Assembly (NCBI RefSeq): GCF_900119895.1
Contig: NZ_FQLR01000004.1
Location: 1,364,001 to 1,428,000 of the forward strand
Length of the DNA stretch: 64,000 bases
DNA from: Collinsella phocaeensis
GTDB lineage: Bacteria; Actinomycetota; Coriobacteriia; Coriobacteriales; Coriobacteriaceae
Direction of reading: 5' to 3'
The position numbers were made by a program, and so were the translations under genes. Positions 1-64,000 of the stretch are shown in pieces (position 1 is the stretch's first letter; each line of letters begins with the position of its first letter). The notes under the pieces are model-generated. The model did not search any database. It was not told where the DNA came from and worked only from the letters and a program-made list of their open reading frames with translations.

Positions 1-2
1 TC

Positions 3-683
3 CTCCCCTACGGCTACCTGCCCCGCGAGGAGCTCGCGCAGATCGGGTCGCCCTCCATGCCCTACATCTTCGAGCGCGTCATGGGCCCCTGGGGCGGAAC
101 CTTCATCTCGGCAGGCCTCATCGTCTCCGTGCTCGGAGCTTGGCTCTCGTTCACCATCCTCGCCGCGGAGGCGATGTGCGGCATGGCCCAGATGCGCCTG
201 CTTCCACGCCGCTTCGCCCGCCTCAACACCTACAGCGCACCCACGGCCTGCCTCTTCACGACCGGCCTCATGATTCAAGCGCTTGCCATCCTCATGCTGT
301 TTTCGCAGGAGGCCTACAGGTTCGCCTACTCGCTGTGCACCGCATCGATCGCCATCAGCTGGATACTCGCCGCGGCGTACATGGTCAAGCTCGGCTTGAG
401 CAAGACCGGACGGACCGCGATGGGAATCACGCCCGTCGACATCGGGCTTGCGCTGTTCGCGGTCGCATTCCTGACGATCGCGGTGCTCGTCGCGGGCATG
501 GAGCTGCTCATGCTCTGCTGCATCGCGTATGTGCCGGGCATCGTCTTCTACCTTATGGCCTCCCGAGAGCAGGGTGAGCGGGCCCTCTCCCCTATCGAGC
601 GCCTGTTTGCAGCCGCGATCGTCGTCATCGCAATCGTCACGATCGTGCTCGTGGTCAAAGACCCGACACTCATCTCAGGGTAG
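3..683 (+). CDS. Arginine/ornithine antiporter-type amino acid permease (5' truncated by window edge)
   Basis: C-terminal 226 residues of an APC-superfamily permease; the frame is open from base 3 and the start lies outside the window. It reads LPYGYLPREELAQIGSPSMP near the visible start, a pattern I associate with basic amino acid/polyamine antiporters such as ArcD-like arginine:ornithine exchangers. About five hydrophobic membrane segments follow, the last ending close to the C-terminus (IVVIAIVTIVLVVKD). The expected role is exchange of a basic amino acid across the cytoplasmic membrane. Substrate is inferred from family resemblance only; other APC permeases remain possible. It converges on the glycosyltransferase gene, with paired hairpins between them. 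Confidence 0.75.
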   Translation, partial: LPYGYLPREELAQIGSPSMPYIFERVMGPWGGTFISAGLIVSVLGAWLSFTILAAEAMCGMAQMRLLPRRFARLNTYSAPTACLFTTGLMIQALAILMLFSQEAYRFAYSLCTASIAISWILAAAYMVKLGLSKTGRTAMGITPVDIGLALFAVAFLTIAVLVAGMELLMLCCIAYVPGIVFYLMASREQGERALSPIERLFAAAIVVIAIVTIVLVVKDPTLISG

Positions 684-746
684 CAGGCCCAGCCAACATG
701 GAAGCCCGCCCCGCTTCGTCCCATGACTTCAAGCGCGCGTCGGCTC

Positions 747-857
747 GTGCGCCGGAGGGGTACGCCCCTTCCGGCGCGCACGGGCGCGAGCGCCGCTTTC
801 CCTCGCACGGCATCAAACGCATATCGCCGGGCACCCCGATCGGGGAACCCGGCGATA
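747..857. terminator. Tandem hairpins between convergent genes
   Basis: Two strong inverted repeats lie between the antiporter stop (683) and the convergent glycosyltransferase stop (924). The first (747-781) pairs GTGCGC with GCGCAC and GGGG with CCCC around TACG. The second (822-857) pairs TATCGCCGGG with CCCGGCGATA, with an inner CCCCGAT/CGGGG helix. Neither has a clear T-run, so intrinsic termination is uncertain; bidirectional termination or RNA 3'-end protection are the likely roles. Nothing else is seen in this 240-bp gap. Confidence 0.45.
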
Positions 858-923
858 CTGCCGTCCGCACGGCCGAGCATGCCGCAGGGGCGCATCCCTT
901 ATGGCGCACGCGCAAGCTGCGGC

Positions 924-1973
924 CTAGTTGAACTTGAAGATCTTGCTCGCCAGGCGATACAGGCCGATCGTCGTCTTCTCGCCTGCACGCGAGGGGAGAT
1001 TGGTGAACAGGCCGATGACGCCGTAGCGGGCATGGCGGTACATGCGCTCGTCGTACTCCTTGAGCTCGCTCCACAAGTCGGTAAGCCAGCCGTCGGCCTC
1101 GGGGTCGTCAGAGAGCTTGGAGAATACCGAGCAGATCGCGAGCATCATCGCGAAATACCCCTCCATGTACGAGCGGAGACGGGCGCTCTCGACGTCGCGA
1201 TGCAGATGGTACGCGTTCATCATGATCCGCGTGATGCGGAACTGCTGGTCGAGACGCTTGACCATCGTCGCCTCGTTGACGCTCTGCCCCTCGCGCCCGA
1301 TGAAGTACCGGTACAGATCGATGTCGGCATAGTACAGCGTGCGGCACAGCGGCAGCGGAACGTACGCGTAGATGTTATCGACGTAGAAGGTGTGCGGAGG
1401 CATCGGGAGGTTCGCCTCGCGCAGCACTTCCGTGCGGTAGCACAGGCTGTGCATGAGGAGGTTCTGGTCCGGGCGGAAGTGCCCGATGTCGTCCCAGCCG
1501 AACACCTTCTTTCGGGGAAGGACGGTACGGTAGCTGACCACGTTGCGCTTTCCCTCGTGGACCTTCTCGTACACGTAGTTCGAGATGAACAGGTCCACGC
1601 GGCAGTCCCGCTCCTCGAATCCGCGCAGGATGGAGAGCATCGCGGAAAGCGCGGCGCCATCGAGCCAGTCATCGGAGTCGACGACCTTGTAATACGTTCC
1701 GCGCGCCTCGCGCAGCCCGGAGAGCACGGCGATGCCGTGCCCGCCGTTCTCCTGATGCACGGCGCGGACGATGCCCGGGTAAGACGCCTCCCACTCATCG
1801 GCCTTGGCGGCGGTGCCGTCGCTGCTGCCGTCATCGACGATGACGACCTCGATGTCGGGTGCGAACGATGAGCCCTCCAAGATAGAGAGGACGCACCGAT
1901 CAAGATCCTTCTCGGCGTTGTACGACGGGATGCCGAACGTGATGACCTTATGCTGCTCGCTCGGGTTACGCAT
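924..1973 (-). CDS. Family 2 glycosyltransferase
   Basis: A 349-residue GT-A fold glycosyltransferase that transfers a sugar from a nucleotide-sugar donor, probably for a cell-surface glycan. The N-terminal catalytic region shows FGIPSYNAEKDL, VIVDDGSSDGT near residue 50 and the DxD-type VDSDDWLD near residue 100. The C-terminal third is not recognisable. The ATG at 1973 overlaps the end of glf by 8 nt; a TTG at 1982 in the same frame is an alternative start. The overlap with glf says the two are co-transcribed and translationally coupled, and suggests a galactofuranose-containing polymer, although acceptor and donor cannot be read from sequence. Confidence 0.85.
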   Translation of the reverse strand: MRNPSEQHKVITFGIPSYNAEKDLDRCVLSILEGSSFAPDIEVVIVDDGSSDGTAAKADEWEASYPGIVRAVHQENGGHGIAVLSGLREARGTYYKVVDSDDWLDGAALSAMLSILRGFEERDCRVDLFISNYVYEKVHEGKRNVVSYRTVLPRKKVFGWDDIGHFRPDQNLLMHSLCYRTEVLREANLPMPPHTFYVDNIYAYVPLPLCRTLYYADIDLYRYFIGREGQSVNEATMVKRLDQQFRITRIMMNAYHLHRDVESARLRSYMEGYFAMMLAICSVFSKLSDDPEADGWLTDLWSELKEYDERMYRHARYGVIGLFTNLPSRAGEKTTIGLYRLASKIFKFN

Positions 1974-3168
1974 GGCAGGCAATGATCTCGTCCGAGAGGT
2001 TGAGGGCGGAGTCGGTCACCGCGTCCATATCGTAGTAGCGGTACTCGGCGAGGCGCCCGACCGGATGGAAGTTGGTGAGGTTCACGACGCGCTCGAGATA
2101 GCGCTCGTACAGGGCGCGGTTCTCGGGCTCGAGGATCGCATAGTACGGGGTCTGGCCGCTGCCGGGCTCGAAGGCGTGGCTGTACTCCTTCATGATGACC
2201 GTCTTGCCGGGCACCACCTGGCCGGTCATGTTCTTGAACTCGGTGATGCGCGTGAAGTCCTCGCTCGTGGTGTAGTTCACGGTGCCGACGGGCTGGAAGC
2301 GGTCCATGTCGAGCGTCTCGAAAACCATGTCGAGCGTGCGGTACGGCAGGGCGCCGAGATCGAGGCCGAACAGCTCGTCGAGCGGGCCGGTGTAGACGAT
2401 CTCGCCGCCGTAGACCTTGCCGCAGACGCGGACGTTGGTGGCGTCGATGTCGAAGATGTCGCGGGCGTCGACATCGCAGAACACGTCGATAAGATCGTGG
2501 TCGAGCATGCGCTCGAACAGCGCGGTGTACCCGTCCTTGGGCATGCCCTGATACGGCGCCTGCGGGAAGTAGCGGTCGTCGTCGCCGATGAAGATGGGTA
2601 CGCGGCCGGTGATCGACGGGTCGATCTGGTCGGGCGTCTGGCCCCACTGCTTCATCGTGTAGTGGAGGAAGACGTTCTCGTAGACGTAGTCGGCGATCTC
2701 GGTAAGCTCGGGGTCGTTCTTGGCGCGAAGCTCGAGGATGGGCACCTTCACGTTCTCGCCGAAGGTCCCCACGAGCTTGCGGTACAGCTCCTCGCCGCGC
2801 TCGTCGCCGAACGCGAGCTTCAGGCTCTGGTGGTTGAAGGGGACGGGCATGAGCGTGCCGTGAATGTTGGCAAGCACCTTGTGCTGGTAATCGGTCCACT
2901 CGGTGAAGCGAGACAGGAAGCTGTGCACGCGCTCGCTGAAGGTGTGGTAGATGTGCGGGCCGTACTCATGGATGAGGATGCCGTCCGCATCAAAGCGATC
3001 GTAGGCGTTGCCCGCGATGTGCGGGCGGCGCTCCAGAACGGCAACGCGGAACCCGGAGGTCTCGGCCAGGCGGCGGGCGCAGACGGCGCCGGCGTAGCCG
3101 GCTCCGACGACGATCATGTCGTACGAATCGGGATTGAAGGTCTCGGGAAGACCAGACGTGATCTGCAT
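1966..3168 (-). CDS. glf: UDP-galactopyranose mutase
   Basis: Flavoenzyme that converts UDP-galactopyranose to UDP-galactofuranose in the cytoplasm, the precursor for galactofuranose-containing glycans. The 400-residue product begins with an FAD-binding Rossmann motif (VVGAGYAGAVCARRLAE), followed by a GNAYD segment and the family pattern YFPQAPYQGMPKDGY. I chose ATG 3168 because GAGGAG sits 6 nt upstream; the open frame continues to 3213 but that extension has no site and is not family-like. It is followed by the overlapping glycosyltransferase gene and diverges from pta. Confidence 0.93.
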   Translation of the reverse strand: MQITSGLPETFNPDSYDMIVVGAGYAGAVCARRLAETSGFRVAVLERRPHIAGNAYDRFDADGILIHEYGPHIYHTFSERVHSFLSRFTEWTDYQHKVLANIHGTLMPVPFNHQSLKLAFGDERGEELYRKLVGTFGENVKVPILELRAKNDPELTEIADYVYENVFLHYTMKQWGQTPDQIDPSITGRVPIFIGDDDRYFPQAPYQGMPKDGYTALFERMLDHDLIDVFCDVDARDIFDIDATNVRVCGKVYGGEIVYTGPLDELFGLDLGALPYRTLDMVFETLDMDRFQPVGTVNYTTSEDFTRITEFKNMTGQVVPGKTVIMKEYSHAFEPGSGQTPYYAILEPENRALYERYLERVVNLTNFHPVGRLAEYRYYDMDAVTDSALNLSDEIIACHA

Positions 3169-3228
3169 CACAACTCCTCGGGGTCCACGTGCCCCTCGGG
3201 ACAAGAGAGACACAAAATGTGCCTACGG

Positions 3229-3252
3229 ATTATAGCGCCGAAATCCTATAAT
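3229..3252. promoter_or_regulatory. Overlapping divergent -10 boxes for glf and pta
   Basis: On the plus strand TATAAT at 3247-3252 lies 66 nt before the pta ATG. On the minus strand another perfect TATAAT (plus-strand ATTATA, 3229-3234) lies 61 nt before the glf start. No good -35 element is visible for either. The two boxes are 12 bp apart, so polymerase binding for one direction probably excludes the other. Confidence 0.5.
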
Positions 3253-3317
3253 GAACGACGCAACACAAGGAAAGCTCAACACGCAGGCGCGCGAGGGGCT
3301 GCTATCAAAGGAGAAGC

Positions 3318-4298
3318 ATGAGCGATTTCCTGAACCGCATGAAGGCTGCCGCCAAGGCTGACAAGAAGACCATCGTCCTGCCCGAGGGCGAGGATCCCCG
3401 CACCATCGAGGCCGCCAGGAAGATCGTCGAGGAGGACCTCGCCAACCTGATCATCCTGGGCGACCCCGCCGCGATCGACGTCCCCGGCGCCACCGTGCTC
3501 GACCCCCGCACCGCCGAGAAGCACGACGAGTACGCCGCCAAGTTCGCCGAGCTCCGCGCCAAGAAGGGCGTGACCCTGCCCGAGGCCATGGAGCAGATGA
3601 ACGACGCCACCTACTTCGGCACCATGATGGTCAAGATGGGCGACGCCGACGGCCTCGTGTCCGGCGCCTGCCACTCCACCGCCAACACGCTGCGCCCCGC
3701 CCTGCAGATCCTGAAGACCGCCCCGGGCACCAAGCTCGTCTCCGCGTTCTTCATCATGTGCACCAAGACGCCCGAGTACGGCGCCGACGGCACCCTGCTG
3801 TTCGCCGACTGCGGCCTGAACATCAACCCGACCGCCGAGGAGCTCTCCGAGATCGCGCTGGCCTCCGCCGAGAGCTGGAAGGCCTTCATGGGCGACATCG
3901 AGCCCAAGGTCGCCATGCTCTCCTTCTCCACCATGGGCTCCGCCAAGGGCGACGTCCCCACGAAGGTCCAGCAGGCCACCGAGCTCGCCAACGAGAAGAA
4001 TCCCGAGCTCGCCCTCGACGGCGACCTGCAGCTCGACGCCGCACTCGTGCAGTCCGTCGCCGACCTCAAGGCTCCGGCCTCCAAGGTCGCCGGCTCCGCC
4101 AACGTCCTCGTCTTCCCCGACCTGGAGAGCGGCAACATCGGCTACAAGCTCGTCCAGCGCTTCGGCGGCGCCGAGGCCTACGGCCCGATCCTCCAGGGCA
4201 TCGCCCGTCCGGTGAACGACCTCTCCCGCGGCTGCTCCGCCGACGACATCGTGGGCGTCGTGGCCATCACCGCCGTCCAGGCCCAGATGGCCGAATAG
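3318..4298 (+). CDS. pta: Phosphate acetyltransferase
   Basis: Interconverts acetyl-CoA and acetyl phosphate; with acetate kinase it makes ATP and acetate in fermentation. The 326-residue product is the short catalytic form (PTA_PTB domain only), lacking the N-terminal DRTGG/P-loop regions of the long enterobacterial enzyme. Motifs include IVLPEGEDPRTIEAA near the N-terminus, GLVSGACHSTANTLRPALQI and ANVLVFPDLESGNIGYKL. An AAAGGAG site precedes the ATG by 5 nt. The codons are strongly GC-ending, typical of a highly expressed gene. ackA is not adjacent but 4.6 kb away on the other strand, so the pathway is split into two transcripts here. Confidence 0.95.
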   Translation: MSDFLNRMKAAAKADKKTIVLPEGEDPRTIEAARKIVEEDLANLIILGDPAAIDVPGATVLDPRTAEKHDEYAAKFAELRAKKGVTLPEAMEQMNDATYFGTMMVKMGDADGLVSGACHSTANTLRPALQILKTAPGTKLVSAFFIMCTKTPEYGADGTLLFADCGLNINPTAEELSEIALASAESWKAFMGDIEPKVAMLSFSTMGSAKGDVPTKVQQATELANEKNPELALDGDLQLDAALVQSVADLKAPASKVAGSANVLVFPDLESGNIGYKLVQRFGGAEAYGPILQGIARPVNDLSRGCSADDIVGVVAITAVQAQMAE

Positions 4299-4339
4299 CC
4301 CGCAGGACGCCTGCCCGGTCCTTCAGGCACGGACCTTAT

Positions 4340-4383
4340 GCGACGAGGCCCCCGGCGCTGCGCCGGGGGCCTCGTCGCGTTTT
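4340..4383 (+). terminator. Rho-independent terminator of pta
   Basis: A near-perfect hairpin with an 18-bp GCGACGAGGCCCCCGGCG stem and a four-base loop ends in a short TTTT run, 40 nt after the pta stop codon. On the opposite strand it could also serve the convergent HAD gene, which ends at 4460. Confidence 0.85.
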
Positions 4384-4459
4384 CGAAGCGAAGCGAGGCG
4401 GTGCGGTCCTCACGCACCGCGTATCGAACCCGAGAGAGCGCTTCACGCGTCCCCGAGGC

Positions 4460-5248
4460 CTACAGCGCCTGCATCTCGCGAAGAACGGCGAACTCGTCGT
4501 TGGTAAAGGGACTCACCCGGTCGGCGACGGCCTTGAGCTCGTCGATGGCGTTGCGCACCGCCACGCCGCACCCCGCCTCGACGACCATCTCGTAGTCGTT
4601 CATGTGATCGCCGATCGCCATGACCTCATCCATGCCGATACCCATATCGCGCGCGAGGATCGAAAGGCCGCGCGCCTTGTTCATGCCGTCCAGGCAGCAG
4701 TCGATCGTCCACGGAGAGGTCTGGACGAAGCCGACATCCTGCGCGAGCTCCGCGGCGCGCGCCTCGAGGGGGCCGAGGCACGCCTCGATGCCCTGAGGCT
4801 TGAAGAACGAGACCTTGATGACGTCCTCCGACAGGTCAGGCTCGTCCAAAAGGTCGGTCGGGCCGTACTCCGAGGCGGCGATCGGATGCCAAGCCTCCGG
4901 ACGCGCGAGGGCGAAGCCGCGGGAGGGCGTGAAGAACACGGGCACCATGCCGCCGCACGCCTCTGCGAACCCGCTCAAGGCGAGCACCGTCTCCGGGCTG
5001 AACACGGAGCGAGCGAGCACGCGGCCGTCGCGAACGATCTCGTGCCCATTGCACGCCACGCAGGACATGATGTCGGCGACCGGGGCGAACATCTCGCCCA
5101 CGGTGCCCGAGAAGCGACCCGTCGCCGCGGCGCAGGATACACCTGCCGCACGCAGGCGGCGCATCTCGTCGAACAGCCCGTCAGGAAGGCGTTTATCCGA
5201 GGTGAGGACGGTTCCGTCCATATCGAACGCGACGAGTTTCACGGACAT
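4460..5248 (-). CDS. Cof-type HAD-superfamily hydrolase
   Basis: A 262-residue haloacid-dehalogenase phosphatase of the Cof/type IIB group. Motif I is VAFDMDGTVLTSD at the N-terminus, with the nucleophilic Asp and the acid/base Asp. Motif IV is IGDHMNDYEMVVEAG near residue 205. The region between carries the C2-type cap. Such enzymes remove phosphate from sugar phosphates, flavin or PLP-type metabolites; the substrate cannot be told from sequence. It lies between pta and the ECF transporter genes, in the same direction as the latter, 61 nt after the S-component stop. A second, different Cof-type protein is encoded at 25.3 kb. Confidence 0.85.
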   Translation of the reverse strand: MSVKLVAFDMDGTVLTSDKRLPDGLFDEMRRLRAAGVSCAAATGRFSGTVGEMFAPVADIMSCVACNGHEIVRDGRVLARSVFSPETVLALSGFAEACGGMVPVFFTPSRGFALARPEAWHPIAASEYGPTDLLDEPDLSEDVIKVSFFKPQGIEACLGPLEARAAELAQDVGFVQTSPWTIDCCLDGMNKARGLSILARDMGIGMDEVMAIGDHMNDYEMVVEAGCGVAVRNAIDELKAVADRVSPFTNDEFAVLREMQAL

Positions 5249-5309
5249 GCGAGAGCTCCCTTCGAGCGCGGCCAGACACGAGAACCCATCATAGCAGCTG
5301 CACGGGAGC

Positions 5310-6086
5310 TTACGAGCCCAGCCCGTATTTCGCCTTCAGGCGATCCAGCTTGGCGAGCATGGGATCGGCGAGCACGAACAGAAAGAAGGCGGACGCCGCG
5401 GCGTGCACAGCGTCGAAGGGAATCGCGGTGACGCACATGGCGAAGAAGGTCTCGAAGGTGAGCGGCATCCCGGAATACAGGACGCTCCCCATGTTGACCG
5501 TGCCGCCATACAGGAGAAAGGTCGCCAAGGCGCCGAACGCGCACAGCGCGCCCCGCGATCGGGGAAGGCGCCCCGGCGCGAACAGCACGCCGAAGCAAAG
5601 TCCCACGACGCCGAAGCCCGTCATCTGCCAGGGAGTATAGGGGCCCTGGCCGAACAGGAAGTTGGACACGAACCCCGCTATGGCCCCCACCAGGAAACCG
5701 GTTTGCCCCCCGAAGGCGACGCCGGAGATGGCCACGATGGCGCAGACCGGCTTGAACTGAGGGACGAAGAAGAACGCCGCGCGCCCCGCCACCGCGAGGG
5801 CGGAGAGGGTCGCGACCGTCACGATCTCGCGCGCCTGCGGTTTTCTGCGCTCGAACGACGCAAAGAAGGACAGCAGGGCGAGCCCCAAGACCGCCAACGA
5901 GACCAGGTAGTGAAGGCGCAGTTCGACAGCGCGGCCGAGCAGGTCGAAGACGAGGGAGCCCGCGCCCGCTGAACCGGCGGCCACGAGCACCGCTGCGATC
6001 GCGACGAGGCTTGCGAGGGATACCGCGACGCGACGCGACGCCTGATGGGCGTGCCGACGCGCATCCCGCTCCGTCGGCGCGCTCAT
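5310..6086 (-). CDS. ECF transporter substrate-binding (S) component
   Basis: A 258-residue integral membrane protein with about six hydrophobic segments, the substrate-specific subunit of an energy-coupling-factor importer. The core pattern GRAAFFFVPQFKPVCAIVAI followed by GVAFGGQTGFLVGAIAGFVSN resembles the S-component family. The ATG at 6086 overlaps the stop of the ATPase gene in an ATGA, which I prefer to the upstream ATG at 6101. It is third in a T-A-S operon, so this is a dedicated (group I) ECF system rather than an orphan S protein. I see no riboswitch upstream that would name the vitamin, so the substrate is open. Confidence 0.8.
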   Translation of the reverse strand: MSAPTERDARRHAHQASRRVAVSLASLVAIAAVLVAAGSAGAGSLVFDLLGRAVELRLHYLVSLAVLGLALLSFFASFERRKPQAREIVTVATLSALAVAGRAAFFFVPQFKPVCAIVAISGVAFGGQTGFLVGAIAGFVSNFLFGQGPYTPWQMTGFGVVGLCFGVLFAPGRLPRSRGALCAFGALATFLLYGGTVNMGSVLYSGMPLTFETFFAMCVTAIPFDAVHAAASAFFLFVLADPMLAKLDRLKAKYGLGS

Positions 6087-7762
6087 CGTGGCCCCCCGCA
6101 CAACTCGACCAGGTCCTCCTCAACCACGACGTCGGGGCGAACGGCCCGCCCGATGCGGTTGGCGACCGTGGTGTAGAAACTATTGCCGGCGAAGAACTCC
6201 CGCGCGGGGGCCGTGGATACCACGCTTCCGCGGAACAGCAGCGAGCAGGTATCCGCATGGCTCGCGCAGAACTCGACGTCGTGAGAGACCATCACGATAG
6301 TCATGCCGTCAGCGCGAACGCGCTCGAGCACGCGCGCAAGGCGCTCCTTGAAGGCGGCGTCGAGCCCCTTGGTGGGCTCGTCGAGCAGCAACACGCGCGG
6401 ACGCAGCAGCAAGACCTTGGCCATGCCGGCACGCTGCCGCTCCCCTCCCGACAGATCGAAGGGATGCCGATCGAGCAGGTGAGCGATCTCGACCTGCTCG
6501 GCGACCCGCTCGATGAGGGCATGCGCCTTTGGAGTCGCGCCCGCGACGTCCTCCAGGTCCGCACGTACCGTGTCGTGGACGAACAGCGCCTGCGGATCCT
6601 GGGGAAGGACGCCGAGCAATCCGGAAAAGAGCTCTTTCGCGGGAATGCGCCGCATGTCGCGACCGAACAGGCGCACGCTCCCGCGATACGGGGCATACGC
6701 GCGCGACATGATGCCGAGCGCCGTGCTCTTGCCCGCTCCGTTGCCTCCCAGAATGCAGTGCCAGCTGCCCTTCGTGACATGGAGCGCGAGGTCGCGCAGC
6801 GCGTCCTCGCCGTCGCGCGCATAGCGAAACCATACATCCCGCAGCTCAAGGGCGCTTTCGACGGAATCGCGCTTTCGCGCGCCAACGTCCACCGGGCTCG
6901 ACGTCGGCGCGACCGCGCCTTCCGCCGCGCGGGCAGCAAGGTACGTGCGCCCCTCCCGAACCGTGAGGGGAATGGGGATCTCGCCCGCAGACGCGCCCTC
7001 GACCTCGAGGTATGCGCGCGCGGGGGTGGGCATAGCGCGGCGCATGGGATGCCGGGCCGCCTCGAGATGCGCGCAGACGGAACGCGGTTCGCCCTCGGCG
7101 ACGATGCGGCCGCAATCCAGCACGACCACGCCGTCGGCGATCGGCAAGGTCTCCTCCAGGCGATGCTCGGACAGAATGACCGTGGTGCCCAAGTCGCGGT
7201 TGACCGCACGCAGCGTGGAGAGGAACTCCCGCGCCGCCAAGGGGTCGAGCTGCGCCGTCGGCTCGTCGAGCACGAGCGCCCGGGGCTGCATAGCCATCAC
7301 GGAGGCCAGATTGAGCAGCTGCTTCTGACCGCCGGACAGCTCGCAGACGGGTCGTTCGAACCAATGCTGGATGCCGAAATAGCTCGCCATCTCAGCCACG
7401 CGCAGCCGGATGACCTCACTTGCCAGCCCCAGGTTCTCCAACCCGAAGGCAAGCTCGTGCCATACCTTGTCGCATACGATCTGGGTATCCGGGTCCTGCA
7501 GCACGAACCCCACGCGCGACGCCTGCTCGCGACCGGTCAGCTCTCCGATCGGCGTGCCGTCGAGCACGATGGACCCCGTGCGGTCGCCGTGGGGCGACAG
7601 CACGGGCTTGAGGTGACGCAGCAGCGTCGTCTTGCCGCACCCCGATGGGCCGCAGACCACCAAGAACGCTCCATCCTCGATCGTCAGGGACACATCTTCC
7701 AAAGCGGGAACCGCAGCCCCCGGATAGCGAAACGTCAGATGCGCGATATCGAACGCGCCCAT
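6083..7762 (-). CDS. ECF transporter double ATPase (fused EcfA-EcfA')
   Basis: A 559-residue protein with two complete ABC ATPase domains in one chain, powering vitamin or metal uptake. Domain 1 has Walker A GPSGCGKTTLLRHL, signature LSGGQKQ and Walker B ALVLDEPTAQLDP. Domain 2 (from about residue 290) has GGNGAGKSTALGIM, LSGGERQRAG and VLLLDEPTKGLD. Fusing the two ATPases into one gene is seen in many actinobacterial and firmicute ECF systems. ATG 7762 has GGGAGG 7 nt upstream and overlaps the T-component end by 28 nt. The gene ends in an ATGA overlap with the S component, so the three proteins should be made in step. Confidence 0.9.
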   Translation of the reverse strand: MGAFDIAHLTFRYPGAAVPALEDVSLTIEDGAFLVVCGPSGCGKTTLLRHLKPVLSPHGDRTGSIVLDGTPIGELTGREQASRVGFVLQDPDTQIVCDKVWHELAFGLENLGLASEVIRLRVAEMASYFGIQHWFERPVCELSGGQKQLLNLASVMAMQPRALVLDEPTAQLDPLAAREFLSTLRAVNRDLGTTVILSEHRLEETLPIADGVVVLDCGRIVAEGEPRSVCAHLEAARHPMRRAMPTPARAYLEVEGASAGEIPIPLTVREGRTYLAARAAEGAVAPTSSPVDVGARKRDSVESALELRDVWFRYARDGEDALRDLALHVTKGSWHCILGGNGAGKSTALGIMSRAYAPYRGSVRLFGRDMRRIPAKELFSGLLGVLPQDPQALFVHDTVRADLEDVAGATPKAHALIERVAEQVEIAHLLDRHPFDLSGGERQRAGMAKVLLLRPRVLLLDEPTKGLDAAFKERLARVLERVRADGMTIVMVSHDVEFCASHADTCSLLFRGSVVSTAPAREFFAGNSFYTTVANRIGRAVRPDVVVEEDLVELCGGPR

Positions 7763-8622
7763 ACGCGACCCTCCCATACCTCATACGCCGCCGGCAGCAG
7801 GCAGATGACCCCAAACGCGACGTATGCCAGCGGACTGGCGACCGGCACGTACGCAACCGAGACGCGCGGGAAGAACGACATGCCCGCGCTCCCCTGCAGG
7901 CAGGAGCCCAGAAACACCGCCGAGCAGAGGAGCAGCACGACGGCGACGGCCCCGTCGCGGCGCGTGAAGCGCACGGGGCGAAATGACGAGCGTCCCTCGA
8001 GCCCGTAACCGCGAGCGCGCATGGAGTCAGCCGTTTCGATAGAGCCCTCGAGCGTCCACGTGGTCACCGAGGACAGAATCGCCATCCCGTGGCGAGCGCG
8101 GTGGACGGCACCCCCGGAAGAAGCGTCCCGCCCCAGGGTGCGCTGAGCGCACGCGACGGAACGCACATGAGCCTTGATGCGCGGAACGAGCCTCAGCACC
8201 ATGGAGAAGACGAGCGAGGTCGCAGGGGCGATGCGCCCGAACAGCATCGTGAGCTTGTCGGAGGTCATCACCGCGTTCACACAGGAGAACCAGATGACCA
8301 CCGTCGTGAACATCATGGCCGAGGAGCACCCGTACAGAAGCGCCTCCAAGGTGACGGGACGCATCCCCAGCATGAACAGAACGGTCGACCCTCCGGGATT
8401 CACCAGCGGATTGACAAGCGCGAACAAGCCCAGGACGGGAAGACCGACCGCAATGTTGAACCGCCGCGCCCGAGCACCCGACAGGCGGAAGGAGTACAGG
8501 GACGCGCCGGTCAGCGCGATGCCCTGAAACACGGGGTGAAGGATGAACATCGAGGAAAAGACCACGATGAAGAACTGGGCGAACAGGACCGCTGGATGAA
8601 GCGATGAGAACGATCCTCTCAC
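7735..8622 (-). CDS. ECF transporter transmembrane (T) component
   Basis: A 295-residue membrane protein of the EcfT/CbiQ family that links the ATPases to the S component. It has about five or six hydrophobic segments and the coupling-helix motif SMRARGYG (Ala-Arg-Gly) near residue 210. I chose the GTG at 8622 because AAGGAGGGG lies 8 nt upstream; the open frame runs back to 8835 but that arginine-rich extension has no family character and would run into the ackA terminator. First gene of the T-A-S operon. Confidence 0.85.
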   Translation of the reverse strand: MRGSFSSLHPAVLFAQFFIVVFSSMFILHPVFQGIALTGASLYSFRLSGARARRFNIAVGLPVLGLFALVNPLVNPGGSTVLFMLGMRPVTLEALLYGCSSAMMFTTVVIWFSCVNAVMTSDKLTMLFGRIAPATSLVFSMVLRLVPRIKAHVRSVACAQRTLGRDASSGGAVHRARHGMAILSSVTTWTLEGSIETADSMRARGYGLEGRSSFRPVRFTRRDGAVAVVLLLCSAVFLGSCLQGSAGMSFFPRVSVAYVPVASPLAYVAFGVICLLPAAYEVWEGRVWARSISRI

Positions 8623-8754
8623 GGGTATGCCCCCTCCTTGACATGCCGGCGGCCCCCAACCGAGATAGCCGCATCGATCCCCGACGGGCGCTTCGCGCGG
8701 CCGGCGGCGAAGCCGAGGGGCGCGGATCGCGCGCTCCCTCAACGCGGGACAACG

Positions 8755-8791
8755 CAAAAGGGCCCCGCGGGCGCATGCCCGCAGGGCCCTC
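8755..8791 (-). terminator. Rho-independent terminator of ackA
   Basis: Read on the minus strand, AGGGCCCTGCGGGC and GCCCGCGGGGCCCT pair around a short loop and are followed by TTTT. It lies 66 nt past the ackA stop and separates ackA from the ECF operon. Confidence 0.8.
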
Positions 8792-8856
8792 GCGATGCAC
8801 AGTAGACCTTGTTGGGGCACGAAGGTCAAGCGCAACGCGAAAAGACGCGCGAAAAC

Positions 8857-10023
8857 CTAGCCGAGCAGAGCCTCGACGTCGAGCGCGATCATGAGCTCCT
8901 CGTTGGTGGGAACCACGAGGACGCGGATCTTCGAATCCGGGGTGGAGATGACGCGCGGCTCGTCGGAGCGGATCTTGTTGAGCTCGGGGTCGATCTTCAC
9001 GCCCATCCAACCAAGGCGCTCGGCGACGCCGGCGCGCATGGTGACGGAGTTCTCGCCGATACCGGCGGTGAAGACCATGGTGTCAACGCCCTCCATGGAA
9101 GCGGCCATCTCGGCGAACAGCTGGGAGGTGCGGTAGTAGAACATCTCCATGGCCATGGCGCACTTCTCGTCGCCCTCGTTCATGCCCTCCTCGATATCAC
9201 GGGAGTCAGACGACTTGGCGGAAACGGCGAGCAGACCGGACTGCTTGTTCATCATGGTGTCGATCTCGTCGATGCTCATGTCGGCGACGCGGTTGAGATA
9301 GAAAACGGTCGCCGGGTCGACGGTACCGCAACGGGTGCCCATGATGAGGCCGTCGAGCGGGGTGAGGCCCATGGTGGTGTCCATGCACTTGCCGTCCTCG
9401 ATGGCGCAAAGCGACGCGCCGGAACCGAGGTGGCAGCTCACGACCTTGTGGGCCTCGCCGCCGAGGAACTCGTTGACCGTGCGCCAGATGAAACGGTGGC
9501 TGGTGCCGTGGGCGCCGTACTTGCGGACATGGTACTTCTCGACGACGTCACGCGGGATGGCATAGCGCCATGCGTGCTCGGGCATGTTGTAGTGGAACGC
9601 CGTGTCGGGGACGATCACGTTGCCGAGCTCCGGGAACATGTCGCGGCAGATCTCGATGACGTCGGCCTCGGCGTAGTTGTGCAGCGGTGCGAGCGGGGCG
9701 ACCTCACGGACCCAACCGAGGGTCTCGTCGGTGACCACGGCGGACTCGGGGAAGTACCAGCCGCCCTGGACGACACGGTGACCGATGCCCTCGATGGGCT
9801 GGTCGACGGACTTGAGGATCTCGAAGACGTGGCTGATGGCCGTCTTGTGGTCAGGAAGCGCGACTTCGAGCTTGCCCTTGACGCCCATCTCCTCGTGGCC
9901 GATGAAGGAACCGTCGATGCCGATGCGCTCGCAGTTGCCCTTGGCAAAGACCTCACGGGTATCGGTGTTGAGCAGCTGATACTTGAGGCTGGAGCTACCT
10001 GCGTTGACAACAAGTACGTTCAT
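8857..10023 (-). CDS. ackA: Acetate kinase
   Basis: Cytoplasmic acetate kinase, 388 residues, close to the usual 395-400. It converts acetyl phosphate and ADP to acetate and ATP. The N-terminal phosphate-binding signature is VLVNAGSSSLKYQLL and the second family signature is HLGSGASLCAIEDGKCMDTTMG. The C-terminal FTAGIGENS motif is intact. The ATG has GGGAGA 5 nt upstream. It is monocistronic: about 210 bp separate it from the HIT gene upstream, and a terminator follows. Its partner pta is elsewhere in the window. Confidence 0.96.
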   Translation of the reverse strand: MNVLVVNAGSSSLKYQLLNTDTREVFAKGNCERIGIDGSFIGHEEMGVKGKLEVALPDHKTAISHVFEILKSVDQPIEGIGHRVVQGGWYFPESAVVTDETLGWVREVAPLAPLHNYAEADVIEICRDMFPELGNVIVPDTAFHYNMPEHAWRYAIPRDVVEKYHVRKYGAHGTSHRFIWRTVNEFLGGEAHKVVSCHLGSGASLCAIEDGKCMDTTMGLTPLDGLIMGTRCGTVDPATVFYLNRVADMSIDEIDTMMNKQSGLLAVSAKSSDSRDIEEGMNEGDEKCAMAMEMFYYRTSQLFAEMAASMEGVDTMVFTAGIGENSVTMRAGVAERLGWMGVKIDPELNKIRSDEPRVISTPDSKIRVLVVPTNEELMIALDVEALLG

Positions 10024-10078
10024 GGATCTCCCATCTTGATACGGATGGTCCCGCGCCGCGCGGAACCGAAACGGTTAA

Positions 10079-10084
10079 ATAATA
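10079..10084 (-). promoter_or_regulatory. Candidate ackA -10 box
   Basis: On the minus strand, TATTAT lies about 56 nt before the ackA start in a short AT-rich patch (GGCGTATTATTTAACC). No convincing -35 element is seen. The rest of the 213-bp gap to the HIT gene holds only a small GCAGCACGGATGCTGC-type inverted repeat. Confidence 0.35.
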
Positions 10085-10236
10085 CGCCTTCTTTCGAATT
10101 TGTGAGAAAAACACTCCCCGCACACCCGAAGGGCGCGTAGGGGCAGCACGGATGCTGCGCGGGCGTCGATAGACGGGCATCGGGGCCGCATGGCGAGTGC
10201 ATGCCGCACCCGAACGGGTGCCGGGGCACGCCGGCG

Positions 10237-10572
10237 CTACACCAGGTTCTCGCCGAGCTCCTTGCCGCCGAGCACATGCATATGGACATGCATAACGGTC
10301 TGGCCGGCGCCTGCGCCGGTGTTCGCGATCACGCGGAACCCGTCGTCAAGGCCCTTGGCGCGGGCGACCTCGCCGACCGCGTGGACCATGGCGGCGAGCG
10401 TCCCGGCGGGAACGCCGTCGACGATGTTGTCGTAATGCGCCTTGGGAATGACGAGCGTGTGAACGGGCGCCTGGGGGTTGAGGTCGTCGAACGCGATCAC
10501 GAGGTCGTCCTCGTACACGACGCTCGACGGAATCTCGTGCGCGGCGATCTTGCAGAAGATGCAATCGGACAT
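10237..10572 (-). CDS. HIT-family nucleotide-binding protein
   Basis: A 111-residue histidine-triad protein, the usual size for the Hint branch. It hydrolyses purine nucleotide phosphoramidates such as AMP-lysine. The N-terminal CIFCKIAAHEIPSSVVYED is typical, and the catalytic triad is VMHVHMHVLGG near the C-terminus. ATG 10572 has AGGAG 7 nt upstream; an in-frame upstream extension to 10608 is not supported. It follows xseB in the same direction with about 70 nt between, so it may share the exonuclease VII transcript. Confidence 0.9.
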   Translation of the reverse strand: MSDCIFCKIAAHEIPSSVVYEDDLVIAFDDLNPQAPVHTLVIPKAHYDNIVDGVPAGTLAAMVHAVGEVARAKGLDDGFRVIANTGAGAGQTVMHVHMHVLGGKELGENLV

Positions 10573-10643
10573 GGCCACTCCTATCTCGTGGATGCGGTAC
10601 CGCCCCATTGTACGCCGGAGCGCGCGTCGCGGGGAACGAGCCG

Positions 10644-10910
10644 CTAGAGCCGAAGCTCGTCGCTCGTATCGGCGGCGGAGCCCTCGACGAGCACGTCCGC
10701 GCCCTCGTCGTTCTTGACGAGCAGGCTCACCTTCTGCTCGGCGTCCGCGAGGCGGGCACGCAGGCTGGCGAGCAGCTCCACCCCGCGCGTATAGCTGGCG
10801 AGAGACTCCTCGAGCTCCATCTCGCCGCTCTCCAGACCGCGGATGATGAGCTCGAGCTCCGTCGAGGCCTCTTTGTACGTGAGCTCGTCGACGTTCTTGT
10901 ATTCAGCCAT
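10644..10910 (-). CDS. xseB: Exodeoxyribonuclease VII small subunit
   Basis: An 88-residue small subunit of exonuclease VII, which degrades single-stranded DNA into acid-soluble oligonucleotides. It has the typical acidic helical sequence LTYKEASTELELIIRGLESGEM followed by LEESLASYTRGVELLASLRARLADAEQKV (helical pair). It begins 41 nt after the end of xseA, with AGGAGGCC before its ATG, so the two subunits are co-expressed. Length is normal for the family (70-90 residues). Confidence 0.93.
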   Translation of the reverse strand: MAEYKNVDELTYKEASTELELIIRGLESGEMELEESLASYTRGVELLASLRARLADAEQKVSLLVKNDEGADVLVEGSAADTSDELRL

Positions 10911-10951
10911 GATGGCCTCCTATCCGGGCGGCGGCAGCCGCCCTCTCGTTC

Positions 10952-12394
10952 TTACAATCGGTCCGCATCCAGACGGACGGAGTCGACGGTCGCCTCGATC
11001 GTGCCGTCGGCGACCAAAACGGCGATGCCGTCGCCCGGGTGTACGGCGGCAACGCTGGAAACGACGCCCCGCTCGCCGCGCGCGATGGCGTAGCCGCGGC
11101 CGATGACCTTGAGCGGCGAGAGGGCGTCGAGCGCGGCGGCGGCCCCGCCGAGGGACGCCGCGCGCGACTGGACCTGACGTTCGCCGGCGCGTCCGAGCCG
11201 CGTACCGGCAAGATCCAGCTCGTGGCGGAAGGATGCGATATGGGACTCCACCGCACGCAGCCGAGGAGCCAGGTTCTCGAACTGAGCGCCCGCGCGCTCG
11301 AAGGAGCGTGCGCAGGCGGCATCGAGGCGCTCGGCGCCCTGCTCGAGCTCGAACCGGCGGCGATCCACGAACGAGCGCGGGCCCTGCAGGCAGGGACGCG
11401 CGGCGAATGCGTCGAGCGCGAGCGACAACCGCCCCACGTACGCGGACCATGCGCGGACGCAACGCGACGCCGAGGCGTCGAGCGACGCCGAGGCGTCGGC
11501 GACGGAGCGCGACATCGCGGCGACCATGCGCTGCTCGCGGGCCGCGGTCACGCTCTCGAGGTCCGCCATCGTGGGCGCGACGGATTCGGCAGCCGCGGTG
11601 GGCGTCGAGCAGCGCCGGTCGCTCACCATGTCGCAGATGCTCGTATCGGGTTCATGGCCGATACCGGTGACCACGGGAACCGGGCATGCGGCCACGGCCC
11701 GCGCGAGGGCCTCGTCGTTGAACGTCATGAGGTCCTCGAACGAGCCGCCGCCGCGCACCAGCAGGATGCAGTCGGGCCGCTGGGCGGCGGCGCGCTCGAG
11801 CGCATCGGCGATCTGGGCCGGAGCGCCCTCGCCCTGGACCTTCGCGTCGACGCACACGAGCTCGACGAGCGGGTTCCGACGCCGGAGGGTGCGCTTCACA
11901 TCGTCGATCACGGCGCCGGAAAACGAGGTGACCACCGCGACGCGCGTGCAGAACGCGGGGATCTTCCGTTTGCGCTCCGGGTCCATGAGGCCTTCGCGCC
12001 TCAGGCGCTCGGCGAGCTGGGCCACCTGCTGGCGCAGCAGGCCCTCCCCCGCCAAGGTGAACGACCTGGCGACGAAGCTCATGCGCCCGGTCGCCTTGTA
12101 CAGGTTGAAACCGCCGGTGAACTGGACCTGCATGCCGTCGCGCAGCTCGAAGGAGCGCTTGGCGTACGCGCCCTTCCAGATGATGCAGTCCACGGCGCAC
12201 GAGGCGTCCTTGATCTGGAAATAGCAGTGCCCGCTCTTGGCGTTCGGCCCACGGAAGCCCGTGACCTCGCCCAGGACGGTAAGCTGCGAAATCGAGTCGA
12301 GTGCGTCGGCGGCGTACTGGACCGCCTGCGATACGGAGAGCGCACCCCCGTCCGAGCCGCGCGGCGCGCCGCCCGTCAGGCTCCATCCTTCCAT
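10952..12394 (-). CDS. xseA: Exodeoxyribonuclease VII large subunit
   Basis: Catalytic subunit of exonuclease VII, 480 residues from the ATG at 12394. An OB-fold DNA-binding domain comes first (LTVLGEVTGFRGPNAKSGHC), then the catalytic Exonuc_VII_L domain (VVTSFSGAVIDDVKRTLRRR, LVRGGGSFEDLMTFNDE, TGIGHEPDTSICDMVSD). The C-terminal RGYAIARGERG motif is present. GGGGGAAACGG precedes the chosen ATG; the frame runs back to 12469 but without a site. It forms an operon with xseB and perhaps the HIT gene. Confidence 0.94.
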   Translation of the reverse strand: MEGWSLTGGAPRGSDGGALSVSQAVQYAADALDSISQLTVLGEVTGFRGPNAKSGHCYFQIKDASCAVDCIIWKGAYAKRSFELRDGMQVQFTGGFNLYKATGRMSFVARSFTLAGEGLLRQQVAQLAERLRREGLMDPERKRKIPAFCTRVAVVTSFSGAVIDDVKRTLRRRNPLVELVCVDAKVQGEGAPAQIADALERAAAQRPDCILLVRGGGSFEDLMTFNDEALARAVAACPVPVVTGIGHEPDTSICDMVSDRRCSTPTAAAESVAPTMADLESVTAAREQRMVAAMSRSVADASASLDASASRCVRAWSAYVGRLSLALDAFAARPCLQGPRSFVDRRRFELEQGAERLDAACARSFERAGAQFENLAPRLRAVESHIASFRHELDLAGTRLGRAGERQVQSRAASLGGAAAALDALSPLKVIGRGYAIARGERGVVSSVAAVHPGDGIAVLVADGTIEATVDSVRLDADRL

Positions 12395-12499
12395 CCGTTT
12401 CCCCCTTTCTGCAGGGCAATCCGTCGGCCCCATGCTATCTCGGCGTCCGGACACGCACCGCCTCCGCACCTTAAGGGCCGGATGCGGGGCGAAGCGCCG

Positions 12500-13204
12500 C
12501 TACCGCTCGTCGCCGTTCGTCCGGGAAAACAGGTAGAGCAGCTGCATGATGCTCGTGAGGGCCGCGGCGACGTACGTGAGGGCGGCGGCGGTGAGCACCT
12601 TGCGCGCACCGCGCACCTGCTTCTCGCTCATTCCGGACGCCTCGATGTAGGCGACTGCGCGGCGGCTCGCGTCGATTTCGACCGGAAGCGTGACGAGCTG
12701 GAACACCACCGAGAAAGCGAACAGCGCGATGGCCAGCGCGGTGAGCCCCGAGATGTTCATGAAGACGCCCAGCATGAAGACGATCATCCAGGTGCCCTGG
12801 GTGAAGTTGACCACCGGGACGAGCGCCGCGCGCACGCGCATCATCGCGAACCCCTGCGCTCGCTGGACGGCATGGCCCGCCTCATGGCACGCGACGGCCA
12901 CGCTGGCCACCGATCCGCCCGACATGTTGTCGGAGGAGAGGTGCAGGTTGTTATCGCGCGGATCGTAGTGATCGGTCAAGCGTCCCGCCACGCGCACGAT
13001 GCCCACCTGGCCGCACCCGTTCGCGTCGAGCATCCGGCGCGCGACGTCGGCGCCGCTGGCGCCGTCCGAGGCCACGCGGGACCATACGCGGTAGGTGCGG
13101 TCGATATAGCCCTGGGCCGCGAGGCCGAGGACCGTGGACGCGATGACGAGCAGCAGGTATGCCGGATCGATGCCGAAGCCGTATCCGAAACCGTAGTAGG
13201 GCAT
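12500..13204 (-). CDS. Membrane zinc metallopeptidase (YugP/Zn_peptidase_2 type)
   Basis: A 234-residue membrane protein with an N-terminal hydrophobic segment, the zinc-binding signature ACHEAGHAVQ (HEXXH) near residue 107, and two or three hydrophobic segments afterwards (WMIVFMLGVFMNISGLTAL). It matches the YugP-like group, whose cellular role is not well established. It carries the usual PRDNNLHLSSDNMSG stretch ahead of the active site. It lies between rnd and xseA in the same direction, about 120 nt from rnd and 105 nt from xseA. Confidence 0.88.
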   Translation of the reverse strand: MPYYGFGYGFGIDPAYLLLVIASTVLGLAAQGYIDRTYRVWSRVASDGASGADVARRMLDANGCGQVGIVRVAGRLTDHYDPRDNNLHLSSDNMSGGSVASVAVACHEAGHAVQRAQGFAMMRVRAALVPVVNFTQGTWMIVFMLGVFMNISGLTALAIALFAFSVVFQLVTLPVEIDASRRAVAYIEASGMSEKQVRGARKVLTAAALTYVAAALTSIMQLLYLFSRTNGDER

Positions 13205-13326
13205 GGGTCAACCTTTCGAGTCGGTCGGTGCGTGAGCGTGCAGCGGTCCTTGTACCCACCCCGGGCGGGCTCGGCGCGATGCGCGTCCGACTGCACGAAA
13301 TCTCGCACATCGACCGAATCGCGCAC

Positions 13327-14460
13327 CTAGAGGATCTGGACGGCTCCGTCCTTGACGGTCAGGCCCATGTTGCCGGACAGCAGGTCGTCCAGAAGGGTTC
13401 CCACGAGCTCGAACCGCCAGCCCTCGCGCAGGCGGCTCGAAGCCGGATCGTCGATATAGGACAGGAGCTCGTCGCGGCTGGCGATGAGCGACGTCGCGAC
13501 GCCTGTGCGCTCGGAGACGAGGCGGAGCAGGGCGAACATGAGGTCGCAGACGCTCTCCGTCTCCGGAGAGGGGGCGCGGCGCGCGTGCCCGATGAAGGGC
13601 AGCCGCTCCTGCGGGCAGGATGCGCCGCGCGCGGCGGCGGCGAGCACGGCCTCCACGTCGCGCTCGGAGAGCTGCTCGGTTCCCCGGACGCGCTTGAGGT
13701 CCGCAGCGTCGCGCGGAGCGCGCTTGACGAGCGCCATGAGCACCTCGTCGGACATGACCCACTTGCGCGGGATGTCGCGCGAGCTTGCGCGCTGCTCGCG
13801 CCAGGCGGCCAGCTCGCGGGCGACCGCGAGCTGGCGACGCGTGCACGAGCTGATGCGCTTCACGCGCTTGAAGGCAAGGCGCGGGTCGACGACGTAGTGT
13901 CCGAGGTCCCGTAAGGGGGCGAGCTCGCTTTCGACCCAGGTCAGGCGCCCCTCCTCGGCGAGGCGGGCGGCGATGACGTCGTAGGCGCGAATCAGGTAGC
14001 GCACGTCATCGACGGCATATTCCATCTGCTTGCCGGTGAGCGGGCGATGAGACCAGTCGGTGAGCGACTCGCTTTTGGGTAGCGCGACACCGCAGAAGGC
14101 CTGCACGAGGTTGTTGTAGGACATCTGCATGCGCTCGCCCAAAAACGCGGCGGCGACCTGCGTGTCGAAGATGGGCGCGGGCAGGACGCCGAGCGCATGG
14201 TAGAGGACCTCCATGTCCTGCGAGCACGCATGGAACACCTTGAGGACGTCCGCATTCCCCATGAACGCGGCGAGCGGCCCCAGATCATCGATGGCGAGCG
14301 GGTCTATGACGACGCACTCGTCCGGCGTCGCGGCCTGGACCAGGCAGAGCCTCGGATGGTACGTGCGCTCCCTGAGAAATTCCGTGTCGATCGCGACGGC
14401 CGCATAGGCGGAAGCGCGGTCGCAGAATGCCTGCAGGTCCTCATATGTAGATATGTACAT
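13327..14460 (-). CDS. rnd: Ribonuclease D
   Basis: A 377-residue 3'-5' exoribonuclease that trims tRNA and other stable RNA precursors. DEDDy motifs are visible: AIDTEFLRERTYHPRLCLVQ (Exo I), FHACSQDMEVLYH (Exo II) and YAVDDVRYL (Exo III with Tyr). An HRDC domain follows (ELAAWREQRASSRDIPRKWV). Length is normal for RNase D. It diverges from the lipid kinase gene across a 90-bp gap that carries TATACT on the plus strand. Confidence 0.93.
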   Translation of the reverse strand: MYISTYEDLQAFCDRASAYAAVAIDTEFLRERTYHPRLCLVQAATPDECVVIDPLAIDDLGPLAAFMGNADVLKVFHACSQDMEVLYHALGVLPAPIFDTQVAAAFLGERMQMSYNNLVQAFCGVALPKSESLTDWSHRPLTGKQMEYAVDDVRYLIRAYDVIAARLAEEGRLTWVESELAPLRDLGHYVVDPRLAFKRVKRISSCTRRQLAVARELAAWREQRASSRDIPRKWVMSDEVLMALVKRAPRDAADLKRVRGTEQLSERDVEAVLAAAARGASCPQERLPFIGHARRAPSPETESVCDLMFALLRLVSERTGVATSLIASRDELLSYIDDPASSRLREGWRFELVGTLLDDLLSGNMGLTVKDGAVQIL

Positions 14461-14550
14461 GCCTCACCCGTGATGGTTTGCCGCTCCGCGCGCGGAGGGT
14501 AGGATAGTCGACACGATTACTATACTCGGCTTTGCACGAACGGGGAACAC

Positions 14551-15468
14551 ATGCGCATCCTCATCATCCACAACCTCGCGTCCGGCCCGAGCTCCGACGA
14601 GATCTTCGCGTTCGCGCGCGCCCTCTCGATAGGCGGCGACGAGATCTGCATGCGGTTCATCGGAGACGGCATGGAGCCGGAGGATGCGGTCGCCGACGTC
14701 CGCACCTTCGACCGCGTCGTCATCTCGGGCGGCGACGGCACCGTCTCCAACGTCCTGGACAGCCTGCGCGACACGCACGTGCCCGCGCTCATCTTCCCCT
14801 CCGGCACCGCCAACCTCTTCTTCAACAACATCGGCAACGCCCCCGAGGCGGCCGCGCTCGCCAAAGCGTGCCGCGAGGGCCGCACCGCCCAGGTGGACAT
14901 GGGAGAGCTCTTCTGGACGGACGAGGCGGGCGAGGTACGCCGGCACGGGTTCATCATCATCGCCGGGTCCGGGTTCGACGCGGCCATCATGCAGAAGGCC
15001 GCTCCCAGCAAAAACGAGATCGGCGAGATCGCCTACGTTCTCGCGGCCCTGGGAACGCCCGAGCCCGACGTCGCCCGCTTCACGATCGAGCACGACGGCG
15101 TCGTCGACGAGCTCGACGGCATCAGCTGCATGGTCGCCAACACGGCCCTCATCCAAAACGACATCAACCTCTTCCCCGAATGCCGCATGGACGACGGCCT
15201 CATCGACATCGCGGTGATCGAGCCCGCGGCGACCGTCCAGCTTCTCCCCACGCTACTCGCGGGCGTCTTCGACCCCGCCGGTCGCGGGCTGGGCCGCCCC
15301 CAGTTCAAGATGTTCCAGGCCAAGGAGGCCAAGATAACCTGCACCCCGTCGCTCGGCATGCAGTTCGATGGCGAGCTCATCGAGAACAACTCCGGGTGCT
15401 TCGGCGCTCGGGTGCTTCCGAAATACCTCGACGTCATCATCGACGACTTCTCGCCGCTCGGCCGCTAA
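14551..15468 (+). CDS. Diacylglycerol/lipid kinase family protein (YegS/BmrU-like)
   Basis: A 305-residue cytoplasmic lipid kinase of the DAGK catalytic family, which phosphorylates diacylglycerol or a related lipid. The nucleotide-binding motif is VVISGGDGTVSNVLDSL near residue 65, followed by FPSGTANLFFNNIG. The C-terminal half shows the family pattern DDGLIDIAVI. It is transcribed away from rnd; TATACT at about 14520 is a plausible -10 box. A long hairpin (15497-15541) follows the gene. Confidence 0.88.
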   Translation: MRILIIHNLASGPSSDEIFAFARALSIGGDEICMRFIGDGMEPEDAVADVRTFDRVVISGGDGTVSNVLDSLRDTHVPALIFPSGTANLFFNNIGNAPEAAALAKACREGRTAQVDMGELFWTDEAGEVRRHGFIIIAGSGFDAAIMQKAAPSKNEIGEIAYVLAALGTPEPDVARFTIEHDGVVDELDGISCMVANTALIQNDINLFPECRMDDGLIDIAVIEPAATVQLLPTLLAGVFDPAGRGLGRPQFKMFQAKEAKITCTPSLGMQFDGELIENNSGCFGARVLPKYLDVIIDDFSPLGR

Positions 15469-15496
15469 CCTCCGCCGCAGGTCGCACCAAGGAAGC

Positions 15497-15541
15497 GAGA
15501 CACGACCCCGCGTCCCGTCCCGGCGCGCGGGGTCGTGTCTC
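15497..15541 (+). terminator. Long hairpin after the lipid kinase gene
   Basis: GAGACACGACCCCGCG pairs exactly with CGCGGGGTCGTGTCTC across a 13-nt loop, 28 nt past the lipid kinase stop. There is no T-run, so it may act in Rho-dependent termination or RNA stability rather than as an intrinsic terminator. Confidence 0.55.
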
Positions 15542-15619
15542 GGCATGGCGTATCCGCCGTCCGTCCCGAATCCGACGAGCGTGCGCCCGCGCGCCTCCGA
15601 GCTCGGCCCGCATGGCGCC

Positions 15620-15906
15620 CCAACTTCGTCTGTTAGCTGACATAATATGCAAATATGTATAACGCAATCATATCGGGTATGTCTTTATTCTCACGATACC
15701 TCATTGGTTTAATAATTACTTTATTCAGATATAGTGACCATATTCACGAGTTTTATTCCATCCACCGACGTTTTTAACCGTTCGGCTTCAAATTCTTCCC
15801 ATATTCCCAAGATGCGCAGCCACTCGAATACCATTCATTTTGCAGTCGATTTTATTCATTTCGTACAACCCGTGCGATACGGTCCGACTGCGGAAGGAGA
15901 GCTGCC
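15620..15906 (+). promoter_or_regulatory. AT-rich upstream region of the surface dipeptidase gene
   Basis: This stretch of nearly 290 bp is far richer in A and T than its neighbours (for example TTTAATAATTACTTTATTC) and holds no gene. Several TATAAT-like hexamers occur (CATAAT at about 15642, TATAGT at about 15731), so a promoter cannot be placed with confidence. An AAGGAGA site sits at its end, 7 nt before the ATG at 15907. The composition suggests a long 5' leader or an upstream AT-rich activating region. Confidence 0.4.
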
Positions 15907-18033
15907 ATGCTCACGAACCCCAACCGTGCCCCGCTGCCGCGCGTCCGCGTGGCGGCCGCAGGCCTCATGCTCGGCGCCGCCGCGCTGGCCTGCGCCCCCT
16001 CCGATGCCCTCGCCTGCACGCAGGTGTGGGTGCCCGATGCGTTCACGCAGACCGGTGACCGCTACGTCGGCCGCTCGGAGGACTACGCATCGCGCCACGT
16101 CAAGATCTTCGGCGTGCAGGAGCCCGTCGCGGGCAAGGTCTACGAATCGGAGGAAAGCGACTTCCACATGAAGTCCCGCCTGCCCAAGACCTACCGCTAC
16201 ACCTACGTGCGCGACCACCCGAGCGATTGGGACGGCAGCCATTTCTCCTACTCCGAGGCGGGCATCAACGAGCACGGCGTGTCCTGCTCCGCAACGCTCA
16301 CGACGAACGCGAGCGACGAGATCCTCGCCGTGGACCCGCTCTGCGACTTCGACAACCCCAACGGAGAGACCGGCGGCATCGGCGAGTTCAACTACGCCGA
16401 CGTCATCCTCGGCGAAAACAAGACCGCGCGCGAAGCCGTGATCCTTCTCGGCGAGGTCCTCGACGAGCACGGGACGAGCGGTAATGACCAGATCACCATC
16501 TCCGATACGGACGAGTCCTGGCTGTTCTGCGCCCTCTCGGGGCATCAGTGGATCGCCTTCCAGCTGCCGGCCGACCAGGTCTCGGTCAACCCGAACATGG
16601 GCAACCTGCTGTTCGACGTCGACCTCGACGACAGCGAGACCTGCCTGCACTCCAAAGACCTCCTCGAGCTTCCGCGCCAGCACGGCCTGCTTGAGACCTA
16701 CGAGGACGGCGCGCCCAACATCGCGGGCACCTACGGCCGGCCGGATGACGGCCAGGGCGTGGGGCAGATGACCCGCTACGTCCAGGGCCGTCATTACTTC
16801 GGCGCGTCCCTCGCCCAGGAGCTCTACGACCTCGACGCGAGCCGCGGCGGCGTCACCCGCCTGGACTCCCCCGCCCTCTTCTTCACGCCCGGCACCAAGG
16901 ACATGGACACCGCGTTCATCCTGCGCTCGCTTGCCGCACGCGGGGAGGGCACCGACGTGGACGCCAACGCGCATGCGGGGTTCTACGCCATAGGCAACAA
17001 CCGCACCGTCGAGAGCCATATGTTCCAGATTCGCGAGGAGCTGCCCGACGACATCGCCACCGTCCAGTGGGAGGCGCTCTCCCGCGCCGAGTTCTCGGTG
17101 TTCGTGCCGCTGTACTCCGCCCTGATCACCGAGCCCAGCCCCTATTTCAGCAACCTCGACTGCGATGAGTCCCACCAGGGTCCGGACCAGTCCGACGACG
17201 TCGCCTTCGCCCTGCAGGAGGAGCCCGAGGACTCCCTGCCCTTCGTCCTCATGGACATCAACACGCTCGCGTACAACCACCGCGACAGCATGTCGTCGGG
17301 AACCCGAGCCTACCTCGACGCGCTGCAGAACCAGATCATCGAGCAGCACGCCCTCGTCGACGCGGTGATGCGCCAGACGCCCGCCGAGCAGCGCGCCGAG
17401 CTGGCGGACAAGGCTCAAGATACCGTCGTCGAGCAGACCTACCGAAAGTGCGATGCCCTGCTGGACGAGATGCGCGCCTACGTCAAGGCCGGCGACTTCG
17501 ACGCCCCGTTCTCCCCGTCCGACCTGGCCCAGTCCGGAGACCTGCAGGCGCCGCTGACCTATGCCGCGACCTTCGTTGCGCCCTCGATCGCGAAGCAGCC
17601 CGCCGATGCGACCTATGAGCAGGGGGCCGAGGCGGCCGACCTTTCCGTCGAAGCGGACGGAAACGCCACCGGCCAGCTCTCCTACGAGTGGTTCGTGGCG
17701 GGCGAGACGCCGACCTCGACCGGGATCAAAGCCGCAAGCATGCCCGTAAGCACCGATGCGGTGGGGACCACCGGCTACTTCTGCCGCGTCACCAACGCCG
17801 CCGGGCTCAGCTGCGACAGCGCGGTCGCGACCATCACCGTCACGGAGCCCGCTCGGAAACCGGAGCCCCCGAAGAAGGAGGAGGGCGGAAAGCCGCAGAC
17901 CGGTAACAAGCCCAAGCCGGGCGACCTGCCGCAGACCGGAGACCCTGCGAGCATGACCGTCCTCGGCTTGCTCGCCGCGGGCGGGATCGGCGCCCTCGGA
18001 TACGGCGCGAGCCGTCGACGCAAGACGCGCTAG
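15907..18033 (+). CDS. Cell-wall-anchored C69-family dipeptidase
   Basis: A 708-residue secreted peptidase of family C69. A signal peptide (hydrophobic VRVAAAGLMLGAAALACAPS) ends just before ACTQVWVPDA, whose Cys is the expected N-terminal nucleophile. The peptidase domain runs to about residue 520 (GRSEDYASRHVKIFG, YSEAGINEHGVSCSATLT). An Ig-like domain follows (PADATYEQGAEAADLSVEA to TATITV-like strands), then a Pro/Lys-rich linker and the sortase signal LPQTGD, a hydrophobic stretch and RRRKTR. It should be covalently attached to peptidoglycan and cleave dipeptides outside the cell. It is flanked by hairpins on both sides, so likely monocistronic. Confidence 0.92.
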   Translation: MLTNPNRAPLPRVRVAAAGLMLGAAALACAPSDALACTQVWVPDAFTQTGDRYVGRSEDYASRHVKIFGVQEPVAGKVYESEESDFHMKSRLPKTYRYTYVRDHPSDWDGSHFSYSEAGINEHGVSCSATLTTNASDEILAVDPLCDFDNPNGETGGIGEFNYADVILGENKTAREAVILLGEVLDEHGTSGNDQITISDTDESWLFCALSGHQWIAFQLPADQVSVNPNMGNLLFDVDLDDSETCLHSKDLLELPRQHGLLETYEDGAPNIAGTYGRPDDGQGVGQMTRYVQGRHYFGASLAQELYDLDASRGGVTRLDSPALFFTPGTKDMDTAFILRSLAARGEGTDVDANAHAGFYAIGNNRTVESHMFQIREELPDDIATVQWEALSRAEFSVFVPLYSALITEPSPYFSNLDCDESHQGPDQSDDVAFALQEEPEDSLPFVLMDINTLAYNHRDSMSSGTRAYLDALQNQIIEQHALVDAVMRQTPAEQRAELADKAQDTVVEQTYRKCDALLDEMRAYVKAGDFDAPFSPSDLAQSGDLQAPLTYAATFVAPSIAKQPADATYEQGAEAADLSVEADGNATGQLSYEWFVAGETPTSTGIKAASMPVSTDAVGTTGYFCRVTNAAGLSCDSAVATITVTEPARKPEPPKKEEGGKPQTGNKPKPGDLPQTGDPASMTVLGLLAAGGIGALGYGASRRRKTR

Positions 18034-18063
18034 CGCACCGGGCCGCGCATAAGGCCGACAACA

Positions 18064-18112
18064 CGACGAGGGGCCATCCGATCGCTCGCGCGATCCGGAT
18101 GGCCCCTCGTTC
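18064..18112. terminator. Bidirectional terminator between C69 dipeptidase and argH
   Basis: ACGAGGGGCCATCCG pairs with CGGATGGCCCCTCGT around a GC-rich loop (GATCGCTCGCGCGATC core), 31 nt past the dipeptidase stop. Only TTCT follows on the plus strand. It sits between two convergent genes and can serve both. Confidence 0.7.
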
Positions 18113-18196
18113 TCGCGCATCGGACCGGCCCCGACGCGCCGAAGCGGCCAAGATTGCACCGGGCCGGCACGTCTGAGCTCCGGCCCGTGCGCCCGC

Positions 18197-19621
18197 CTAG
18201 TTCCGTCCCATCTCCACGACCGGGGAAAGCCCCCCGAAGGTCGCGGAATCGTCCGCTATTCCCCCCTCGACCTTCGCGAGCTGCTCGGCGACCGCCGAAG
18301 GCGCCGTTCCGCCGCGGGTCGTGCGCGCCGCGACGATCGCATCGATGTCGAGCGCGCCCTCGATATCGTCCCCGAACAGGTCGCTTGCCGCCCGCAGCTC
18401 CTCGATCGGGAGCTCGGAGATGTCGCACCCGCGCTTCTCCGCCGCCAGGACGAGGTGCCCCACGACGGCATGCGCCTCGCGGAAGGGCATGCCTCGCTTG
18501 GCCAGATAGTCCGCGACGTCGGTGGCGGCGAGGTGGCCGCGGTCCATGCAGGCGCGCATCCGGTCGGGACGCACCGTCCAGGTGGAGACCATGCCGGCCA
18601 TGACATCCATGCATTGCACCAGCGTGCGCGCTGTGTCGAGCGCGCCCTCCTTGTCCTCCTGCAGGTCCTTGTTGTACGCCAGGGGAAGTCCCTTGCAGGT
18701 CACGAGCAGCTGGACGAGGTTTCCGAAGACGCGCCCGCTCTTGCCGCGAATGAGCTCGGCGAAGTCGGGGTTCTTCTTCTGCGGCATGATCGACGAGCCG
18801 GTCGAATACGCGTCGGACAGGACGATGAAGCCGAACTCCTGGCTGCTCCACAGGACGATCTCCTCCGCGAGGCGCGACAGGTGCACGGAGGTCACGCTTC
18901 CGGCGTAATGGAGATCGAGCAGGAAGTCGCGGTCGGACACGGCATCGAGCGAGTTCTCGATGATGCGCGAGAACCCCAACTCGGCCGCAGTCATGGCCCG
19001 GTCCAGCGGATAGGTGGTGCCCGCGAGCGCCGCCGCGCCGAGCGGGCTGGCGTCGGCGGCGTCGAACGCCGCGTGAAGCCGCGCGAAGTCGCGCGAGAAC
19101 ATCCAGGCATAGGCAAGCAGATGATGGGCGAACAGCACCGGCTGGGCATGCTGGAGATGGGTCATCCCGGGCAGGACGGCGTCGCCATCGGACTTCGCGG
19201 CCTCGACAAGGGCGCGGCGGAGCCTGAGGTTTGCCGCCATGAGCTCGGAGCAGAGCGCCTTGGCCGCGAGGCGCGTATCGGTCGCGACCTGGTCGTTGCG
19301 CGAGCGGCCCGTGTGAAGCCGCCCGCCCGCCTCGCCGATGCGGCGCGTGAGCTCGGCCTCGATAGCCATGTGGATGTCCTCGTCGTCGATATCGAACGTG
19401 AACGCGCCGGCATCGATGTCGGCCTCGATCCCCGCCAACCCGGCACGGATGGCCTCGGCGTCCTGCTCGCTGATGATGCCCTGCGCCGCAAGCATCGCCG
19501 CATGCGCCCGAGACCCCGCGATATCCTGTCGATAGAGATGCTTGTCGACCGGAAGCGACGCGCCGAACTCCTGCGTCGACGTCGCCACGCCATCCTCGAA
19601 CCGACCGCCCCAAAGCGCCAT
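18197..19621 (-). CDS. argH: Argininosuccinate lyase
   Basis: Last enzyme of arginine synthesis: splits argininosuccinate into arginine and fumarate. The 474-residue product is full length. The fumarase/aspartase superfamily signature GSSIMPQKKNPDFAEL is intact near residue 280, and HTGRSRNDQVATD marks the active site near residue 105. GGAGG lies 7 nt before the ATG. It is the distal gene of argG - small ORF - argH. A GC-rich inverted repeat (about 19649-19687) just upstream could be an internal processing or partial termination site. Confidence 0.96.
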   Translation of the reverse strand: MALWGGRFEDGVATSTQEFGASLPVDKHLYRQDIAGSRAHAAMLAAQGIISEQDAEAIRAGLAGIEADIDAGAFTFDIDDEDIHMAIEAELTRRIGEAGGRLHTGRSRNDQVATDTRLAAKALCSELMAANLRLRRALVEAAKSDGDAVLPGMTHLQHAQPVLFAHHLLAYAWMFSRDFARLHAAFDAADASPLGAAALAGTTYPLDRAMTAAELGFSRIIENSLDAVSDRDFLLDLHYAGSVTSVHLSRLAEEIVLWSSQEFGFIVLSDAYSTGSSIMPQKKNPDFAELIRGKSGRVFGNLVQLLVTCKGLPLAYNKDLQEDKEGALDTARTLVQCMDVMAGMVSTWTVRPDRMRACMDRGHLAATDVADYLAKRGMPFREAHAVVGHLVLAAEKRGCDISELPIEELRAASDLFGDDIEGALDIDAIVAARTTRGGTAPSAVAEQLAKVEGGIADDSATFGGLSPVVEMGRN

Positions 19622-19726
19622 ATGAACCTCCGTGTGAAATCAAACGAACGCGACGGCGCCCCGTGAGTCGCGATGGGCGCCGTCGCGCTGCCGTCCCATG
19701 CGGGCACAAGCCCCGCGCAAGAACCG

Positions 19727-19936
19727 TTAGCAGTAACCGAGGGCGAGCGCGTGGGCGCGCACGCCGTGCTGATGAGCATACCCCGAAAGCGTGTAGACGG
19801 CGCGCTTCCGATCGATCGGCGCATCCTCGGCCCCAAGAGCCTCGCGAAGCCGGGTGCGGGGACCCTTGCCGGCGCACCAGCCCTTGAGGGTATAGATGTC
19901 CTTCTTCGCCCCGTGGGCGTAAGCGTCAGATAGCAT
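19727..19936 (-). CDS. Small protein of unknown function between argG and argH
   Basis: A 69-residue ORF on the same strand as argG and argH, with GGGAGG 7 nt before its ATG at 19936. The product begins MLSDAYAHGAKKDIYTLKGW and ends GVRAHALALGYC. It is basic and Tyr/His-rich, with no membrane segment and no motif I recognise. An in-frame ATG at 19954 is an alternative without a good site. Placement inside the arginine operon suggests an arginine-linked or regulatory role; that is inference. It is short enough to be missed by automatic annotation. Confidence 0.5.
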   Translation of the reverse strand: MLSDAYAHGAKKDIYTLKGWCAGKGPRTRLREALGAEDAPIDRKRAVYTLSGYAHQHGVRAHALALGYC

Positions 19937-20007
19937 AACGGACCTCCCGTCCATAGCGATCCCGCACCCGTGTGCGGAACCGAGCGGATATGAGCGCACG
20001 CGGCGCC

Positions 20008-21297
20008 TTAGTAGTTGACGGCGTCGGCCAAGACGGGCTCGGCGGAGCCCATGACCACGTCGAGCTTCAACGCGGCGGCAGCGGTCGCTGAGGCGACCTC
20101 GGCCTTCTTGGTCGCCCAGGTCTTGAGGGAGAGGCCCTGGATATCGATGAAGCCCTTTGCGGCCTTCTGATCGAACGCGTCGTCGTTGTCATACGTAGCG
20201 AGGCTCTGGTCGTAGAGGGCGGCCGCGCTCTTGCGGCCGACGACGACGCACGACCCCTTGTAGAACTTCAGCTTCACGACACCGGTGAGTGCGGCCTGCG
20301 TATCGGCCATGAACGCGTCGAGCGCCTCCTTGAGCGGCGAGAACCAGCGACCGTTGTAGACCTGGTCGGCCCACGTCTGCTCGAGCGACAGCTTGTAGTG
20401 GAGAACGTCGCGCTCGAGGCAGAGGTCCTCGAGGGCCTTGTGGGCGGCGATGAGGGCCAAGCCGGCGGGCACCTCGTAACACTCGCGCGACTTCAGGCCG
20501 ACGTAGCGGTTCTCGATCATGTCGATGCGCCCGTAGCCGTTGGCGCCGGCGATGACGTTCAGCTTGGCGACCAGCTCGGCGACGGAGAGCCGCTCGCCGT
20601 CGAGGCTCGTGGGGACGCCGGCGGTGAAGCCGATCTCGACGTACGCGGCCTCGTCCGGGGCCAAGGCGGGATCGACCGTCATCGTCCAGATGTCCGCGGG
20701 CGGCTCGTTCCAGGGATCCTCGAGCACGCCCGCCTCGATAGCGCGCCCCCACAGGTTGTCGTCGATGGAGTACGGCTTCTCGATGCTCTGCGCGACGGGC
20801 ACGCCGTGCGCCTTCGCGTAGGCGATCTCGTCGGGACGCATGCCCAGGTCCCACTCGCGCACCGGGGCGAGGACCTTGAGCGAGGGGTCGAGCGTGGCGA
20901 TGGAGGTCTCGAACCGCACCTGGTCGTTGCCCTTGCCGGTGCAACCGTGGGCAACGCAGGTCGCTCCGTACTTATGGGCGACATCCACCAGATGGGCGGA
21001 GATGAGCGGACGGGAAAGAGCGGAGAGCAACGGGTACTTGTTCTCATACATGGCGTTCGCCGCGATGGCCCGGGTGAGGTACTCGTCAGCGAACTCATCG
21101 GTCATGTCGACAACCTCGACGGCGATGCAGCCGAGCGAACGGGCCTTGTCGGCGATCTTCTCCAGCCCGTCGTGCTCCTGGCCCACGTTGCCGAGCATGG
21201 CGATCACGTCGAGACCGAGCTCGTTTTGGAGCCACTTGATGCAGACGGAGGTATCCAGACCGCCGGAATACGCCAGAACAACCTTTTCCTTGCTCAT
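20008..21297 (-). CDS. argG: Argininosuccinate synthase
   Basis: ATP-dependent condensation of citrulline and aspartate to argininosuccinate. The 429-residue product has the N-type ATP pyrophosphatase P-loop VLAYSGGLDTSVCIKWL at its N-terminus and the family motif AHGCTGKGNDQVRFE near residue 120. Length is slightly above the common 400-residue form. The ATG has AAAGGACG upstream. The gene is preceded by a roughly 400-nt leader encoding an arginine-rich peptide and a candidate attenuator, annotated separately. First structural gene of the argG - small ORF - argH unit. Confidence 0.96.
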   Translation of the reverse strand: MSKEKVVLAYSGGLDTSVCIKWLQNELGLDVIAMLGNVGQEHDGLEKIADKARSLGCIAVEVVDMTDEFADEYLTRAIAANAMYENKYPLLSALSRPLISAHLVDVAHKYGATCVAHGCTGKGNDQVRFETSIATLDPSLKVLAPVREWDLGMRPDEIAYAKAHGVPVAQSIEKPYSIDDNLWGRAIEAGVLEDPWNEPPADIWTMTVDPALAPDEAAYVEIGFTAGVPTSLDGERLSVAELVAKLNVIAGANGYGRIDMIENRYVGLKSRECYEVPAGLALIAAHKALEDLCLERDVLHYKLSLEQTWADQVYNGRWFSPLKEALDAFMADTQAALTGVVKLKFYKGSCVVVGRKSAAALYDQSLATYDNDDAFDQKAAKGFIDIQGLSLKTWATKKAEVASATAAAALKLDVVMGSAEPVLADAVNY

Positions 21298-21348
21298 GGG
21301 AGCGTCCTTTCAAACGTGCAAGACTGCAAATGGGGATAGGACGAGTCC

Positions 21349-21377
21349 AAAAATGAGGCGTTGCGCTGCGCACACGC
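21349..21377 (-). terminator. Candidate attenuator terminator in the argG leader
   Basis: On the minus strand GCGTGTGCGCAGCGCAACGC can fold (GCGT/ACGC with an inner TGC/GCA) and is followed by CTCATTTTT. It ends about 50 nt before the argG ATG, between the arginine-rich leader ORF and the gene, the expected place for an attenuation terminator. The stem is modest, so this is a candidate only. Confidence 0.4.
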
Positions 21378-21463
21378 GATATCGGGTTGTAGCTTGAAGA
21401 CGTTGCCCACCGCAGCCCAGCGATGGCGCAAGAAGCTCCCGACGCACCTATTTCGAACCCTGC

Positions 21464-21509
21464 TGAGGGCGAACCCTCATACGAACAGAGACGACAGGTT
21501 ATCGTCGTC
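21464..21509 (-). promoter_or_regulatory. Competing hairpins at the end of the argG leader ORF
   Basis: GACGAC, formed by the last arginine codons of the leader ORF, can pair with GTCGTC 8 nt downstream (21490-21509). A second hairpin, TGAGGG-TTCG-CCCTCA with a stable UUCG loop, follows at 21464-21479. A ribosome held on the arginine codons would cover the first hairpin, which is the geometry of transcription attenuation. Confidence 0.45.
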
Positions 21510-21609
21510 GGGAGATGGCGCGCTGGCGTCGGATGGCGTTATCGGCGGTGTTGGAGCTGAGCATGAGGGCGCTCTGCGCCACGATGCACGTCAGCGAAAC
21601 GTTGCTCAC
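21499..21609 (-). CDS. Arginine-rich leader peptide of argG
   Basis: A 36-codon ORF on the argG strand with an excellent site: AAGGAGG 8 nt before the GTG start. The peptide begins MSNVSLTCIVAQSALMLSSN and ends IRRQRAISRRR before TAA. Six of its last ten codons are arginine, and four of those six are CGA. It ends 201 nt upstream of the argG ATG and is followed by alternative hairpins and a T-rich terminator candidate. By analogy with leader peptides of amino-acid operons, ribosome stalling on the Arg run when charged tRNA-Arg is scarce would favour argG expression. The ORF and its site are seen; the mechanism is inferred. Confidence 0.65.
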   Translation of the reverse strand: MSNVSLTCIVAQSALMLSSNTADNAIRRQRAISRRR

Positions 21610-21713
21610 CGGTAACCCCTCCTTCTTCATCCAGTACGCGATCAACTAAACCGCGAGCGGCAATCACCGGTCCGTAAATGGTAGACCAACGGGTCCGCTC
21701 GACGTTGGACGCT

Positions 21714-21743
21714 ATCCTACGCTAAAGTTCTCGACTCTTGCAA
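21714..21743 (-). promoter_or_regulatory. Candidate promoter of the argG leader transcript
   Basis: On the minus strand TTGCAA (21738-21743) and TAGGAT (21714-21719) are spaced by 18 bp. A start near 21706 would give a leader of about 100 nt before the leader-peptide GTG and about 410 nt before argG. A TTGAATATTG half-site just upstream faintly resembles half of an ArgR box. Confidence 0.45.
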
Positions 21744-21777
21744 GGATATTTTTTCCCATTGAATATTGTTTCGATAC

Positions 21778-21936
21778 CGTTACGTGGGTCATTCTTTCAG
21801 AACCCCGTAACGGCAGAGAAGGGGCGTGTCCACCGGCGGAGTCTAACCGCAGACAGAGGGACCGTCACCGGAAACGCGCCCGAATGCCCGGAGACAAACC
21901 TATATGCAACCCTCCATAGGCTTCCGGGCTGAACCC
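21778..21936. other. Structured intergenic stretch, possible non-coding RNA
   Basis: This gap between the argG promoter and the ABC transporter genes holds no convincing gene. It contains nested inverted repeats: CCGTTAC/GTAACGG with GGGT/ACCC inside (about 21778-21813), GGGCGTGT/ACGCGCCC (about 21822-21881), and GCCCGGA/TCCGGGC enclosing CCTAT/ATAGG (about 21886-21929). No intrinsic terminator is attached on either strand, so orientation is not known. It could be a small RNA, a leader or a protein-binding region. Confidence 0.25.
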
Positions 21937-22042
21937 CTCATGTCAGAGTCGCCGCCATGGTCGAGCCGGGCGCCATAAGGCCCTGGGCGATCGCCATGCA
22001 GCGCCGCTCGAGCGACGACGCCCGGAGCGTCGCGCGCCAGAC

Positions 22043-22066
22043 GAAAAGAGGGCCCTGAAGCCCTCC
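22043..22066 (-). terminator. Terminator of the amino-acid ABC transporter operon
   Basis: On the minus strand GAGGGC pairs with GCCCTC around a TTCAGG loop and is followed by TTTT, 19 nt past the ATPase stop codon. Confidence 0.8.
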
Positions 22067-22084
22067 TTTCGCCACAGGCCGTCC

Positions 22085-22855
22085 CTAGCCTTCGAGATAC
22101 CGGGAGAGAAACTCGCGCGTGCGCGGATGCTCCGGCGCCGTGAACATCCGCTCCGGGTCGCCCTGCTCGGCGATCACGCCCTTGTCCATGAACACCACGC
22201 GGTCGGACACCGTGCGCGCAAAGGCCATCTCGTGCGTCACGACCACCATCGTCATGCCCTCGCCGGCAAGCCTGCGCATGACCTCGAGCACCTCGCCCAC
22301 GATCTCGGGGTCGAGGGCGGACGTGGGCTCGTCGAACAGCATGATCTTCGGGCTCATGCAGAGCGCGCGGGCGATGGCGACGCGCTGCTTCTGCCCTCCC
22401 GACAGCGTCTGGACCGAGGCGTGGGCGAAATCAGCGAGCCCGACCGACTCGAGGTGCCCGAGCGCCACGCGCTCGGCCTCCCGCTTGTCCGACTTCTTGA
22501 GCGTAACGGGCGCAAGCGTGCAGTTGTCGAGCACGTCCATGTTGTTGAACAGGTTGAACCCCTGGAACACCATGCCGATGTCCTCGCGCAGCCTGTTGAC
22601 GTCGACGTGGTCCGACGTGAGGTCCTTGCCCTGAAACCAGACGCTGCCGGCATCGGGCGTCTCGAGCAGGTTGATGCAGCGCAGCAGGGTGGACTTTCCA
22701 GAACCTGACGCGCCGATGATCGTGACGACCTCCCCCGGCATCACGTCGAGGTTCACGTCGTTCAAGACCGCGAGGTCGCCGAAGGACTTGCGCAGCCCCT
22801 CGATGCGGACCATCGGCTCCACGGCAGCCGCCGTGCCGTTTGACATCTGGCTCAT
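22085..22855 (-). CDS. Polar amino acid ABC transporter ATPase (GlnQ/HisP type)
   Basis: A 256-residue ABC ATPase that drives amino acid uptake. Walker A is [17 protein letters not shown], the Q-loop region MVFQGFNLF, the signature [15 protein letters not shown] and Walker [15 protein letters not shown], all typical of the polar amino acid subfamily. The ATG at 22855 has GGAGGAG upstream and starts 2 nt after the permease stop. The longer open frame back to 23176 only overlaps the permease gene. Last gene of the operon SBP - permease - ATPase. Substrate is not determined; the nearby arginine genes make a basic amino acid conceivable but prove nothing. Confidence 0.93.
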
Positions 22856-22857
22856 AG

Positions 22858-24057
22858 CTACTCCTCCTCGACGTTGATCGGTTGACAGGACGTGCTGCCC
22901 AGCTTGACCGCGCGGACGTCCAGGCGCTTCGCGAAGCGCCCGAGCAACCACGACGCGAACATGGTGAGGCAGAGGTACACCACGCTCGTGATGAGCGCGG
23001 CGTCGAAGTTGGCGTAATAGGTGCCGCCGACCGTCGTGGTGGCGAACATGAGGTCGAACGTACCGATGACGGACAGCACCGAGGAATCCTTGATGTTGAT
23101 GACGAGCTCGTTGGAAAGCGCGGGGATCGCGTACTTGACGCCCTGCGGGAAGACGACCTTCCTCATCGCCTGCCACTGCGAGAGACCGAGCGAGCGAGCC
23201 GCCTCGGCCTGACCCGCATCGACCGACTCGATGCCGCCGCGCAAGACCTCCATCATATAGGCGGTGGAGTTGAGCACGATGGTGACGAGGCCCGCCGCGA
23301 ACGTGGTCCAGATGGAGTTGATCTGCGTGGTGGTGAGATCCGTCAGCTTGAACAGCTTGAACACGCCGAAGAAGACGATCATCGCCTGGACCATCATCGG
23401 CGTGCCTCGGACCACGGTGCTGTAGACGCGCGCGAACCCGGAGCCGACGATCTTGCAGAAGCGCACGAAGTCGTTATCCGAGCGGTCGGGCACCTGGATG
23501 CGCAGGAACACCAGGAGCAGCGCCAGGAAGAACGCGATGGCGGTTCCGAAGACCGCGAGCGCGACCGTCGTCTTGAACCCGGTGAAGAAGATGTCGCGGC
23601 TCTTGATGAGCAGGAAGAGCATGCTCTCGAGCATGGGCTCGGGCCGCGACGGAGCCGCGACGGCGACCTGCCAGGCGGAGGCGAGCCCCATGGCCACGCG
23701 GTCGACGACGAGGACCGCGACGATCGCGCAGACGGCGTAGGAGCCGTAACGCAGCGCTCGGGCGACTGCCGGACGCACGAAGGGCGATGCGGTGGCGTAT
23801 GCGTCCCGCTGGACGAGCTTGAACGCGAGCGCCACGGCGGCGACGGCCAGCCACGCGGCTAGCAGATAGTACATGACGACTTCGACGACGTAGGCACGGG
23901 CCAGGAAGCTGAGCGCAGGCCTGCTCAAGCTCGAAAGGAACATGCCCACTGCGGCGATCGCGCTCGTGCCGAGCAGCACGTAGCGATGGTCGCCCGTGAT
24001 GAACGCGGAGATGCGCGCGATGCGCGGCGCCCCGGCGCCGGATTGGTTGGAGCCCAT
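22858..24057 (-). CDS. Polar amino acid ABC transporter permease
   Basis: A 399-residue membrane protein of the HisM/GlnP type. The C-terminal half carries the transporter fold with the EAA loop [21 protein letters not shown]. The family's usual permease is about 220-240 residues; here an extra N-terminal part of about 170 residues contains three or so added membrane segments ([55 protein letters not shown]). The hydrophobic pattern of a single permease suggests a homodimer. Middle gene of the importer operon. Confidence 0.9.
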
Positions 24058-24168
24058 ATGCTCTCCCCCGTTGTCTCTCGATTGCGCAGGACGCGCGCGG
24101 ACTCTCGCCCGGCGCGCGCCCAGCCTATCTCCTCATGTCAGGGCGGCAACGCCGCCCGCGCTCGTGCG

Positions 24169-25089
24169 CTACGCCGGCTGACGGTCCATGCAGTCGTTCC
24201 ACATGGACTGGCGATCGTCCTCGGTGATGCCGGCGATGATCTCGTTGATCGCGTCGAGGACGGCGTCTTGCCCCTTGGCGATGGCGGCGTTGTCGGGCAT
24301 GACGGAGCCCGTGAACGCATCGGTCATCTCAAGCTGGATGAAGTCGGGGTAGACCTCGAGGAGCTTGGGTGCGGAGAGCTTGGAATAGGTGATGACGTCG
24401 CAGGTGCCGTTCACGAGGTTCTCCACGACCATGGGGACGGTCTCGGCGGGCGTCATGTGGTTGATGTCGGGGATCTGCTCGATGACGTCGTCGAACATCG
24501 TGGCAGCCTGGCCGAGCACGGAGGCGCCGGCGAGGTCGGCGAACGTGGTGGCGCCCGCGAAGGAGGAGTCCTTCTTGGCGATCATGATGATGTCGTCGTC
24601 GACGTAGGAATCGGAGAACGCGGCGGCCGCTTCGCGCTCGAGCGTAACGGACATGCCCGCGCACACGATGTCGACCTGACCGTTGTTGAGCGCGTCGATG
24701 AGCGAGCCGAACTCGAGCTTCACCGCGACCGCGTCCATGTCGAGGCCCTCCGCGATGATCTTGGCGACCTGCACGTCGTAGCCGTCGGCGTAGGCGCCGT
24801 CGACGTTCTCGATGGGGACGGTGAAGTCAGACTCCTCGGAGACCTGCCAGTTATACGGGGCGTAGGCCGCCTCCATGCCGACGCGCAGCGTCTTGCCGTC
24901 GCCCAGCTGCGCCGTGGCGGCATCGCCGTCCGCCGCGGCATCGCCTCCGTCGCCCTGGGGGGCCGGGCCGCAGCCCGCGAGGAACATCAAGCCTCCCACG
25001 CTCAAAGCCGTCATGCCGGAGAGCTTCAAAAAGTCCCTACGGGAGCGCATGGCGGGTTGTGCAGTTACATCGACAGTCTCGTGAGTCAT
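24169..25089 (-). CDS. Amino acid ABC transporter substrate-binding lipoprotein with Tat-type signal
   Basis: A 306-residue periplasmic-binding-protein homologue (SBP_bac_3). The N-terminus carries SRRDFLK, a good twin-arginine motif, followed by a hydrophobic stretch ending in the lipobox LAGC, so it is likely exported folded and then lipid-anchored. The ligand-binding domain starts at LRVGMEAAYAPYNW and has the usual second lobe. GGAGG precedes ATG 25089; an upstream open frame to 25212 is not supported. First gene of the importer operon, with a hairpin and a small palindrome in its leader. Confidence 0.9.
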   Translation of the reverse strand: MTHETVDVTAQPAMRSRRDFLKLSGMTALSVGGLMFLAGCGPAPQGDGGDAAADGDAATAQLGDGKTLRVGMEAAYAPYNWQVSEESDFTVPIENVDGAYADGYDVQVAKIIAEGLDMDAVAVKLEFGSLIDALNNGQVDIVCAGMSVTLEREAAAAFSDSYVDDDIIMIAKKDSSFAGATTFADLAGASVLGQAATMFDDVIEQIPDINHMTPAETVPMVVENLVNGTCDVITYSKLSAPKLLEVYPDFIQLEMTDAFTGSVMPDNAAIAKGQDAVLDAINEIIAGITEDDRQSMWNDCMDRQPA

Positions 25090-25137
25090 GATGCTACCTC
25101 CAGATTTTGTCTGAGACCCCTTCCGCACGGCGCAACC

Positions 25138-25222
25138 AGAGGGGGCCCATCCCCCTCTCCCTTGCAACTTAATGCGTGAAAGTTCCGCGTGCTGCCGGCA
25201 AGCATACTCCATCTAAATGGAG
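25138..25222 (-). promoter_or_regulatory. Leader hairpin and promoter-proximal palindrome of the importer operon
   Basis: The palindrome CTCCAT-CTAA-ATGGAG (25207-25222) lies beside a minus-strand TATGCT box and could be a small operator. Downstream, in the transcribed leader, AGAGGGGG and CCCCCTCT pair around five bases (25138-25158) without a T-run. Regulation is therefore likely but its kind is unknown. Confidence 0.35.
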
Positions 25223-25293
25223 CGTGGGCGTGAGACGCATCAGGAAATACGATGGTTACACGGTTCCCCTCCGAACCTATGCGCACCCGTGCA

Positions 25294-26133
25294 TCATAAA
25301 CGCAGGTCTATCAGCCGCTCGAGCACGCGCGCCACGCCCCGGTCGTTGTTCGAAGGCGCCACGTAGCGGGCATGCGCCCGCATATGGTCCTCGGCGTTGG
25401 CGACGATCACGCCATGGCCCGCGACGCGCAGCATCGGGATATCGTTGTACGTGTCGCCGAACACCATGGCTTCGGCGGGCGTGCATCCCACGTGCCCGCA
25501 AAGCCGCGCGAGGCCGGACCCCTTATCGACTCCCCGGTTCATGAGGTCGATCCATTCACGGCCGGCGTTGGTCACCGTGAAGGCGGAGCCCCAGGCGTCA
25601 CGGTAGGCCTCGCGGTACACGTCCTCGGCGATACCGTCCGGAAAGCACACCGTGTACTTGTTGACCTCCGCATCCAGGCCCTCGAAGCTCTCGAGGTAGA
25701 CGATCTTCCTGTAGAAGCGGCGGAAGAAGGCGTCGAAGGCGCGGTCGCGCTCGAGAATGAAGCACGCATCGATACCGCAGACGGTGGGGCATCCGCGCCC
25801 ATCAGCCAACGTGAAGTCGATGAGCTCGTGGTAGCGCGCCGGCTCGATGCGGTCGGAATACACGCGCTTGCCGCGGCACACCACGCCCGCACCGTTATCC
25901 GAGATGAGCGCCATGCGGTCGAGGCGGTCGGAAAACATATCCTCGAGCGTGTAGCCGGGACGGCCCGAAGCGGCGCAGAACGTGATGCCGAGACCGTCGA
26001 GCGCGTCGATGAGCACGGGCATGTCGGGCGGCATCGTCCCGTCATCGGCGAGCAGCGTGCAATCCATATCCGTCGCGACGACGCGGATCCCCGCGAGGTC
26101 GTTGTCGCATTCGTACCATTCCGGTTCGTTCAT
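25294..26133 (-). CDS. Cof-type HAD-superfamily hydrolase
   Basis: A 279-residue HAD phosphatase. Motif I is unusual in reading VVATDMDCTLL: the residue after the second Asp is Cys where most members have Gly. Motif IV is VFGDTYNDIPMLRVAG and is normal. ATG 26133 has GTGGGGA upstream; the longer frame to 26361 is not family-like. Substrate unknown. It is followed by the importer genes and preceded by polA in the same direction, about 100 nt away. It is only distantly similar to the HAD protein at 4.5 kb. Confidence 0.85.
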   Translation of the reverse strand: MNEPEWYECDNDLAGIRVVATDMDCTLLADDGTMPPDMPVLIDALDGLGITFCAASGRPGYTLEDMFSDRLDRMALISDNGAGVVCRGKRVYSDRIEPARYHELIDFTLADGRGCPTVCGIDACFILERDRAFDAFFRRFYRKIVYLESFEGLDAEVNKYTVCFPDGIAEDVYREAYRDAWGSAFTVTNAGREWIDLMNRGVDKGSGLARLCGHVGCTPAEAMVFGDTYNDIPMLRVAGHGVIVANAEDHMRAHARYVAPSNNDRGVARVLERLIDLRL

Positions 26134-26234
26134 AATCCGTCCCCACCCGCCGCGCGGCGGCTCGCATCTTCCAGTTCGCATCTCCCGCATCGCCCCGCGC
26201 GCCATGAGCGCGGGCCGCGCATGCGATCGACGCG

Positions 26235-29006
26235 CTATTTCGCCTCGGCCCAGGTCTCCCCAAAGGACGCCTCCGCGATGAGGGGCACGCGCAGCGCGAC
26301 GACATGCTCCATCTCTTCGCGCACCATGGCGGTGAGGGCCTCGAGCTCGTCGAGCGGGCACTCGAAGTCCAGCTCGTCGTGCACCTGGAGGACCATGCGC
26401 GCGGAGAAGCCCTCGCCGCGCAGGCGCCGGGCGACGCGCACCATGGCGATCTTGATGATGTCCGCGGCGCTGCCCTGCATGGGATGGTTCATCGCGGTGC
26501 GCTCGCCGAAGCCGCGAAGGGACGGATTCTTGGCCCGCAGCTCGGGTATGGGGCGGCGGCGGCCGAACATCGTGGCCGCGAAGCCCGACGCGCGCGCCTC
26601 CTCCACCGTTCGGTCGAGGTAGGCGCGGACGCCAGGATACGCCTCGAAATACCTGTCGATCATCTCGCGCGCCTCCGCCATGGGGATGTCGAGGGTCTGC
26701 GAGAGGCCGTAGGCCTGCTGCCCGTAGACGATGCCGAAGTTCACGGCCTTCGCGCGGCTGCGCAGGGCGGGCGTCACCTGGTCGACCGGCACGCCGAACA
26801 CGCGCGCGGCGGTCTCCGCATGGAAGTCCTCCCCCTCGTTGAAGGCGGCGACGAGATGCTCGTCGGCAGAGAGGTGCGCCAGCAGCCGCAGCTCGATCTG
26901 GCTGTAATCGACCGCAAGGAACACCGCGCCGGAACCCGCCGAGAACGCCGTCTTGACGGTGTGGCCGAGCTCGGAGCGCGTGGGGATGTTCTGCAGGTTC
27001 GGGTCCGAGGAGGACAGGCGCCCCGTGGCGGTGATCGTCTGGTTGTAGGTGGTGTGCACGCGGCCGTCGGCGGCGCGCATGCCGCCCAGCTTGTCCAGAT
27101 AGGTCGACTTGATCTTGGTCTTCTCCCGGTACTCCAGGATGAGGCGGACGATCTCGTGGTCGTGCGCCAAATCCTCGAGAACCTTCGCGTTGGTCGAGTA
27201 GTATCCGCGCTGCGTCTTCTTGAGCCCGCGCGCGGGGAGGCCCATCACGTCGAACAGGATATGCGAGAGCTGCATCGGGCTCGATATGTTGAAGGTCTCG
27301 TCGCCGGCGAGCGCGCGGATGCGCGTCGCGAGCTCGTCGATCTGGCCCGCGAGGCCCGCCGAGAGGCCGGCGAGGCGGGCGGGGTCGACCAGCATGCCCG
27401 TGCGCTCCATGTCCACCAGGACCGGGACGAGCGGCATCTCGATGCCGCGGAACACGTCGGCCGCCCCGTCGCGCACGAGCGCGTCGGCGAGGGTCGATGC
27501 GGACGCCAGGGCGAGCGCGGCGTCCACGGCGGCACGCGCGGGGGCGCCCTCACCGGCGCCTTCCTCGCCGAGACAGGCCGGAACGGAAGCGCCGAGGTAC
27601 GTCTCGGCGATGTAGGCGGCCTCGAAGCTCGAGCGCGCGGAGTCCAGCAGGTAGGCGGCGACCGAGGTGTCGAACAGGCGCGCGGGGTCCGCCTCGAGCG
27701 GATCGTACGCGGCGGGCAGCGCCGAATCGGCAGGCGCCACCGCGTGGAGCAGGGCCTTGATGTCGGGGGAGACGACGCGGCCCTCGGCGAACAGGTAGGA
27801 CAGGGCGCCGGCGACCAGCCCGCCGGCCAGGTCGAGCGCCCCCTCGGCGACCGGGCAGCCCTCCGGGGAGTCCGCGGGCTCCTCGAGGGAGATGAGCGCG
27901 CGCGAGGTGGCGATCCACAACGTCCGCGCGGGCCCGAACAGCGGCGCGGCGCCCTGGCCGCCGTCGAGGGCCGCCGCGACCCACTCCCCCTCCGACGTCG
28001 CGCGCAGGAGCTCCTCCGCAGCGGCGCGCACCGCATCCGGATCGGCGGGAACGGCCTCGATGCGGCGGTCGGGCAGCTCGATCACGCGCGCGGCGGAATC
28101 CTCGGCCGCCTGCCCGATGAGGGCGAGGAACCTGCCCTGCATCGCGGTGATGCCCACGGAGCCGAGCGCGCGGGAGACGTCGTCGGCGCTGAAGGCGGGG
28201 AACACGACGTCGACGGGATCGCAGGCGACCGGCGCGTCGGTCATGATGGTCGCGATCTTGCGGGAGACGAGCGCGTCCTCGATGTGGGCGCGCAGGTTCT
28301 CGCCCATCTTGCCCTTGACCTCGTCGGCATGCGCGATGACCTCGTCGAGGCTGCCGTACTGGGCGATGAGCGCGCTCGCCTTCTTGGGGCCGATGCCGGG
28401 CACCCCGGGGATGTTGTCGGAGCTGTCGCCCTTGAGGCCGTAGAAGTCCGGCACGAGCGCGGGCGTTATGCCGTGGTAGAGGTCGTCGACGCTCTCCGGA
28501 GTCATGACGGCGATGTCCGAGAGGCCTTTGCGCGTGGACACGACGTGCACGTGCTCGGTCACGAGCTGGTACATGTCGCGGTCGCCCGTGACGAGGTACA
28601 TGTCGCACCCCTGCTCCTCGCCCCGGCGCGCGAGCGTTCCCAGGATGTCGTCGCCCTCCCAGCCCTCGAGCTCGACCACGGGCACGGCCAGCGCGCCCAG
28701 GAGCTCCTTGATCATGGGGAACTGCGCGCGCAGGTCGGGGTCCATCGGGGGGCGCTGCGCTTTGTACTGCGGAAGCATCTCCATGCGCACCTTCGGGCGG
28801 CCCTTGTCGAACGCGACGATGACGCCCGCAGGGGAGAACTCGTCGACCATCTTGAGGAACATGTTGAGAAATCCGAACACCGCGTTGGTGGGACGGCCGT
28901 CCGGCGCGTTCATGGTGGGCGGAACGGCATGGAACGCACGGTGCATGAGGGAGTTGCCGTCGATGACGGCGACGGTGCGTCGGTTCTCGGATGCGTTCTC
29001 TGCCAT
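26235..29006 (-). CDS. polA: DNA polymerase I
   Basis: Repair and Okazaki-fragment-processing polymerase, 923 residues. The N-terminal 5' nuclease domain begins VAVIDGNSLMHRAFHAVPP and contains VPGIGPKKASALI. The middle domain is the degenerate 3'-5' exonuclease type: I see no full set of proofreading acidic motifs. Polymerase motifs are DYSQIELRLLAHLSAD (A), RSRAKAVNFGIVYGQQAYGL (B) and LQVHDELDFE (C). I chose ATG 29006 (MAENASENRR) with AGAGGA upstream. The polymerase faces the scaffold gene divergently. Confidence 0.96.
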   Translation of the reverse strand: MAENASENRRTVAVIDGNSLMHRAFHAVPPTMNAPDGRPTNAVFGFLNMFLKMVDEFSPAGVIVAFDKGRPKVRMEMLPQYKAQRPPMDPDLRAQFPMIKELLGALAVPVVELEGWEGDDILGTLARRGEEQGCDMYLVTGDRDMYQLVTEHVHVVSTRKGLSDIAVMTPESVDDLYHGITPALVPDFYGLKGDSSDNIPGVPGIGPKKASALIAQYGSLDEVIAHADEVKGKMGENLRAHIEDALVSRKIATIMTDAPVACDPVDVVFPAFSADDVSRALGSVGITAMQGRFLALIGQAAEDSAARVIELPDRRIEAVPADPDAVRAAAEELLRATSEGEWVAAALDGGQGAAPLFGPARTLWIATSRALISLEEPADSPEGCPVAEGALDLAGGLVAGALSYLFAEGRVVSPDIKALLHAVAPADSALPAAYDPLEADPARLFDTSVAAYLLDSARSSFEAAYIAETYLGASVPACLGEEGAGEGAPARAAVDAALALASASTLADALVRDGAADVFRGIEMPLVPVLVDMERTGMLVDPARLAGLSAGLAGQIDELATRIRALAGDETFNISSPMQLSHILFDVMGLPARGLKKTQRGYYSTNAKVLEDLAHDHEIVRLILEYREKTKIKSTYLDKLGGMRAADGRVHTTYNQTITATGRLSSSDPNLQNIPTRSELGHTVKTAFSAGSGAVFLAVDYSQIELRLLAHLSADEHLVAAFNEGEDFHAETAARVFGVPVDQVTPALRSRAKAVNFGIVYGQQAYGLSQTLDIPMAEAREMIDRYFEAYPGVRAYLDRTVEEARASGFAATMFGRRRPIPELRAKNPSLRGFGERTAMNHPMQGSAADIIKIAMVRVARRLRGEGFSARMVLQVHDELDFECPLDELEALTAMVREEMEHVVALRVPLIAEASFGETWAEAK

Positions 29007-29176
29007 GTGCGGTCCTCTCGTTCCGGCTGACTCGCCAAAATATGTTCCGATACAGTCTACGCGACTTGCGCGCACGCGGCACGGCGCCGCGGGGAAATGA
29101 ATCGAAAGCATGGAACCCGGATCGATGAATCTCAAATAATCATGACCGCTCACCGAAAAAGACAGCGGGAAAACGG

Positions 29177-29182
29177 TAAAAT
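29177..29182 (+). promoter_or_regulatory. Candidate -10 box of the scaffold/GGGtGRT operon
   Basis: TAAAAT in the AT-richer patch AACGGTAAAATGG lies about 80 nt before the scaffold ATG. No clear -35 element is visible. The divergent polA start is 170 nt away. Confidence 0.35.
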
Positions 29183-29260
29183 GGAACTGCATGTCAGGTT
29201 TGCCCGCATCGTGACGCCTTCGGGCGACGCGCGGGCACCAACACGAAAGAGAGGAGAGGC

Positions 29261-29995
29261 ATGCAGTACTCACAGGAAGTGGAGAACATGTGCCCCGTCG
29301 CCAAGGGCGCATACCACGGCCCCGCGCCCATCCCCGAGGAGGGCAAGTGGGTTAAAGCCAAGGAGATCAAGGACATCTCCGGTCTGACGCACGGCGTGGG
29401 CTGGTGCGCACCCCAGCAGGGCGCCTGCAAGCTCACGCTCAACGTCAAGGAGGGCATCATCGAGGAGGCCCTCGTCGAGACCATCGGCTGCTCGGGCATG
29501 ACCCACTCCGCCGCCATGGCTTCCGAGATCCTTCCCGGCAAGACCATCCTCGAGGCCCTCAACACCGACCTCGTCTGCGACGCCATCAACGTCGCCATGC
29601 GCGAGATCTTCAAGCAGATCGTGTACGGCCGCAGCCAGACCGCGTTCTCCGAGGGCGGCCTGCCCGTCGGCGCCTCCCTTGACGACCTCGGCAAGGGCCT
29701 GCGCTCCCAGGTCGGCACCATGTTCGGCACCAAGGCCAAGGGCGCTCGCTACCTCGAGCTCGCCCAGGGCTACGTCACCCGCATGGCGCTCAACGACAGG
29801 AACGAGATCATCGCGTTCGAGTTCATGAACCTCGGCAAGTTCACCGACGCCCTCAAGGCCGGCAAGACCCCCGAGGAGGCCATCGCCGGAGCCATGGGCC
29901 ACTACGGCCAGTGGGAGAACGCCGCCAAGTACATCGACCCGCGCAACGACGAGGAGACCCACACGGTCGCCAACGTCTTCCCGGTCCACGAGTAA
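29261..29995 (+). CDS. Iron-sulfur cluster assembly scaffold-like protein paired with GGGtGRT protein
   Basis: A 244-residue protein resembling IscU/NifU-type scaffolds. Cysteines that could hold a cluster are in GVGWCAPQQGACKL and ETIGCSGMTHS; a further one is in NTDLVCDAINVA. The C-terminal half is specific to this subfamily. It always seems to travel with a GGGtGRT partner, here 21 nt downstream. Codon usage is that of a highly expressed gene. GAGAGGAG precedes the ATG. The biochemical role of the pair is not established as far as I know; cluster handling is inferred from the scaffold resemblance. Confidence 0.8.
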   Translation: MQYSQEVENMCPVAKGAYHGPAPIPEEGKWVKAKEIKDISGLTHGVGWCAPQQGACKLTLNVKEGIIEEALVETIGCSGMTHSAAMASEILPGKTILEALNTDLVCDAINVAMREIFKQIVYGRSQTAFSEGGLPVGASLDDLGKGLRSQVGTMFGTKAKGARYLELAQGYVTRMALNDRNEIIAFEFMNLGKFTDALKAGKTPEEAIAGAMGHYGQWENAAKYIDPRNDEETHTVANVFPVHE

Positions 29996-30016
29996 AGAAA
30001 GGGAGGGACTATAACC

Positions 30017-31021
30017 ATGGCTGTTACTTTCGAAGGTTACGAGCGCCGCGTTGAGAAGATCAACGCCTGCCTCGCCGAGAACGGCATCGCCTCCCTCGAG
30101 GAAGCCGAGCAGATCTGCCTCGACCGCGGCGTCAACGCCCGCGAGATCGTTCACGACACCCAGTCCATCGCGTTCCAGAACGCCGAGTGGGCCTACACCC
30201 TGGGCTGCGCCCTGGCCATCAAGAAGGGCGCCAAAAGCGCTTCCGAGGCCGCTTCCCTGATCGGCGAGGGCATCCAGGCCTTCACCGTCCCGGGCTCCGT
30301 CGCCGAGGACCGCAAGGTCGGTCTGGGCCACGGCAACCTGGGCGCCATGCTCCTCTCCGAGGACACCGAGTGCTTCGCGTTCCTCGCCGGCCACGAGTCC
30401 TTCGCCGCCGCCGAGGGCGCCATCAAGCTGGCCCTCAACGCCAACAAGGCCCGCACCAAGCCGCTGCGCGTCATCCTGAACGGCCTCGGCAAGGACGCCG
30501 CCCAGATCATCGCCCGCATCAACGGCTTCACCTACGTGCAGACCGAGTTCGACTACTACACGGGCGAGCTGAAGATCGTTCAGACCATCCCCTACTCCGA
30601 TGGTCCCCGTGCCGCCGTCAACTGCTACGGCGCCGACGACGTCCGCGAGGGCGTTGCCATCATGTGGCACGAGAACGTCGACATCTCGATCACCGGTAAC
30701 TCCACCAACCCCACGCGCTTCCAGCACCCCACCGCTGGCACCTACAAGAAGGAGCGCCTCGAGGCCGGCAAGAAGTACTTCTCCGTCGCTTCCGGCGGCG
30801 GTACCGGCCGTACCCTGCACCCGGACAACATGGCTGCCGGCCCCGCCTCCTACGGCATGACCGACACCATGGGCCGCATGCACTCCGACGCCCAGTTCGC
30901 CGGCTCCTCCTCGGTGCCCGCGCACGTCGACATGATGGGCCTCATCGGCATGGGCAACAACCCCATGGTCGGCGCCACCGTCGCCTGCGCCGTTGCCGTC
31001 AACGCCGCTCTGAACGCCTAG
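30017..31021 (+). CDS. GGGtGRT protein
   Basis: A 334-residue cytoplasmic protein named for the motif that appears here as ASGGGTGRTLHPDNMAAG near residue 265, followed by GSSSVPAHVDMMGLIGMGNN. It has no signal peptide and no membrane segment. Codon choice is extremely biased, pointing to abundant expression. It starts 21 nt after the scaffold gene with AGGGAGG upstream, and an intrinsic terminator follows. The function of this family is unknown to me; constant pairing with a scaffold-like protein suggests a metal- or cofactor-linked complex. Confidence 0.8.
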   Translation: MAVTFEGYERRVEKINACLAENGIASLEEAEQICLDRGVNAREIVHDTQSIAFQNAEWAYTLGCALAIKKGAKSASEAASLIGEGIQAFTVPGSVAEDRKVGLGHGNLGAMLLSEDTECFAFLAGHESFAAAEGAIKLALNANKARTKPLRVILNGLGKDAAQIIARINGFTYVQTEFDYYTGELKIVQTIPYSDGPRAAVNCYGADDVREGVAIMWHENVDISITGNSTNPTRFQHPTAGTYKKERLEAGKKYFSVASGGGTGRTLHPDNMAAGPASYGMTDTMGRMHSDAQFAGSSSVPAHVDMMGLIGMGNNPMVGATVACAVAVNAALNA

Positions 31022-31071
31022 GAGCGTCTCGCCTCGTCGAGTCGCCGCCGCGCGCTCGCCTACGGCAAGAG

Positions 31072-31102
31072 AAGGCCGTCACCTCCGGGTGGCGGCCTTT
31101 TT
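31072..31102 (+). terminator. Rho-independent terminator of the GGGtGRT operon
   Basis: AGGCCGTCACC pairs with GGTGGCGGCCT around TCCG and is followed by five T residues, about 50 nt past the stop codon. Confidence 0.85.
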
Positions 31103-31282
31103 GCATTCTGCCGGCCGCACGGGACGGCAGAGGGCAGCCATGCGCAACATGTCCCGGCCCCGATGGCCTCCAGCCGCGTCATGCGCCTCCGGCCCTCAGG
31201 GCCCACGCGTCCCCGATAGGACACAAGGCCTGTTGGATACGACCGCAAAGGGGCTGCCACCCGGTCGGGTAGCGGCCCCTCG

Positions 31283-31322
31283 CGTTCAAGCTGTCGGCGG
31301 CATGCCGCCGACAGCTTGAACG
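31283..31322. repeat. Perfect 40-bp palindrome
   Basis: CGTTCAAGCTGTCGGCGGCA is followed immediately by its exact reverse complement with no spacer. It lies between convergent genes (GGGtGRT end 31021, dehydrogenase end 31343), only 20 bp from the latter's stop. No T-run is next to it. A weaker AGGGGCTGCCA/TAGCGGCCCCT repeat lies just before it. It could act as terminator, cruciform or dimeric protein-binding site. Confidence 0.7.
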
Positions 31323-31342
31323 AAACGCGCCTCGACGGCGCC

Positions 31343-32335
31343 CTACAGCTCCGCCGCCCAAGGCTCGCCGGCCGCCATCGCGACGACACCGCCGATACCC
31401 TGCTCGACCATGCTGCTCACGTCCACATCGGTAAAGAACGCGATATGCTGGGTGAGCACCACGTTGGGGAACTGGCGCAGATAGGCCATGTTGCGGTTGG
31501 CGAGGATATCGTGCGTGCGGTTGACGTGGTAGATGCCGTCCTCCTCGGCGAACACATCCATGGCCAGCGCCCCGATCTTCTCGGTCTCGATGCCCTCGAC
31601 GAGCGCCTCGACGTCCATGAGCTCGCCGCGGCTGACGTTGACGAGCACCACGCCGTCGCGCATCTTCGCGATTGTGCCCGCATCGATGATCTGGCGCGTG
31701 GCGTCCATAAGCGGCATATGCATCGTGATCAGGTCGCTCGACGCATACAGCTCGTCAAGGCCCACGTAGCGCACCGCGCCGGACGTTTCGAGGTCCTCCG
31801 CCGGAAACGGATCGTACGCGAGGATCTCGCAACCGAATCCGGACAGATACTCGATGACCGCACGGCCGATGCGGCCGGTGCCCATCACGCCGACGGTGAG
31901 ACAACGGAGCTCACGGCCCTGCAGGCCCGCCAAGGAGTAGTCGTTGACCTGCTGCCGCCACATCGCGGGCTTATACTTGCGCAGCGCGATCAGCATGAGC
32001 ATGACGGCGAACTCCGCCACGCCATACGGCGGATAGGTCGTGTTGCAGACGCGGATGCCCAGCGCATGGGCGGCCTCGACGTCGATATGGTTGAAGCCGA
32101 TACTGCGCGTCGCGACATAGCGAACCCCGCGGTCGCGAAGCCGGGCGAGCAAGTCGGCGTCAAGCGGGCTCTTGTTCACGATGACGACGCCCTCGGCCCC
32201 ATCGAGACCGTCAAGGTTCGCTGCAGACAGGTGCTCGGTGATACCGCGCACCGTGACCTCACCCGGCAGCTCGGCGCACACGCGGTCGAACGCGGGGCGC
32301 TCGTCGTCGCGAAGCTCGTACATATTGATGATCAT
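31343..32335 (-). CDS. D-2-hydroxyacid dehydrogenase (D-lactate dehydrogenase type)
   Basis: A 330-residue NAD-dependent dehydrogenase that reduces a 2-oxoacid such as pyruvate to the D-hydroxyacid. The nucleotide-binding motif is GVMGTGRIGRAVIEYL near residue 150. Catalytic residues of the family are visible: Arg in LVNVSRGELMD, and His in VVLTQHIAFFTD. The CNTTYPPYGVAEFAVMLMLI stretch is typical of the LdhA/VanH branch. ATG 32335 is preferred over an upstream in-frame ATG at 32374. It diverges from the flavoprotein gene over a 270-bp gap. Confidence 0.88.
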   Translation of the reverse strand: MIINMYELRDDERPAFDRVCAELPGEVTVRGITEHLSAANLDGLDGAEGVVIVNKSPLDADLLARLRDRGVRYVATRSIGFNHIDVEAAHALGIRVCNTTYPPYGVAEFAVMLMLIALRKYKPAMWRQQVNDYSLAGLQGRELRCLTVGVMGTGRIGRAVIEYLSGFGCEILAYDPFPAEDLETSGAVRYVGLDELYASSDLITMHMPLMDATRQIIDAGTIAKMRDGVVLVNVSRGELMDVEALVEGIETEKIGALAMDVFAEEDGIYHVNRTHDILANRNMAYLRQFPNVVLTQHIAFFTDVDVSSMVEQGIGGVVAMAAGEPWAAEL

Positions 32336-32607
32336 AGGACCCTCGTTCCTTACGGGAAACCTGGACGGGTGCACTATAGACCGAAGGCGACAGAAGCGAC
32401 AGGGGTCTCACAGACCTTGCGCATGCTTCCGGACATCCGTCCACTCCCGGACCGCAACCGACCGTTCGCGCACGAGGTTCCGGGCGCACGCGCCGCAAGG
32501 TACGCTGTCTGGAGCCGCAAGGCGCCGAGCGCCCGGCGCGCGGGCACTCGGCGCCCAGCCCGCACGCACGCCCTGGCCGGGCGCACAGCCATCGTAAGGA
32601 GACCGCC

Positions 32608-34308
32608 ATGGCGACAAGCCGGATCGCTCGCGCGACCGAATCCCCCGCAGGCATCGACCCAGCGCCGCCCGCGCCCCTCGACGTCGACGTGCTCGTGGTC
32701 GGATCGGGAATCGCCGGGACCGTAGCCGCCATCACCGCGGCATCCGAGGGGGCACGCGTCGCCCTCGCATGCATCGGCCGCTTCCTCGGCGGCTCGAGCT
32801 TCTTCCCCGGAACCTGGGGGCTCGGGCTCATCGGGCCGCGTGACACATCGGATGCCGAAGACCTCATCGACTCCATCCTGGACGTCGGCCAAGGCGTCGC
32901 GGAGCCCGGCCTCGTGCGGACGCTTGTCGAGGGCATCCTGCCCGCCGTCGATTGGCTCGAGCGCGAGCTGGACGTCGCGCTCAAGCGCCCCGAAAGCGAT
33001 GCGAGCGCCGAGGAGGCGGCCTTCATCCCCTGCTTCGACCACAACCGTCGGCTTTGGCGCGGACTGACCCGCACGGAGCTCGAGCGCGCCTTCGCCTGCG
33101 CGGTGCGGCAGCGCGGCGTACGCATCCTCGAACACACCGAGCTGGTCGATATGATAAAAGATGACGGCGGCGGCGGCGTCTCCTGCGCCTGGCTCTACGA
33201 CCGACGCCGCGATGAGCTTCGCGCATGCCGGGTCGGAGCCGCGGTGCTCGCCTGCGGAGGGACGAGCGGCCTGTTCGCGCGCCGACTCACCGCGGGCGAC
33301 GTGATCGGGTCGGGGCACGGCATCGCGCTCCAGCAGGGCTGCACGCTTGCCAACATCGAGTTCATGCAGATGATGCCGGGCTATGTCGCCCCCGTCCCCG
33401 GGCTCGTATTCAACGAGAAGACCTTCCGCTACATCGAGGGGACGGACTCCTCACCGCGCCTTCGCGGCATCTCCCCCACCCGCCAGGCCGCGCTGCTCGA
33501 GATGCGCTCGGGGCACGGGCCCTTCTCCGCGCGTCGCGACGACCGCTTGATAGACCTGGCCATCGACGAAGCGGGCGAGGCGGGACTCGCCGTTCACTAC
33601 GACCTGCCGCCCTATGAAGCGCAACCGGAGTTCGTGCGCGTGTTCAACGCATGGCTCGAGGACGAACACGGCATACGGCCCACCGACGAGCTGCGCGTCG
33701 CCCTCTACGCCCATGCGTCCAACGGGGGCATCGCGATCGGGAGCGACGCCCAGACAGAGGTTCCCGGGCTGTTCGCTTGCGGCGAGGCGACCGGGGGCAT
33801 GCACGGCGCCGACCGCATCGGCGGGCTATCGAGCGCCAACGGGCTCGTCTTCGGGCGCATCGCGGGAGCTTCCGCAGCGCGATGGGCGCGCAGGCGAGAG
33901 GGCGACGGCATGCGCACGCGCATCGAGGCCAAGTGCCCGAGCGCGCGCGGAATTCCTGTCGAGAAGGGCCGTTCGGGCCTCAAGTGCATCCGAGAGATCA
34001 TGGGCGCACGCGCGATGGTCGCTCGCGATGAAGCCGGACTCGGACAGGCCGCCATCGCGCTTCACCGCGTAGATGAGGAGCGCCGCGCAGCGGAGCGCGA
34101 CACGGATGCGGCGGCTGAGCGCGCCGCGGACCTTCGGCTGCGCGCGCAGATCCTCCTCGCTCAGAGCATGATCTGCGCGATGCGAGCGCGCACCGAGAGC
34201 AGGGGCGCCCACATGCGCACGGACCGGCCGGGTCCGGATGCCCGCTTCGCGCACCCCTCGCGCACGCGGCTCGGAGCAGACGCGTCACCCCGGACCGTCA
34301 TCGGGTAG
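32608..34308 (+). CDS. FAD-dependent oxidoreductase (fumarate reductase/aspartate oxidase-like flavoprotein)
   Basis: A 566-residue flavoprotein. The FAD-binding motif is VLVVGSGIAGTVAAITAASEG near residue 30, and the second FAD contact CGEATGGMHGADRIGGLSSAN is near residue 395. A C-terminal helical domain ends with ESRGAHMRTDRPG, as in the succinate dehydrogenase/L-aspartate oxidase flavoproteins. No signal peptide is seen, so it is probably cytoplasmic. The substrate is not evident, and no iron-sulfur or membrane anchor subunit is nearby. AAGGAG precedes the ATG. The 270-bp gap upstream holds only GC-rich inverted repeats and a minus-strand TATAGT box for the dehydrogenase. Confidence 0.82.
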   Translation: MATSRIARATESPAGIDPAPPAPLDVDVLVVGSGIAGTVAAITAASEGARVALACIGRFLGGSSFFPGTWGLGLIGPRDTSDAEDLIDSILDVGQGVAEPGLVRTLVEGILPAVDWLERELDVALKRPESDASAEEAAFIPCFDHNRRLWRGLTRTELERAFACAVRQRGVRILEHTELVDMIKDDGGGGVSCAWLYDRRRDELRACRVGAAVLACGGTSGLFARRLTAGDVIGSGHGIALQQGCTLANIEFMQMMPGYVAPVPGLVFNEKTFRYIEGTDSSPRLRGISPTRQAALLEMRSGHGPFSARRDDRLIDLAIDEAGEAGLAVHYDLPPYEAQPEFVRVFNAWLEDEHGIRPTDELRVALYAHASNGGIAIGSDAQTEVPGLFACGEATGGMHGADRIGGLSSANGLVFGRIAGASAARWARRREGDGMRTRIEAKCPSARGIPVEKGRSGLKCIREIMGARAMVARDEAGLGQAAIALHRVDEERRAAERDTDAAAERAADLRLRAQILLAQSMICAMRARTESRGAHMRTDRPGPDARFAHPSRTRLGADASPRTVIG

Positions 34309-34337
34309 GGCGCCATCCGACACGCCGAGCGAGGCGG

Positions 34338-35522
34338 TCAGCCGACATGCGGCGCGATGCGCTCGCGCAGGCCGCCCAACCGCTTCAACGCGGCGCGGAG
34401 CGTCTCGTCGCGCTTGGCGAAGTGCAGGCGGACGTAGCGGTTCTCCGGCTCCTTGAAGAAGCTCGACCCCGGCACCGCGCCGACCCCCACGAGGCGGGCG
34501 AGGTCGTCGCAGAACTCAAGGTCGCTGGCATAGCCGAACTCCGAGATATCCAGCATGACGTAGTACGCGCCCTCCGGCACCGTATGGGGGATTCCCAGGT
34601 CGTCAAGACCGCCGCACAGCAGGTCGCGCTTGCCGCTGTACAGGTTGAGCAGGTCATCATAATACGACTGCGGGAACTTCAGCGCGCACGCCACCGCCTC
34701 CTGGAGCGGGGCCGCGGCGCCGACCGTCAAGAAGTCATGGACCTTCTTGATGCGATCGGTTATCCCGGACGGGGCGATGGTGTAGCCCAGGCGCCAACCC
34801 GTTATGGAATACGTCTTGGAAAGCGAGCTGCACGAGATGGTGCGCTCCCACATACCGGGAAGGCTTGCCATGTAGGTATGAACATGCGGCGCGTAGACGA
34901 TATGCTCGTACACCTCGTCGGTAATGACGTATGCGTCGTACCGCTTCACGATATCCGCGATGAGCTCAAGTTCAGGACGCGTAAAGACCTTCCCGCAGGG
35001 ATTGGAGGGGTTGCACAGGATGAGCGCCTTCGCCCCCTCGTCGCGAAACGCTGCCTCGAGTCGCATCGGGTCGAACGAGAACATCGGGGGCACCAAGGGG
35101 ACGTAGACGGGCTCGGCCCCCGACAGGATCGCATCCGCCCCGTAGTTCTCATAGAACGGCGAGAAGATCGCCACGCGGTCCCCGGGGTTGGCCACGGTCA
35201 TCATGGCGGCCATCATGGCCTCGGTCGAACCGCAGGTCACGACGATATGCTCGTCCGGGTCGATGTCGATACCCATGCGGGCGGACTGCTTCTCGGCGAG
35301 CGCGTCGCGAAACGCCTGAGCTCCCCACGTGATCGAGTACTGATGGTTGAGCACCGAACCAGATGATGCCACGTGCCCAAGGCTCTCGAGCAGCTCGGCG
35401 GGCGGATCGAAATCGGGAAAACCCTGGGATAGGTTCACGGCGCCGTACGCGTTTGAGATACGCGTCATGCGGCGAATGACGGAATCGGTGAACGTTTCGG
35501 TACGGTCGGACAGCCTGCGCAT
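34338..35522 (-). CDS. PLP-dependent class I/II aminotransferase
   Basis: A 394-residue fold-type I aminotransferase. The Schiff-base lysine is in SLSKTYSITGWRLGY near residue 235; the substrate-carboxylate Arg is near the C-terminus in YVRLHFAKRDE. The N-terminal NLSQGFPDFDPP is typical of the aspartate/aromatic/kynurenine-type subgroup. Exact amino donor is not readable. ATG 35522 is chosen over 35537, which lacks support. It converges with the flavoprotein gene (29 bp apart). The first IS110 element inserted 154 bp upstream, beyond its likely promoter. Confidence 0.88.
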   Translation of the reverse strand: MRRLSDRTETFTDSVIRRMTRISNAYGAVNLSQGFPDFDPPAELLESLGHVASSGSVLNHQYSITWGAQAFRDALAEKQSARMGIDIDPDEHIVVTCGSTEAMMAAMMTVANPGDRVAIFSPFYENYGADAILSGAEPVYVPLVPPMFSFDPMRLEAAFRDEGAKALILCNPSNPCGKVFTRPELELIADIVKRYDAYVITDEVYEHIVYAPHVHTYMASLPGMWERTISCSSLSKTYSITGWRLGYTIAPSGITDRIKKVHDFLTVGAAAPLQEAVACALKFPQSYYDDLLNLYSGKRDLLCGGLDDLGIPHTVPEGAYYVMLDISEFGYASDLEFCDDLARLVGVGAVPGSSFFKEPENRYVRLHFAKRDETLRAALKRLGGLRERIAPHVG

Positions 35523-35798
35523 GACAGCTCCCATCAAGCAAGATAACGCCTACATCGCTTCGGACATCACCTTACGACGAGAATCCCAAGGAACGTGCGC
35601 CCTCAGGGTGGATTTGCAGAACCGAAACAGGCTAAGAGGCGGTATCTGGATGAGAGGCAAAATGAATCAGCAAGCTCATGAGACGATATGAGTTGAACAT
35701 TGGGAGCCCCTCCCCTTGTAGCTCTATCGTGGGTCGGGCGACAATGGTCGTAACGCCAACCGTGGCCGCGCGCCACATGCGACGGAGAGGGGCCCGCC

Positions 35799-36902
35799 AT
35801 GTCCAATTATGTCACAGCCATCGGTCTCGACGTCCACGCGAGGAGCATCTCCGCATGCGCCTTCGACCCCATGACCGGCGAGGTGGTCCGGGCCAGGTTC
35901 GGCTACGACCCGGCGTCGGTCGCCGAGTGGGTCCTGGGGTTCGAGTCGCCCAAGGCGGTGTACGAGAGCGGCCCGACCGGCTTCCACCTGTGCCGCGCCC
36001 TGCGCGCCCTCGGCGTCGACTGCGCCGTGGGCGCCGTCTCCAAGATGCACCGGCCCGCGGCCGACCGGGGCCGCAAGAACGACCGGCGCGACGCCGAGTG
36101 GCTGGCCAGGCTCCTCGCCTGCCGCAACGTCGTCGAGGTGTGGGTGCCCGACGAGCGCACCGAGGCCGCCCGGGACCTCTCCCGCGCGCTCGAGGACGCC
36201 CGCGACGACCTGCAGCGCGCCAGGCAGCGCATGTCCAAGTTCCTGCTCAGGCACGGCCTGGTGTTCGACGAGACGACGCCGGCCGGGCGCCGCAGGTCGA
36301 ACTGGACCGAGGCGTACTGGAGGTGGGCGAGGTCGATCGAGTTCGGCGAGGCCGACGACGCGGCCGCCTACGAGCACTACATGGACGCCGTGGAGCGCTG
36401 CGCCGAGGCCAAGAGGGAGCTCGAGCGCAAGGTGGAGGAGGCCGCCGCGCGCCCCGAGTGGGCGCCTGTCGTCGACGCGCTCTGCCTGGTGAAGGGCATC
36501 GACGTCGCGAGTGCCTTCCTGCTCGCCGCCGAGGCCGGCGACTTCTCGAGGTTCCCGACCGCGCCGTCGTTCGCCTCGTGGTGCGGCCTGGCCCCCTCGG
36601 AGCGCTCGAGCGGCGAGACGGAGTCGCGCGGCGGGATCACCCGCGCCGGTAACGGCCACGTCCGGCGCGCGCTGGTCGAGGCGTCCTGGCACGTCCCGAT
36701 GTCGACGAGGCACCCCAAGAAGCCGAGGCCGGGCCACGGGGTCGCGCCGGCCGTGTCGAGGCACGCCGCGAAGTGCAACCGCCGCCTGCAGGACAGGCGG
36801 GACGCCATGTCCCAGGCGGGGAAGAGGCCGTGCGTGGCGAACTGCGCGACGGCCCGCGAGATGGCCTGCTGGGTCTGGGCGATAGCGCTCATGGCCCGGT
36901 AG
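35799..36902 (+). CDS. IS110-family transposase, copy 1
   Basis: A 367-residue DEDD recombinase. The N-terminal RuvC-like domain opens with AIGLDVHARSISACAFDP, giving the first acidic residue, and continues with KNDRRDAEWLARLLACRN. The C-terminal Transposase_20 domain has LCLVKGIDVASAFLLAAEAG and RAGNGHVRRALVEASW, which should hold the catalytic serine. These enzymes move DNA using a short guide RNA from the element's non-coding end. The copy differs from the second at 36152 and 36155, giving Glu where the other has Asp. GGAGAGG precedes the ATG. Confidence 0.95.
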   Translation: MSNYVTAIGLDVHARSISACAFDPMTGEVVRARFGYDPASVAEWVLGFESPKAVYESGPTGFHLCRALRALGVDCAVGAVSKMHRPAADRGRKNDRRDAEWLARLLACRNVVEVWVPDERTEAARDLSRALEDARDDLQRARQRMSKFLLRHGLVFDETTPAGRRRSNWTEAYWRWARSIEFGEADDAAAYEHYMDAVERCAEAKRELERKVEEAAARPEWAPVVDALCLVKGIDVASAFLLAAEAGDFSRFPTAPSFASWCGLAPSERSSGETESRGGITRAGNGHVRRALVEASWHVPMSTRHPKKPRPGHGVAPAVSRHAAKCNRRLQDRRDAMSQAGKRPCVANCATAREMACWVWAIALMAR

Positions 36903-37186
36903 CGCCCGCGGCCCCATAGGAGTCCGACCCCGGGGGCTCGCCGCGCTCGAGGCCGTTGGGAGGCCGTTCCAGTCCTTTTTCTGGGCGGCGGGAGACCGCC
37001 ACGCCCGCCACGAGACTGCGACCGAGCGGAGGCCCCCAGCCGTAGCAACGAGATGCGGTTCCGACCCGCGGATATTAGAGTGCCGAACGTGCGTCGAGCA
37101 GACACGCCCTCAAGCGGCGCGGCCACCGGGTGAAGATAGATGGACCCTGCCCTCCGCGGTAGCTCCGCGGAGGGCAGGGCCTTTTT
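36903..37186 (+). ncRNA. Candidate bridge/seek RNA in the IS right end, copy 1
   Basis: This 284-nt non-coding stretch after the transposase stop is conserved in both copies. It contains a CCAG-TCCTTTTT-CTGG hairpin (36969-36984) and ends in a very strong terminator (37145-37186: a 15-bp CCCTGCCCTCCGCGG stem, then TTTTT). In IS1111-group elements the guide RNA comes from this position. The loop's CCTTTTT matches the T-tract next to the insertion sites, so it is a candidate target-recognition loop. Boundaries of the RNA are not known. Confidence 0.45.
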
Positions 37187-37213
37187 GCCACTTGACAATG
37201 TTCAACTCATATT

Positions 37214-37238
37214 AAAAAGCCCCGTCACCGGGGCTTTT
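37214..37238 (-). terminator. Terminator of the tRNA-His/Lys/Lys operon
   Basis: AAAAGCCCC and GGGGCTTTT pair around a small loop, 9 nt past the CCA end of the last tRNA-Lys. On the minus strand its T-tract (CTTTTTA) runs straight into the end of IS copy 1. Confidence 0.85.
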
Positions 37239-37246
37239 GAAATCGA

Positions 37247-37323
37247 TGGTGGATCGTCAGGGATTCGAACCCTGGACCTTGGGATTAAGAGTCCCCTGCT
37301 CTAGCCAGCTGAGCTAACGATCC
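37247..37323 (-). tRNA. tRNA-Lys (CTT)
   Basis: A complete cloverleaf on the minus strand: acceptor GGATCGT/ACGATCC, D-arm TAGCTCAGCTGG, anticodon loop CTCTTAA (anticodon CTT), T-loop GGTTCGAATCC, and encoded CCA. Last of three tRNA genes read leftwards. Confidence 0.97.
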
Positions 37324-37350
37324 GATGTACGCATGAAGCACAGGCACGAG

Positions 37351-37427
37351 TGGTGGACCGTCAGGGATTCGAACCCTGGACCTTGGGATTAAGAGTCCCC
37401 TGCTCTAGCCAGCTGAGCTAACGGTCC
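37351..37427 (-). tRNA. tRNA-Lys (CTT)
   Basis: Near-identical to the neighbouring tRNA-Lys except for the third acceptor pair region (GGACCGT/ACGGTCC). Anticodon loop CTCTTAA, encoded CCA. Two tandem copies of the AAG-reading tRNA suit the strong use of that codon in the highly expressed genes here. Confidence 0.97.
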
Positions 37428-37450
37428 ATTATGCCTTGCAAAAAGAGGAA

Positions 37451-37528
37451 TGGGGTGGGTAAAGGGACTCGAACCCTCGACCTACGGGACCACAACCCGT
37501 CGCTCTAGCCAACTGAGCTACACCCACC
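37451..37528 (-). tRNA. tRNA-His (GTG)
   Basis: Complete cloverleaf with anticodon loop TTGTGGT (GTG). The extra 5' G (G-1) faces C73, the identity element of tRNA-His, and CCA is encoded. First of the three-gene cluster. Confidence 0.97.
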
Positions 37529-37709
37529 ATGTGTGCCTCTTGCGCAACGGAGAATATTATGCATGCTGGAGCGTTTGAGCGCAAGTACTTTTTTGAAAAA
37601 GATGGCCGACCAAAAAAGTTGGTCGACACCCTTGATTGCCAGGCTTAGTGCAGCGATCGCCGCGCTGGCTCATCTAACACCCCAACCGGCCCGTTGAGGC
37701 GTCCTCGCC
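37529..37709. other. Upstream region of the tRNA cluster, no gene seen
   Basis: The minus-strand promoter of the tRNA operon should lie here. An AT-richer patch (AAGTACTTTTTTGAAAAAGATGG) at about 37584-37606 is the only notable part. I could not place a convincing -35/-10 pair. Confidence 0.3.
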
Positions 37710-37847
37710 TTAACCCCGTCGCCGTTGAACAGCGCGCCATTCAAAAGCATGACCTGCGAGACGGCCGGGCACCTGATTCGACACCCAACCGTCCCTGATG
37801 CCGTGCTTTTCGATACAGGACGCGACGTCGGCGGCGGACCAGAGATG
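37710..37847 (-). pseudogene. Possible remnant of a NUMOD/HTH-type protein
   Basis: A minus-strand reading frame ends here with HLWSAADVASCIEKHGIRDG and, further on, AGHAFEWRAVQ. The spacing (WSAADVA, then a short helix, then G-x-A-x-W) recalls the NUMOD1-like helix-turn-helix repeat of homing-type endonucleases. There is no start codon with a ribosome site and no rest of such a protein, so at most it is a degraded fragment. The similarity is a visual impression only. Confidence 0.2.
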
Positions 37848-37911
37848 CCGTGCGGGGGACGTCCACCTCAGATGCACGGCAGGAAAGATCCCGCGGGCCC
37901 ATCCGGACGGA

Positions 37912-38391
37912 TCACGCGGAGGCGCGTCGCCGGCCGCGCGCCCGCGCGACTGCGACGCAGCGCACCGCGACGCCCGCGAGCGCCCCGCAACAGTCAAGAA
38001 GCACGTCGGTCAGCTGCCCGGACCTACCCGAGACGAAAAGCTGGATGGCCTCGTCGACGCACGGCACGCAGGCGAGCACCAAGGCGATGGCAGGGAAGCG
38101 AAACCGCGCGCGCGAGCCCCGAGGATCGCCCGCTTGGGACACCAGCACGCCCAAGGCGGCGTACTCCGTGAAATGCGCCGTCTTCCTGACGAGGAAGTTC
38201 GTCACCCACTCCCAGGGAAGGCCGAGACCGTGCAGGAAGCGCTGGACGGCATCCACGACCGCAAGGCTGATACCGGAACTGCCCTCGCCCGGGACGAGCG
38301 AGTTGCCCCAAATCAACATGACCATGCACGCGGCGGCCGCGACCCATGGCCACGATACGGTCCGCTCGCGAGCGCCGGCTGCCCTCCGCAA
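37912..38391 (-). CDS. VanZ-family membrane protein
   Basis: A 159-residue membrane protein with the VanZ-like pattern: FLVRKTAHFTEYAALGVL (conserved K, H, E and Y) near residue 70 and CVPCVDEAIQLFVSGRSGQLTDVLLD towards the C-terminus. About four hydrophobic segments. VanZ proteins affect teicoplanin susceptibility or envelope properties in some bacteria; a role here is not known. The start lies only 4 nt after the end of the preceding gene, so the two form an operon. Confidence 0.85.
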   Translation of the reverse strand: MRRAAGARERTVSWPWVAAAACMVMLIWGNSLVPGEGSSGISLAVVDAVQRFLHGLGLPWEWVTNFLVRKTAHFTEYAALGVLVSQAGDPRGSRARFRFPAIALVLACVPCVDEAIQLFVSGRSGQLTDVLLDCCGALAGVAVRCVAVARARGRRRASA

Positions 38392-38395
38392 GCGT

Positions 38396-39475
38396 CTACG
38401 CCTCCGCCGAGATGCGGGGCATGGCGGCCGTGCCGCCCTGAATCACCCGCAGGTACTCGCGGCTCGTATGGCGAACGCTTGTGGACCCGTTGGAGCCCAA
38501 CTCGTCTTCGAGGATCTCGTTCACCCGAACATGCATCCCCGTCTCCTGGGCACCCTCGGCAAACGCCTCAAGGCGGTCGAGAGGGACGACCTCCGTGCGG
38601 TCAGGGTCGCCGAGTGCATCGATTCCGCGCTGCACGGCATGCTTCCCGATAGGAGCGGACGTGGCAGCATCATCCTCCGCAAGGATATCGAGAGCGGCGG
38701 CCCACATGGCCTCGTGCCCGGAGTAGTCCGCGACGGGAACCTCGAAGATGCCCTCATCACCGGATTCGTCGGCGGCCCCGGGCGCAGGAGCGGCCGCATG
38801 GGACGCAAGATCGGTCTCCGTCGAAGGCCGCGACGCGGCGGGCGTGCCGGTGGAGGCGCCATCGGGCTCCTCGATCTCATCGAGTTCAAAGACGGGGGCG
38901 GTGCGGGCATCGCCGAACCCCGGCGCGGCCTGGGAGGCCGCCGCCATAAAAGTGGCCGTGACGTCGGCGGGGACGGGCTCAGGGGCCCGTCCGGCATCGA
39001 ACGCGTCGCCCGCGGGCGCAGGGCCCTCCCCACCTGACATCATCTCGCGCAGAGCGATCTCGTAGATATCCCTCGACGAAACCGGGTCGCAGCTCACCGG
39101 CGAGGAGTCCTCCATGAGCGCATCGATGTCGGCCCAGGCATCGCGATCGGACAGGGCGTCCTGGGCGCGCGCGATGGTGGGAACGCCCTTGGATGCCGCG
39201 GCGACCCGGGATGCGTAGCGCGCCTCGGCGCGGGCGACATACTCTTCCTCGTGCTCCGCGCGGTCGGCCAGGGCATCGGCGATGCGCGACCCCGCGCACA
39301 GCAGGCCCACGCCCATAACGGAACCGAAGGCGACGGGCGCGGCGACGCTTCCGACGAACGCGTGCGCGTCCTCGAACGGAAGCGTCGCGACATAGGCGGC
39401 GGCGGGCAGCAGAACACCCGCACCGGCTGAAAGGCCGGCGATCAGAACACCGTTCACGCGCGTCGTGGATTCCAT
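38396..39475 (-). CDS. Membrane-anchored acidic protein of unknown function
   Basis: A 359-residue protein I do not recognise. The N-terminal part has two hydrophobic segments (VNGVLIAGLSAGAGVLLPAA and VGSVAAPVAFGSVMGVGLLC) followed by a long Ala/Glu/Asp/Pro-rich region that is probably disordered, with a short positive end (SREYLRVIQGG). ATG 39475 is chosen; 39496 is an alternative. It is co-transcribed with the VanZ gene, which suggests an envelope role. Low-complexity composition limits any family call. Confidence 0.65.
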   Translation of the reverse strand: MESTTRVNGVLIAGLSAGAGVLLPAAAYVATLPFEDAHAFVGSVAAPVAFGSVMGVGLLCAGSRIADALADRAEHEEEYVARAEARYASRVAAASKGVPTIARAQDALSDRDAWADIDALMEDSSPVSCDPVSSRDIYEIALREMMSGGEGPAPAGDAFDAGRAPEPVPADVTATFMAAASQAAPGFGDARTAPVFELDEIEEPDGASTGTPAASRPSTETDLASHAAAPAPGAADESGDEGIFEVPVADYSGHEAMWAAALDILAEDDAATSAPIGKHAVQRGIDALGDPDRTEVVPLDRLEAFAEGAQETGMHVRVNEILEDELGSNGSTSVRHTSREYLRVIQGGTAAMPRISAEA

Positions 39476-39653
39476 GGCTGGCTCCGTCCTCCTCATCCAA
39501 ACACCTCGCCCCCGGCTGCGCCAGGGGTCGTATCGCTCTCGCGGAAAATGATGAAGGGCGGCTTGGGGACATCCCCGAGCAACGGATTGAGTTCGTTTCA
39601 TCTGTGATTTCCGTCGCGATCGTTGTGGTTATTATGCGAGATAGCATGCATGT

Positions 39654-39682
39654 TTGCAAGAAGGCCGCGCCGGTGGTAGGTA
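39654..39682 (+). promoter_or_regulatory. Candidate promoter of the SDR gene
   Basis: TTGCAA and TAGGTA spaced by 17 bp, about 75 nt before the SDR start. The -35 matches that of the argG leader promoter. The remaining 280-bp divergent gap is otherwise featureless. Confidence 0.35.
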
Positions 39683-39756
39683 ATGAAATACATAAGATTT
39701 CTCCGCGATGTCGGAAAGCGGCAGGATATCGCGGATCGAGGACGGAGGAACACGGT

Positions 39757-40533
39757 ATGGGCGCGATCGCGATCGTCACGGGTGCATCTTCGGGGCTCGG
39801 GCGCGAATTCGTCCACCTGCTCGACGCGGGGGCGCTCGAGGGCATCGATGAGATCTGGGCCGTTGCCCGGCGCGCCGATCGGCTCGACGCGCTCGTGCGA
39901 ACGACGTCCCTCCCCGTTCGACCCTTCTGCCTCGATCTGTGCGACCCCATGTCCTTCGACCTGATCGAGGGCGCGCTTGCCGAGACGCCCGGCGCCCGGG
40001 TGCGCCTCGTGATCAACAACGCGGGCTTCGGCACATTCGGCTCTTTCCGCGAAGCCGACAGGACCGACGCGTCCCGCATGTGCGCCCTGCTCGTCACCGC
40101 CCCCGTCGAGTTGATGTACCGCACGCTCCCGTACATGTCCGCAGGCAGCCGCATCATCAACATCGCGAGCGTCGCCGCGTTCACGCCCCAGCCGGGGCTC
40201 GCGGTCTACTCTGCCGCCAAGCGCTTCCTACTCGATCTCTCGCGATCGCTCGATGCGGAACTCGGCAGCGTCGATATTCATATCACCGCCGTATGCCCGA
40301 AATTCATGAAGACAGAGTTTCTGGATACGCCCGGCGACGTCGAGGTCGCGCGTCGCATGACCGCGATCGGATTCGAGCAACCCGGCCGGGTCGCCGCCCG
40401 CGCCCTTGCGGCCTCCCGCGCCGGCGCGTCGCTGTGCATCCCCTCGTTGGACATGAAGGCGTACTACGCCGCATCGCGCGTGCTCCCCTATAAGGTCATG
40501 CTCGGACTCGAGCGCCTTGTCGGCGCCCTGTAG
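39757..40533 (+). CDS. Short-chain dehydrogenase/reductase
   Basis: A 258-residue classical SDR that reduces or oxidises a carbonyl/alcohol with NAD(P). Cofactor motif TGASSGLGREF is at the N-terminus, NNAGFGTFG near residue 85, the catalytic Ser in NIASVAAFTPQ and the YxxxK pair in AVYSAAKRFLL. The C-terminal region is hydrophobic and YqjQ-like. GGAGGAA lies 6 nt before ATG 39757; the open frame upstream to 39604 is not family-like. Substrate unknown. It converges on the GtrA gene. Confidence 0.88.
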   Translation: MGAIAIVTGASSGLGREFVHLLDAGALEGIDEIWAVARRADRLDALVRTTSLPVRPFCLDLCDPMSFDLIEGALAETPGARVRLVINNAGFGTFGSFREADRTDASRMCALLVTAPVELMYRTLPYMSAGSRIINIASVAAFTPQPGLAVYSAAKRFLLDLSRSLDAELGSVDIHITAVCPKFMKTEFLDTPGDVEVARRMTAIGFEQPGRVAARALAASRAGASLCIPSLDMKAYYAASRVLPYKVMLGLERLVGAL

Positions 40534-40646
40534 ACCGGTCACGAAGGACGCTGCGCGACGGGCGCAGCCTTCCCCAAGGCGCACCGTCGCGCAGCGAATG
40601 CGACCCGCCCCTACCGCCGATCCCGTCGACCCGGCGTGAATCGCCT

Positions 40647-41117
40647 TCAGCCCCCTGCATCCAGCAGGGCTTTTCTCGAACCGAAGTTCCAGGCCATCAC
40701 GAGCGCGGTCGCCGCGACCTTCGCCATCAGGCAATCGATGCCGCCGGCGACGAGGACATACATGCACGCGTCGTTAAGCATGAGGCCGGCAAGCGAAAGC
40801 GCCAAGAACGTCGATGCCTCGCGCATGCGCCCCATGTCCTCACGGCGCCGGAACACATAGCGCATGCTCGCCGGGTAGTTGCAAGCCGTGGAGATCAGGA
40901 ATGAGCAGGTCGCAGCCGCAAAACACCCCCATCCGGCTAACTCGACCAGGAGCATGAGCAGCGCAAAGTCCACGCCGGTGGCAATCAAGCCCACGAATCC
41001 GAATCTCGCCGCCTGCCCCCACGTGCCCTTCGTCAGACCCCTTCCGAGTTCTTGCGTCTCAACGAGCGCGCGGGCCGCCCCGAGCAGATTTCGGAGCGGC
41101 CCGCGCGAACGGAACAC
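40647..41117 (-). CDS. GtrA-family membrane protein
   Basis: A 156-residue protein with four hydrophobic segments, of the GtrA family linked to transfer of lipid-linked sugars across the membrane. The core pattern is RFGFVGLIATGVDFALLML and the conserved loop NYPASMRYVFRRRED. An extra basic N-terminal 30 residues precede the first membrane segment. A second GtrA gene begins at the end of the window and shares the MRYVF-RRED loop. It lies just downstream of rho (62 bp), same strand, so it may be read through from that operon. Confidence 0.87.
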   Translation of the reverse strand: MFRSRGPLRNLLGAARALVETQELGRGLTKGTWGQAARFGFVGLIATGVDFALLMLLVELAGWGCFAAATCSFLISTACNYPASMRYVFRRREDMGRMREASTFLALSLAGLMLNDACMYVLVAGGIDCLMAKVAATALVMAWNFGSRKALLDAGG

Positions 41118-41179
41118 AAAGAGTATCGCACGGGGCCCTTAAGCGAACCTGAGGCCGAGCGGGCGATGCGCACCCAAGG

Positions 41180-43525
41180 CTACAGCGCCTCGGGGTGGTC
41201 GGCGGCCTTGCGAGCCGTCCTGATGAGAAACTCTTCGTTGGTGTCCGTGCCCTTGAGCCCCTTGATGAACGAAGCGGCGGCGCGCTCCGTATTGTTCATG
41301 CCCGAAAGGATGCGGCGAATGCCCCACACGAACGGCTGCATGTTCTTGTCGAGCAGCAGGTCCTCGTTGCGCGTGCCGGACTGAATGGGGTCGATCGCCG
41401 GGAAGATGCGGCGATCCGCCAGATCGCGGTCGAGCTTGAGCTCCATGTTTCCCGTGCCCTTGAACTCCTCGAAGATGACCTCATCCATCTTGGATCCGGT
41501 ATCCACGAGCGCGGAGGCGAGAATGGTAAGCGATCCGCCGTTCTCGATGTTGCGCGCAGCACCCAAAAAGCGCTTGGGCGGATACAGCGCCGCAGAGTCG
41601 ACACCACCGGACAGAATGCGACCGGACGCGGGCGCGGCGAGGTTGTAGGCGCGCGCGAGGCGGGTGATGGAATCGAGCACGACCACGACATCGCCGCCGA
41701 GCTCCACGATGCGCTTCGCGCGCTCGATCACGAGCTCGGAGACGCGTGTATGGTTGTCGGCCGGCATATCGAAGGTCGAAGCCACCACATCGCCCTTGAT
41801 GGAGCGCTCCATATCGGTGACCTCTTCGGGGCGCTCGTCGACGAGCAGGCAGATGAGGTGCACCTCGGGATTGTTCGCGGCGATGGACTGGCAGATCTTC
41901 TTCAGGATGGTGGTCTTGCCCGCCTTGGGCGGAGAGACGATAAGGCCGCGCTGACCCTTGCCGATCGGGCTCACGATGTCGATAGCGCGACCGGTAATGG
42001 ACTCACGGCCATGCTCCATCTTAAGCGGCTCGTTGGGATAGATCGGCGTCAGGTCGGAAAACTTGGGACGGTTGCGGATCTCCTCGGGATCGAGGCCGTT
42101 CACGCTCCGGATCTTGGCGAGGCCGGGGAACTTGTCGTTGGTCCGGGAGGGACGCAGGGTGCCGGCGATGATGTCGCCGGCGCGCAGGCGGGCGCCGCGG
42201 ATCATCTGGGCGGGAACGAACGCGTCGTCCCGACTCGGCATATACCCATGAGCCCGGATGTAGCCGAAGCCCTCGTTGGTGATATCCAGGATGCCCTCGA
42301 TGTCGCGGAAACCCTCGGCACGCGCCGCAGTGAGGTAAATCTCCTCGACGAGCTCCGCCTTCTTCTTGCCGGCGACATCGATATCGAGCTCGCGGGCGCG
42401 CTCCCGGAGCTCTGCGACCTTGAGCGCGGCAAGCTCCTCGCGCGATACGCTGGGCTCGACAGGGCCCGCGTTGAAGCGGTTGCCCCGCTTGCCGTTCCGC
42501 CCGTTGCGTTCACGGCGGTCAGCGCGCTGCTCGCGCGCGGCATGGCGGTCCTCGCGGCGCTGATGCTGCCTGCGCTCACGGGGCGCAGGCGCCGTCTCGG
42601 CCACGTCGGAGGAAGGCGACGGACTATCGGACGAAGCGCCGTCTCCGGCAAGCGTCTCGTCGCCCTTGGCCTTTCGACCCGATTTCTTGCGGGGACGGGG
42701 GGCCTCCTCGGGTGCGGGCGCCGCGTCGGCGGACGCCTCGGCGACATCTTTAGAGCGGCGCGCGCGGCCGGGACGCGTATCCTTCTTATCCGCATCCCCC
42801 GCGGGCCCGCCCTCCGCCTGAGCGGAATCCTGCGCCGCGTCGGCGCGTGCCGCGAGCGCGGCGGCAGCCCGTTCCGCCTCAACGTACGCCTTCGGCTTGC
42901 GACCCCGGCGGTGGGGGCGCAGGGCGGGATCTATCACCGGGACGCCGTCGGGGCCGAGAGCGACCCCCGGCGCGGCGGGCGCAGCCTCGGCAGGAGCCGG
43001 GGCGTCCGGCGATTGCCCGTCGTCGGCAGTCTTGCGCGTGCGGCGGCGGGACTTTTTCTCGGGCTTCGGGGCATCGGCCGCGTCCGACGGGACTGACGGC
43101 GCGACGGACTGGGAGACTTCGGCGGCGGGAGCCTCGGATGCGGCGGCGCGTACGGGAGCCTCGGCCGCAACGGACGCGGTCTTCGATTCCTTTGTCGCCG
43201 CAGCCTGAAGCCGGTCCGTTGAGACGTCAACCGACTCGCGTGCCGGGCGAACGGCCTCGGGGCCGTCCGCATGCGCAGCGGCCCGGCGACGGCGGGCGGG
43301 TTTCGGGGCCTCGCCGGAGATCAGATCAGAGGCGGCCTTCTGGTCGGCACGCTGCCGACGCGCCACCTCCGCCTGAGAGACCTGAGCGAGGGCCCGGGCC
43401 TGTGCGAGCTCGACGGCATGCTCCGCCTCGGAGATGCCCGTACGGACCCGACGAGGACGGGGAGCGGGCGTATCCGCCGCTCCCGCCGTCCCGTCATTCG
43501 GTGTCATGGTCTGGTCGTCTGCCAC
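41180..43525 (-). CDS. rho: Transcription termination factor Rho
   Basis: RNA-dependent ATPase/helicase that ends transcription. The 781-residue product is nearly twice the E. coli length because of a 340-residue Ala/Pro/Arg/Lys-rich, probably disordered N-terminal extension. Then come the Rho N-terminal helix domain ([19 protein letters not shown]), the RNA-binding cold-shock domain ([18 protein letters not shown]), and the ATPase with Walker [17 protein letters not shown], Walker [18 protein letters not shown] and the R-loop region. Basic extensions of this type in actinobacterial Rho help it use GC-rich RNA. GTG start overlaps the fsa stop by one base (TAGTG). Confidence 0.95.
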
Positions 43526-44208
43526 TATGCCTGCTCAACTACTTTCTTCCAATCGGCTTCGAAGGAAGCGAGGCCGGCGTCGGTAAGCGGGTGCTTCAGG
43601 CACTTCTTGAGCGCACCGAACGGAACGGTGGCGATGTCGGCGCCGAGAAGCGCGGCCTGGGTCACGTGGTTCGGGGTGCGCACGGACGCGGTGATGATCT
43701 CGACCTGGTCGTCGACGTTCTTGCCGGTCCAATCGTAATTGCCGATGCAGGCGACGACGTCGGCGAGCTGGGAGATGCCGTCCTCGGCGATATCGTCGAA
43801 GCGGCCGACGAACGGCGAGATGTAGCGGGCGCCGGCATTAGCGGCCAGGAGGGCCTGCGGAGCGGAGAAGACGAGCGTCATGTTGATGCGGACGCCCTCG
43901 TCGGCGAGCGCACGGCACGCCGCGAGACCGGCCTCGCACACGGGGAGCTTGACCACGATGTTGGGCGCGAGGGCGGCAAGGCGGCGGCCCTCCTCGATCA
44001 TGCCCTCCGCGGTGGTGGCGGTGGACTCAGCGGAAACAGGCAGGCCGCAGCAAAGCTCGGCAATCTTCAGCATATGCGGCTCGAAGTCGGCGAGCTTGCC
44101 GCCCGTGCGCGCATACAGGGACGGATTGGTGGTGACGCCGGCAAGGCATCCCCAGCTCTTGGCCTCTGCGATTTCGTTGAGATCAGCGGTGTCGATGAAG
44201 AATTTCAT
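43525..44208 (-). CDS. fsa: Fructose-6-phosphate aldolase / transaldolase (TalC/Fsa type)
   Basis: A 227-residue class I aldolase, the short transaldolase-like form of carbohydrate metabolism. It starts MKFFIDTADLNEIAEAKSWG and has GVTTNPSLYA; the Schiff-base lysine is in NIVVKLPVC near residue 88. Whether it acts as transaldolase or aldolase cannot be told from length alone. GGAGG precedes ATG 44208. Its stop overlaps the rho start, so rho is translationally coupled to a sugar-metabolism gene. A small TGTCGC/GGCGACA hairpin lies in its 5' leader. Confidence 0.9.
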   Translation of the reverse strand: MKFFIDTADLNEIAEAKSWGCLAGVTTNPSLYARTGGKLADFEPHMLKIAELCCGLPVSAESTATTAEGMIEEGRRLAALAPNIVVKLPVCEAGLAACRALADEGVRINMTLVFSAPQALLAANAGARYISPFVGRFDDIAEDGISQLADVVACIGNYDWTGKNVDDQVEIITASVRTPNHVTQAALLGADIATVPFGALKKCLKHPLTDAGLASFEADWKKVVEQA

Positions 44209-44522
44209 GGTGAAACCTCCTATATCCTGTCGCCCTTTGCGACATGTACCCAAATGTAGGGCAAGCGGCGCGATGGCGCATATCGCGGAAAGCATGGTGT
44301 GATTTGAAAGGGATATGCGTGCCACGGTACGAGCGCAGCTCTGCTCGAGTGTATCACATGCAGAACCTGCACGGCGGCGCGGCTCGCGAGCGTGTGGAAT
44401 TAGACGGGTTCCCGATACGGCCCGCAGGCGAAGCGTTCAACGTGATAGAGGGAGCAGGCGGGAGGCGCCGCTCGAACGAACGGCACATCCCAAGGTTCAC
44501 GCAAGGGCGCGCGGCGCACGAA
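44209..44522. other. Intergenic region upstream of fsa-rho
   Basis: About 310 bp with no gene. It should hold the fsa-rho promoter (minus strand), but no clean -35/-10 pair is visible. A TGTCGC-AAAG-GGCGACA hairpin at 44228-44243 is in the leader just before the fsa ribosome site. Confidence 0.3.
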
Positions 44523-44562
44523 GAAGGGCGGCGCGCCGTTCGCAACGGCGGCACCGCCCTTC
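44523..44562 (-). terminator. Hairpin after argS
   Basis: On the minus strand GAAGGGCGG pairs with CCGCCCTTC, with an inner CCG/CGG helix, and is followed by TTCGTG. It starts 34 nt past the argS stop and is a likely, if T-poor, terminator. Confidence 0.55.
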
Positions 44563-44595
44563 CTGCATGCCACGATGGAATCTCAGGAATTCCGG

Positions 44596-46449
44596 CTACA
44601 TCTGCTCGGGCGCGGAGACACCGATGAGCGACAGCGTGAGCGCGAGCACGTTGCGGACGGCGTCGCACGCGGCGAGGCGGGCGCGGGAGAGCTCGGCATC
44701 GACGGGACGGCCCTCGCTCGGAAGGACCTGGCACGCCTGGTAGAAGCTATGGAAGCCGCCGGCGAGCTCCTCGGCGAAGTGCGTGAGGCGGAACGGCGCG
44801 CGGTCGCGGGCACAGCTGGCGATAAGATCCTCAAGCTCGGAGATCTTGCGGGAAAGCGCGAGCTCGGTGGGGTCGGTCAGCAGCGCGTAGTCGACGTTCT
44901 CGCCGATGGCCTGGGCGGCCACGGCGTCCATGCCCATCTCGGCGGCCTGCTCCGGCGTGACGCCGGCGGCCTTGCGCAGGATGGAGCAGATGCGCGCATG
45001 CGCGTACTGCACGTAGTACACCGGGTTGTTCTGGCTCTTCTCCTTGACGGCCTCGATGTCGAAGTCGATGGCCTGGTTGGAGGAGCGGGAGATCAGCGTG
45101 TAACGGGTGGCGTCGGCGCCGACCTCGTCCACGAGCTCCTGGAAGGTGACCATGGTGCCCTTGCGCTTGGACATGCGGATGGGCTTGCCGTTGCGGAGCA
45201 GGTTGACGAACTGGCCCAGCAGGACCTCGAACTGGCCGGGGTAGCCGAGCGCGTCGCAGACGCAGCGCACGCGGTTGATGTAGCCGTGGTGGTCGCAGCC
45301 CCAGATGTCGATGACGTGGTCGACGCGCTGGAACTTATCCCAGTGGTAGGCGACGTCGGACGCGAAGTAGGTGTACTCGCCGTTGGCCTTGACCAGGACG
45401 CGGTCCTTGTCGTCGCCCAGATCGGTGGAGCGGAACCACAGGGCGCCGTCCTTGTTGTAGAGATAGCCCATCTCCTCGAGCTTGGCGAAGGCGCGGTCGA
45501 CCGCGGAGGTGCCGGCGTTCGGGCCCTCAGTGTCCTTGATATAGACGGTGCGCTCGGAGAACCACTTATCGAAGTCGCAGCGGACGTCGTGGCACAGCTG
45601 GCGCATGTTCTCCACCATCTTGGCGTAGCCCTCCTCGCGGAAGTAGAGCATGCGCTCCTCATCCGTGGCATGGGCCCACCTGCCGCCGTCCTTCTTGTAG
45701 AAGGCAGCGGCCTCGTCGATGATGTAGGTGCCGCCGTAGGCGTTGCCGCCCAGGCCCTGCGTGAAGGCGTCCATGTAGGGATGGGAGTCGAGATGCTCGT
45801 CCGCCTCGTCCTGGACGTAGTTGTCGCGGTCCTTGGCCAGGAAGTCGCGGGCGCCGTCGATATCGAGGCCCTCCTTCTCCATGATCTCGATGAGCTGCAT
45901 GTAGCGGTAAGAGATGGAGTTGCCGAAGACGTCCATCTGCGAGCCGTGGTCGTTGATGTAGAACTCGCGCTGGATGTCATAGCCGGCATGGCTCATGACG
46001 CGGCAGAGGGAGTCGCCGAGCGCGGCCCAGCGGCCGTGGCCGACGTGCATGGGGCCGACGGGGTTGGCGGAGACGAACTCGACCTGGGTCTTCAGGCCCT
46101 GGCCGACGTTGGACTTGGCGAAGTCCATGCCCTGCTTGCGGGCCACGTCCAGCACCGCGTTGTTGGCGGCGGCGTTGAGGTAGAAGTTGATGAAGCCGGG
46201 GCCGGCCACCTCGACCTTGGCGATGGAAGCGTCCTCGGGCATGTGCGCCACGACGGCATCGGCGATCTTGCGCGGGGCGCAATGGGCGAGCTTGGCAGAC
46301 TTCATCGCCATGGTGGACGTCCACTCGCCATGAGAAGTGTCAGCCGGTCGCTCGAGGCCGCAGTCCTCCAGGTCGAATGCGGGAACCTCGCCCGCCTCCT
46401 GCGCGGCGGAAAGCGCGGCGCGTACCAGCTCTTCAATCTTCTCAGGCAT
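44596..46449 (-). CDS. argS: Arginyl-tRNA synthetase
   Basis: Charges tRNA-Arg with arginine. The 617-residue product is longer than the common 550-580. The HIGH-type signature is PVGPMHVGHGRWAALGDSL near residue 130, and the KMSKS-like segment is IRMSKRKGTMV near residue 425. The C-terminal DALR anticodon-binding domain is present (ISRSSNQAIDFDI onward). It is monocistronic and diverges from the CarD-type gene. The level of its product sets the tRNA-Arg charging that the argG leader appears to sense. Confidence 0.96.
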   Translation of the reverse strand: MPEKIEELVRAALSAAQEAGEVPAFDLEDCGLERPADTSHGEWTSTMAMKSAKLAHCAPRKIADAVVAHMPEDASIAKVEVAGPGFINFYLNAAANNAVLDVARKQGMDFAKSNVGQGLKTQVEFVSANPVGPMHVGHGRWAALGDSLCRVMSHAGYDIQREFYINDHGSQMDVFGNSISYRYMQLIEIMEKEGLDIDGARDFLAKDRDNYVQDEADEHLDSHPYMDAFTQGLGGNAYGGTYIIDEAAAFYKKDGGRWAHATDEERMLYFREEGYAKMVENMRQLCHDVRCDFDKWFSERTVYIKDTEGPNAGTSAVDRAFAKLEEMGYLYNKDGALWFRSTDLGDDKDRVLVKANGEYTYFASDVAYHWDKFQRVDHVIDIWGCDHHGYINRVRCVCDALGYPGQFEVLLGQFVNLLRNGKPIRMSKRKGTMVTFQELVDEVGADATRYTLISRSSNQAIDFDIEAVKEKSQNNPVYYVQYAHARICSILRKAAGVTPEQAAEMGMDAVAAQAIGENVDYALLTDPTELALSRKISELEDLIASCARDRAPFRLTHFAEELAGGFHSFYQACQVLPSEGRPVDAELSRARLAACDAVRNVLALTLSLIGVSAPEQM

Positions 46450-46694
46450 ACAGAACTCCTCGTACTCAATTGCCCCGAAATGTCGGTCTCGCAGGGCAAC
46501 ACCATAGATGTGCTGCGTACTTTACCACACCGATGTGCCGCTCGCGGAAACAATGGCCCACATACATGGATTTTTAACGACGACCGTATAGACTAATAAC
46601 CAAGGTTGCAGATAGGTTTTATCCCCCTTCATCGCACGACAGCCATCTCGATTCGACCGAGTCCGCCCATGCGCCCAGCCGGCTTGTACCGTTT

Positions 46695-46715
46695 GTGTCA
46701 ATTTTTTGATGACAC
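46695..46715 (+). promoter_or_regulatory. Dyad in the promoter region of the CarD-type gene
   Basis: GTGTCA and TGACAC flank a T-rich spacer (21 bp in all), 55 nt before the CarD-type ATG and about 245 nt before argS. It has the shape of an operator for a dimeric regulator. No firm -35/-10 pair could be placed around it. Confidence 0.4.
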
Positions 46716-46770
46716 CCGCAACTGCATGCTATTGTTGCTGGTAGCGCACAGTGTTTATGTTGGAGGTAGC

Positions 46771-47277
46771 ATGTTCAGTATCGGAGAGCACATTATCCAT
46801 CCCGGCCAAGGGGTCTGCACCGTCACGGGCTTCGAGGACTCCCCCGCCCCCATGATCGTCCTCGAGGCGAGAAGCGGCCATGCGCGGACCACGCTCAAAT
46901 ATCCCGTCGCGCAGGTCGACCGCCTGCATCCCTGCATCGGCCGAGAGGACGCAGAGCGTCTCATCTCCACATACGCCGAACTCGAATGCGACCCCTATAC
47001 CGAGCGCAACAGCTCACTCGAGGAAAGCTATTTCAAGCGCCAGCTTAAGCTCGGTGCCCCCGAGACCCTGCGCGTCGCCAAGACCATGCGCCGGCGCATC
47101 CACGATGCCGAGGCGCGCGCCAAGAAACCCAGCAGCTATTACGCACGGGTCCTCAAGGAGGCGCGGCGCCGGACCATCGAGGAGCTTGCCGTCGCACTCG
47201 ATGTCACCGAGGAGGCGGCCGAGGCGCGCATCTGCGCCGCCGCCCGCGCAGCCGGTGAGCTGCCGTCGGTCAACTAG
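46771..47277 (+). CDS. CarD/CdnL-type RNA polymerase-binding regulator
   Basis: A 168-residue protein with an N-terminal CarD/TRCF RNA polymerase-interaction domain, seen as FSIGEHIIHPGQGVCTVTGF, followed by a helical C-terminal region rich in Arg and Glu (LKLGAPETLRVAKTMRRRIH). Such proteins bind the polymerase beta subunit and stabilise open complexes. TGGAGG precedes ATG 46771. It is larger than nothing but the core domain, yet shorter than TRCF, so a stand-alone regulator. It diverges from argS. Confidence 0.85.
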   Translation: MFSIGEHIIHPGQGVCTVTGFEDSPAPMIVLEARSGHARTTLKYPVAQVDRLHPCIGREDAERLISTYAELECDPYTERNSSLEESYFKRQLKLGAPETLRVAKTMRRRIHDAEARAKKPSSYYARVLKEARRRTIEELAVALDVTEEAAEARICAAARAAGELPSVN

Positions 47278-47307
47278 CGCGAGACCAGACCGCCGTACCC
47301 GCCCCCT

Positions 47308-47336
47308 CTCAAAAAGGGGACAGGCACCAAATTGAG
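47308..47336 (+). repeat. REP-like repeat unit 1
   Basis: A 29-bp unit: CTC, then AAAAAGGGGACAGGCACC, then AAATTGAG. Its ends are short inverted repeats (CTCAA/TTGAG). It lies between the CarD-type gene and the candidate ncRNA. Confidence 0.75.
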
Positions 47337-47374
47337 CGCAGGAGGCGCGGCGGCGCTCGTGCTATAGTGTGGTG

Positions 47375-47482
47375 CAGTAAGCCTCCCCCTTCACCGGATG
47401 GGGGAATCAAGGTGTCCGGCCCCCGACCGTAGGTACGGCGCTCGCGCAGCGCTATAAGGCAGGGGTCCCGGGCACCTTTTTG
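47375..47482 (+). ncRNA. Structured RNA with its own terminator upstream of the HD gene
   Basis: An extended -10 (TGCTATAGT, 47360-47368) is followed by about 110 nt that fold well. A CCCCC/GGGGG hairpin comes first. Then GGTGTCCGG and CCGGGCACC form a long closing stem that encloses two smaller hairpins, CCGT-AGGT-ACGG and GCGC-TCGCGCA-GCGC. The closing stem runs into TTTTT (47476-47480). It ends 30 nt before the HD gene. It could be a stand-alone small RNA or a transcription-terminating riboswitch for the HD gene. It matches no class I could recall. Confidence 0.5.
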
Positions 47483-47511
47483 CATATCGGTGCCGATACC
47501 TAGGAGGAACC

Positions 47512-48111
47512 ATGGCACAGCTCGACGCCGGCCTGACCCGCGAGGCCGCATTCAACCTGCTCTCGGAGCACAACCACGACCCCTTCCACATCGAGCACGG
47601 CGAGACCGTCGAGCAGACCATGCGCTACTTCGCCCGCGAGTACGACCCCGAGAACGAGGAGTTCTGGGGCATCGTGGGACTCCTCCACGATCTCGACTGG
47701 GAGGAGCATGACGACGAGCCCATGCGGCACACCATCTACGCCGCCAAGGACATCGAGGCGGCGGGTGGAAGCCCCGAGCTGGTCCGCGCCATCCAGACGC
47801 ACACGAGCGACTACAACACGAGCCTTCCCAAACCCGAGCTCATGATGGAGAAGATCCTGTTCGCCACCGAGGAGCTCACCGGGCTCATCGGCGCCGCGGT
47901 GGTGATGCGCCCGTCCAAGAGCATCATGGACTTCAACGTCAAATCGCTCAAGAAGAAGTTCAAGGACAAGCGCTTCGCCGCCGGCGTCTCCCGCGACGTC
48001 ATCCGCTCCGGCGCCGAGATGCTCGGCTGGGAACTCGACGAGCTGTTCGCGCGCACCATCGAGGCAATGCAGTCCTTCGCCCCCGACCGCGACACCTTCC
48101 AGGCCGAATAA
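47512..48111 (+). CDS. HD-domain phosphohydrolase-like protein
   Basis: A 199-residue cytoplasmic protein with an HD metal-binding domain: H in FHIEHGETVEQTM, the HD pair in GIVGLLHDLDWEEHDDE, and further His in IQTHTSDYN. Metal-dependent nucleotide or phosphoester hydrolysis is the general activity; the substrate is not known. TAGGAGG lies 6 nt before the ATG. The structured RNA with terminator just upstream may control it. Two REP-like units follow its stop. Confidence 0.85.
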   Translation: MAQLDAGLTREAAFNLLSEHNHDPFHIEHGETVEQTMRYFAREYDPENEEFWGIVGLLHDLDWEEHDDEPMRHTIYAAKDIEAAGGSPELVRAIQTHTSDYNTSLPKPELMMEKILFATEELTGLIGAAVVMRPSKSIMDFNVKSLKKKFKDKRFAAGVSRDVIRSGAEMLGWELDELFARTIEAMQSFAPDRDTFQAE

Positions 48112-48120
48112 CCTCAGCGA

Positions 48121-48183
48121 CTCAAATTAGGGACAGGCACGTTTCTGAGGCGTGCTCAGATTGGGGACAGGCACTTTTCTGAG
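48121..48183 (+). repeat. REP-like repeat units 2 and 3, tandem
   Basis: Two direct copies, 48121-48149 and 48155-48183, each starting CTCA, with GGGACAGGCAC in the middle and ending TTTCTGAG. They are diverged from the units elsewhere (TTTCTGAG instead of AATTGAG). A partial TTTCTGAG follows at about 48191-48198. Confidence 0.7.
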
Positions 48184-48445
48184 ATTCCGTTTCTGAGATT
48201 CGGCATCAAGGTCGACGGTCCGCCGTGACGGCTGCCCGGGAAAACCGTTGCTCCCTCCGCATCGAAGCATGAATTGAGATGCTCGCGAATGGCGGGCATC
48301 TGTGGCGGGGCGCTCGCATTTCGTGCTAATGTGAGAAGCCCGTCCAGAGCTGCACGGGCTCGGGACGCATAGCTACACGCGACGGGGAACAGGAGCTGAG
48401 ATGCCACGAACGCCACGGCAACGATCAGAAACCGGCTAATACCAC

Positions 48446-49189
48446 GTGACCCTGCGGGGAAACGGAAAGCAGCTCCTGTTTGAAACCGGTAAGGACCGGG
48501 CGGCATTCATGGAAGCCGCCCGGTCCTCTTTTATGCACAGCGGCATCTCGCTCATCGCGTGGTGCCTCATGGGCAACCACGTGCACCTCATCATCGACGA
48601 TCCGCACGGCCGCATGAGCGAAGCGATCCATCGCATATCGTCGTCCTACGCTTCGTACTTCAACCGCACATTCGGTCACACGGGCCACGTGTTCGAGGGA
48701 CGCTTCGGAAGTGTCGCCATCCGCGACGAAGGACAACTGCTCGCGGCGGTGAGATACGTCCACGACAATCCGCTCAAGGGCATGGGAATCTCCCCCGACC
48801 GCTACCCGTGGAGCAGCTACAGCGAATACGCGTCCGGCGCGTCGACATATACCGACATCGACGGCGTGCTCGGCATGCTCGGGGGCACGCAGGGGTTCAT
48901 CGCCTTCTCGGAGCGAGGAGACATGGAGGCATACCGTCCCGCTTTTCGAAGATACGCCGACGCCGACGAGCGCGAGCGCTTGGCGCATGACATCTTCGAG
49001 AGATTCGGATGCGCCGCCGCGAACGTAAAGGAGCTCCCGAAGGTCACGAGAGATCAGGTTCTCAAGGCACTATGCGACGGAGGCATGTCGGTAAAACACG
49101 TTCAGCGGCTTACGGGCATCGGCGAATGGGCGATCCGTAAGGCCGCGGGCAGGGTCAAACCGCGGTCGTCCGACCGTACCCCGCGGTAG
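48446..49189 (+). CDS. RAYT/Y1-type transposase (REP-associated), 5' end interrupted by a stop
   Basis: A 247-residue REP-associated tyrosine transposase. The HUH motif is CLMGNHVHLIIDD, and the Tyr motif VRYVHDNPLKG is followed by YPWSSYSEYASG. A C-terminal helix-turn-helix (SVKHVQRLTGIGEWAIRKA) is added. The natural start seems to be ATG 48401 with AGGAG six nt upstream: MPRTPRQRSETG would then lead into YHVTLRGNGKQ, but codon 13 is TAA. Only an in-frame GTG at 48446, without a good site, would restart translation. It is therefore either reinitiated or dead. It lies inside the REP-like repeat cluster it presumably acts on. Confidence 0.85.
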   Translation: MTLRGNGKQLLFETGKDRAAFMEAARSSFMHSGISLIAWCLMGNHVHLIIDDPHGRMSEAIHRISSSYASYFNRTFGHTGHVFEGRFGSVAIRDEGQLLAAVRYVHDNPLKGMGISPDRYPWSSYSEYASGASTYTDIDGVLGMLGGTQGFIAFSERGDMEAYRPAFRRYADADERERLAHDIFERFGCAAANVKELPKVTRDQVLKALCDGGMSVKHVQRLTGIGEWAIRKAAGRVKPRSSDRTPR

Positions 49190-49196
49190 CGATCTC

Positions 49197-49225
49197 CTCA
49201 AAAAGGGGACAGGCACTCATTTGAG
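49197..49225 (+). repeat. REP-like repeat unit 4
   Basis: CTC-AAAAAGGGGACAGGCACTC-ATTTGAG directly after the RAYT stop. It forms an inverted pair with unit 5, 146 bp away. Confidence 0.75.
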
Positions 49226-49370
49226 ACCGACGAGCGGAGCACCCGAGCGCATCGCCGAACGCGGACGGCTCCCAGGGTCATCACCAACCGCGCACGGCGC
49301 CCAGGCGCATCGCTGGAAACGATCGAAGCCGAGCCGCTCGAAAGCCCCCCCGGCAGGCGCCTGCGAAAAC

Positions 49371-49399
49371 CTCAAATAAGTGCCTGTCCCCTTTTTGAG
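49371..49399 (-). repeat. REP-like repeat unit 5 (inverted)
   Basis: Minus-strand copy with GTGCCTGTCCCCTTTTTGAG reading on the plus strand, just before the sigma factor promoter. Confidence 0.75.
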
Positions 49400-49400
49400 A

Positions 49401-49433
49401 TGTAACGAATCGGGGCGATGCTTCGTGTATAAA
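49401..49433 (+). promoter_or_regulatory. Candidate ECF-type promoter of the sigma factor gene
   Basis: TGTAAC, a 17-bp spacer and CGTGTATAAA resemble promoters read by ECF sigma factors (TGAAAC-type -35, CGT -10). A TATAAA box overlaps the -10. It lies about 20 nt before the sigma ATG, so the gene may activate itself. Confidence 0.4.
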
Positions 49434-49450
49434 GCGAGGAGGTGGAGAGC

Positions 49451-50068
49451 ATGAGACGAAAACCACTCCATTCCGGCGTCGCCGCGCGACCGGACGTCTT
49501 CATGGAGCACACCGTCGAACGGCACCGCGGGGCCGTCATCCAGCTTGCGCTCGCACGGACACGCAGCGCGGCGGATGCCCAGGATATCGCGCAAGAGGTG
49601 TTCATCAAGCTCCTGCGGAGCACCGCGCGCTTCCACGACGACGATCACCTGCGCGCATGGCTGCTGCGCGCAACCCACGATTCATGCGTGGACCTGCACC
49701 GCCAGGCTTGGCGGCGGCGCGTTGAGACGCGTGAAGACATGGGCGCCGTCGCAGATCGGGCAACGATGGACCCGGCCATCGAGGAAGTCATGGACCATCC
49801 GGTATGGACGGCCATGGGGCGCCTTCCCGACAAGCTGCGATGCGCCCTGCACCTGCACTACGTCGAGGGCTACGGCATCGCCGAGGTCGCGGGCATCCTG
49901 GGATGCACGGAGGCGGCAGCCCGCACGCGCCTGCATCGCGGACGCAAGAAGCTGGCCGCCGAGATCGCGCGGCTTGAAGCGGCAGGGCCTGCACCCGCCC
50001 CTGCGCGCAGAACAGCCGCGGACCCGAACGACCCGACCTACCCCGCAACGCAGCAGACGGCACGCTAG
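49451..50068 (+). CDS. ECF-type RNA polymerase sigma factor
   Basis: A 205-residue sigma-70-family protein with regions 2 and 4 only. Region 2 is RSAADAQDIAQEVFIKLLRS and AWLLRATHDSCVDLHRQ; region 4 has LHYVEGYGIAEVAGILGCTE with AAARTRLHRGRKKL. A Pro/Ala-rich tail follows. ATG 49451 is spaced 8 nt from GAGGAGG; the GTG at 49442 is too close to it. It starts a two-gene unit with a membrane protein 15 nt downstream that is probably its regulator. Target genes are unknown. Confidence 0.9.
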   Translation: MRRKPLHSGVAARPDVFMEHTVERHRGAVIQLALARTRSAADAQDIAQEVFIKLLRSTARFHDDDHLRAWLLRATHDSCVDLHRQAWRRRVETREDMGAVADRATMDPAIEEVMDHPVWTAMGRLPDKLRCALHLHYVEGYGIAEVAGILGCTEAAARTRLHRGRKKLAAEIARLEAAGPAPAPARRTAADPNDPTYPATQQTAR

Positions 50069-50083
50069 AAAGGAGCCCCCGTC

Positions 50084-51052
50084 ATGACACAGAATCTTAT
50101 GAACGACTACGTCCGCACCATGAAACGCGTGGGCAGCGACGACGCCTCGCGCGGGCGCATCCGGCGCGCCATCGCCCACGAGCGCGCTCGCAGCGCATCC
50201 GTCCCCGCAGCCGCACCTGTGCGCGCCGCCGTGTCCGCACGAACCGCATCGGCATCCGGACGCACGCCACGTCGTGGTATGCGCATCGCCGCCATCGCCG
50301 CATGCGCGACGCTACTCGCGCTCGGCGGCGCCATCGCGCTCCCCCGCCTGATGAACCGCAGCTCCCCCGCGACCCCCGTGGCGGGCATGCAGGGATTCGT
50401 CCTTGCGGCGTACGCCGACGGCAGCGCAGTCGAAGGCAGCGAGAGCACCGTGGTCACCTCAACGGATATCATCATGAGCTCGGGCTCCTGGAGCCAGGGC
50501 GAAGACGGCAGCTACACGACAGCGTACACCATCGACCCCAGCGTCCTCGGAAACGACGTGGTCTCGGTCGAGTACCGCTCGACCAACGAGAGCGTGGTGC
50601 TCGAGGGCATGCGCGACCGCGGGAAGGTGCTGCCCGGCGAGAGCCCGGGAACCGAATACCTCTCGTCGATCACCGTGGGCGGGCCGAACGCGACGCTGCC
50701 GGACCTCCACCAGCTCGACCTGCGTGTCACCGTGGCAGCAACCGATGCGATCAAGGAAGCTGACGAGGCGTATAGGGAGCTCTCGTATGCTGGCACGTAC
50801 GACGAGAACGTAAGCGACCACCACTCATTCGAGATCGAGCGCGCCTGCGCCGAGGAGCTCGCATCGGGAACGCTCGAAATTACCGCGACCTTCGCGGACG
50901 GAAGCGCGCAGACCCACGTCTACCGCATCGTTCCCGTCGAGGATTTCGATGAGCTCTGGTGGGAAGACCGGGCCGCCTGGCGAGCCTCGTTCGACGACGA
51001 GGCCATCGACTACGAGCCTGCGCAGCTCTTCGCCCTGCAGCAGGTCAGCTAG
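50084..51052 (+). CDS. Single-pass membrane protein, putative anti-sigma partner
   Basis: A 322-residue protein: a basic cytoplasmic N-terminus of about 65 residues, one membrane segment (IAAIAACATLLALGGAIALP), and an extracellular domain of about 230 residues with beta-rich, Ser/Thr/Glu-rich sequence. The layout is that of an anti-sigma factor, and it starts 15 nt after the ECF sigma gene with AAAGGAG upstream. The usual zinc-binding HxxxCxxC motif of anti-sigma N-termini is absent. The outer domain resembles DUF4179-like proteins of such pairs. Confidence 0.75.
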   Translation: MTQNLMNDYVRTMKRVGSDDASRGRIRRAIAHERARSASVPAAAPVRAAVSARTASASGRTPRRGMRIAAIAACATLLALGGAIALPRLMNRSSPATPVAGMQGFVLAAYADGSAVEGSESTVVTSTDIIMSSGSWSQGEDGSYTTAYTIDPSVLGNDVVSVEYRSTNESVVLEGMRDRGKVLPGESPGTEYLSSITVGGPNATLPDLHQLDLRVTVAATDAIKEADEAYRELSYAGTYDENVSDHHSFEIERACAEELASGTLEITATFADGSAQTHVYRIVPVEDFDELWWEDRAAWRASFDDEAIDYEPAQLFALQQVS

Positions 51053-51101
51053 TCCCGATCAAGGGAAAGACACCGAATTGATGCCGTAAGACGGACCGCC
51101 T

Positions 51102-51130
51102 CTCAAAAAGGGGACAGGCACCGAATTGAG
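51102..51130 (+). repeat. REP-like repeat unit 6
   Basis: CTC-AAAAAGGGGACAGGCACCG-AATTGAG. A more degenerate copy precedes it at about 51058-51082. Inverted partner of unit 7. Confidence 0.75.
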
Positions 51131-51173
51131 GTCCTCAGAGCAGCGCCGGCATCGCTTGAGGAGCTAAGACAAC

Positions 51174-51210
51174 GGAACGGGCCCAGGCGGCAACCGCTTG
51201 GGCCCGTTCC
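51174..51210 (-). terminator. Hairpin terminator downstream of proA
   Basis: GGAACGGGCCCA pairs with TGGGCCCGTTCC, with a GCGG/CCGC helix inside, between two inverted REP-like units. On the minus strand it lies 88 nt past the proA stop and is followed by GTTGTCTT; it is also 122 nt past the convergent anti-sigma-like gene. Confidence 0.65.
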
Positions 51211-51259
51211 ATACGCGCGAAGACGCATCGTGCAGTACGGCGCAGCGTGGCGCGCCCAC

Positions 51260-51288
51260 CTCAATTCGGTACCTGTCCCCTTTTTGAG
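51260..51288 (-). repeat. REP-like repeat unit 7 (inverted)
   Basis: Minus-strand copy ending CTTTTTGAG on the plus strand, 10 bp before the proA stop. Mirrors unit 6 across the hairpin. Confidence 0.75.
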
Positions 51289-51297
51289 GAAACGCAG

Positions 51298-52566
51298 CTA
51301 GGGACGGACCTGGCCGTTCCCGCGCACCACGTACTTGTAGGTGGTCAGCGCTTCGGCAGCGAACGGCCCGCGGGCATGCAGCTTCTGCGTGGAGATACCG
51401 ATCTCGGCTCCCAGGCCGAACTCGCCGCCGTCGGTGAAGCGTGTGCTCGCGTTGGCGTAGACGGCTGCGGCGTCGACCTCGCGCAGAAAGCGCTCGCAGG
51501 CGGCCTCGTCCTCGGCGACGATAGCCTCCGAGTGGCCCGTCCCGTAGCGGTTTATGTGCTCGACGGCCTCGTCCAGACCGTCCACGCACTTGACGCTGAT
51601 CTCGAGCGCAAGGTACTCCCGGCCCCAATCGTCATCCGTGGCGTCAACGAATCCGGTGATGAACGCCAGGTCGCGCACCGTCTCGTCGCCGTGCACGAGG
51701 ACGCCCGCCGCATTGAGCTCCGACAGCATCTCGGGCAGGAAGTCCGCCGCCACCGAACGGTCGACGAGCAGCGACTCGCAAGCGTTGCACACGCCGACCC
51801 GCTGGGTCTTGGCATTCATGACGATGGCGCGCGCACGGGAGAAGTCAGCGCTCTCGTGCACGTACACGTGGCAGTTGCCGGTACCCGTCTCGATCACCGG
51901 CACGAGGCTCTCGCGCACGCAGCGCTGGATGAGCCCCGCTCCCCCGCGCGGGATCAGCACGTCCACCACGCCGCGCAGCGCCATGAGCGCGCCCGTCGCG
52001 GCGCGGTCGGTTGTCTCGATGACGGTCACGGCCTCTCGCGGGAAGCCGCAGGCCTCCACGGCGTCGGACAGCACGTGGGCGATCGCCACGCAAGATCGTT
52101 GCGCCAGCGAGCCTCCGCGCAGGATGCAGGCGTTGCCCGTGCGAATGCAGATGCCCGCGGCGTCGGCGGTGACGTTGGGGCGCGCCTCATAGACCATGGC
52201 GACGAGCCCGAGCGGGACGCTCACCTTCTGAAGCTCGAGCCCGCAGTCGATGGTGCGCTCCTCCAGGATCCGGCCGACGAGATCGGGCAGGTCGGCGAGC
52301 TTCTCCAGGCCGCATGCCATCGATTCGATGCGATCGGGCGTGAGCAAAAGACGGTCGAGCAGGCCCTCGTTCGTCCCCGCCGCACGCGCGGCGTCCATGT
52401 CCAGCACGTTGGCGGCCAGAATCTCATCGGCTCGCGCGCGAAGCGCCCCTGCCATAGCCCGTACCGCGGCACAGCGCGCGGCGTCATCGGCGAACCCCAG
52501 GGGCCGCGAAGCCTCCTTCGCGGCGAGCGCAAGGGTTTTCACATATGCTTGCACGTCTTCGGTCAT
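51298..52566 (-). CDS. proA: Glutamate-5-semialdehyde dehydrogenase (gamma-glutamyl phosphate reductase)
   Basis: Second step of proline synthesis: NADPH-dependent reduction of glutamyl 5-phosphate. The 422-residue product is normal. The catalytic cysteine lies in QRVGVCNACESLLVD near residue 260. The signature VYANASTRFTDGGEFGLGAE and AEIGISTQKLHARGP near the C-terminus are intact. GGAGG precedes ATG 52566. It follows proB by 44 nt, and a hairpin follows its stop. Confidence 0.96.
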   Translation of the reverse strand: MTEDVQAYVKTLALAAKEASRPLGFADDAARCAAVRAMAGALRARADEILAANVLDMDAARAAGTNEGLLDRLLLTPDRIESMACGLEKLADLPDLVGRILEERTIDCGLELQKVSVPLGLVAMVYEARPNVTADAAGICIRTGNACILRGGSLAQRSCVAIAHVLSDAVEACGFPREAVTVIETTDRAATGALMALRGVVDVLIPRGGAGLIQRCVRESLVPVIETGTGNCHVYVHESADFSRARAIVMNAKTQRVGVCNACESLLVDRSVAADFLPEMLSELNAAGVLVHGDETVRDLAFITGFVDATDDDWGREYLALEISVKCVDGLDEAVEHINRYGTGHSEAIVAEDEAACERFLREVDAAAVYANASTRFTDGGEFGLGAEIGISTQKLHARGPFAAEALTTYKYVVRGNGQVRP

Positions 52567-52610
52567 GACGTGCCTCCAATCCTTCGAAGCGGCCCGGGTC
52601 GACCCGGGCA

Positions 52611-53732
52611 TCAGGCGAACACGATCATGTTGTCGCGATGTATCGCGGGCTTGTGCGCGAGCTCGACCAGCAGACGGTTGCAGGCGATATCCTCCTGACG
52701 CATACCGCACGCGAGCTCGAGCGCGTCGGAGCCCGCTTCCGCGATACCGCGGGCGAGCACGGTCCCCGAGGGCCCGCGGACATCAAGCGTGTCCCCGGCG
52801 GAAAACGTCCCCTCGACGGCGACGATGCCCACGGGCAGCAGGGACGAGCCGTGCGAGACCAGGGCGTCCGCAGCCCCCTGGTCCACCGTCACGGTGCCGT
52901 GGGCGGAATCCCCGAGCGCGATCCATAGCTTGCGCGGCGCGATCTCGAGCCGGTCCGCAGGGGGGACGAACACCGTCCCCACGCGCTCCCCGCGCGCTAG
53001 ACGGACGAGCGGACGCTCCTCCGCCCCGCTGCATATGACGCTGCGGATGCCGGCGGTCATAAGGATGCGGGAGCTTCTGATCTTGGTGATCATGCCGCCC
53101 GTTCCCACCGCCGTGGTCGAGTCGCCGGCAGACCCGATGATCCGAGCATCGATCTTCTCGACGACGGGAATAAGCTCGGCGGTAGGGTCAAGCGAGGGAT
53201 TCGCGGTGTACAAGCCGTCGATATCCGAGAGGGTCACGCAGAGGTCGGCGGACACGAGGCAGCTCACGAGCGCCGCGAGCGTATCGTTGTCGCCGAATTT
53301 GATCTCGTCGACCGTCGTCGTATCGTTCTCGTTGACGATGGGGACGACGCCGAGCTCCACGAGGCGCGTCAGCGCGTCGCGCGCATGCAGGTATGAAGAC
53401 CGGCGCGCGGTGTCGTGGCGCGTAAGCAGGACGAGGGAGGTGTTGAGCCCCGCTGCGCGGAACACCTCGTCGTACGCGGCGGACAGGATGCACTGGCCGA
53501 CCGAGGCGCACGCCTGCAGGCTCGGCATATCGGCGGGGCGACGCGAGAAACCGAGATGCGGAGCGCCGCAGGCGATGGCGCCCGAGCTCACGACCACCAG
53601 GCTCCAGCCAAGGTCGCGCAGCTCCGAAGCCTGGGAGGCGAGCTGGGCGATGAAGTCGCGGCGCAGCACACGGTCGCGGCCGACCAGCGTGGAGGAACCG
53701 ATCTTGACGACCATGGTCTTCGATGCGTTCAT
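52611..53732 (-). CDS. proB: Glutamate 5-kinase
   Basis: First step of proline synthesis: ATP-dependent phosphorylation of glutamate. The 373-residue product has the amino-acid-kinase domain (VVKIGSSTLVGRDR, VVSSGAIACGAPHLGF, VNENDTTTVDEIKFGDND) and a C-terminal PUA domain (TVTVDQGAADALVSHGSSLL). I chose ATG 53732, with AAGGAG 8 nt upstream. In many bacteria this enzyme is feedback inhibited by proline through the PUA-containing form. It lies 72 nt after pncB in the same direction. Confidence 0.96.
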   Translation of the reverse strand: MNASKTMVVKIGSSTLVGRDRVLRRDFIAQLASQASELRDLGWSLVVVSSGAIACGAPHLGFSRRPADMPSLQACASVGQCILSAAYDEVFRAAGLNTSLVLLTRHDTARRSSYLHARDALTRLVELGVVPIVNENDTTTVDEIKFGDNDTLAALVSCLVSADLCVTLSDIDGLYTANPSLDPTAELIPVVEKIDARIIGSAGDSTTAVGTGGMITKIRSSRILMTAGIRSVICSGAEERPLVRLARGERVGTVFVPPADRLEIAPRKLWIALGDSAHGTVTVDQGAADALVSHGSSLLPVGIVAVEGTFSAGDTLDVRGPSGTVLARGIAEAGSDALELACGMRQEDIACNRLLVELAHKPAIHRDNMIVFA

Positions 53733-53804
53733 GGGCACGCTCCTTAGCGAGGCGGGGAACTGACGGGGAACGGCGGCACACCGGCCGCGCAGGCGGAAGA
53801 GGAG

Positions 53805-55316
53805 CTAGGCGCGCGCCTTCCTCCACGGCAGCACGGACGATGCGGCGGCCATACGCTCGCGAACGAGCTCGTCGCGCTCCCGGGCGAGACCCGCCTCCAT
53901 GCCCACCATGTAGGACTGCGGGTACAGGAAGCGCTTATACGCCGGGTCGAGCGACGCCAGCGCCGCCGCGCACCGGGCGCGCGCGTCCTCTATGGACTCG
54001 CGCGGGGAGCAGGCGCGGCCGCCTCGAACCTGCGGCTGCAGCAGCTCGCGCGCGCACAGGCCCTCGATATCGGCGACGAGGGCGGGGTCGTCCACGGCGA
54101 CGAGAGAGGGCGCCTCATCCGGCCGCGGCGGGCGCGCCTCGTCGTAGATCATGTCGCAAACGGGGCAGCCGGATGCGTCGATGTAGCGGCGAACCGCCTG
54201 AAGCCCCGGGATCGTGCGCTTATAGGGCTGCTCGGAGAGCTTGACTACGGGAGTCCAGGCGGCGCCCGCCGATTCGCGGCGCGCTGAAAGCTTGTACACG
54301 CACCCGAGCGCAGGCTGATCGTAGCAGGTGGCGAGCTTGGTGCCCACACCGAAGCTGTCGACGGGCGCCCCCTGGCCGAGCAGCGACTGTATCGTGTACT
54401 CATCCAGGTCGTTCGAGACCACGATGCGCACGTAGCCGAGCCCCTCCTCGTCGAAGCGGCTGCGCACGTAGGCCGAGAGCTTGGCGAGGTCACCCGAGTC
54501 GATCCGAACGCCCGCGAGGCGCTCCCCCGCCGCCTCCATCTCCTTCGCGACGACGATCGCGTTCTCCACGCCCTCGCGGACGTCGTAGGTGTCGATGAGC
54601 AGGACGCAGTTCTTGGGGCTGCTCTTGGCGAACGCGCGGAACGCCTCGAGCTCCGAAGGGAACGCCATGACCCAGCTGTGGGCATGGGTGCCGGAGACGG
54701 GGATGCCGTAGCGCCTGCCCGCCAGAACGTTCGAGGTCGAGGCGCATCCCGCCACATAGCTCGCGCGCGCCACGGCGACGCCGCCGTCGGGACCCTGCGC
54801 GCGGCGCAGGCCGAACTCGGCGACGGGCCTGCCTGCCGCCGCCGCGACGACGCGGGCGGTCTTGGTCGCGACCAGCGTCTGGAAGCCGACGATGTTCAGC
54901 AGCGCCGTCTCGAGCAGCTGGCACTCGAGCATCGAGCCCACCACGCGCACCATCGGCTCGCGCGGGAAGACGAGCTCGCCCTCGGGAACGGCGTCGACGT
55001 CGACGCGCGGCGAGAACCCGCGAAGATAGTCGAGGAACCCCGCGCAGAACAGGGCGCCGCCGCCCGGGGCGGAGATGCTCGAGAGATAGGCGATGTCCTC
55101 GTCGGTGAACCGCATGTTCTCGACGAGCTCGGGGAGCTCCGCAGTGCCGCACATCACGGCGTACGCGCTCCCGAAGGGACGGTCGCGGTAGAACGCCGTG
55201 AAGCACGCCTCGTCGTCGATCTTGCCGTTCTGCCACAGCCCTTGGGCCATGGTGAGCTCATACAAGTCGGTAAGCAGGGCTATGTCGGTCGGATGCGCGA
55301 TATCGGTCAGTGCCAT
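53805..55316 (-). CDS. pncB: Nicotinate phosphoribosyltransferase
   Basis: Salvages nicotinate to nicotinate mononucleotide for NAD synthesis. The 503-residue product belongs to the longer bacterial type. The family motif GTHAHSWVMAFPSE is near residue 220, and phosphate-binding regions VRIDSGDLAKLS and DSFGVGTKLATCYDQPALG are intact. A C-terminal Cys/His-free extension carries two CPVC-like residues (ASGCPVCDMIYDE). Start ATG 55316. It is followed by proB and preceded by a small membrane protein gene on the same strand. Confidence 0.94.
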   Translation of the reverse strand: MALTDIAHPTDIALLTDLYELTMAQGLWQNGKIDDEACFTAFYRDRPFGSAYAVMCGTAELPELVENMRFTDEDIAYLSSISAPGGGALFCAGFLDYLRGFSPRVDVDAVPEGELVFPREPMVRVVGSMLECQLLETALLNIVGFQTLVATKTARVVAAAAGRPVAEFGLRRAQGPDGGVAVARASYVAGCASTSNVLAGRRYGIPVSGTHAHSWVMAFPSELEAFRAFAKSSPKNCVLLIDTYDVREGVENAIVVAKEMEAAGERLAGVRIDSGDLAKLSAYVRSRFDEEGLGYVRIVVSNDLDEYTIQSLLGQGAPVDSFGVGTKLATCYDQPALGCVYKLSARRESAGAAWTPVVKLSEQPYKRTIPGLQAVRRYIDASGCPVCDMIYDEARPPRPDEAPSLVAVDDPALVADIEGLCARELLQPQVRGGRACSPRESIEDARARCAAALASLDPAYKRFLYPQSYMVGMEAGLARERDELVRERMAAASSVLPWRKARA

Positions 55317-55378
55317 GGAAGCTCCTCGTGAGTAATGAAGGTGCGCGGCGGCGGTTTGCCCCGCACGGGCTCGCGTCG

Positions 55379-55753
55379 CTATCCGACCAAGCCGGCGTTG
55401 CTGAGCACGACCCACACCATGCCGCCCACGGCGCACAGAGCGCATACGGCGATCACGATCTTCTGGGCGGGGGCCATGCCGGGCACGTCGTCATCGGATT
55501 CCGGCGTCATCACCATGCGCTGACCGAAGGTGGGCTCGCCGACGGGCTCCTCCGCGCGGCGGGGACGGCGAGGGGCGGGCTTGGCGTCAGGCGCGGGAGC
55601 CGACTCGGCGCGCGCGGCGCGACGGAGCTCCTCGAGCTCGGCGCGCTCGCGGCGGGCGCGCTCGGCCTCCTCGCGGGCGGCCTTCTCCGCACGGAGCTGC
55701 TCGAGCTCGGCGCGCTCCTCGTCCGTGAGCGGCATCGCTTCCCTATCCTGCAT
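55379..55753 (-). CDS. Small coiled-coil membrane-anchored protein
   Basis: A 124-residue protein of unknown function. The N-terminal half is a highly charged Glu/Arg/Ala helix (LTDEERAELEQLRAEKAARE) with coiled-coil character. A Pro-rich linker follows, then one C-terminal membrane segment (IVIAVCALCAVGGMVWVVLS). The orientation suggests a tail-anchored or cytoplasm-facing coiled coil. GGAGG lies 7 nt before ATG 55753; ATGs at 55810 and 55735 are alternatives. It ends 62 nt before pncB. Confidence 0.65.
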   Translation of the reverse strand: MQDREAMPLTDEERAELEQLRAEKAAREEAERARRERAELEELRRAARAESAPAPDAKPAPRRPRRAEEPVGEPTFGQRMVMTPESDDDVPGMAPAQKIVIAVCALCAVGGMVWVVLSNAGLVG

Positions 55754-55966
55754 GCGGCGGCCTCCGTCTCCCCGGCGCGACCCGGCGGGCACGCGCACGT
55801 ATCCAATCATGGGTGTAAGTATACCGCGCAACGGGTGCGGCTCGAGACCGCAGGATAAATGAGCGCCATATCGGGCGCGCCGTGCTCGAGACCTTTCGCG
55901 GCGACGCGGAGCCAACGGGGGGTGCGCGCCGACGGCGCCCGGCCCGGACGCGTCGCTTAGGAGAGC

Positions 55967-56194
55967 CTAGCGGCGCGGCGGACGGCTCCTCAGCAGCTCG
56001 CTCGGCTCGACGCCCAGCGCCGCCGCGACCTTGCACAACGTATCGAGCTGGGCATTCGCCTCTCCGCGCTCCATCTTGTCGAGAATCGGCCTGCTGATTC
56101 CGGCGGTCATGCAGAAGTCGACCTTCGACATACCGTGTGCCCGGCGAAGCCGGCGCACATTCGTTCCCAAGATATGTCGGAGATTCTCGTTCAT
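55967..56194 (-). CDS. Small XRE-family DNA-binding regulator
   Basis: A 75-residue protein that is only a helix-turn-helix of the Cro/C1 type: LGTNVRRLRRAHGMSKVDFC with GISRPILDKMERGEANAQLD as recognition helix region. No sensory domain is attached. It is paired with another such ORF 73 nt upstream on the same strand. Targets are not known. Confidence 0.8.
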   Translation of the reverse strand: MNENLRHILGTNVRRLRRAHGMSKVDFCMTAGISRPILDKMERGEANAQLDTLCKVAAALGVEPSELLRSRPPRR

Positions 56195-56267
56195 GCTGCC
56201 GAGTCTGAAGTGGCCGGAGCTTCGGGACGTAACTCGCAGTTTACATTTTCATCCAATCGCATGGCAT

Positions 56268-56510
56268 CTACATGGGTTCGCGAGGAGCATCCCTCCGCAA
56301 CAGCAACCACGCCTCCGTGCCCAGACCGGACGCGACGCGCTCGAGAGTGTCCAGGCGAACGTTCGCGTCCCCTTGCTCGAGCTTTCGGATGGTGGTGCCG
56401 CAGAGCCCCACCATCAGTCCGAAACGATATGTCGAAAGGCCCATGACCTCCCGCCCCTCGCGCACGCGGCGCGCCAGGGTCTTGCTCACAACAGTATCCA
56501 TAGCGAGCAT
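56268..56510 (-). CDS. Small XRE-family DNA-binding regulator
   Basis: An 80-residue helix-turn-helix protein: ARRVREGREVMGLSTYRFGL followed by GLCGTTIRKLEQGDANVRLD. The GDANVRLDTLERVA end matches GEANAQLDTLCKVA of its neighbour, so the two are relatives by duplication or recruitment. A start at ATG 56501 is also possible. The radical SAM gene lies upstream on the same strand, 73 bp away. Confidence 0.78.
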   Translation of the reverse strand: MLAMDTVVSKTLARRVREGREVMGLSTYRFGLMVGLCGTTIRKLEQGDANVRLDTLERVASGLGTEAWLLLRRDAPREPM

Positions 56511-56583
56511 AATGGGTCATTATTTCACCAAGGACAGAAGTTACGCTTTACATCGGACCGACGGAAAGCTCACACGATGGGAA

Positions 56584-57546
56584 CTAGGCTCCGCGCTTCT
56601 CGGTGGGTCCGTCAGCCGCCTTTAGCACGCCGGTCGTATCGAATGCGGGGGTGAAGCTTTCGTCGACCGCGCCGCCCTCCTGCCAAAACATGGTGGTGAA
56701 GCCCAGGTCGTCCGCATGGTCGAGCACGCGCTCGTATTCCTCGCTCGTGACGGGACGCGACAGCTCCCCTCCCTCGCTCAGCATCCGCTCGTTCGGCGTG
56801 TACTGGTTCATGACGGAGATGGGAACATCGCCCACGGCGTCCCACACCGTGTCGAGCACGCGGCAAGAGTCCTCGGCATGCCCGGGCAGCACCAGATGGC
56901 GCACGATGACGCCGCGAAGCATCATGCCCTTCGAATCGCAGCGCGCGCCCCCGCGGCGCTCGACCGCTTCGACCATCTCGACCAAGGCGCGCCGGGCGAC
57001 ACCCGGATAGTCGGCGACATGGGAGCAGGACCGCGCAAGCTCCGCATCGGCGTACTTGAAGTCCGTCAGCCAGATATCGACCGTCTGCTCGAGCGCGCGC
57101 ACGGCGGCGACCCGCTCGTATCCGCTGGTGTTGTACACGATCGGGATGGTGAGCCCCTGGGCACGGGCGCAGGCCACCGCATCGGGCAGGAGGTGCGCGA
57201 ACTGCGTCGCGGTGACCAGGTTGATGTTATGGGCCCCCTGCTCCTGGAGCTCCAGCATGATCTGCACCAAGCGCCCGGGCTCGACCTCGACACCGAAGTT
57301 GCCGGTCGAGATCTCGTGGTTCTGGCAGTACACGCATTTCAGCGGACAGCCCGAGAAAAACACGGTGCCCGATCCCCGCTCGCCGGATATCGGCGGCTCC
57401 TCCCACATGTGCAGCGCCGCACGCGCGATGCGCAGAGAACCGGCCGCGCCGCAGACCCCCGCGAATCCCCCCGCGCGATCGGCTCCGCACCTACGCGGGC
57501 ACAGGGCGCACGCATCGAGAGTTCCGGCAAAAAGACTGCTATTCAT
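56584..57546 (-). CDS. Radical SAM protein (PflX/COG1313-like)
   Basis: A 320-residue radical S-adenosylmethionine protein. The cluster-binding motif is FFSGCPLKCVYCQNHEIS (CxxxCxxC) near residue 75. Extra cysteines in CALCPRRCGADR upstream may bind a second metal site. It resembles proteins annotated as pyruvate formate-lyase activating enzyme homologues, of unproven function. ATG 57546 is chosen; the frame upstream to 57603 lacks support. No pyruvate formate-lyase gene is nearby, so its partner is elsewhere or different. Confidence 0.85.
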   Translation of the reverse strand: MNSSLFAGTLDACALCPRRCGADRAGGFAGVCGAAGSLRIARAALHMWEEPPISGERGSGTVFFSGCPLKCVYCQNHEISTGNFGVEVEPGRLVQIMLELQEQGAHNINLVTATQFAHLLPDAVACARAQGLTIPIVYNTSGYERVAAVRALEQTVDIWLTDFKYADAELARSCSHVADYPGVARRALVEMVEAVERRGGARCDSKGMMLRGVIVRHLVLPGHAEDSCRVLDTVWDAVGDVPISVMNQYTPNERMLSEGGELSRPVTSEEYERVLDHADDLGFTTMFWQEGGAVDESFTPAFDTTGVLKAADGPTEKRGA

Positions 57547-57671
57547 GTTTCTACCTGCGAGAGAATCACACTGTTCGCCCGAACTGGACACGGGCACGTA
57601 CATCGCTCATCTTCCTTCACCATTTTTCGTAAGTCAAGACTGGTATTGGAAAAGGCCTGCCCTATGATGAA

Positions 57672-57850
57672 GTTGTTCCGCCCCACGCGGAGCAACTGGG
57701 TGAACCGTCGCGTTTATTTAGGGAGCCCACACAGTCGTTGCCGGTACAGGTATCCTTCGTTGTTAAGGACGCTGGAGGGCGCGATGAGGGCGCCCACCTT
57801 GAAGAGGTGGGTTCATTATCGTGAAGTGTGGGGCGGTCCTCTTCCGACGA
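57672..57850 (+). ncRNA. ssrS: Probable 6S RNA
   Basis: About 180 nt that fold into a long rod: CCGCCCCAC at the 5' end pairs with GTGGGGCGG at the 3' end; TGAACC pairs with GGTTCA; GTCGCG pairs with CGCGAT further in; and TCCTT-CGTTGTT-AAGGA closes the apex. The 3' strand carries a small hairpin CCCACCTTGAAGAGGTGGG, comparable to the CACCUUGAA...GGUUCA part of the E. coli 6S central bubble. TATGAT about 10 nt upstream is a plausible -10, and a T-run (TTTTTTT) follows. 6S RNA binds RNA polymerase holoenzyme. Assignment rests on structure only. Confidence 0.5.
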
Positions 57851-57859
57851 TTTTTTTCG

Positions 57860-57887
57860 TTGACAGTGACACGATTGCTGCTATCAT
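57860..57887 (+). promoter_or_regulatory. Promoter of tRNA-Ala
   Basis: Consensus TTGACA and TATCAT with a 16-bp spacer, 14 nt before the mature tRNA-Ala 5' end. Confidence 0.8.
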
Positions 57888-57900
57888 AACTTTTCGTCTT

Positions 57901-57976
57901 GGGGACGTAGCTCAGCTGGGAGAGCGCTGCCGTCGCATGGCAGAGGCCGAGGGTTCGATTCCCTTCGTCTCCACCA
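57901..57976 (+). tRNA. tRNA-Ala (CGC)
   Basis: Complete cloverleaf: acceptor GGGGACG/CGTCTCC with the G3-U70 wobble pair that marks alanine identity, D-arm TAGCTCAGCTGGGAGAGC, anticodon loop GTCGCAT (CGC), T-loop GGTTCGATTCCC, discriminator A, encoded CCA. Confidence 0.97.
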
Positions 57977-57986
57977 ATGACTTGTG

Positions 57987-58016
57987 AAGGCTCCGACTTC
58001 GGTTGGAGCCTTTTTA
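57987..58016 (+). terminator. Terminator of tRNA-Ala
   Basis: GGCTCCGAC-TTCG-GTTGGAGCC followed by TTTTTA, 11 nt past the tRNA end. The T-tract runs straight into IS copy 2. Confidence 0.88.
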
Positions 58017-58042
58017 ATATGAGTTGAACATTGTCAAGTGGC

Positions 58043-58326
58043 AAAAAGGCCCTGCCCTCCGCGGAGCTACCGCGGAGGGCAGGGTCCATCTATCTTCACC
58101 CGGTGGCCGCGCCGCTTGAGGGCGTGTCTGCTCGACGCACGTTCGGCACTCTAATATCCGCGGGTCGGAACCGCATCTCGTTGCTACGGCTGGGGGCCTC
58201 CGCTCGGTCGCAGTCTCGTGGCGGGCGTGGCGGTCTCCCGCCGCCCAGAAAAAGGACTGGAACGGCCTCCCAACGGCCTCGAGCGCGGCGAGCCCCCGGG
58301 GTCGGACTCCTATGGGGCCGCGGGCG
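58043..58326 (-). ncRNA. Candidate bridge/seek RNA in the IS right end, copy 2
   Basis: Same non-coding stretch as in copy 1, with the CCAG-TCCTTTTT-CTGG hairpin at 58245-58260 and the terminator at 58043-58084. The loop matches CCTTTTT of the tRNA-Ala terminator next to this copy exactly over seven bases. Confidence 0.45.
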
Positions 58327-59430
58327 CTACCGGGCCATGAGCGCTATCGCCCAGACCCAGCAGGCCATCTCGCGGGCCGTCGCGCAGTTCGCCACGCACG
58401 GCCTCTTCCCCGCCTGGGACATGGCGTCCCGCCTGTCCTGCAGGCGGCGGTTGCACTTCGCGGCGTGCCTCGACACGGCCGGCGCGACCCCGTGGCCCGG
58501 CCTCGGCTTCTTGGGGTGCCTCGTCGACATCGGGACGTGCCAGGACGCCTCGACCAGCGCGCGCCGGACGTGGCCGTTACCGGCGCGGGTGATCCCGCCG
58601 CGCGACTCCGTCTCGCCGCTCGAGCGCTCCGAGGGGGCCAGGCCGCACCACGAGGCGAACGACGGCGCGGTCGGGAACCTCGAGAAGTCGCCGGCCTCGG
58701 CGGCGAGCAGGAAGGCACTCGCGACGTCGATGCCCTTCACCAGGCAGAGCGCGTCGACGACAGGCGCCCACTCGGGGCGCGCGGCGGCCTCCTCCACCTT
58801 GCGCTCGAGCTCCCTCTTGGCCTCGGCGCAGCGCTCCACGGCGTCCATGTAGTGCTCGTAGGCGGCCGCGTCGTCGGCCTCGCCGAACTCGATCGACCTC
58901 GCCCACCTCCAGTACGCCTCGGTCCAGTTCGACCTGCGGCGCCCGGCCGGCGTCGTCTCGTCGAACACCAGGCCGTGCCTGAGCAGGAACTTGGACATGC
59001 GCTGCCTGGCGCGCTGCAGGTCGTCGCGGGCGTCCTCGAGCGCGCGGGAGAGGTCCCGGGCGGCCTCGGTGCGGTCATCGGGCACCCACACCTCGACGAC
59101 GTTGCGGCAGGCGAGGAGCCTGGCCAGCCACTCGGCGTCGCGCCGGTCGTTCTTGCGGCCCCGGTCGGCCGCGGGCCGGTGCATCTTGGAGACGGCGCCC
59201 ACGGCGCAGTCGACGCCGAGGGCGCGCAGGGCGCGGCACAGGTGGAAGCCGGTCGGGCCGCTCTCGTACACCGCCTTGGGCGACTCGAACCCCAGGACCC
59301 ACTCGGCGACCGACGCCGGGTCGTAGCCGAACCTGGCCCGGACCACCTCGCCGGTCATGGGGTCGAAGGCGCATGCGGAGATGCTCCTCGCGTGGACGTC
59401 GAGACCGATGGCTGTGACATAATTGGACAT
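58327..59430 (-). CDS. IS110-family transposase, copy 2
   Basis: Same 367-residue DEDD transposase as copy 1, with one amino-acid difference: WVPDDRTEAARD here, WVPDERTEAARD there. Both reading frames are intact, and the near-identity says the element moved recently. It is the only gene in the element. Confidence 0.95.
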   Translation of the reverse strand: MSNYVTAIGLDVHARSISACAFDPMTGEVVRARFGYDPASVAEWVLGFESPKAVYESGPTGFHLCRALRALGVDCAVGAVSKMHRPAADRGRKNDRRDAEWLARLLACRNVVEVWVPDDRTEAARDLSRALEDARDDLQRARQRMSKFLLRHGLVFDETTPAGRRRSNWTEAYWRWARSIEFGEADDAAAYEHYMDAVERCAEAKRELERKVEEAAARPEWAPVVDALCLVKGIDVASAFLLAAEAGDFSRFPTAPSFASWCGLAPSERSSGETESRGGITRAGNGHVRRALVEASWHVPMSTRHPKKPRPGHGVAPAVSRHAAKCNRRLQDRRDAMSQAGKRPCVANCATAREMACWVWAIALMAR

Positions 59431-59551
59431 GGCGGGCCCCTCTCCGTCGCATGTGGCGCGCGGCCACGGTTGGCGTTACGACCATTGTCGCCCGACCCAC
59501 GATAGAGCTACAAGGGGAGGGGCTCCCAATGTTCAACTCATATCGTCTCAT

Positions 59552-59585
59552 GCGCCCTCCCGGGGAATCGAACCCGGAAGGGCGC
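59552..59585 (-). other. tRNA-like minihelix next to the IS end
   Basis: On the minus strand GCGCCCT and AGGGCGC form a perfect seven-base acceptor-like stem around CCGGGTTCGATTCCCCGG, which has the GTTCGANNC of a tRNA T-arm. D-arm and anticodon arm are missing. It looks like a tRNA gene with an internal deletion, or the 3' end of a tRNA used as an insertion point. Confidence 0.4.
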
Positions 59586-59630
59586 GGAGCCGCAAGGACG
59601 GCGAAGTCGTTTTTCCGGCGGAGCGACATC

Positions 59631-59760
59631 TTGTCAGATAATCATGATGTTCCGACGCGCTCCGTCGGAAAACCAAGGCAGCACGGGACCTTTTGTCAGC
59701 AAATCACGATTTCTCGACAGGACTGCATCCCCGCTTGGCGAATCATGATTTCCTGACAGG
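59631..59760. repeat. Cluster of three AATCATGATT-centred dyads
   Basis: Three related sites with centres near 59644, 59706 and 59745: TGTCAGATAATCATGATGTT, TGTCAGCAAATCACGATTTC and GCGAATCATGATTTCCTGAC. The complete form would be the palindrome GTCAG-GAAATCATGATTTC-CTGAC. The last two share GACAGGAC afterwards. They lie 170-300 bp before the polysaccharide exporter and may be operators or short dispersed repeats. The remaining part of the 375-bp gap holds no gene. Confidence 0.5.
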
Positions 59761-59927
59761 ACCGACCTTCCAGCATTGCCCGTGCCACGCCAAGCGGGCA
59801 CGCTCCCGATGGCGTCCCCGGCGGCACGCTGGGCAGCGCGCCGCAGCGTGCAAATCCTGTGCCGTCCCAACCCCTGTGCTACCATATCCCCTCGTAAGAG
59901 ATACAGACAAGCGTCGAGGAGCGACCT

Positions 59928-60746
59928 GTGGCAAACAGCCCCACCTGCGCGACGGCGTCCCACGCCCGCAGCGAATACCAGAAGAACCTCTTCATCCTGA
60001 AACAGCTCGTCACCAAAGACTTCAAGCTCAAATACCGCCGCAGCGTGCTGGGCGTCGCATGGTCGGTCCTGAACCCCTTGCTGATGATGGTCGTCATGAG
60101 CATCGTGTTCTCCTTCCTGTTCAGCGCCAACATCGAGAACTACCCGCTCTACCTTATCTTGGGCAACATCACGTTCGCCCTCATGACCGACTCCACGAAC
60201 GCGGCGCTCGTCTCCTTCATCGAGGCTGCCCCGCTGCTCAAGAAGGTAAAAGTCGCGCGTTTCGTCTTCCCGCTGCAGAAGGTCCTGTTCGCGCTCGTCA
60301 ACTTCTCCTTCTCCCTGGTCGCCGTCGCGATCGTCATGCTGTGGTTCCGCGTCGTGCCCACCTGGCACCTCGTGTGGCTGCCTGTATGCCTCGCGCTGCT
60401 CGTCGTGTTCTGCGTCGGCATCGGCCTCATCATCGGCTCGCTCGCCGTCTTCTTCCGCGACGTCATCCATCTGTGGGGCGTCATCCTCACGGCGTGGACC
60501 TATCTCACGCCCATCTTCTGGGACTTCCAGATGCTGCTGGACCGCGGCGCCCCCGCATGGGTCATCGGCATCGTCAAGGTGAACCCCATGTACAACTTCG
60601 TCACGTTCATGCGCGACATCTTCCTGTGGAACCAGAGCCCTGCGGCATCGACCCTCCTCATGTGCGCGGGCTGGGCGGCGGTCACGCTCCTGATCGGCAT
60701 CGCCGTCTTCCGGAAGACCCAGCACAAGTTCATCCTCTACGTCTAA
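59928..60746 (+). CDS. Polysaccharide/teichoic-acid ABC exporter permease
   Basis: A 272-residue membrane protein of the ABC-2 type (TagG/Wzm/RfbA). After a short cytoplasmic start it has VTKDFKLKYRRSVLGVAWSV, the amphipathic region typical of these exporters, and six hydrophobic segments including VMSIVFSFLFSANI. It should export a finished lipid-linked polymer together with the ATPase 9 nt downstream. The GTG start has GAGGAG 7 nt upstream. Confidence 0.9.
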   Translation: MANSPTCATASHARSEYQKNLFILKQLVTKDFKLKYRRSVLGVAWSVLNPLLMMVVMSIVFSFLFSANIENYPLYLILGNITFALMTDSTNAALVSFIEAAPLLKKVKVARFVFPLQKVLFALVNFSFSLVAVAIVMLWFRVVPTWHLVWLPVCLALLVVFCVGIGLIIGSLAVFFRDVIHLWGVILTAWTYLTPIFWDFQMLLDRGAPAWVIGIVKVNPMYNFVTFMRDIFLWNQSPAASTLLMCAGWAAVTLLIGIAVFRKTQHKFILYV

Positions 60747-60755
60747 GGAATCCTC

Positions 60756-61511
60756 ATGGCATCGACCACCGCCCCCGAGTACGCCGTCGAGGTCAACGAC
60801 GTCTCGATGGTCTTCAACATGGCCTCCGAGCAACTCAACTCCCTCAAGGAGTACTTCATCAAGCTGATGCGCCACGAGCTGTTCTTCAGCGAGTTCCGCG
60901 CACTCAAGCACATCTCCTTCAAGGTCCGCCCCGGTGAGGTCGTGGGGCTTGTGGGCACCAACGGCTCCGGCAAGTCGACGATGCTCAAGATCATCGCCGG
61001 CGTCCTCGAGGCGAGCGAGGGGACCTGCATCGTCCGCGGCAACATCGCGCCGCTCATCGAGCTCGGCGCCGGCTTCGACCTCGAGCTGACCGCTCGCGAG
61101 AACATCTACCTCAACGGCGCGCTCCTGGGCTATACGAAGGATTTCATCGACGGCCATCTCGACGAGATCGTCGAGTTCGCCGAACTGCGCGACTTCATGG
61201 ACATGCCGCTCAAGAACTACTCCAGCGGCATGGTCGCGCGCATCGCCTTCGCCATCGCAACGATCACCGAGCCCGACATCCTCATCGTCGATGAGACGCT
61301 CTCCGTCGGCGACGTGTTCTTCCAGGAGAAGTGCGAGCGCCGCATCCGACACTTCATCGAATCCGGCAACGTCACCGTGCTCTTCGTCTCGCACTCGCTC
61401 GAGCAGGTCGAGCGCATCTGCCAGCGCGCCGTGTGGATCGAGCGCGGCGACCTGCGCATGGACGGCCCCGTGCACGAGGTCTGCGAGGCCTATCGCAACC
61501 AGTTCGCCTAA
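60756..61511 (+). CDS. Polysaccharide/teichoic-acid ABC exporter ATPase
   Basis: A 251-residue ABC ATPase of the TagH/Wzt type. Walker A is GLVGTNGSGKSTMLKIIAG, the signature YSSGMVARIAFAIA and Walker B ILIVDETLSVGDVFFQEK, all typical of the export subfamily. It lacks the long C-terminal carbohydrate-binding domain of Wzt, so substrate choice is probably made elsewhere. It completes the two-gene exporter; an intrinsic-looking hairpin follows. Confidence 0.92.
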   Translation: MASTTAPEYAVEVNDVSMVFNMASEQLNSLKEYFIKLMRHELFFSEFRALKHISFKVRPGEVVGLVGTNGSGKSTMLKIIAGVLEASEGTCIVRGNIAPLIELGAGFDLELTARENIYLNGALLGYTKDFIDGHLDEIVEFAELRDFMDMPLKNYSSGMVARIAFAIATITEPDILIVDETLSVGDVFFQEKCERRIRHFIESGNVTVLFVSHSLEQVERICQRAVWIERGDLRMDGPVHEVCEAYRNQFA

Positions 61512-61546
61512 TCGGTCGCCCCCTCGCTTCACAAGGGACTCCTCAT

Positions 61547-61577
61547 GGGCCCGGGCGCACCGCGAGCGCCCGGGCCC
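61547..61577 (+). terminator. Hairpin after the exporter ATPase gene
   Basis: A perfect 12-bp stem, GGGCCCGGGCGC and GCGCCCGGGCCC, around seven bases, 35 nt past the stop. It is followed only by TTCC, so termination may be partial. Confidence 0.6.
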
Positions 61578-61699
61578 TTCCGTACACCGAAAGTAACGAC
61601 CTCCTCCACAGGTCCTCGACAACCATGGACCATACTGGTCTGCGTGAACAGATATCACATGGCGTCGCCGCCCGCCGGCGCCGGCAAGGAGGACCACCC

Positions 61700-63607
61700 A
61701 TGGTTGCCCAAGAACGGACCGAGCAGACTCTGAAGTACCTCACGCTGCTCTCGCATCAGTTCCCCAATCAGCAAGCGGTCTTCACGGAGATCATCAACCT
61801 CCAGGCCATCCTCAACCTACCCAAGGGCACCGAGCACTTCATGAGCGACCTGCACGGCGAGTACGAGGCGTTCATGCACATCCTCAACAACTGCTCCGGC
61901 GTGGTCCGCGAGCATGTCGACGAGATCTTCGGCGACGAGCTGACCTCCGAGCAGAAGGGCGAGCTCTGCACGCTCATCTACTACCCGAGCGAGAAGATCG
62001 CCCGCGTGCGCGCCGCGCGCCTCGACTCCCCTTCCTGGTACAAGGAGAACCTCGACAACCTGATCCAGATCGCCCGCGCGCTCTCGAGCCGCTACACGCG
62101 CTCCAAGGTCCGCAAGGCCATCCCGCATGACTACGCCTACATCATCGACGAGCTGCTGCACACGCATCCCGACGAGAACAACTACCGCGTGCGGTACCAC
62201 GAGCGCATCATCGACTCCATCCTCGAGACCGCATCCGCCGACGACTTCATCCGCTCGCTCTCGGCTCTCATCAAGCGCCTCGCCGTCGATCACCTGCACC
62301 TCGTCGGAGACGTGTTCGACCGCGGCGGCGGCGCAGCGAAGATCATGGACAGCCTGATGGAGTACCACTCCCTCGACATCCAGTGGGGAAACCACGACAT
62401 CCTGTGGATGGGTGCGGCCGCGGGCGAGCCCGCCTGCATCGTGAGCGTGCTCCGCAACAACCTGCGCTACGACAACTACGAGATCCTGGAGAACGACTAC
62501 GGCATCTCGCTGCGCGAGCTCGTCGCGTTCGCCGACCGGACCTATCGGGAGGACGATGGGCGCTCCCCTCTCATCAAGGCCATCAACGTGCTGCTCTTCA
62601 AGCTCGAGGGGCAGATCATCGCGCGCCATCCGGAATTCGACATGGAAGACCGCCTGCTGCTGGACAAGATCGACGTCGACCGCGGAACCGTCTCCATCGC
62701 CGGCACCGAGCACGCCCTCAACACCCGGGACTTCCCCACCCTCGATCCCGCGCATCCGTACCGTCTGACCGAGGACGAGCAGCGCATCGTCGACAAGCTC
62801 GTCTACGAGTTCACCAGCGACGACCGCCTCAGCCGCCACGTGGAGTTCCTGTACAGCCACGGCTCGATCTACCTCGCGCGCAACGGCAACCTCCTGTTCC
62901 ACGGCTGCGTCCCCATGAACGAGGACGGAACGTTCTCGAGCATGAACTGCATGGGCACCTGGCGCGCCGGCAAGGACTATCTGGACTTCTGCGACCGCAT
63001 AGCCCGCAAGGCCTGGCGCGACCGCGACCAAGAGGCCCTCGACTGGATGTGGTACCTGTGGATCGGCTTCAAATCGCCCATCTCGGGCCGCGTCGTCAAG
63101 ACCTTCGAGCGCTCCTATATCGATGACAGGTCCACCTGGGAGGAGCCCATGGACCCCTACTTCGAGCTGACGCACGACATCTACGCATGCGATGCGATCA
63201 TGCGGGAATTCGGGCTCATGCCCGGCTACGGCCACATCATCAACGGGCACACGCCCGTCAAGACCAAGAAGGGCGAGCAGCCCATCCGGGCAGACGGCCG
63301 CCTGCTCGTCATCGACGGCGGATTCTGCCAGGCCTACCACCCCAAGACGGGCATCGCGGGCTATACGCTCATCTCGAGTTCTCGCGGCATGCGCCTGAAG
63401 GCGCACGAGGCGTTCAAGAGCGTCGAGGAGGCGCTCACCCGCAATGCCGACATCCAGAGCGAGACCAACCGCTTCGACGTCGCCACGCGGCGGCTCATGG
63501 TCTCCGACACCGATACGGGCGAAGTCATCCGGGGGCAGATCAACGATCTGCGGTTGCTGCTCGACGCCTACCGCAACGGCACGATCGCGGAGCGCCGCCT
63601 GCGATAG
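61700..63607 (+). CDS. fbp: Class III fructose-1,6-bisphosphatase
   Basis: Gluconeogenic phosphatase of the Firmicutes-type class III, 635 residues (usual about 640-670). Metallophosphatase motifs are MSDLHGEYEAFMHIL, LVGDVFDRGGGAAKIMD and WGNHDILWMGAAAGE, then HGCVPMNEDG and INGHTPVK later. AAGGAGG lies 7 nt before ATG 61700; the much longer open frame upstream to 61331 is an artefact over the exporter ATPase gene. It stands alone after the exporter genes. Confidence 0.94.
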   Translation: MVAQERTEQTLKYLTLLSHQFPNQQAVFTEIINLQAILNLPKGTEHFMSDLHGEYEAFMHILNNCSGVVREHVDEIFGDELTSEQKGELCTLIYYPSEKIARVRAARLDSPSWYKENLDNLIQIARALSSRYTRSKVRKAIPHDYAYIIDELLHTHPDENNYRVRYHERIIDSILETASADDFIRSLSALIKRLAVDHLHLVGDVFDRGGGAAKIMDSLMEYHSLDIQWGNHDILWMGAAAGEPACIVSVLRNNLRYDNYEILENDYGISLRELVAFADRTYREDDGRSPLIKAINVLLFKLEGQIIARHPEFDMEDRLLLDKIDVDRGTVSIAGTEHALNTRDFPTLDPAHPYRLTEDEQRIVDKLVYEFTSDDRLSRHVEFLYSHGSIYLARNGNLLFHGCVPMNEDGTFSSMNCMGTWRAGKDYLDFCDRIARKAWRDRDQEALDWMWYLWIGFKSPISGRVVKTFERSYIDDRSTWEEPMDPYFELTHDIYACDAIMREFGLMPGYGHIINGHTPVKTKKGEQPIRADGRLLVIDGGFCQAYHPKTGIAGYTLISSSRGMRLKAHEAFKSVEEALTRNADIQSETNRFDVATRRLMVSDTDTGEVIRGQINDLRLLLDAYRNGTIAERRLR

Positions 63608-63639
63608 CCCTTACCGCTTGAACCGAGGCGCGCGATGCG

Positions 63640-63665
63640 GAATGCGCCCGATTGTGGGCGCATTC
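63640..63665 (+). terminator. Hairpin after fbp
   Basis: GAATGCGCCC pairs exactly with GGGCGCATTC around GATTGT, 33 nt past the fbp stop. No T-run follows. Confidence 0.6.
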
Positions 63666-63778
63666 TGATGACTTGGCGGGATCTGGTACGGCACCTTACA
63701 TTCTCTTTGCATATGGGATAGAGTGGTTGCGCTCGACGAGCCGAGTTGTCCATGGGAAACCGTACCGAGGAGGAGCAC

Positions 63779-64000
63779 GTGCGCGCAGCGCTCAGCAGCA
63801 CCGCGACGAAGCAGTTCGGCAGATTCGCCGTCGTGGGCCTGGTCTCCCTCGCCGTCGAATACTCCCTCCTGCTGTACATGGTCGAGGTCCAGAGCATCAA
63901 CTACCTGGTCGCCACCACCATTTCGTTTTTCGCCTCCGTCGTGGTGAACTACCTCCTGTCCATGCGGTACGTGTTCGAGCGCCGCGAGGACATCAGCCGC
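63779..64000 (+). CDS. GtrA-family membrane protein (3' end outside window)
   Basis: The first 74 residues of a GtrA-type protein: FGRFAVVGLVSLAVEYSLLL as first membrane segment, a second (TTISFFASVVVNYLLS) and the conserved loop MRYVFERRED, as in the GtrA gene at 40.6 kb. GAGGAGG sits 5 nt before the GTG at 63779; an in-frame ATG at 63752 is the alternative. Likely role: lipid-linked sugar transfer across the membrane. It continues past the window. Confidence 0.8.
   Translation, partial: MRAALSSTATKQFGRFAVVGLVSLAVEYSLLLYMVEVQSINYLVATTISFFASVVVNYLLSMRYVFERREDISR

What the first reader, a model, noticed from the sequence alone, without database searches (positions are those of the whole stretch)
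21349..21743. argG is preceded by an arginine-rich leader ORF with attenuator-like hairpins
Seen: a 36-codon ORF with AAGGAGG 8 nt before its GTG start, ending in IRRQRAISRRR (six Arg in the last ten codons, four of them CGA). Its last Arg codons are part of a GACGAC/GTCGTC hairpin, followed by a UUCG-loop hairpin and a small T5-terminated hairpin that ends about 50 nt before argG. A TTGCAA/TAGGAT promoter lies upstream. Known: leader peptides rich in the end product control many amino-acid operons by ribosome stalling, but I am not aware of one described for argG in Coriobacteriia. Inference: charged tRNA-Arg level controls argG-argH by attenuation.
Basis: partly seen in the sequence, partly recalled or inferred. 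Interest (0 to 1): 0.85.

Follow-up and report, generated by a model that had tools for sequence, protein, structure and literature searches.

The report
Arginine-sensing leader switch upstream of argG
Just before its argG-argH arginine genes, this gut bacterium (Collinsella) carries a tiny gene ending in a run of rare arginine codons and a foldable RNA; relatives keep both, and it most likely lets ribosomes that run short of arginine switch argG on, a type of control not previously reported for arginine genes in this bacterial phylum.

Summary
The window (Collinsella-type genome) has a GTG-started 36-codon ORF (21499-21609, minus strand) ending RRQRAISRRR*, 201 nt upstream of argG. The same ending lies at one place per genome in 45 of 67 family genomes. 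A related RRQxRR leader precedes argG in Atopobiaceae and some Eggerthellaceae: all 20 examined hits of a genome-wide codon pattern lay 159-312 nt before argG. CGA, 6% of arginine codons in window genes, fills 4 of 6 here and is invariant. In Atopobiaceae, modelling a ribosome stalled on the first CGA-CGC abolishes a U-run terminator in 10 of 14 leaders (6% of shuffled controls): textbook attenuation, in silico. Collinsella differs. The window has no intrinsic terminator; the "T5 hairpin" is the 3' arm of a strongly covarying ~100-nt long-range helix. This helix competes with a helix made from the arginine codons, giving two folds of nearly equal energy. I infer an arginine-tRNA-sensing, ribosome-controlled RNA switch at argG; whether its output in the window is transcription termination, translation or RNA decay is unresolved. 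No Rfam family matches; a 2005 survey reported no RNA control of arginine operons in Actinobacteria.

The parts
21711..21727 (-). Conserved promoter element CTTTAGCGTAGGATAGC with -10 TAGGAT (21714-21719); -35-like TTGCAA at 21738-21743
   Evidence: A CTTTAG[CG][CG]TA..(A)TAGC-like element recurs upstream of the leader in most Collinsella relatives inspected; one match in the window (0.04 expected, up to 2 mismatches) and one in the whole genome. The -35 is less conserved
21654..21701 (-). 5' UTR stem, arms CGAGCGG 21695-21701 and CCGCTCG 21654-21660, upstream of the leader ORF
   Evidence: Read by eye; relatives seem to keep it with different bases (AAACGG:CCGUUU, GUGAAGCGG:CCGCUCAC). Not tested statistically
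21618..21624 (-). Shine-Dalgarno AAGGAGG of the leader ORF, 8 nt before GTG
   Evidence: Sequence
21499..21609 (-). Leader ORF, 36 codons + TAA, ending RRQRAISRRR
   Evidence: Conserved ending upstream of argG across the genus and family; pN/pS 0.10 in the last ten codons; no NCBIfam match
21520..21531 (-). First Arg cluster CGA CGC CAG CGC (RRQR): proposed first sensing (stall) site, shared with Atopobiaceae RRQxRR
21499..21510 (-). Second Arg cluster CGA CGA CGA + TAA, 5' arm of the switch helices
   Evidence: CGACGACGA identical in all 45 pattern hits
21568..21580 (-). Hairpin inside the ORF (GGCGC-AGA-GCGCC); relatives appear to have AUGGC..GCCAU at the same codons
   Evidence: By eye; possible pause hairpin, inferred
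21490..21509 (-). Helix H12: last Arg codons 21504-21509 pair with 21490-21495, stop codon in the loop
   Evidence: comparable stop-spanning hairpins in Adlercreutzia and Parvibacter relatives
21458..21490 (-). Helix H23 (21486-21490 : 21458-21462) with the UUCG-loop hairpin 21464-21479 inside
   Evidence: apparent compensatory changes CUCUG:CAGAG / CUCCG:CGGGG / CUUUGGC:GCCGGAG
21436..21514 (-). Helix H14: CUCCCGACG (21506-21514, Ser-Arg-Arg codons) : CGUCGGGAG (21436-21444), 9 perfect pairs, ~60 nt apart
   Evidence: recurs at a similar distance in most relatives, single-sequence z -0.2 to -4.8
21343..21460 (-).
   Evidence: 92% of cells paired, covariation 0.575 vs 0.28 shuffled and <=0.21 when slid; 0 of 20000 permutations
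21303..21343 (-). Possible anti-SD hairpin CGUCC (21339-21343) : GGACG (21303-21307) covering the argG SD
   Evidence: SD about 21% unpaired in the model in all states
20008..21297 (-). argG, argininosuccinate synthase
   Evidence: NF001770 574 bits (cut-off 334), TIGR00032 504 bits (cut-off 268)
18197..19621 (-). argH, argininosuccinate lyase, downstream on the same strand
   Evidence: TIGR00838 584 bits (cut-off 279.5)

Best explanation
A ribosome-controlled RNA switch that senses charged arginine tRNA and sets expression of argG (and probably argH). Shown by sequence comparison: a translated-looking leader ORF with two clusters of mostly rare Arg codons, a conserved promoter, and RNA helices that cannot coexist in a nested fold. 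Inferred: when Arg-tRNA is scarce the ribosome stalls on the first cluster (RRQR), leaving the last codons free to pair downstream (H14, or H12); when Arg is plentiful the ribosome runs to the stop codon, covers those codons, and H3'5 forms instead. In Atopobiaceae the corresponding alternative pairing is an antiterminator, giving classical transcription attenuation (ON at low Arg). In the window the sign is taken over from those relatives, and the output (Rho-dependent or non-canonical termination, argG translation, or RNA stability) is not determined.
For: Arg-rich ORF conserved upstream of argG, one site per genome, in 45 of 67 family genomes with 0 control hits; found independently by anchoring on argG. 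RRQxRR codon pattern searched over 199 order genomes: the 20 hits examined were all 159-312 nt upstream of argG. The same ORF criterion finds no >=5-Arg leader upstream of argC in 17 sequences, 16 of them from the wider class. Rare CGA codons enriched and invariant. pN/pS 0.10 in the Arg tail vs 0.77 for the whole ORF. Stall-versus-stop switch of terminator probability in 10 of 14 Atopobiaceae-type leaders vs 53/840 shuffled, and 8 of 12 in the pattern-derived set (partly the same genomes) vs 57/480. Covarying long-range helix. Two folds within 2.6 kcal/mol in the window, with only H3'5 left when the ribosome is at the stop codon. Short-loop U-run terminators in 19 of 44 leaders vs 11/220 shuffles.
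Against: No intrinsic terminator in the window or in most sequences of Collinsella groups B, C, D. In Collinsella groups A and E, which have terminators, the model shows little or no loss of the terminator on stalling. Predicted argG SD exposure does not change between ribosome states. In several Collinsella the model prefers H12 with H3'5 even when stalled at RR1. No expression, ribosome profiling or mutational data. Four of 14 Atopobiaceae-type leaders do not switch in the model. Some relatives lack the leader (for example L110; and argG follows argR in Gordonibacter/Eggerthella).
Confidence: 0.8

Rival explanations
1. Strict classical transcription attenuation in the window too, with H14 or another hairpin acting as a non-canonical intrinsic terminator.
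For: Relatives have real terminators between leader and argG. In several C. aerofaciens-type and group C sequences the 3' arm of H14 is directly followed by UUUU, so the Arg codons themselves would be the terminator's 5' arm; in L028 the Arg codons do form a terminator GACGAC..GUCGUC-UUUUCUU.
Against: In the window the tract after H14 is CUUCUUG; no terminator scores. The U run after H14 is not conserved. As a terminator H14 would need release of the ribosome rather than a stall at RRQR, opposite to the role inferred from group E and Atopobiaceae.
Confidence: 0.25
2. Translation-level or Rho/decay-level control, as in Salmonella orf34-speF: the switch changes argG RBS access, Rho access or RNase cleavage.
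For: No intrinsic terminator; CGUCC:GGACG-type anti-SD appears in several groups; the covarying helix ends directly upstream of the anti-SD; orf34-speF uses Arg codons, Rho and RBS sequestration (PMC6386406).
Against: Predicted SD exposure is the same in stalled and stop states; C-over-G excess between leader and argG is confined to the last ~120 nt.
Confidence: 0.4
3. Nascent-peptide arrest: the peptide RRQRAISRRR itself, not only Arg-tRNA supply, pauses the ribosome in response to arginine.
For: Non-Arg residues Q, A, I, S are kept while their codons drift (Ala: GCA/GCG/GCT/GCC; Ile: ATT/ATC), which Arg sensing alone does not need; RRQ also recurs across families.
Against: Peptide context differs between families (RRQxRRIT, RRRRxxxLRRRxA), whereas Arg codons and pairing are common; the set was chosen by a pattern that fixes part of this ending.
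Confidence: 0.12
4. Chance ORF in GC-rich sequence over an ordinary 5' UTR; no regulation.
For: Arg-rich off-frame ORFs are common in GC-rich DNA: shuffled upstream sequences give a hit 5% of the time and ArgR C-termini give false positives.
Against: Conservation, single copy at argG, codon bias, covariation.
Confidence: 0.02

Closest known systems
Ribosome-mediated amino-acid attenuators (trp, his, leu operons of enterobacteria; trp of Corynebacterium and Streptomyces, PMC1262725)
   Same: Short ORF rich in codons of the pathway product upstream of a biosynthetic gene; alternative helices involving the leader codons; in Atopobiaceae relatives also antiterminator/terminator
   Different: Senses arginine; PMC1262725 reports no conserved RNA structures upstream of arginine operons in Actinobacteria. 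The window lacks an intrinsic terminator and has instead a covarying ~100-nt long-range helix
Salmonella orf34-speF (PMC6386406)
   Same: Arg codons in a leader ORF sense arginine and change RNA folding, with no simple intrinsic terminator
   Different: Controls ornithine decarboxylase, not arginine synthesis; two Arg codons early in the ORF; enteric bacteria; relationship not examined here
Staphylococcus aureus rbfL-rbf (PMC13009471)
   Same: Rare Arg codons in a leader peptide sense arginine supply
   Different: Eight-residue peptide, blocks the downstream RBS directly, represses at low arginine, target is a biofilm regulator
Candidate cys leader peptides without obvious terminators in Mycobacterium (PMC1262725)
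   Same: Product-codon-rich leader without a visible terminator; Rho suggested there
   Different: Cysteine, different genes and sequences
Pseudomonas aeruginosa carA leader peptide (mentioned in PMC4997734)
   Same: Leader peptide at a gene shared by the arginine pathway
   Different: Attenuation there is described as pyrimidine control; arginine acts at transcription

Membership tests
Classical ribosome-mediated transcription attenuator (window locus) | Translatable leader ORF with several codons for the end product | tested here: met
Classical ribosome-mediated transcription attenuator (window locus) | Leader ORF conserved upstream of a gene for that amino acid's synthesis | tested here: met
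Classical ribosome-mediated transcription attenuator (window locus) | Intrinsic terminator (hairpin plus U run) between leader and first gene | tested here: not met
   none in the window; present in Collinsella groups A and E and in Atopobiaceae
Classical ribosome-mediated transcription attenuator (window locus) | Alternative helix excluded or allowed by ribosome position | tested here: inconclusive
   H14 vs H3'5 are mutually exclusive in a nested fold and respond to ribosome position in the model, H3'5 covaries; H14 is not independently proven, and not all relatives behave alike
Classical ribosome-mediated transcription attenuator (window locus) | Expression responds to charged-tRNA level | not testable with these tools
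   No expression data available here
Classical attenuator (Atopobiaceae argG relatives) | Terminator lost when ribosome stalls at the product codons and kept when it reaches the stop | tested here: met
   In silico only: 10 of 14 vs 6% of shuffles; 8 of 12 vs 12%
T-box riboswitch or any Rfam cis-regulatory family | Covariance-model match | tested here: not met
   No match up to E = 5 in 21250-21800; none at gathering score at this locus

The most novel reading that the evidence does not exclude
Collinsella argG is controlled by a terminator-free, bistable leader RNA in which a ribosome paused on a conserved arginine-rich peptide (RRQRAISRRR), possibly through arginine-dependent nascent-peptide arrest, decides between a helix made from its own codons and a covarying helix spanning ~100 nt that ends just upstream of the argG ribosome-binding site.
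Probability: 0.2. Interest if true: 0.75.

Novelty: new variant of a known kind. Interest (0 to 1): 0.6.

Why it matters
It would add arginine to the amino acids whose synthesis is controlled by leader-peptide attenuation in Actinobacteria, where a survey found none for arginine (PMC1262725), and it is conserved in common gut and oral Coriobacteriia whose gene regulation is little studied. The series from textbook terminator/antiterminator leaders (Atopobiaceae) to terminator-free, long-range-helix leaders (Collinsella) upstream of the same gene gives a way to study how one attenuator changes its output step while keeping its sensor.

Tried and rejected
T5 hairpin (21358-21377 plus T5) as terminator: no scan supports it and the T5 is the 3' arm of H3'5. 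Switch through argG SD exposure: modelled SD accessibility does not change. Terminator loss on stalling in Collinsella groups A and E: little or no effect. A second leader copy suggested by hits at q185-214 in G037, G042 and G043: in G043 it lies in a sugar-permease-like gene, not a leader. A leader at argCJBD of the same genome: no Arg-rich ORF found upstream of argC. Rfam/T-box: none. Arg-rich ORF hits upstream of argG in Eggerthella and Gordonibacter: C-terminus of argR, discarded. An early idea that H14 is itself the terminator: not kept as the main reading because the U run is not conserved and group E implies the opposite role.

Full report
What is there. On the minus strand, in transcription order: a promoter-like element (CTTTAGCGTAGGATAGC, 21711-21727), a ~100-nt 5' UTR, a strong Shine-Dalgarno, a 36-codon ORF (21499-21609) ending RRQRAISRRR*, a ~200-nt structured spacer, and argG (20008-21297), followed by argH (18197-19621). 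argG and argH are clear by NCBIfam. The ORF has no NCBIfam match and the spacer has no Rfam match up to E = 5. The promoter element has one match in the window (0.04 expected) and one in the genome, and similar elements sit at the same place in most of the Collinsella relatives printed.

More than chance. Arginine is 7.0% of codons in the window's genes and CGA 6.3% of arginine codons; six Arg in ten codons with four CGA has probabilities of about 2e-5 and 2e-4. Anchoring on argG rather than on the leader, nearly every Collinsella/Enorma upstream region contains an ORF ending RRQRAISRRR or RRRRAISRRR. A degenerate codon pattern for RRQRAISRRR* hits exactly once in each of 45 of 67 family genomes, with no hits for the reversed control pattern. 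Inside that set the Ala, Ile, Ser, fourth-Arg and stop codons vary while CGACGACGA is fixed. pN/pS is 0.10 in the last ten codons and 0.77 for the whole ORF. That set was selected by a pattern that constrains the ending, so the 0.10 is partly built in; the argG-anchored search is the independent check.

Wider relatives. Atopobiaceae and a few Eggerthellaceae carry RRQxRR leaders upstream of argG (RRQNRRITP, RRQGRRITL, RRQDRRTALR), and Adlercreutzia and Parvibacter types carry other Arg-rich endings. The nucleotide pattern CGACGYCAGNNNCGACGNAY, searched over 199 genomes of the order without reference to argG, hit 26 genomes; all 20 hits fetched lie 159-312 nt upstream of argG. The same ORF test upstream of argC (16 class genomes plus the own genome) found no leader with five or more Arg. 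In Gordonibacter and Eggerthella argG follows argR, whose C-terminus gives false hits.

Attenuation in Atopobiaceae. In many of these leaders a hairpin with U run lies between ORF and argG. I compared terminator probability with the RNA masked as if the ribosome stalled on the first CGA-CGC, and as if it sat at the stop codon. In 10 of 14 leaders terminator probability was below 0.1 when stalled and above 0.6 at the stop; shuffling the intervening tail gave this in 53 of 840 trials. The pattern-derived set, which shares some genomes with the first, gave 8 of 12 versus 57 of 480. This is the textbook arrangement, in silico.

Collinsella and the window. Here the 3' end of the ORF can form H12 (with the sequence just after the stop) or H14 (CUCCCGACG with CGUCGGGAG, 9 bp, about 60 nt downstream). 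A second long-range helix, H3'5, joins 21451-21460 to 21343-21352. On 25 distinct arm pairs 92.4% of cells pair, with covariation 0.575 against 0.28 in shuffles and at most 0.21 when slid; no permutation of partners reached the observed pairing. The arms were located by flanking motifs, with hand correction for eight sequences whose regex anchors failed or misfired, including the window; arms were not chosen by best pairing, but hand placement is a caveat. H14 and H3'5 cannot coexist in a nested fold. In the window the H14 fold is -83.0 and the H12 + H3'5 fold -80.4 kcal/mol; with the ribosome at the stop codon only H3'5 remains. Other relatives vary: some prefer H12 + H3'5 even when stalled.

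What the output is. No intrinsic terminator was found in the window or in most sequences of Collinsella groups B, C and D; short-loop U-run terminators occur in 19 of 44 leaders overall versus 11 of 220 shuffles. Predicted access to the argG SD in the window is the same (about 0.21) in all ribosome states. So the sensor is well supported, the switch reasonably so, and the output in the window is open. The ON-at-low-arginine sign is borrowed from the Atopobiaceae leaders and from group E, where H14 overlaps the terminator's 5' arm.

Known or new. A 2005 comparative study of Actinobacteria reports no conserved RNA structures upstream of arginine operons (PMC1262725). Arg-codon sensors exist elsewhere for other targets: Salmonella orf34-speF (PMC6386406) and S. 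aureus rbfL (PMC13009471). Full-text searches found no argG leader peptide in Coriobacteriia; the library lacks most subscription papers. I rate it a new variant of a known kind.

Noticed in passing
25119-25192 (-): Corio-PBP RNA (RF02945, 100.7 bits) lies at the 5' end of a polar-amino-acid ABC transporter cluster (22085-25212) upstream of the argG locus; its binding protein resembles Lys/Arg/Orn-type proteins below the family cut-offs.
   Followed up: partly
21745-21790 (-): AT-rich stretch upstream of the promoter (AATATTCAATGG...AAAAAATAT) that might be an ARG box; the genome has one ArgR (G000:C1:668 kb). ArgR control could act together with the leader.
   Followed up: no
21547-21576 (-): A 30-nt piece of the leader ORF is 90% identical to a piece of a sugar-permease-like gene in another Collinsella (G043 locus L112; also hits in L111, L113), while most relatives have LATYEGMA-type sequence there. 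Possibly chance.
   Followed up: partly
L076 and similar C. aerofaciens-type loci: ArgG is only about 65% identical to the window's ArgG (C. stercoris ArgG: 83%), yet the leader ending is nearly identical, so the enzyme and its leader may have different histories.
   Followed up: no
G017 (L004/L085), G023: No ArgJ match in these genomes; G017 still keeps the argG leader, so argGH may serve citrulline use there.
   Followed up: no
61979-62073 (-): ARAGORN reports a 95-nt tRNA with a four-base anticodon (acca) that Rfam's tRNA model does not report; probably spurious.
   Followed up: no
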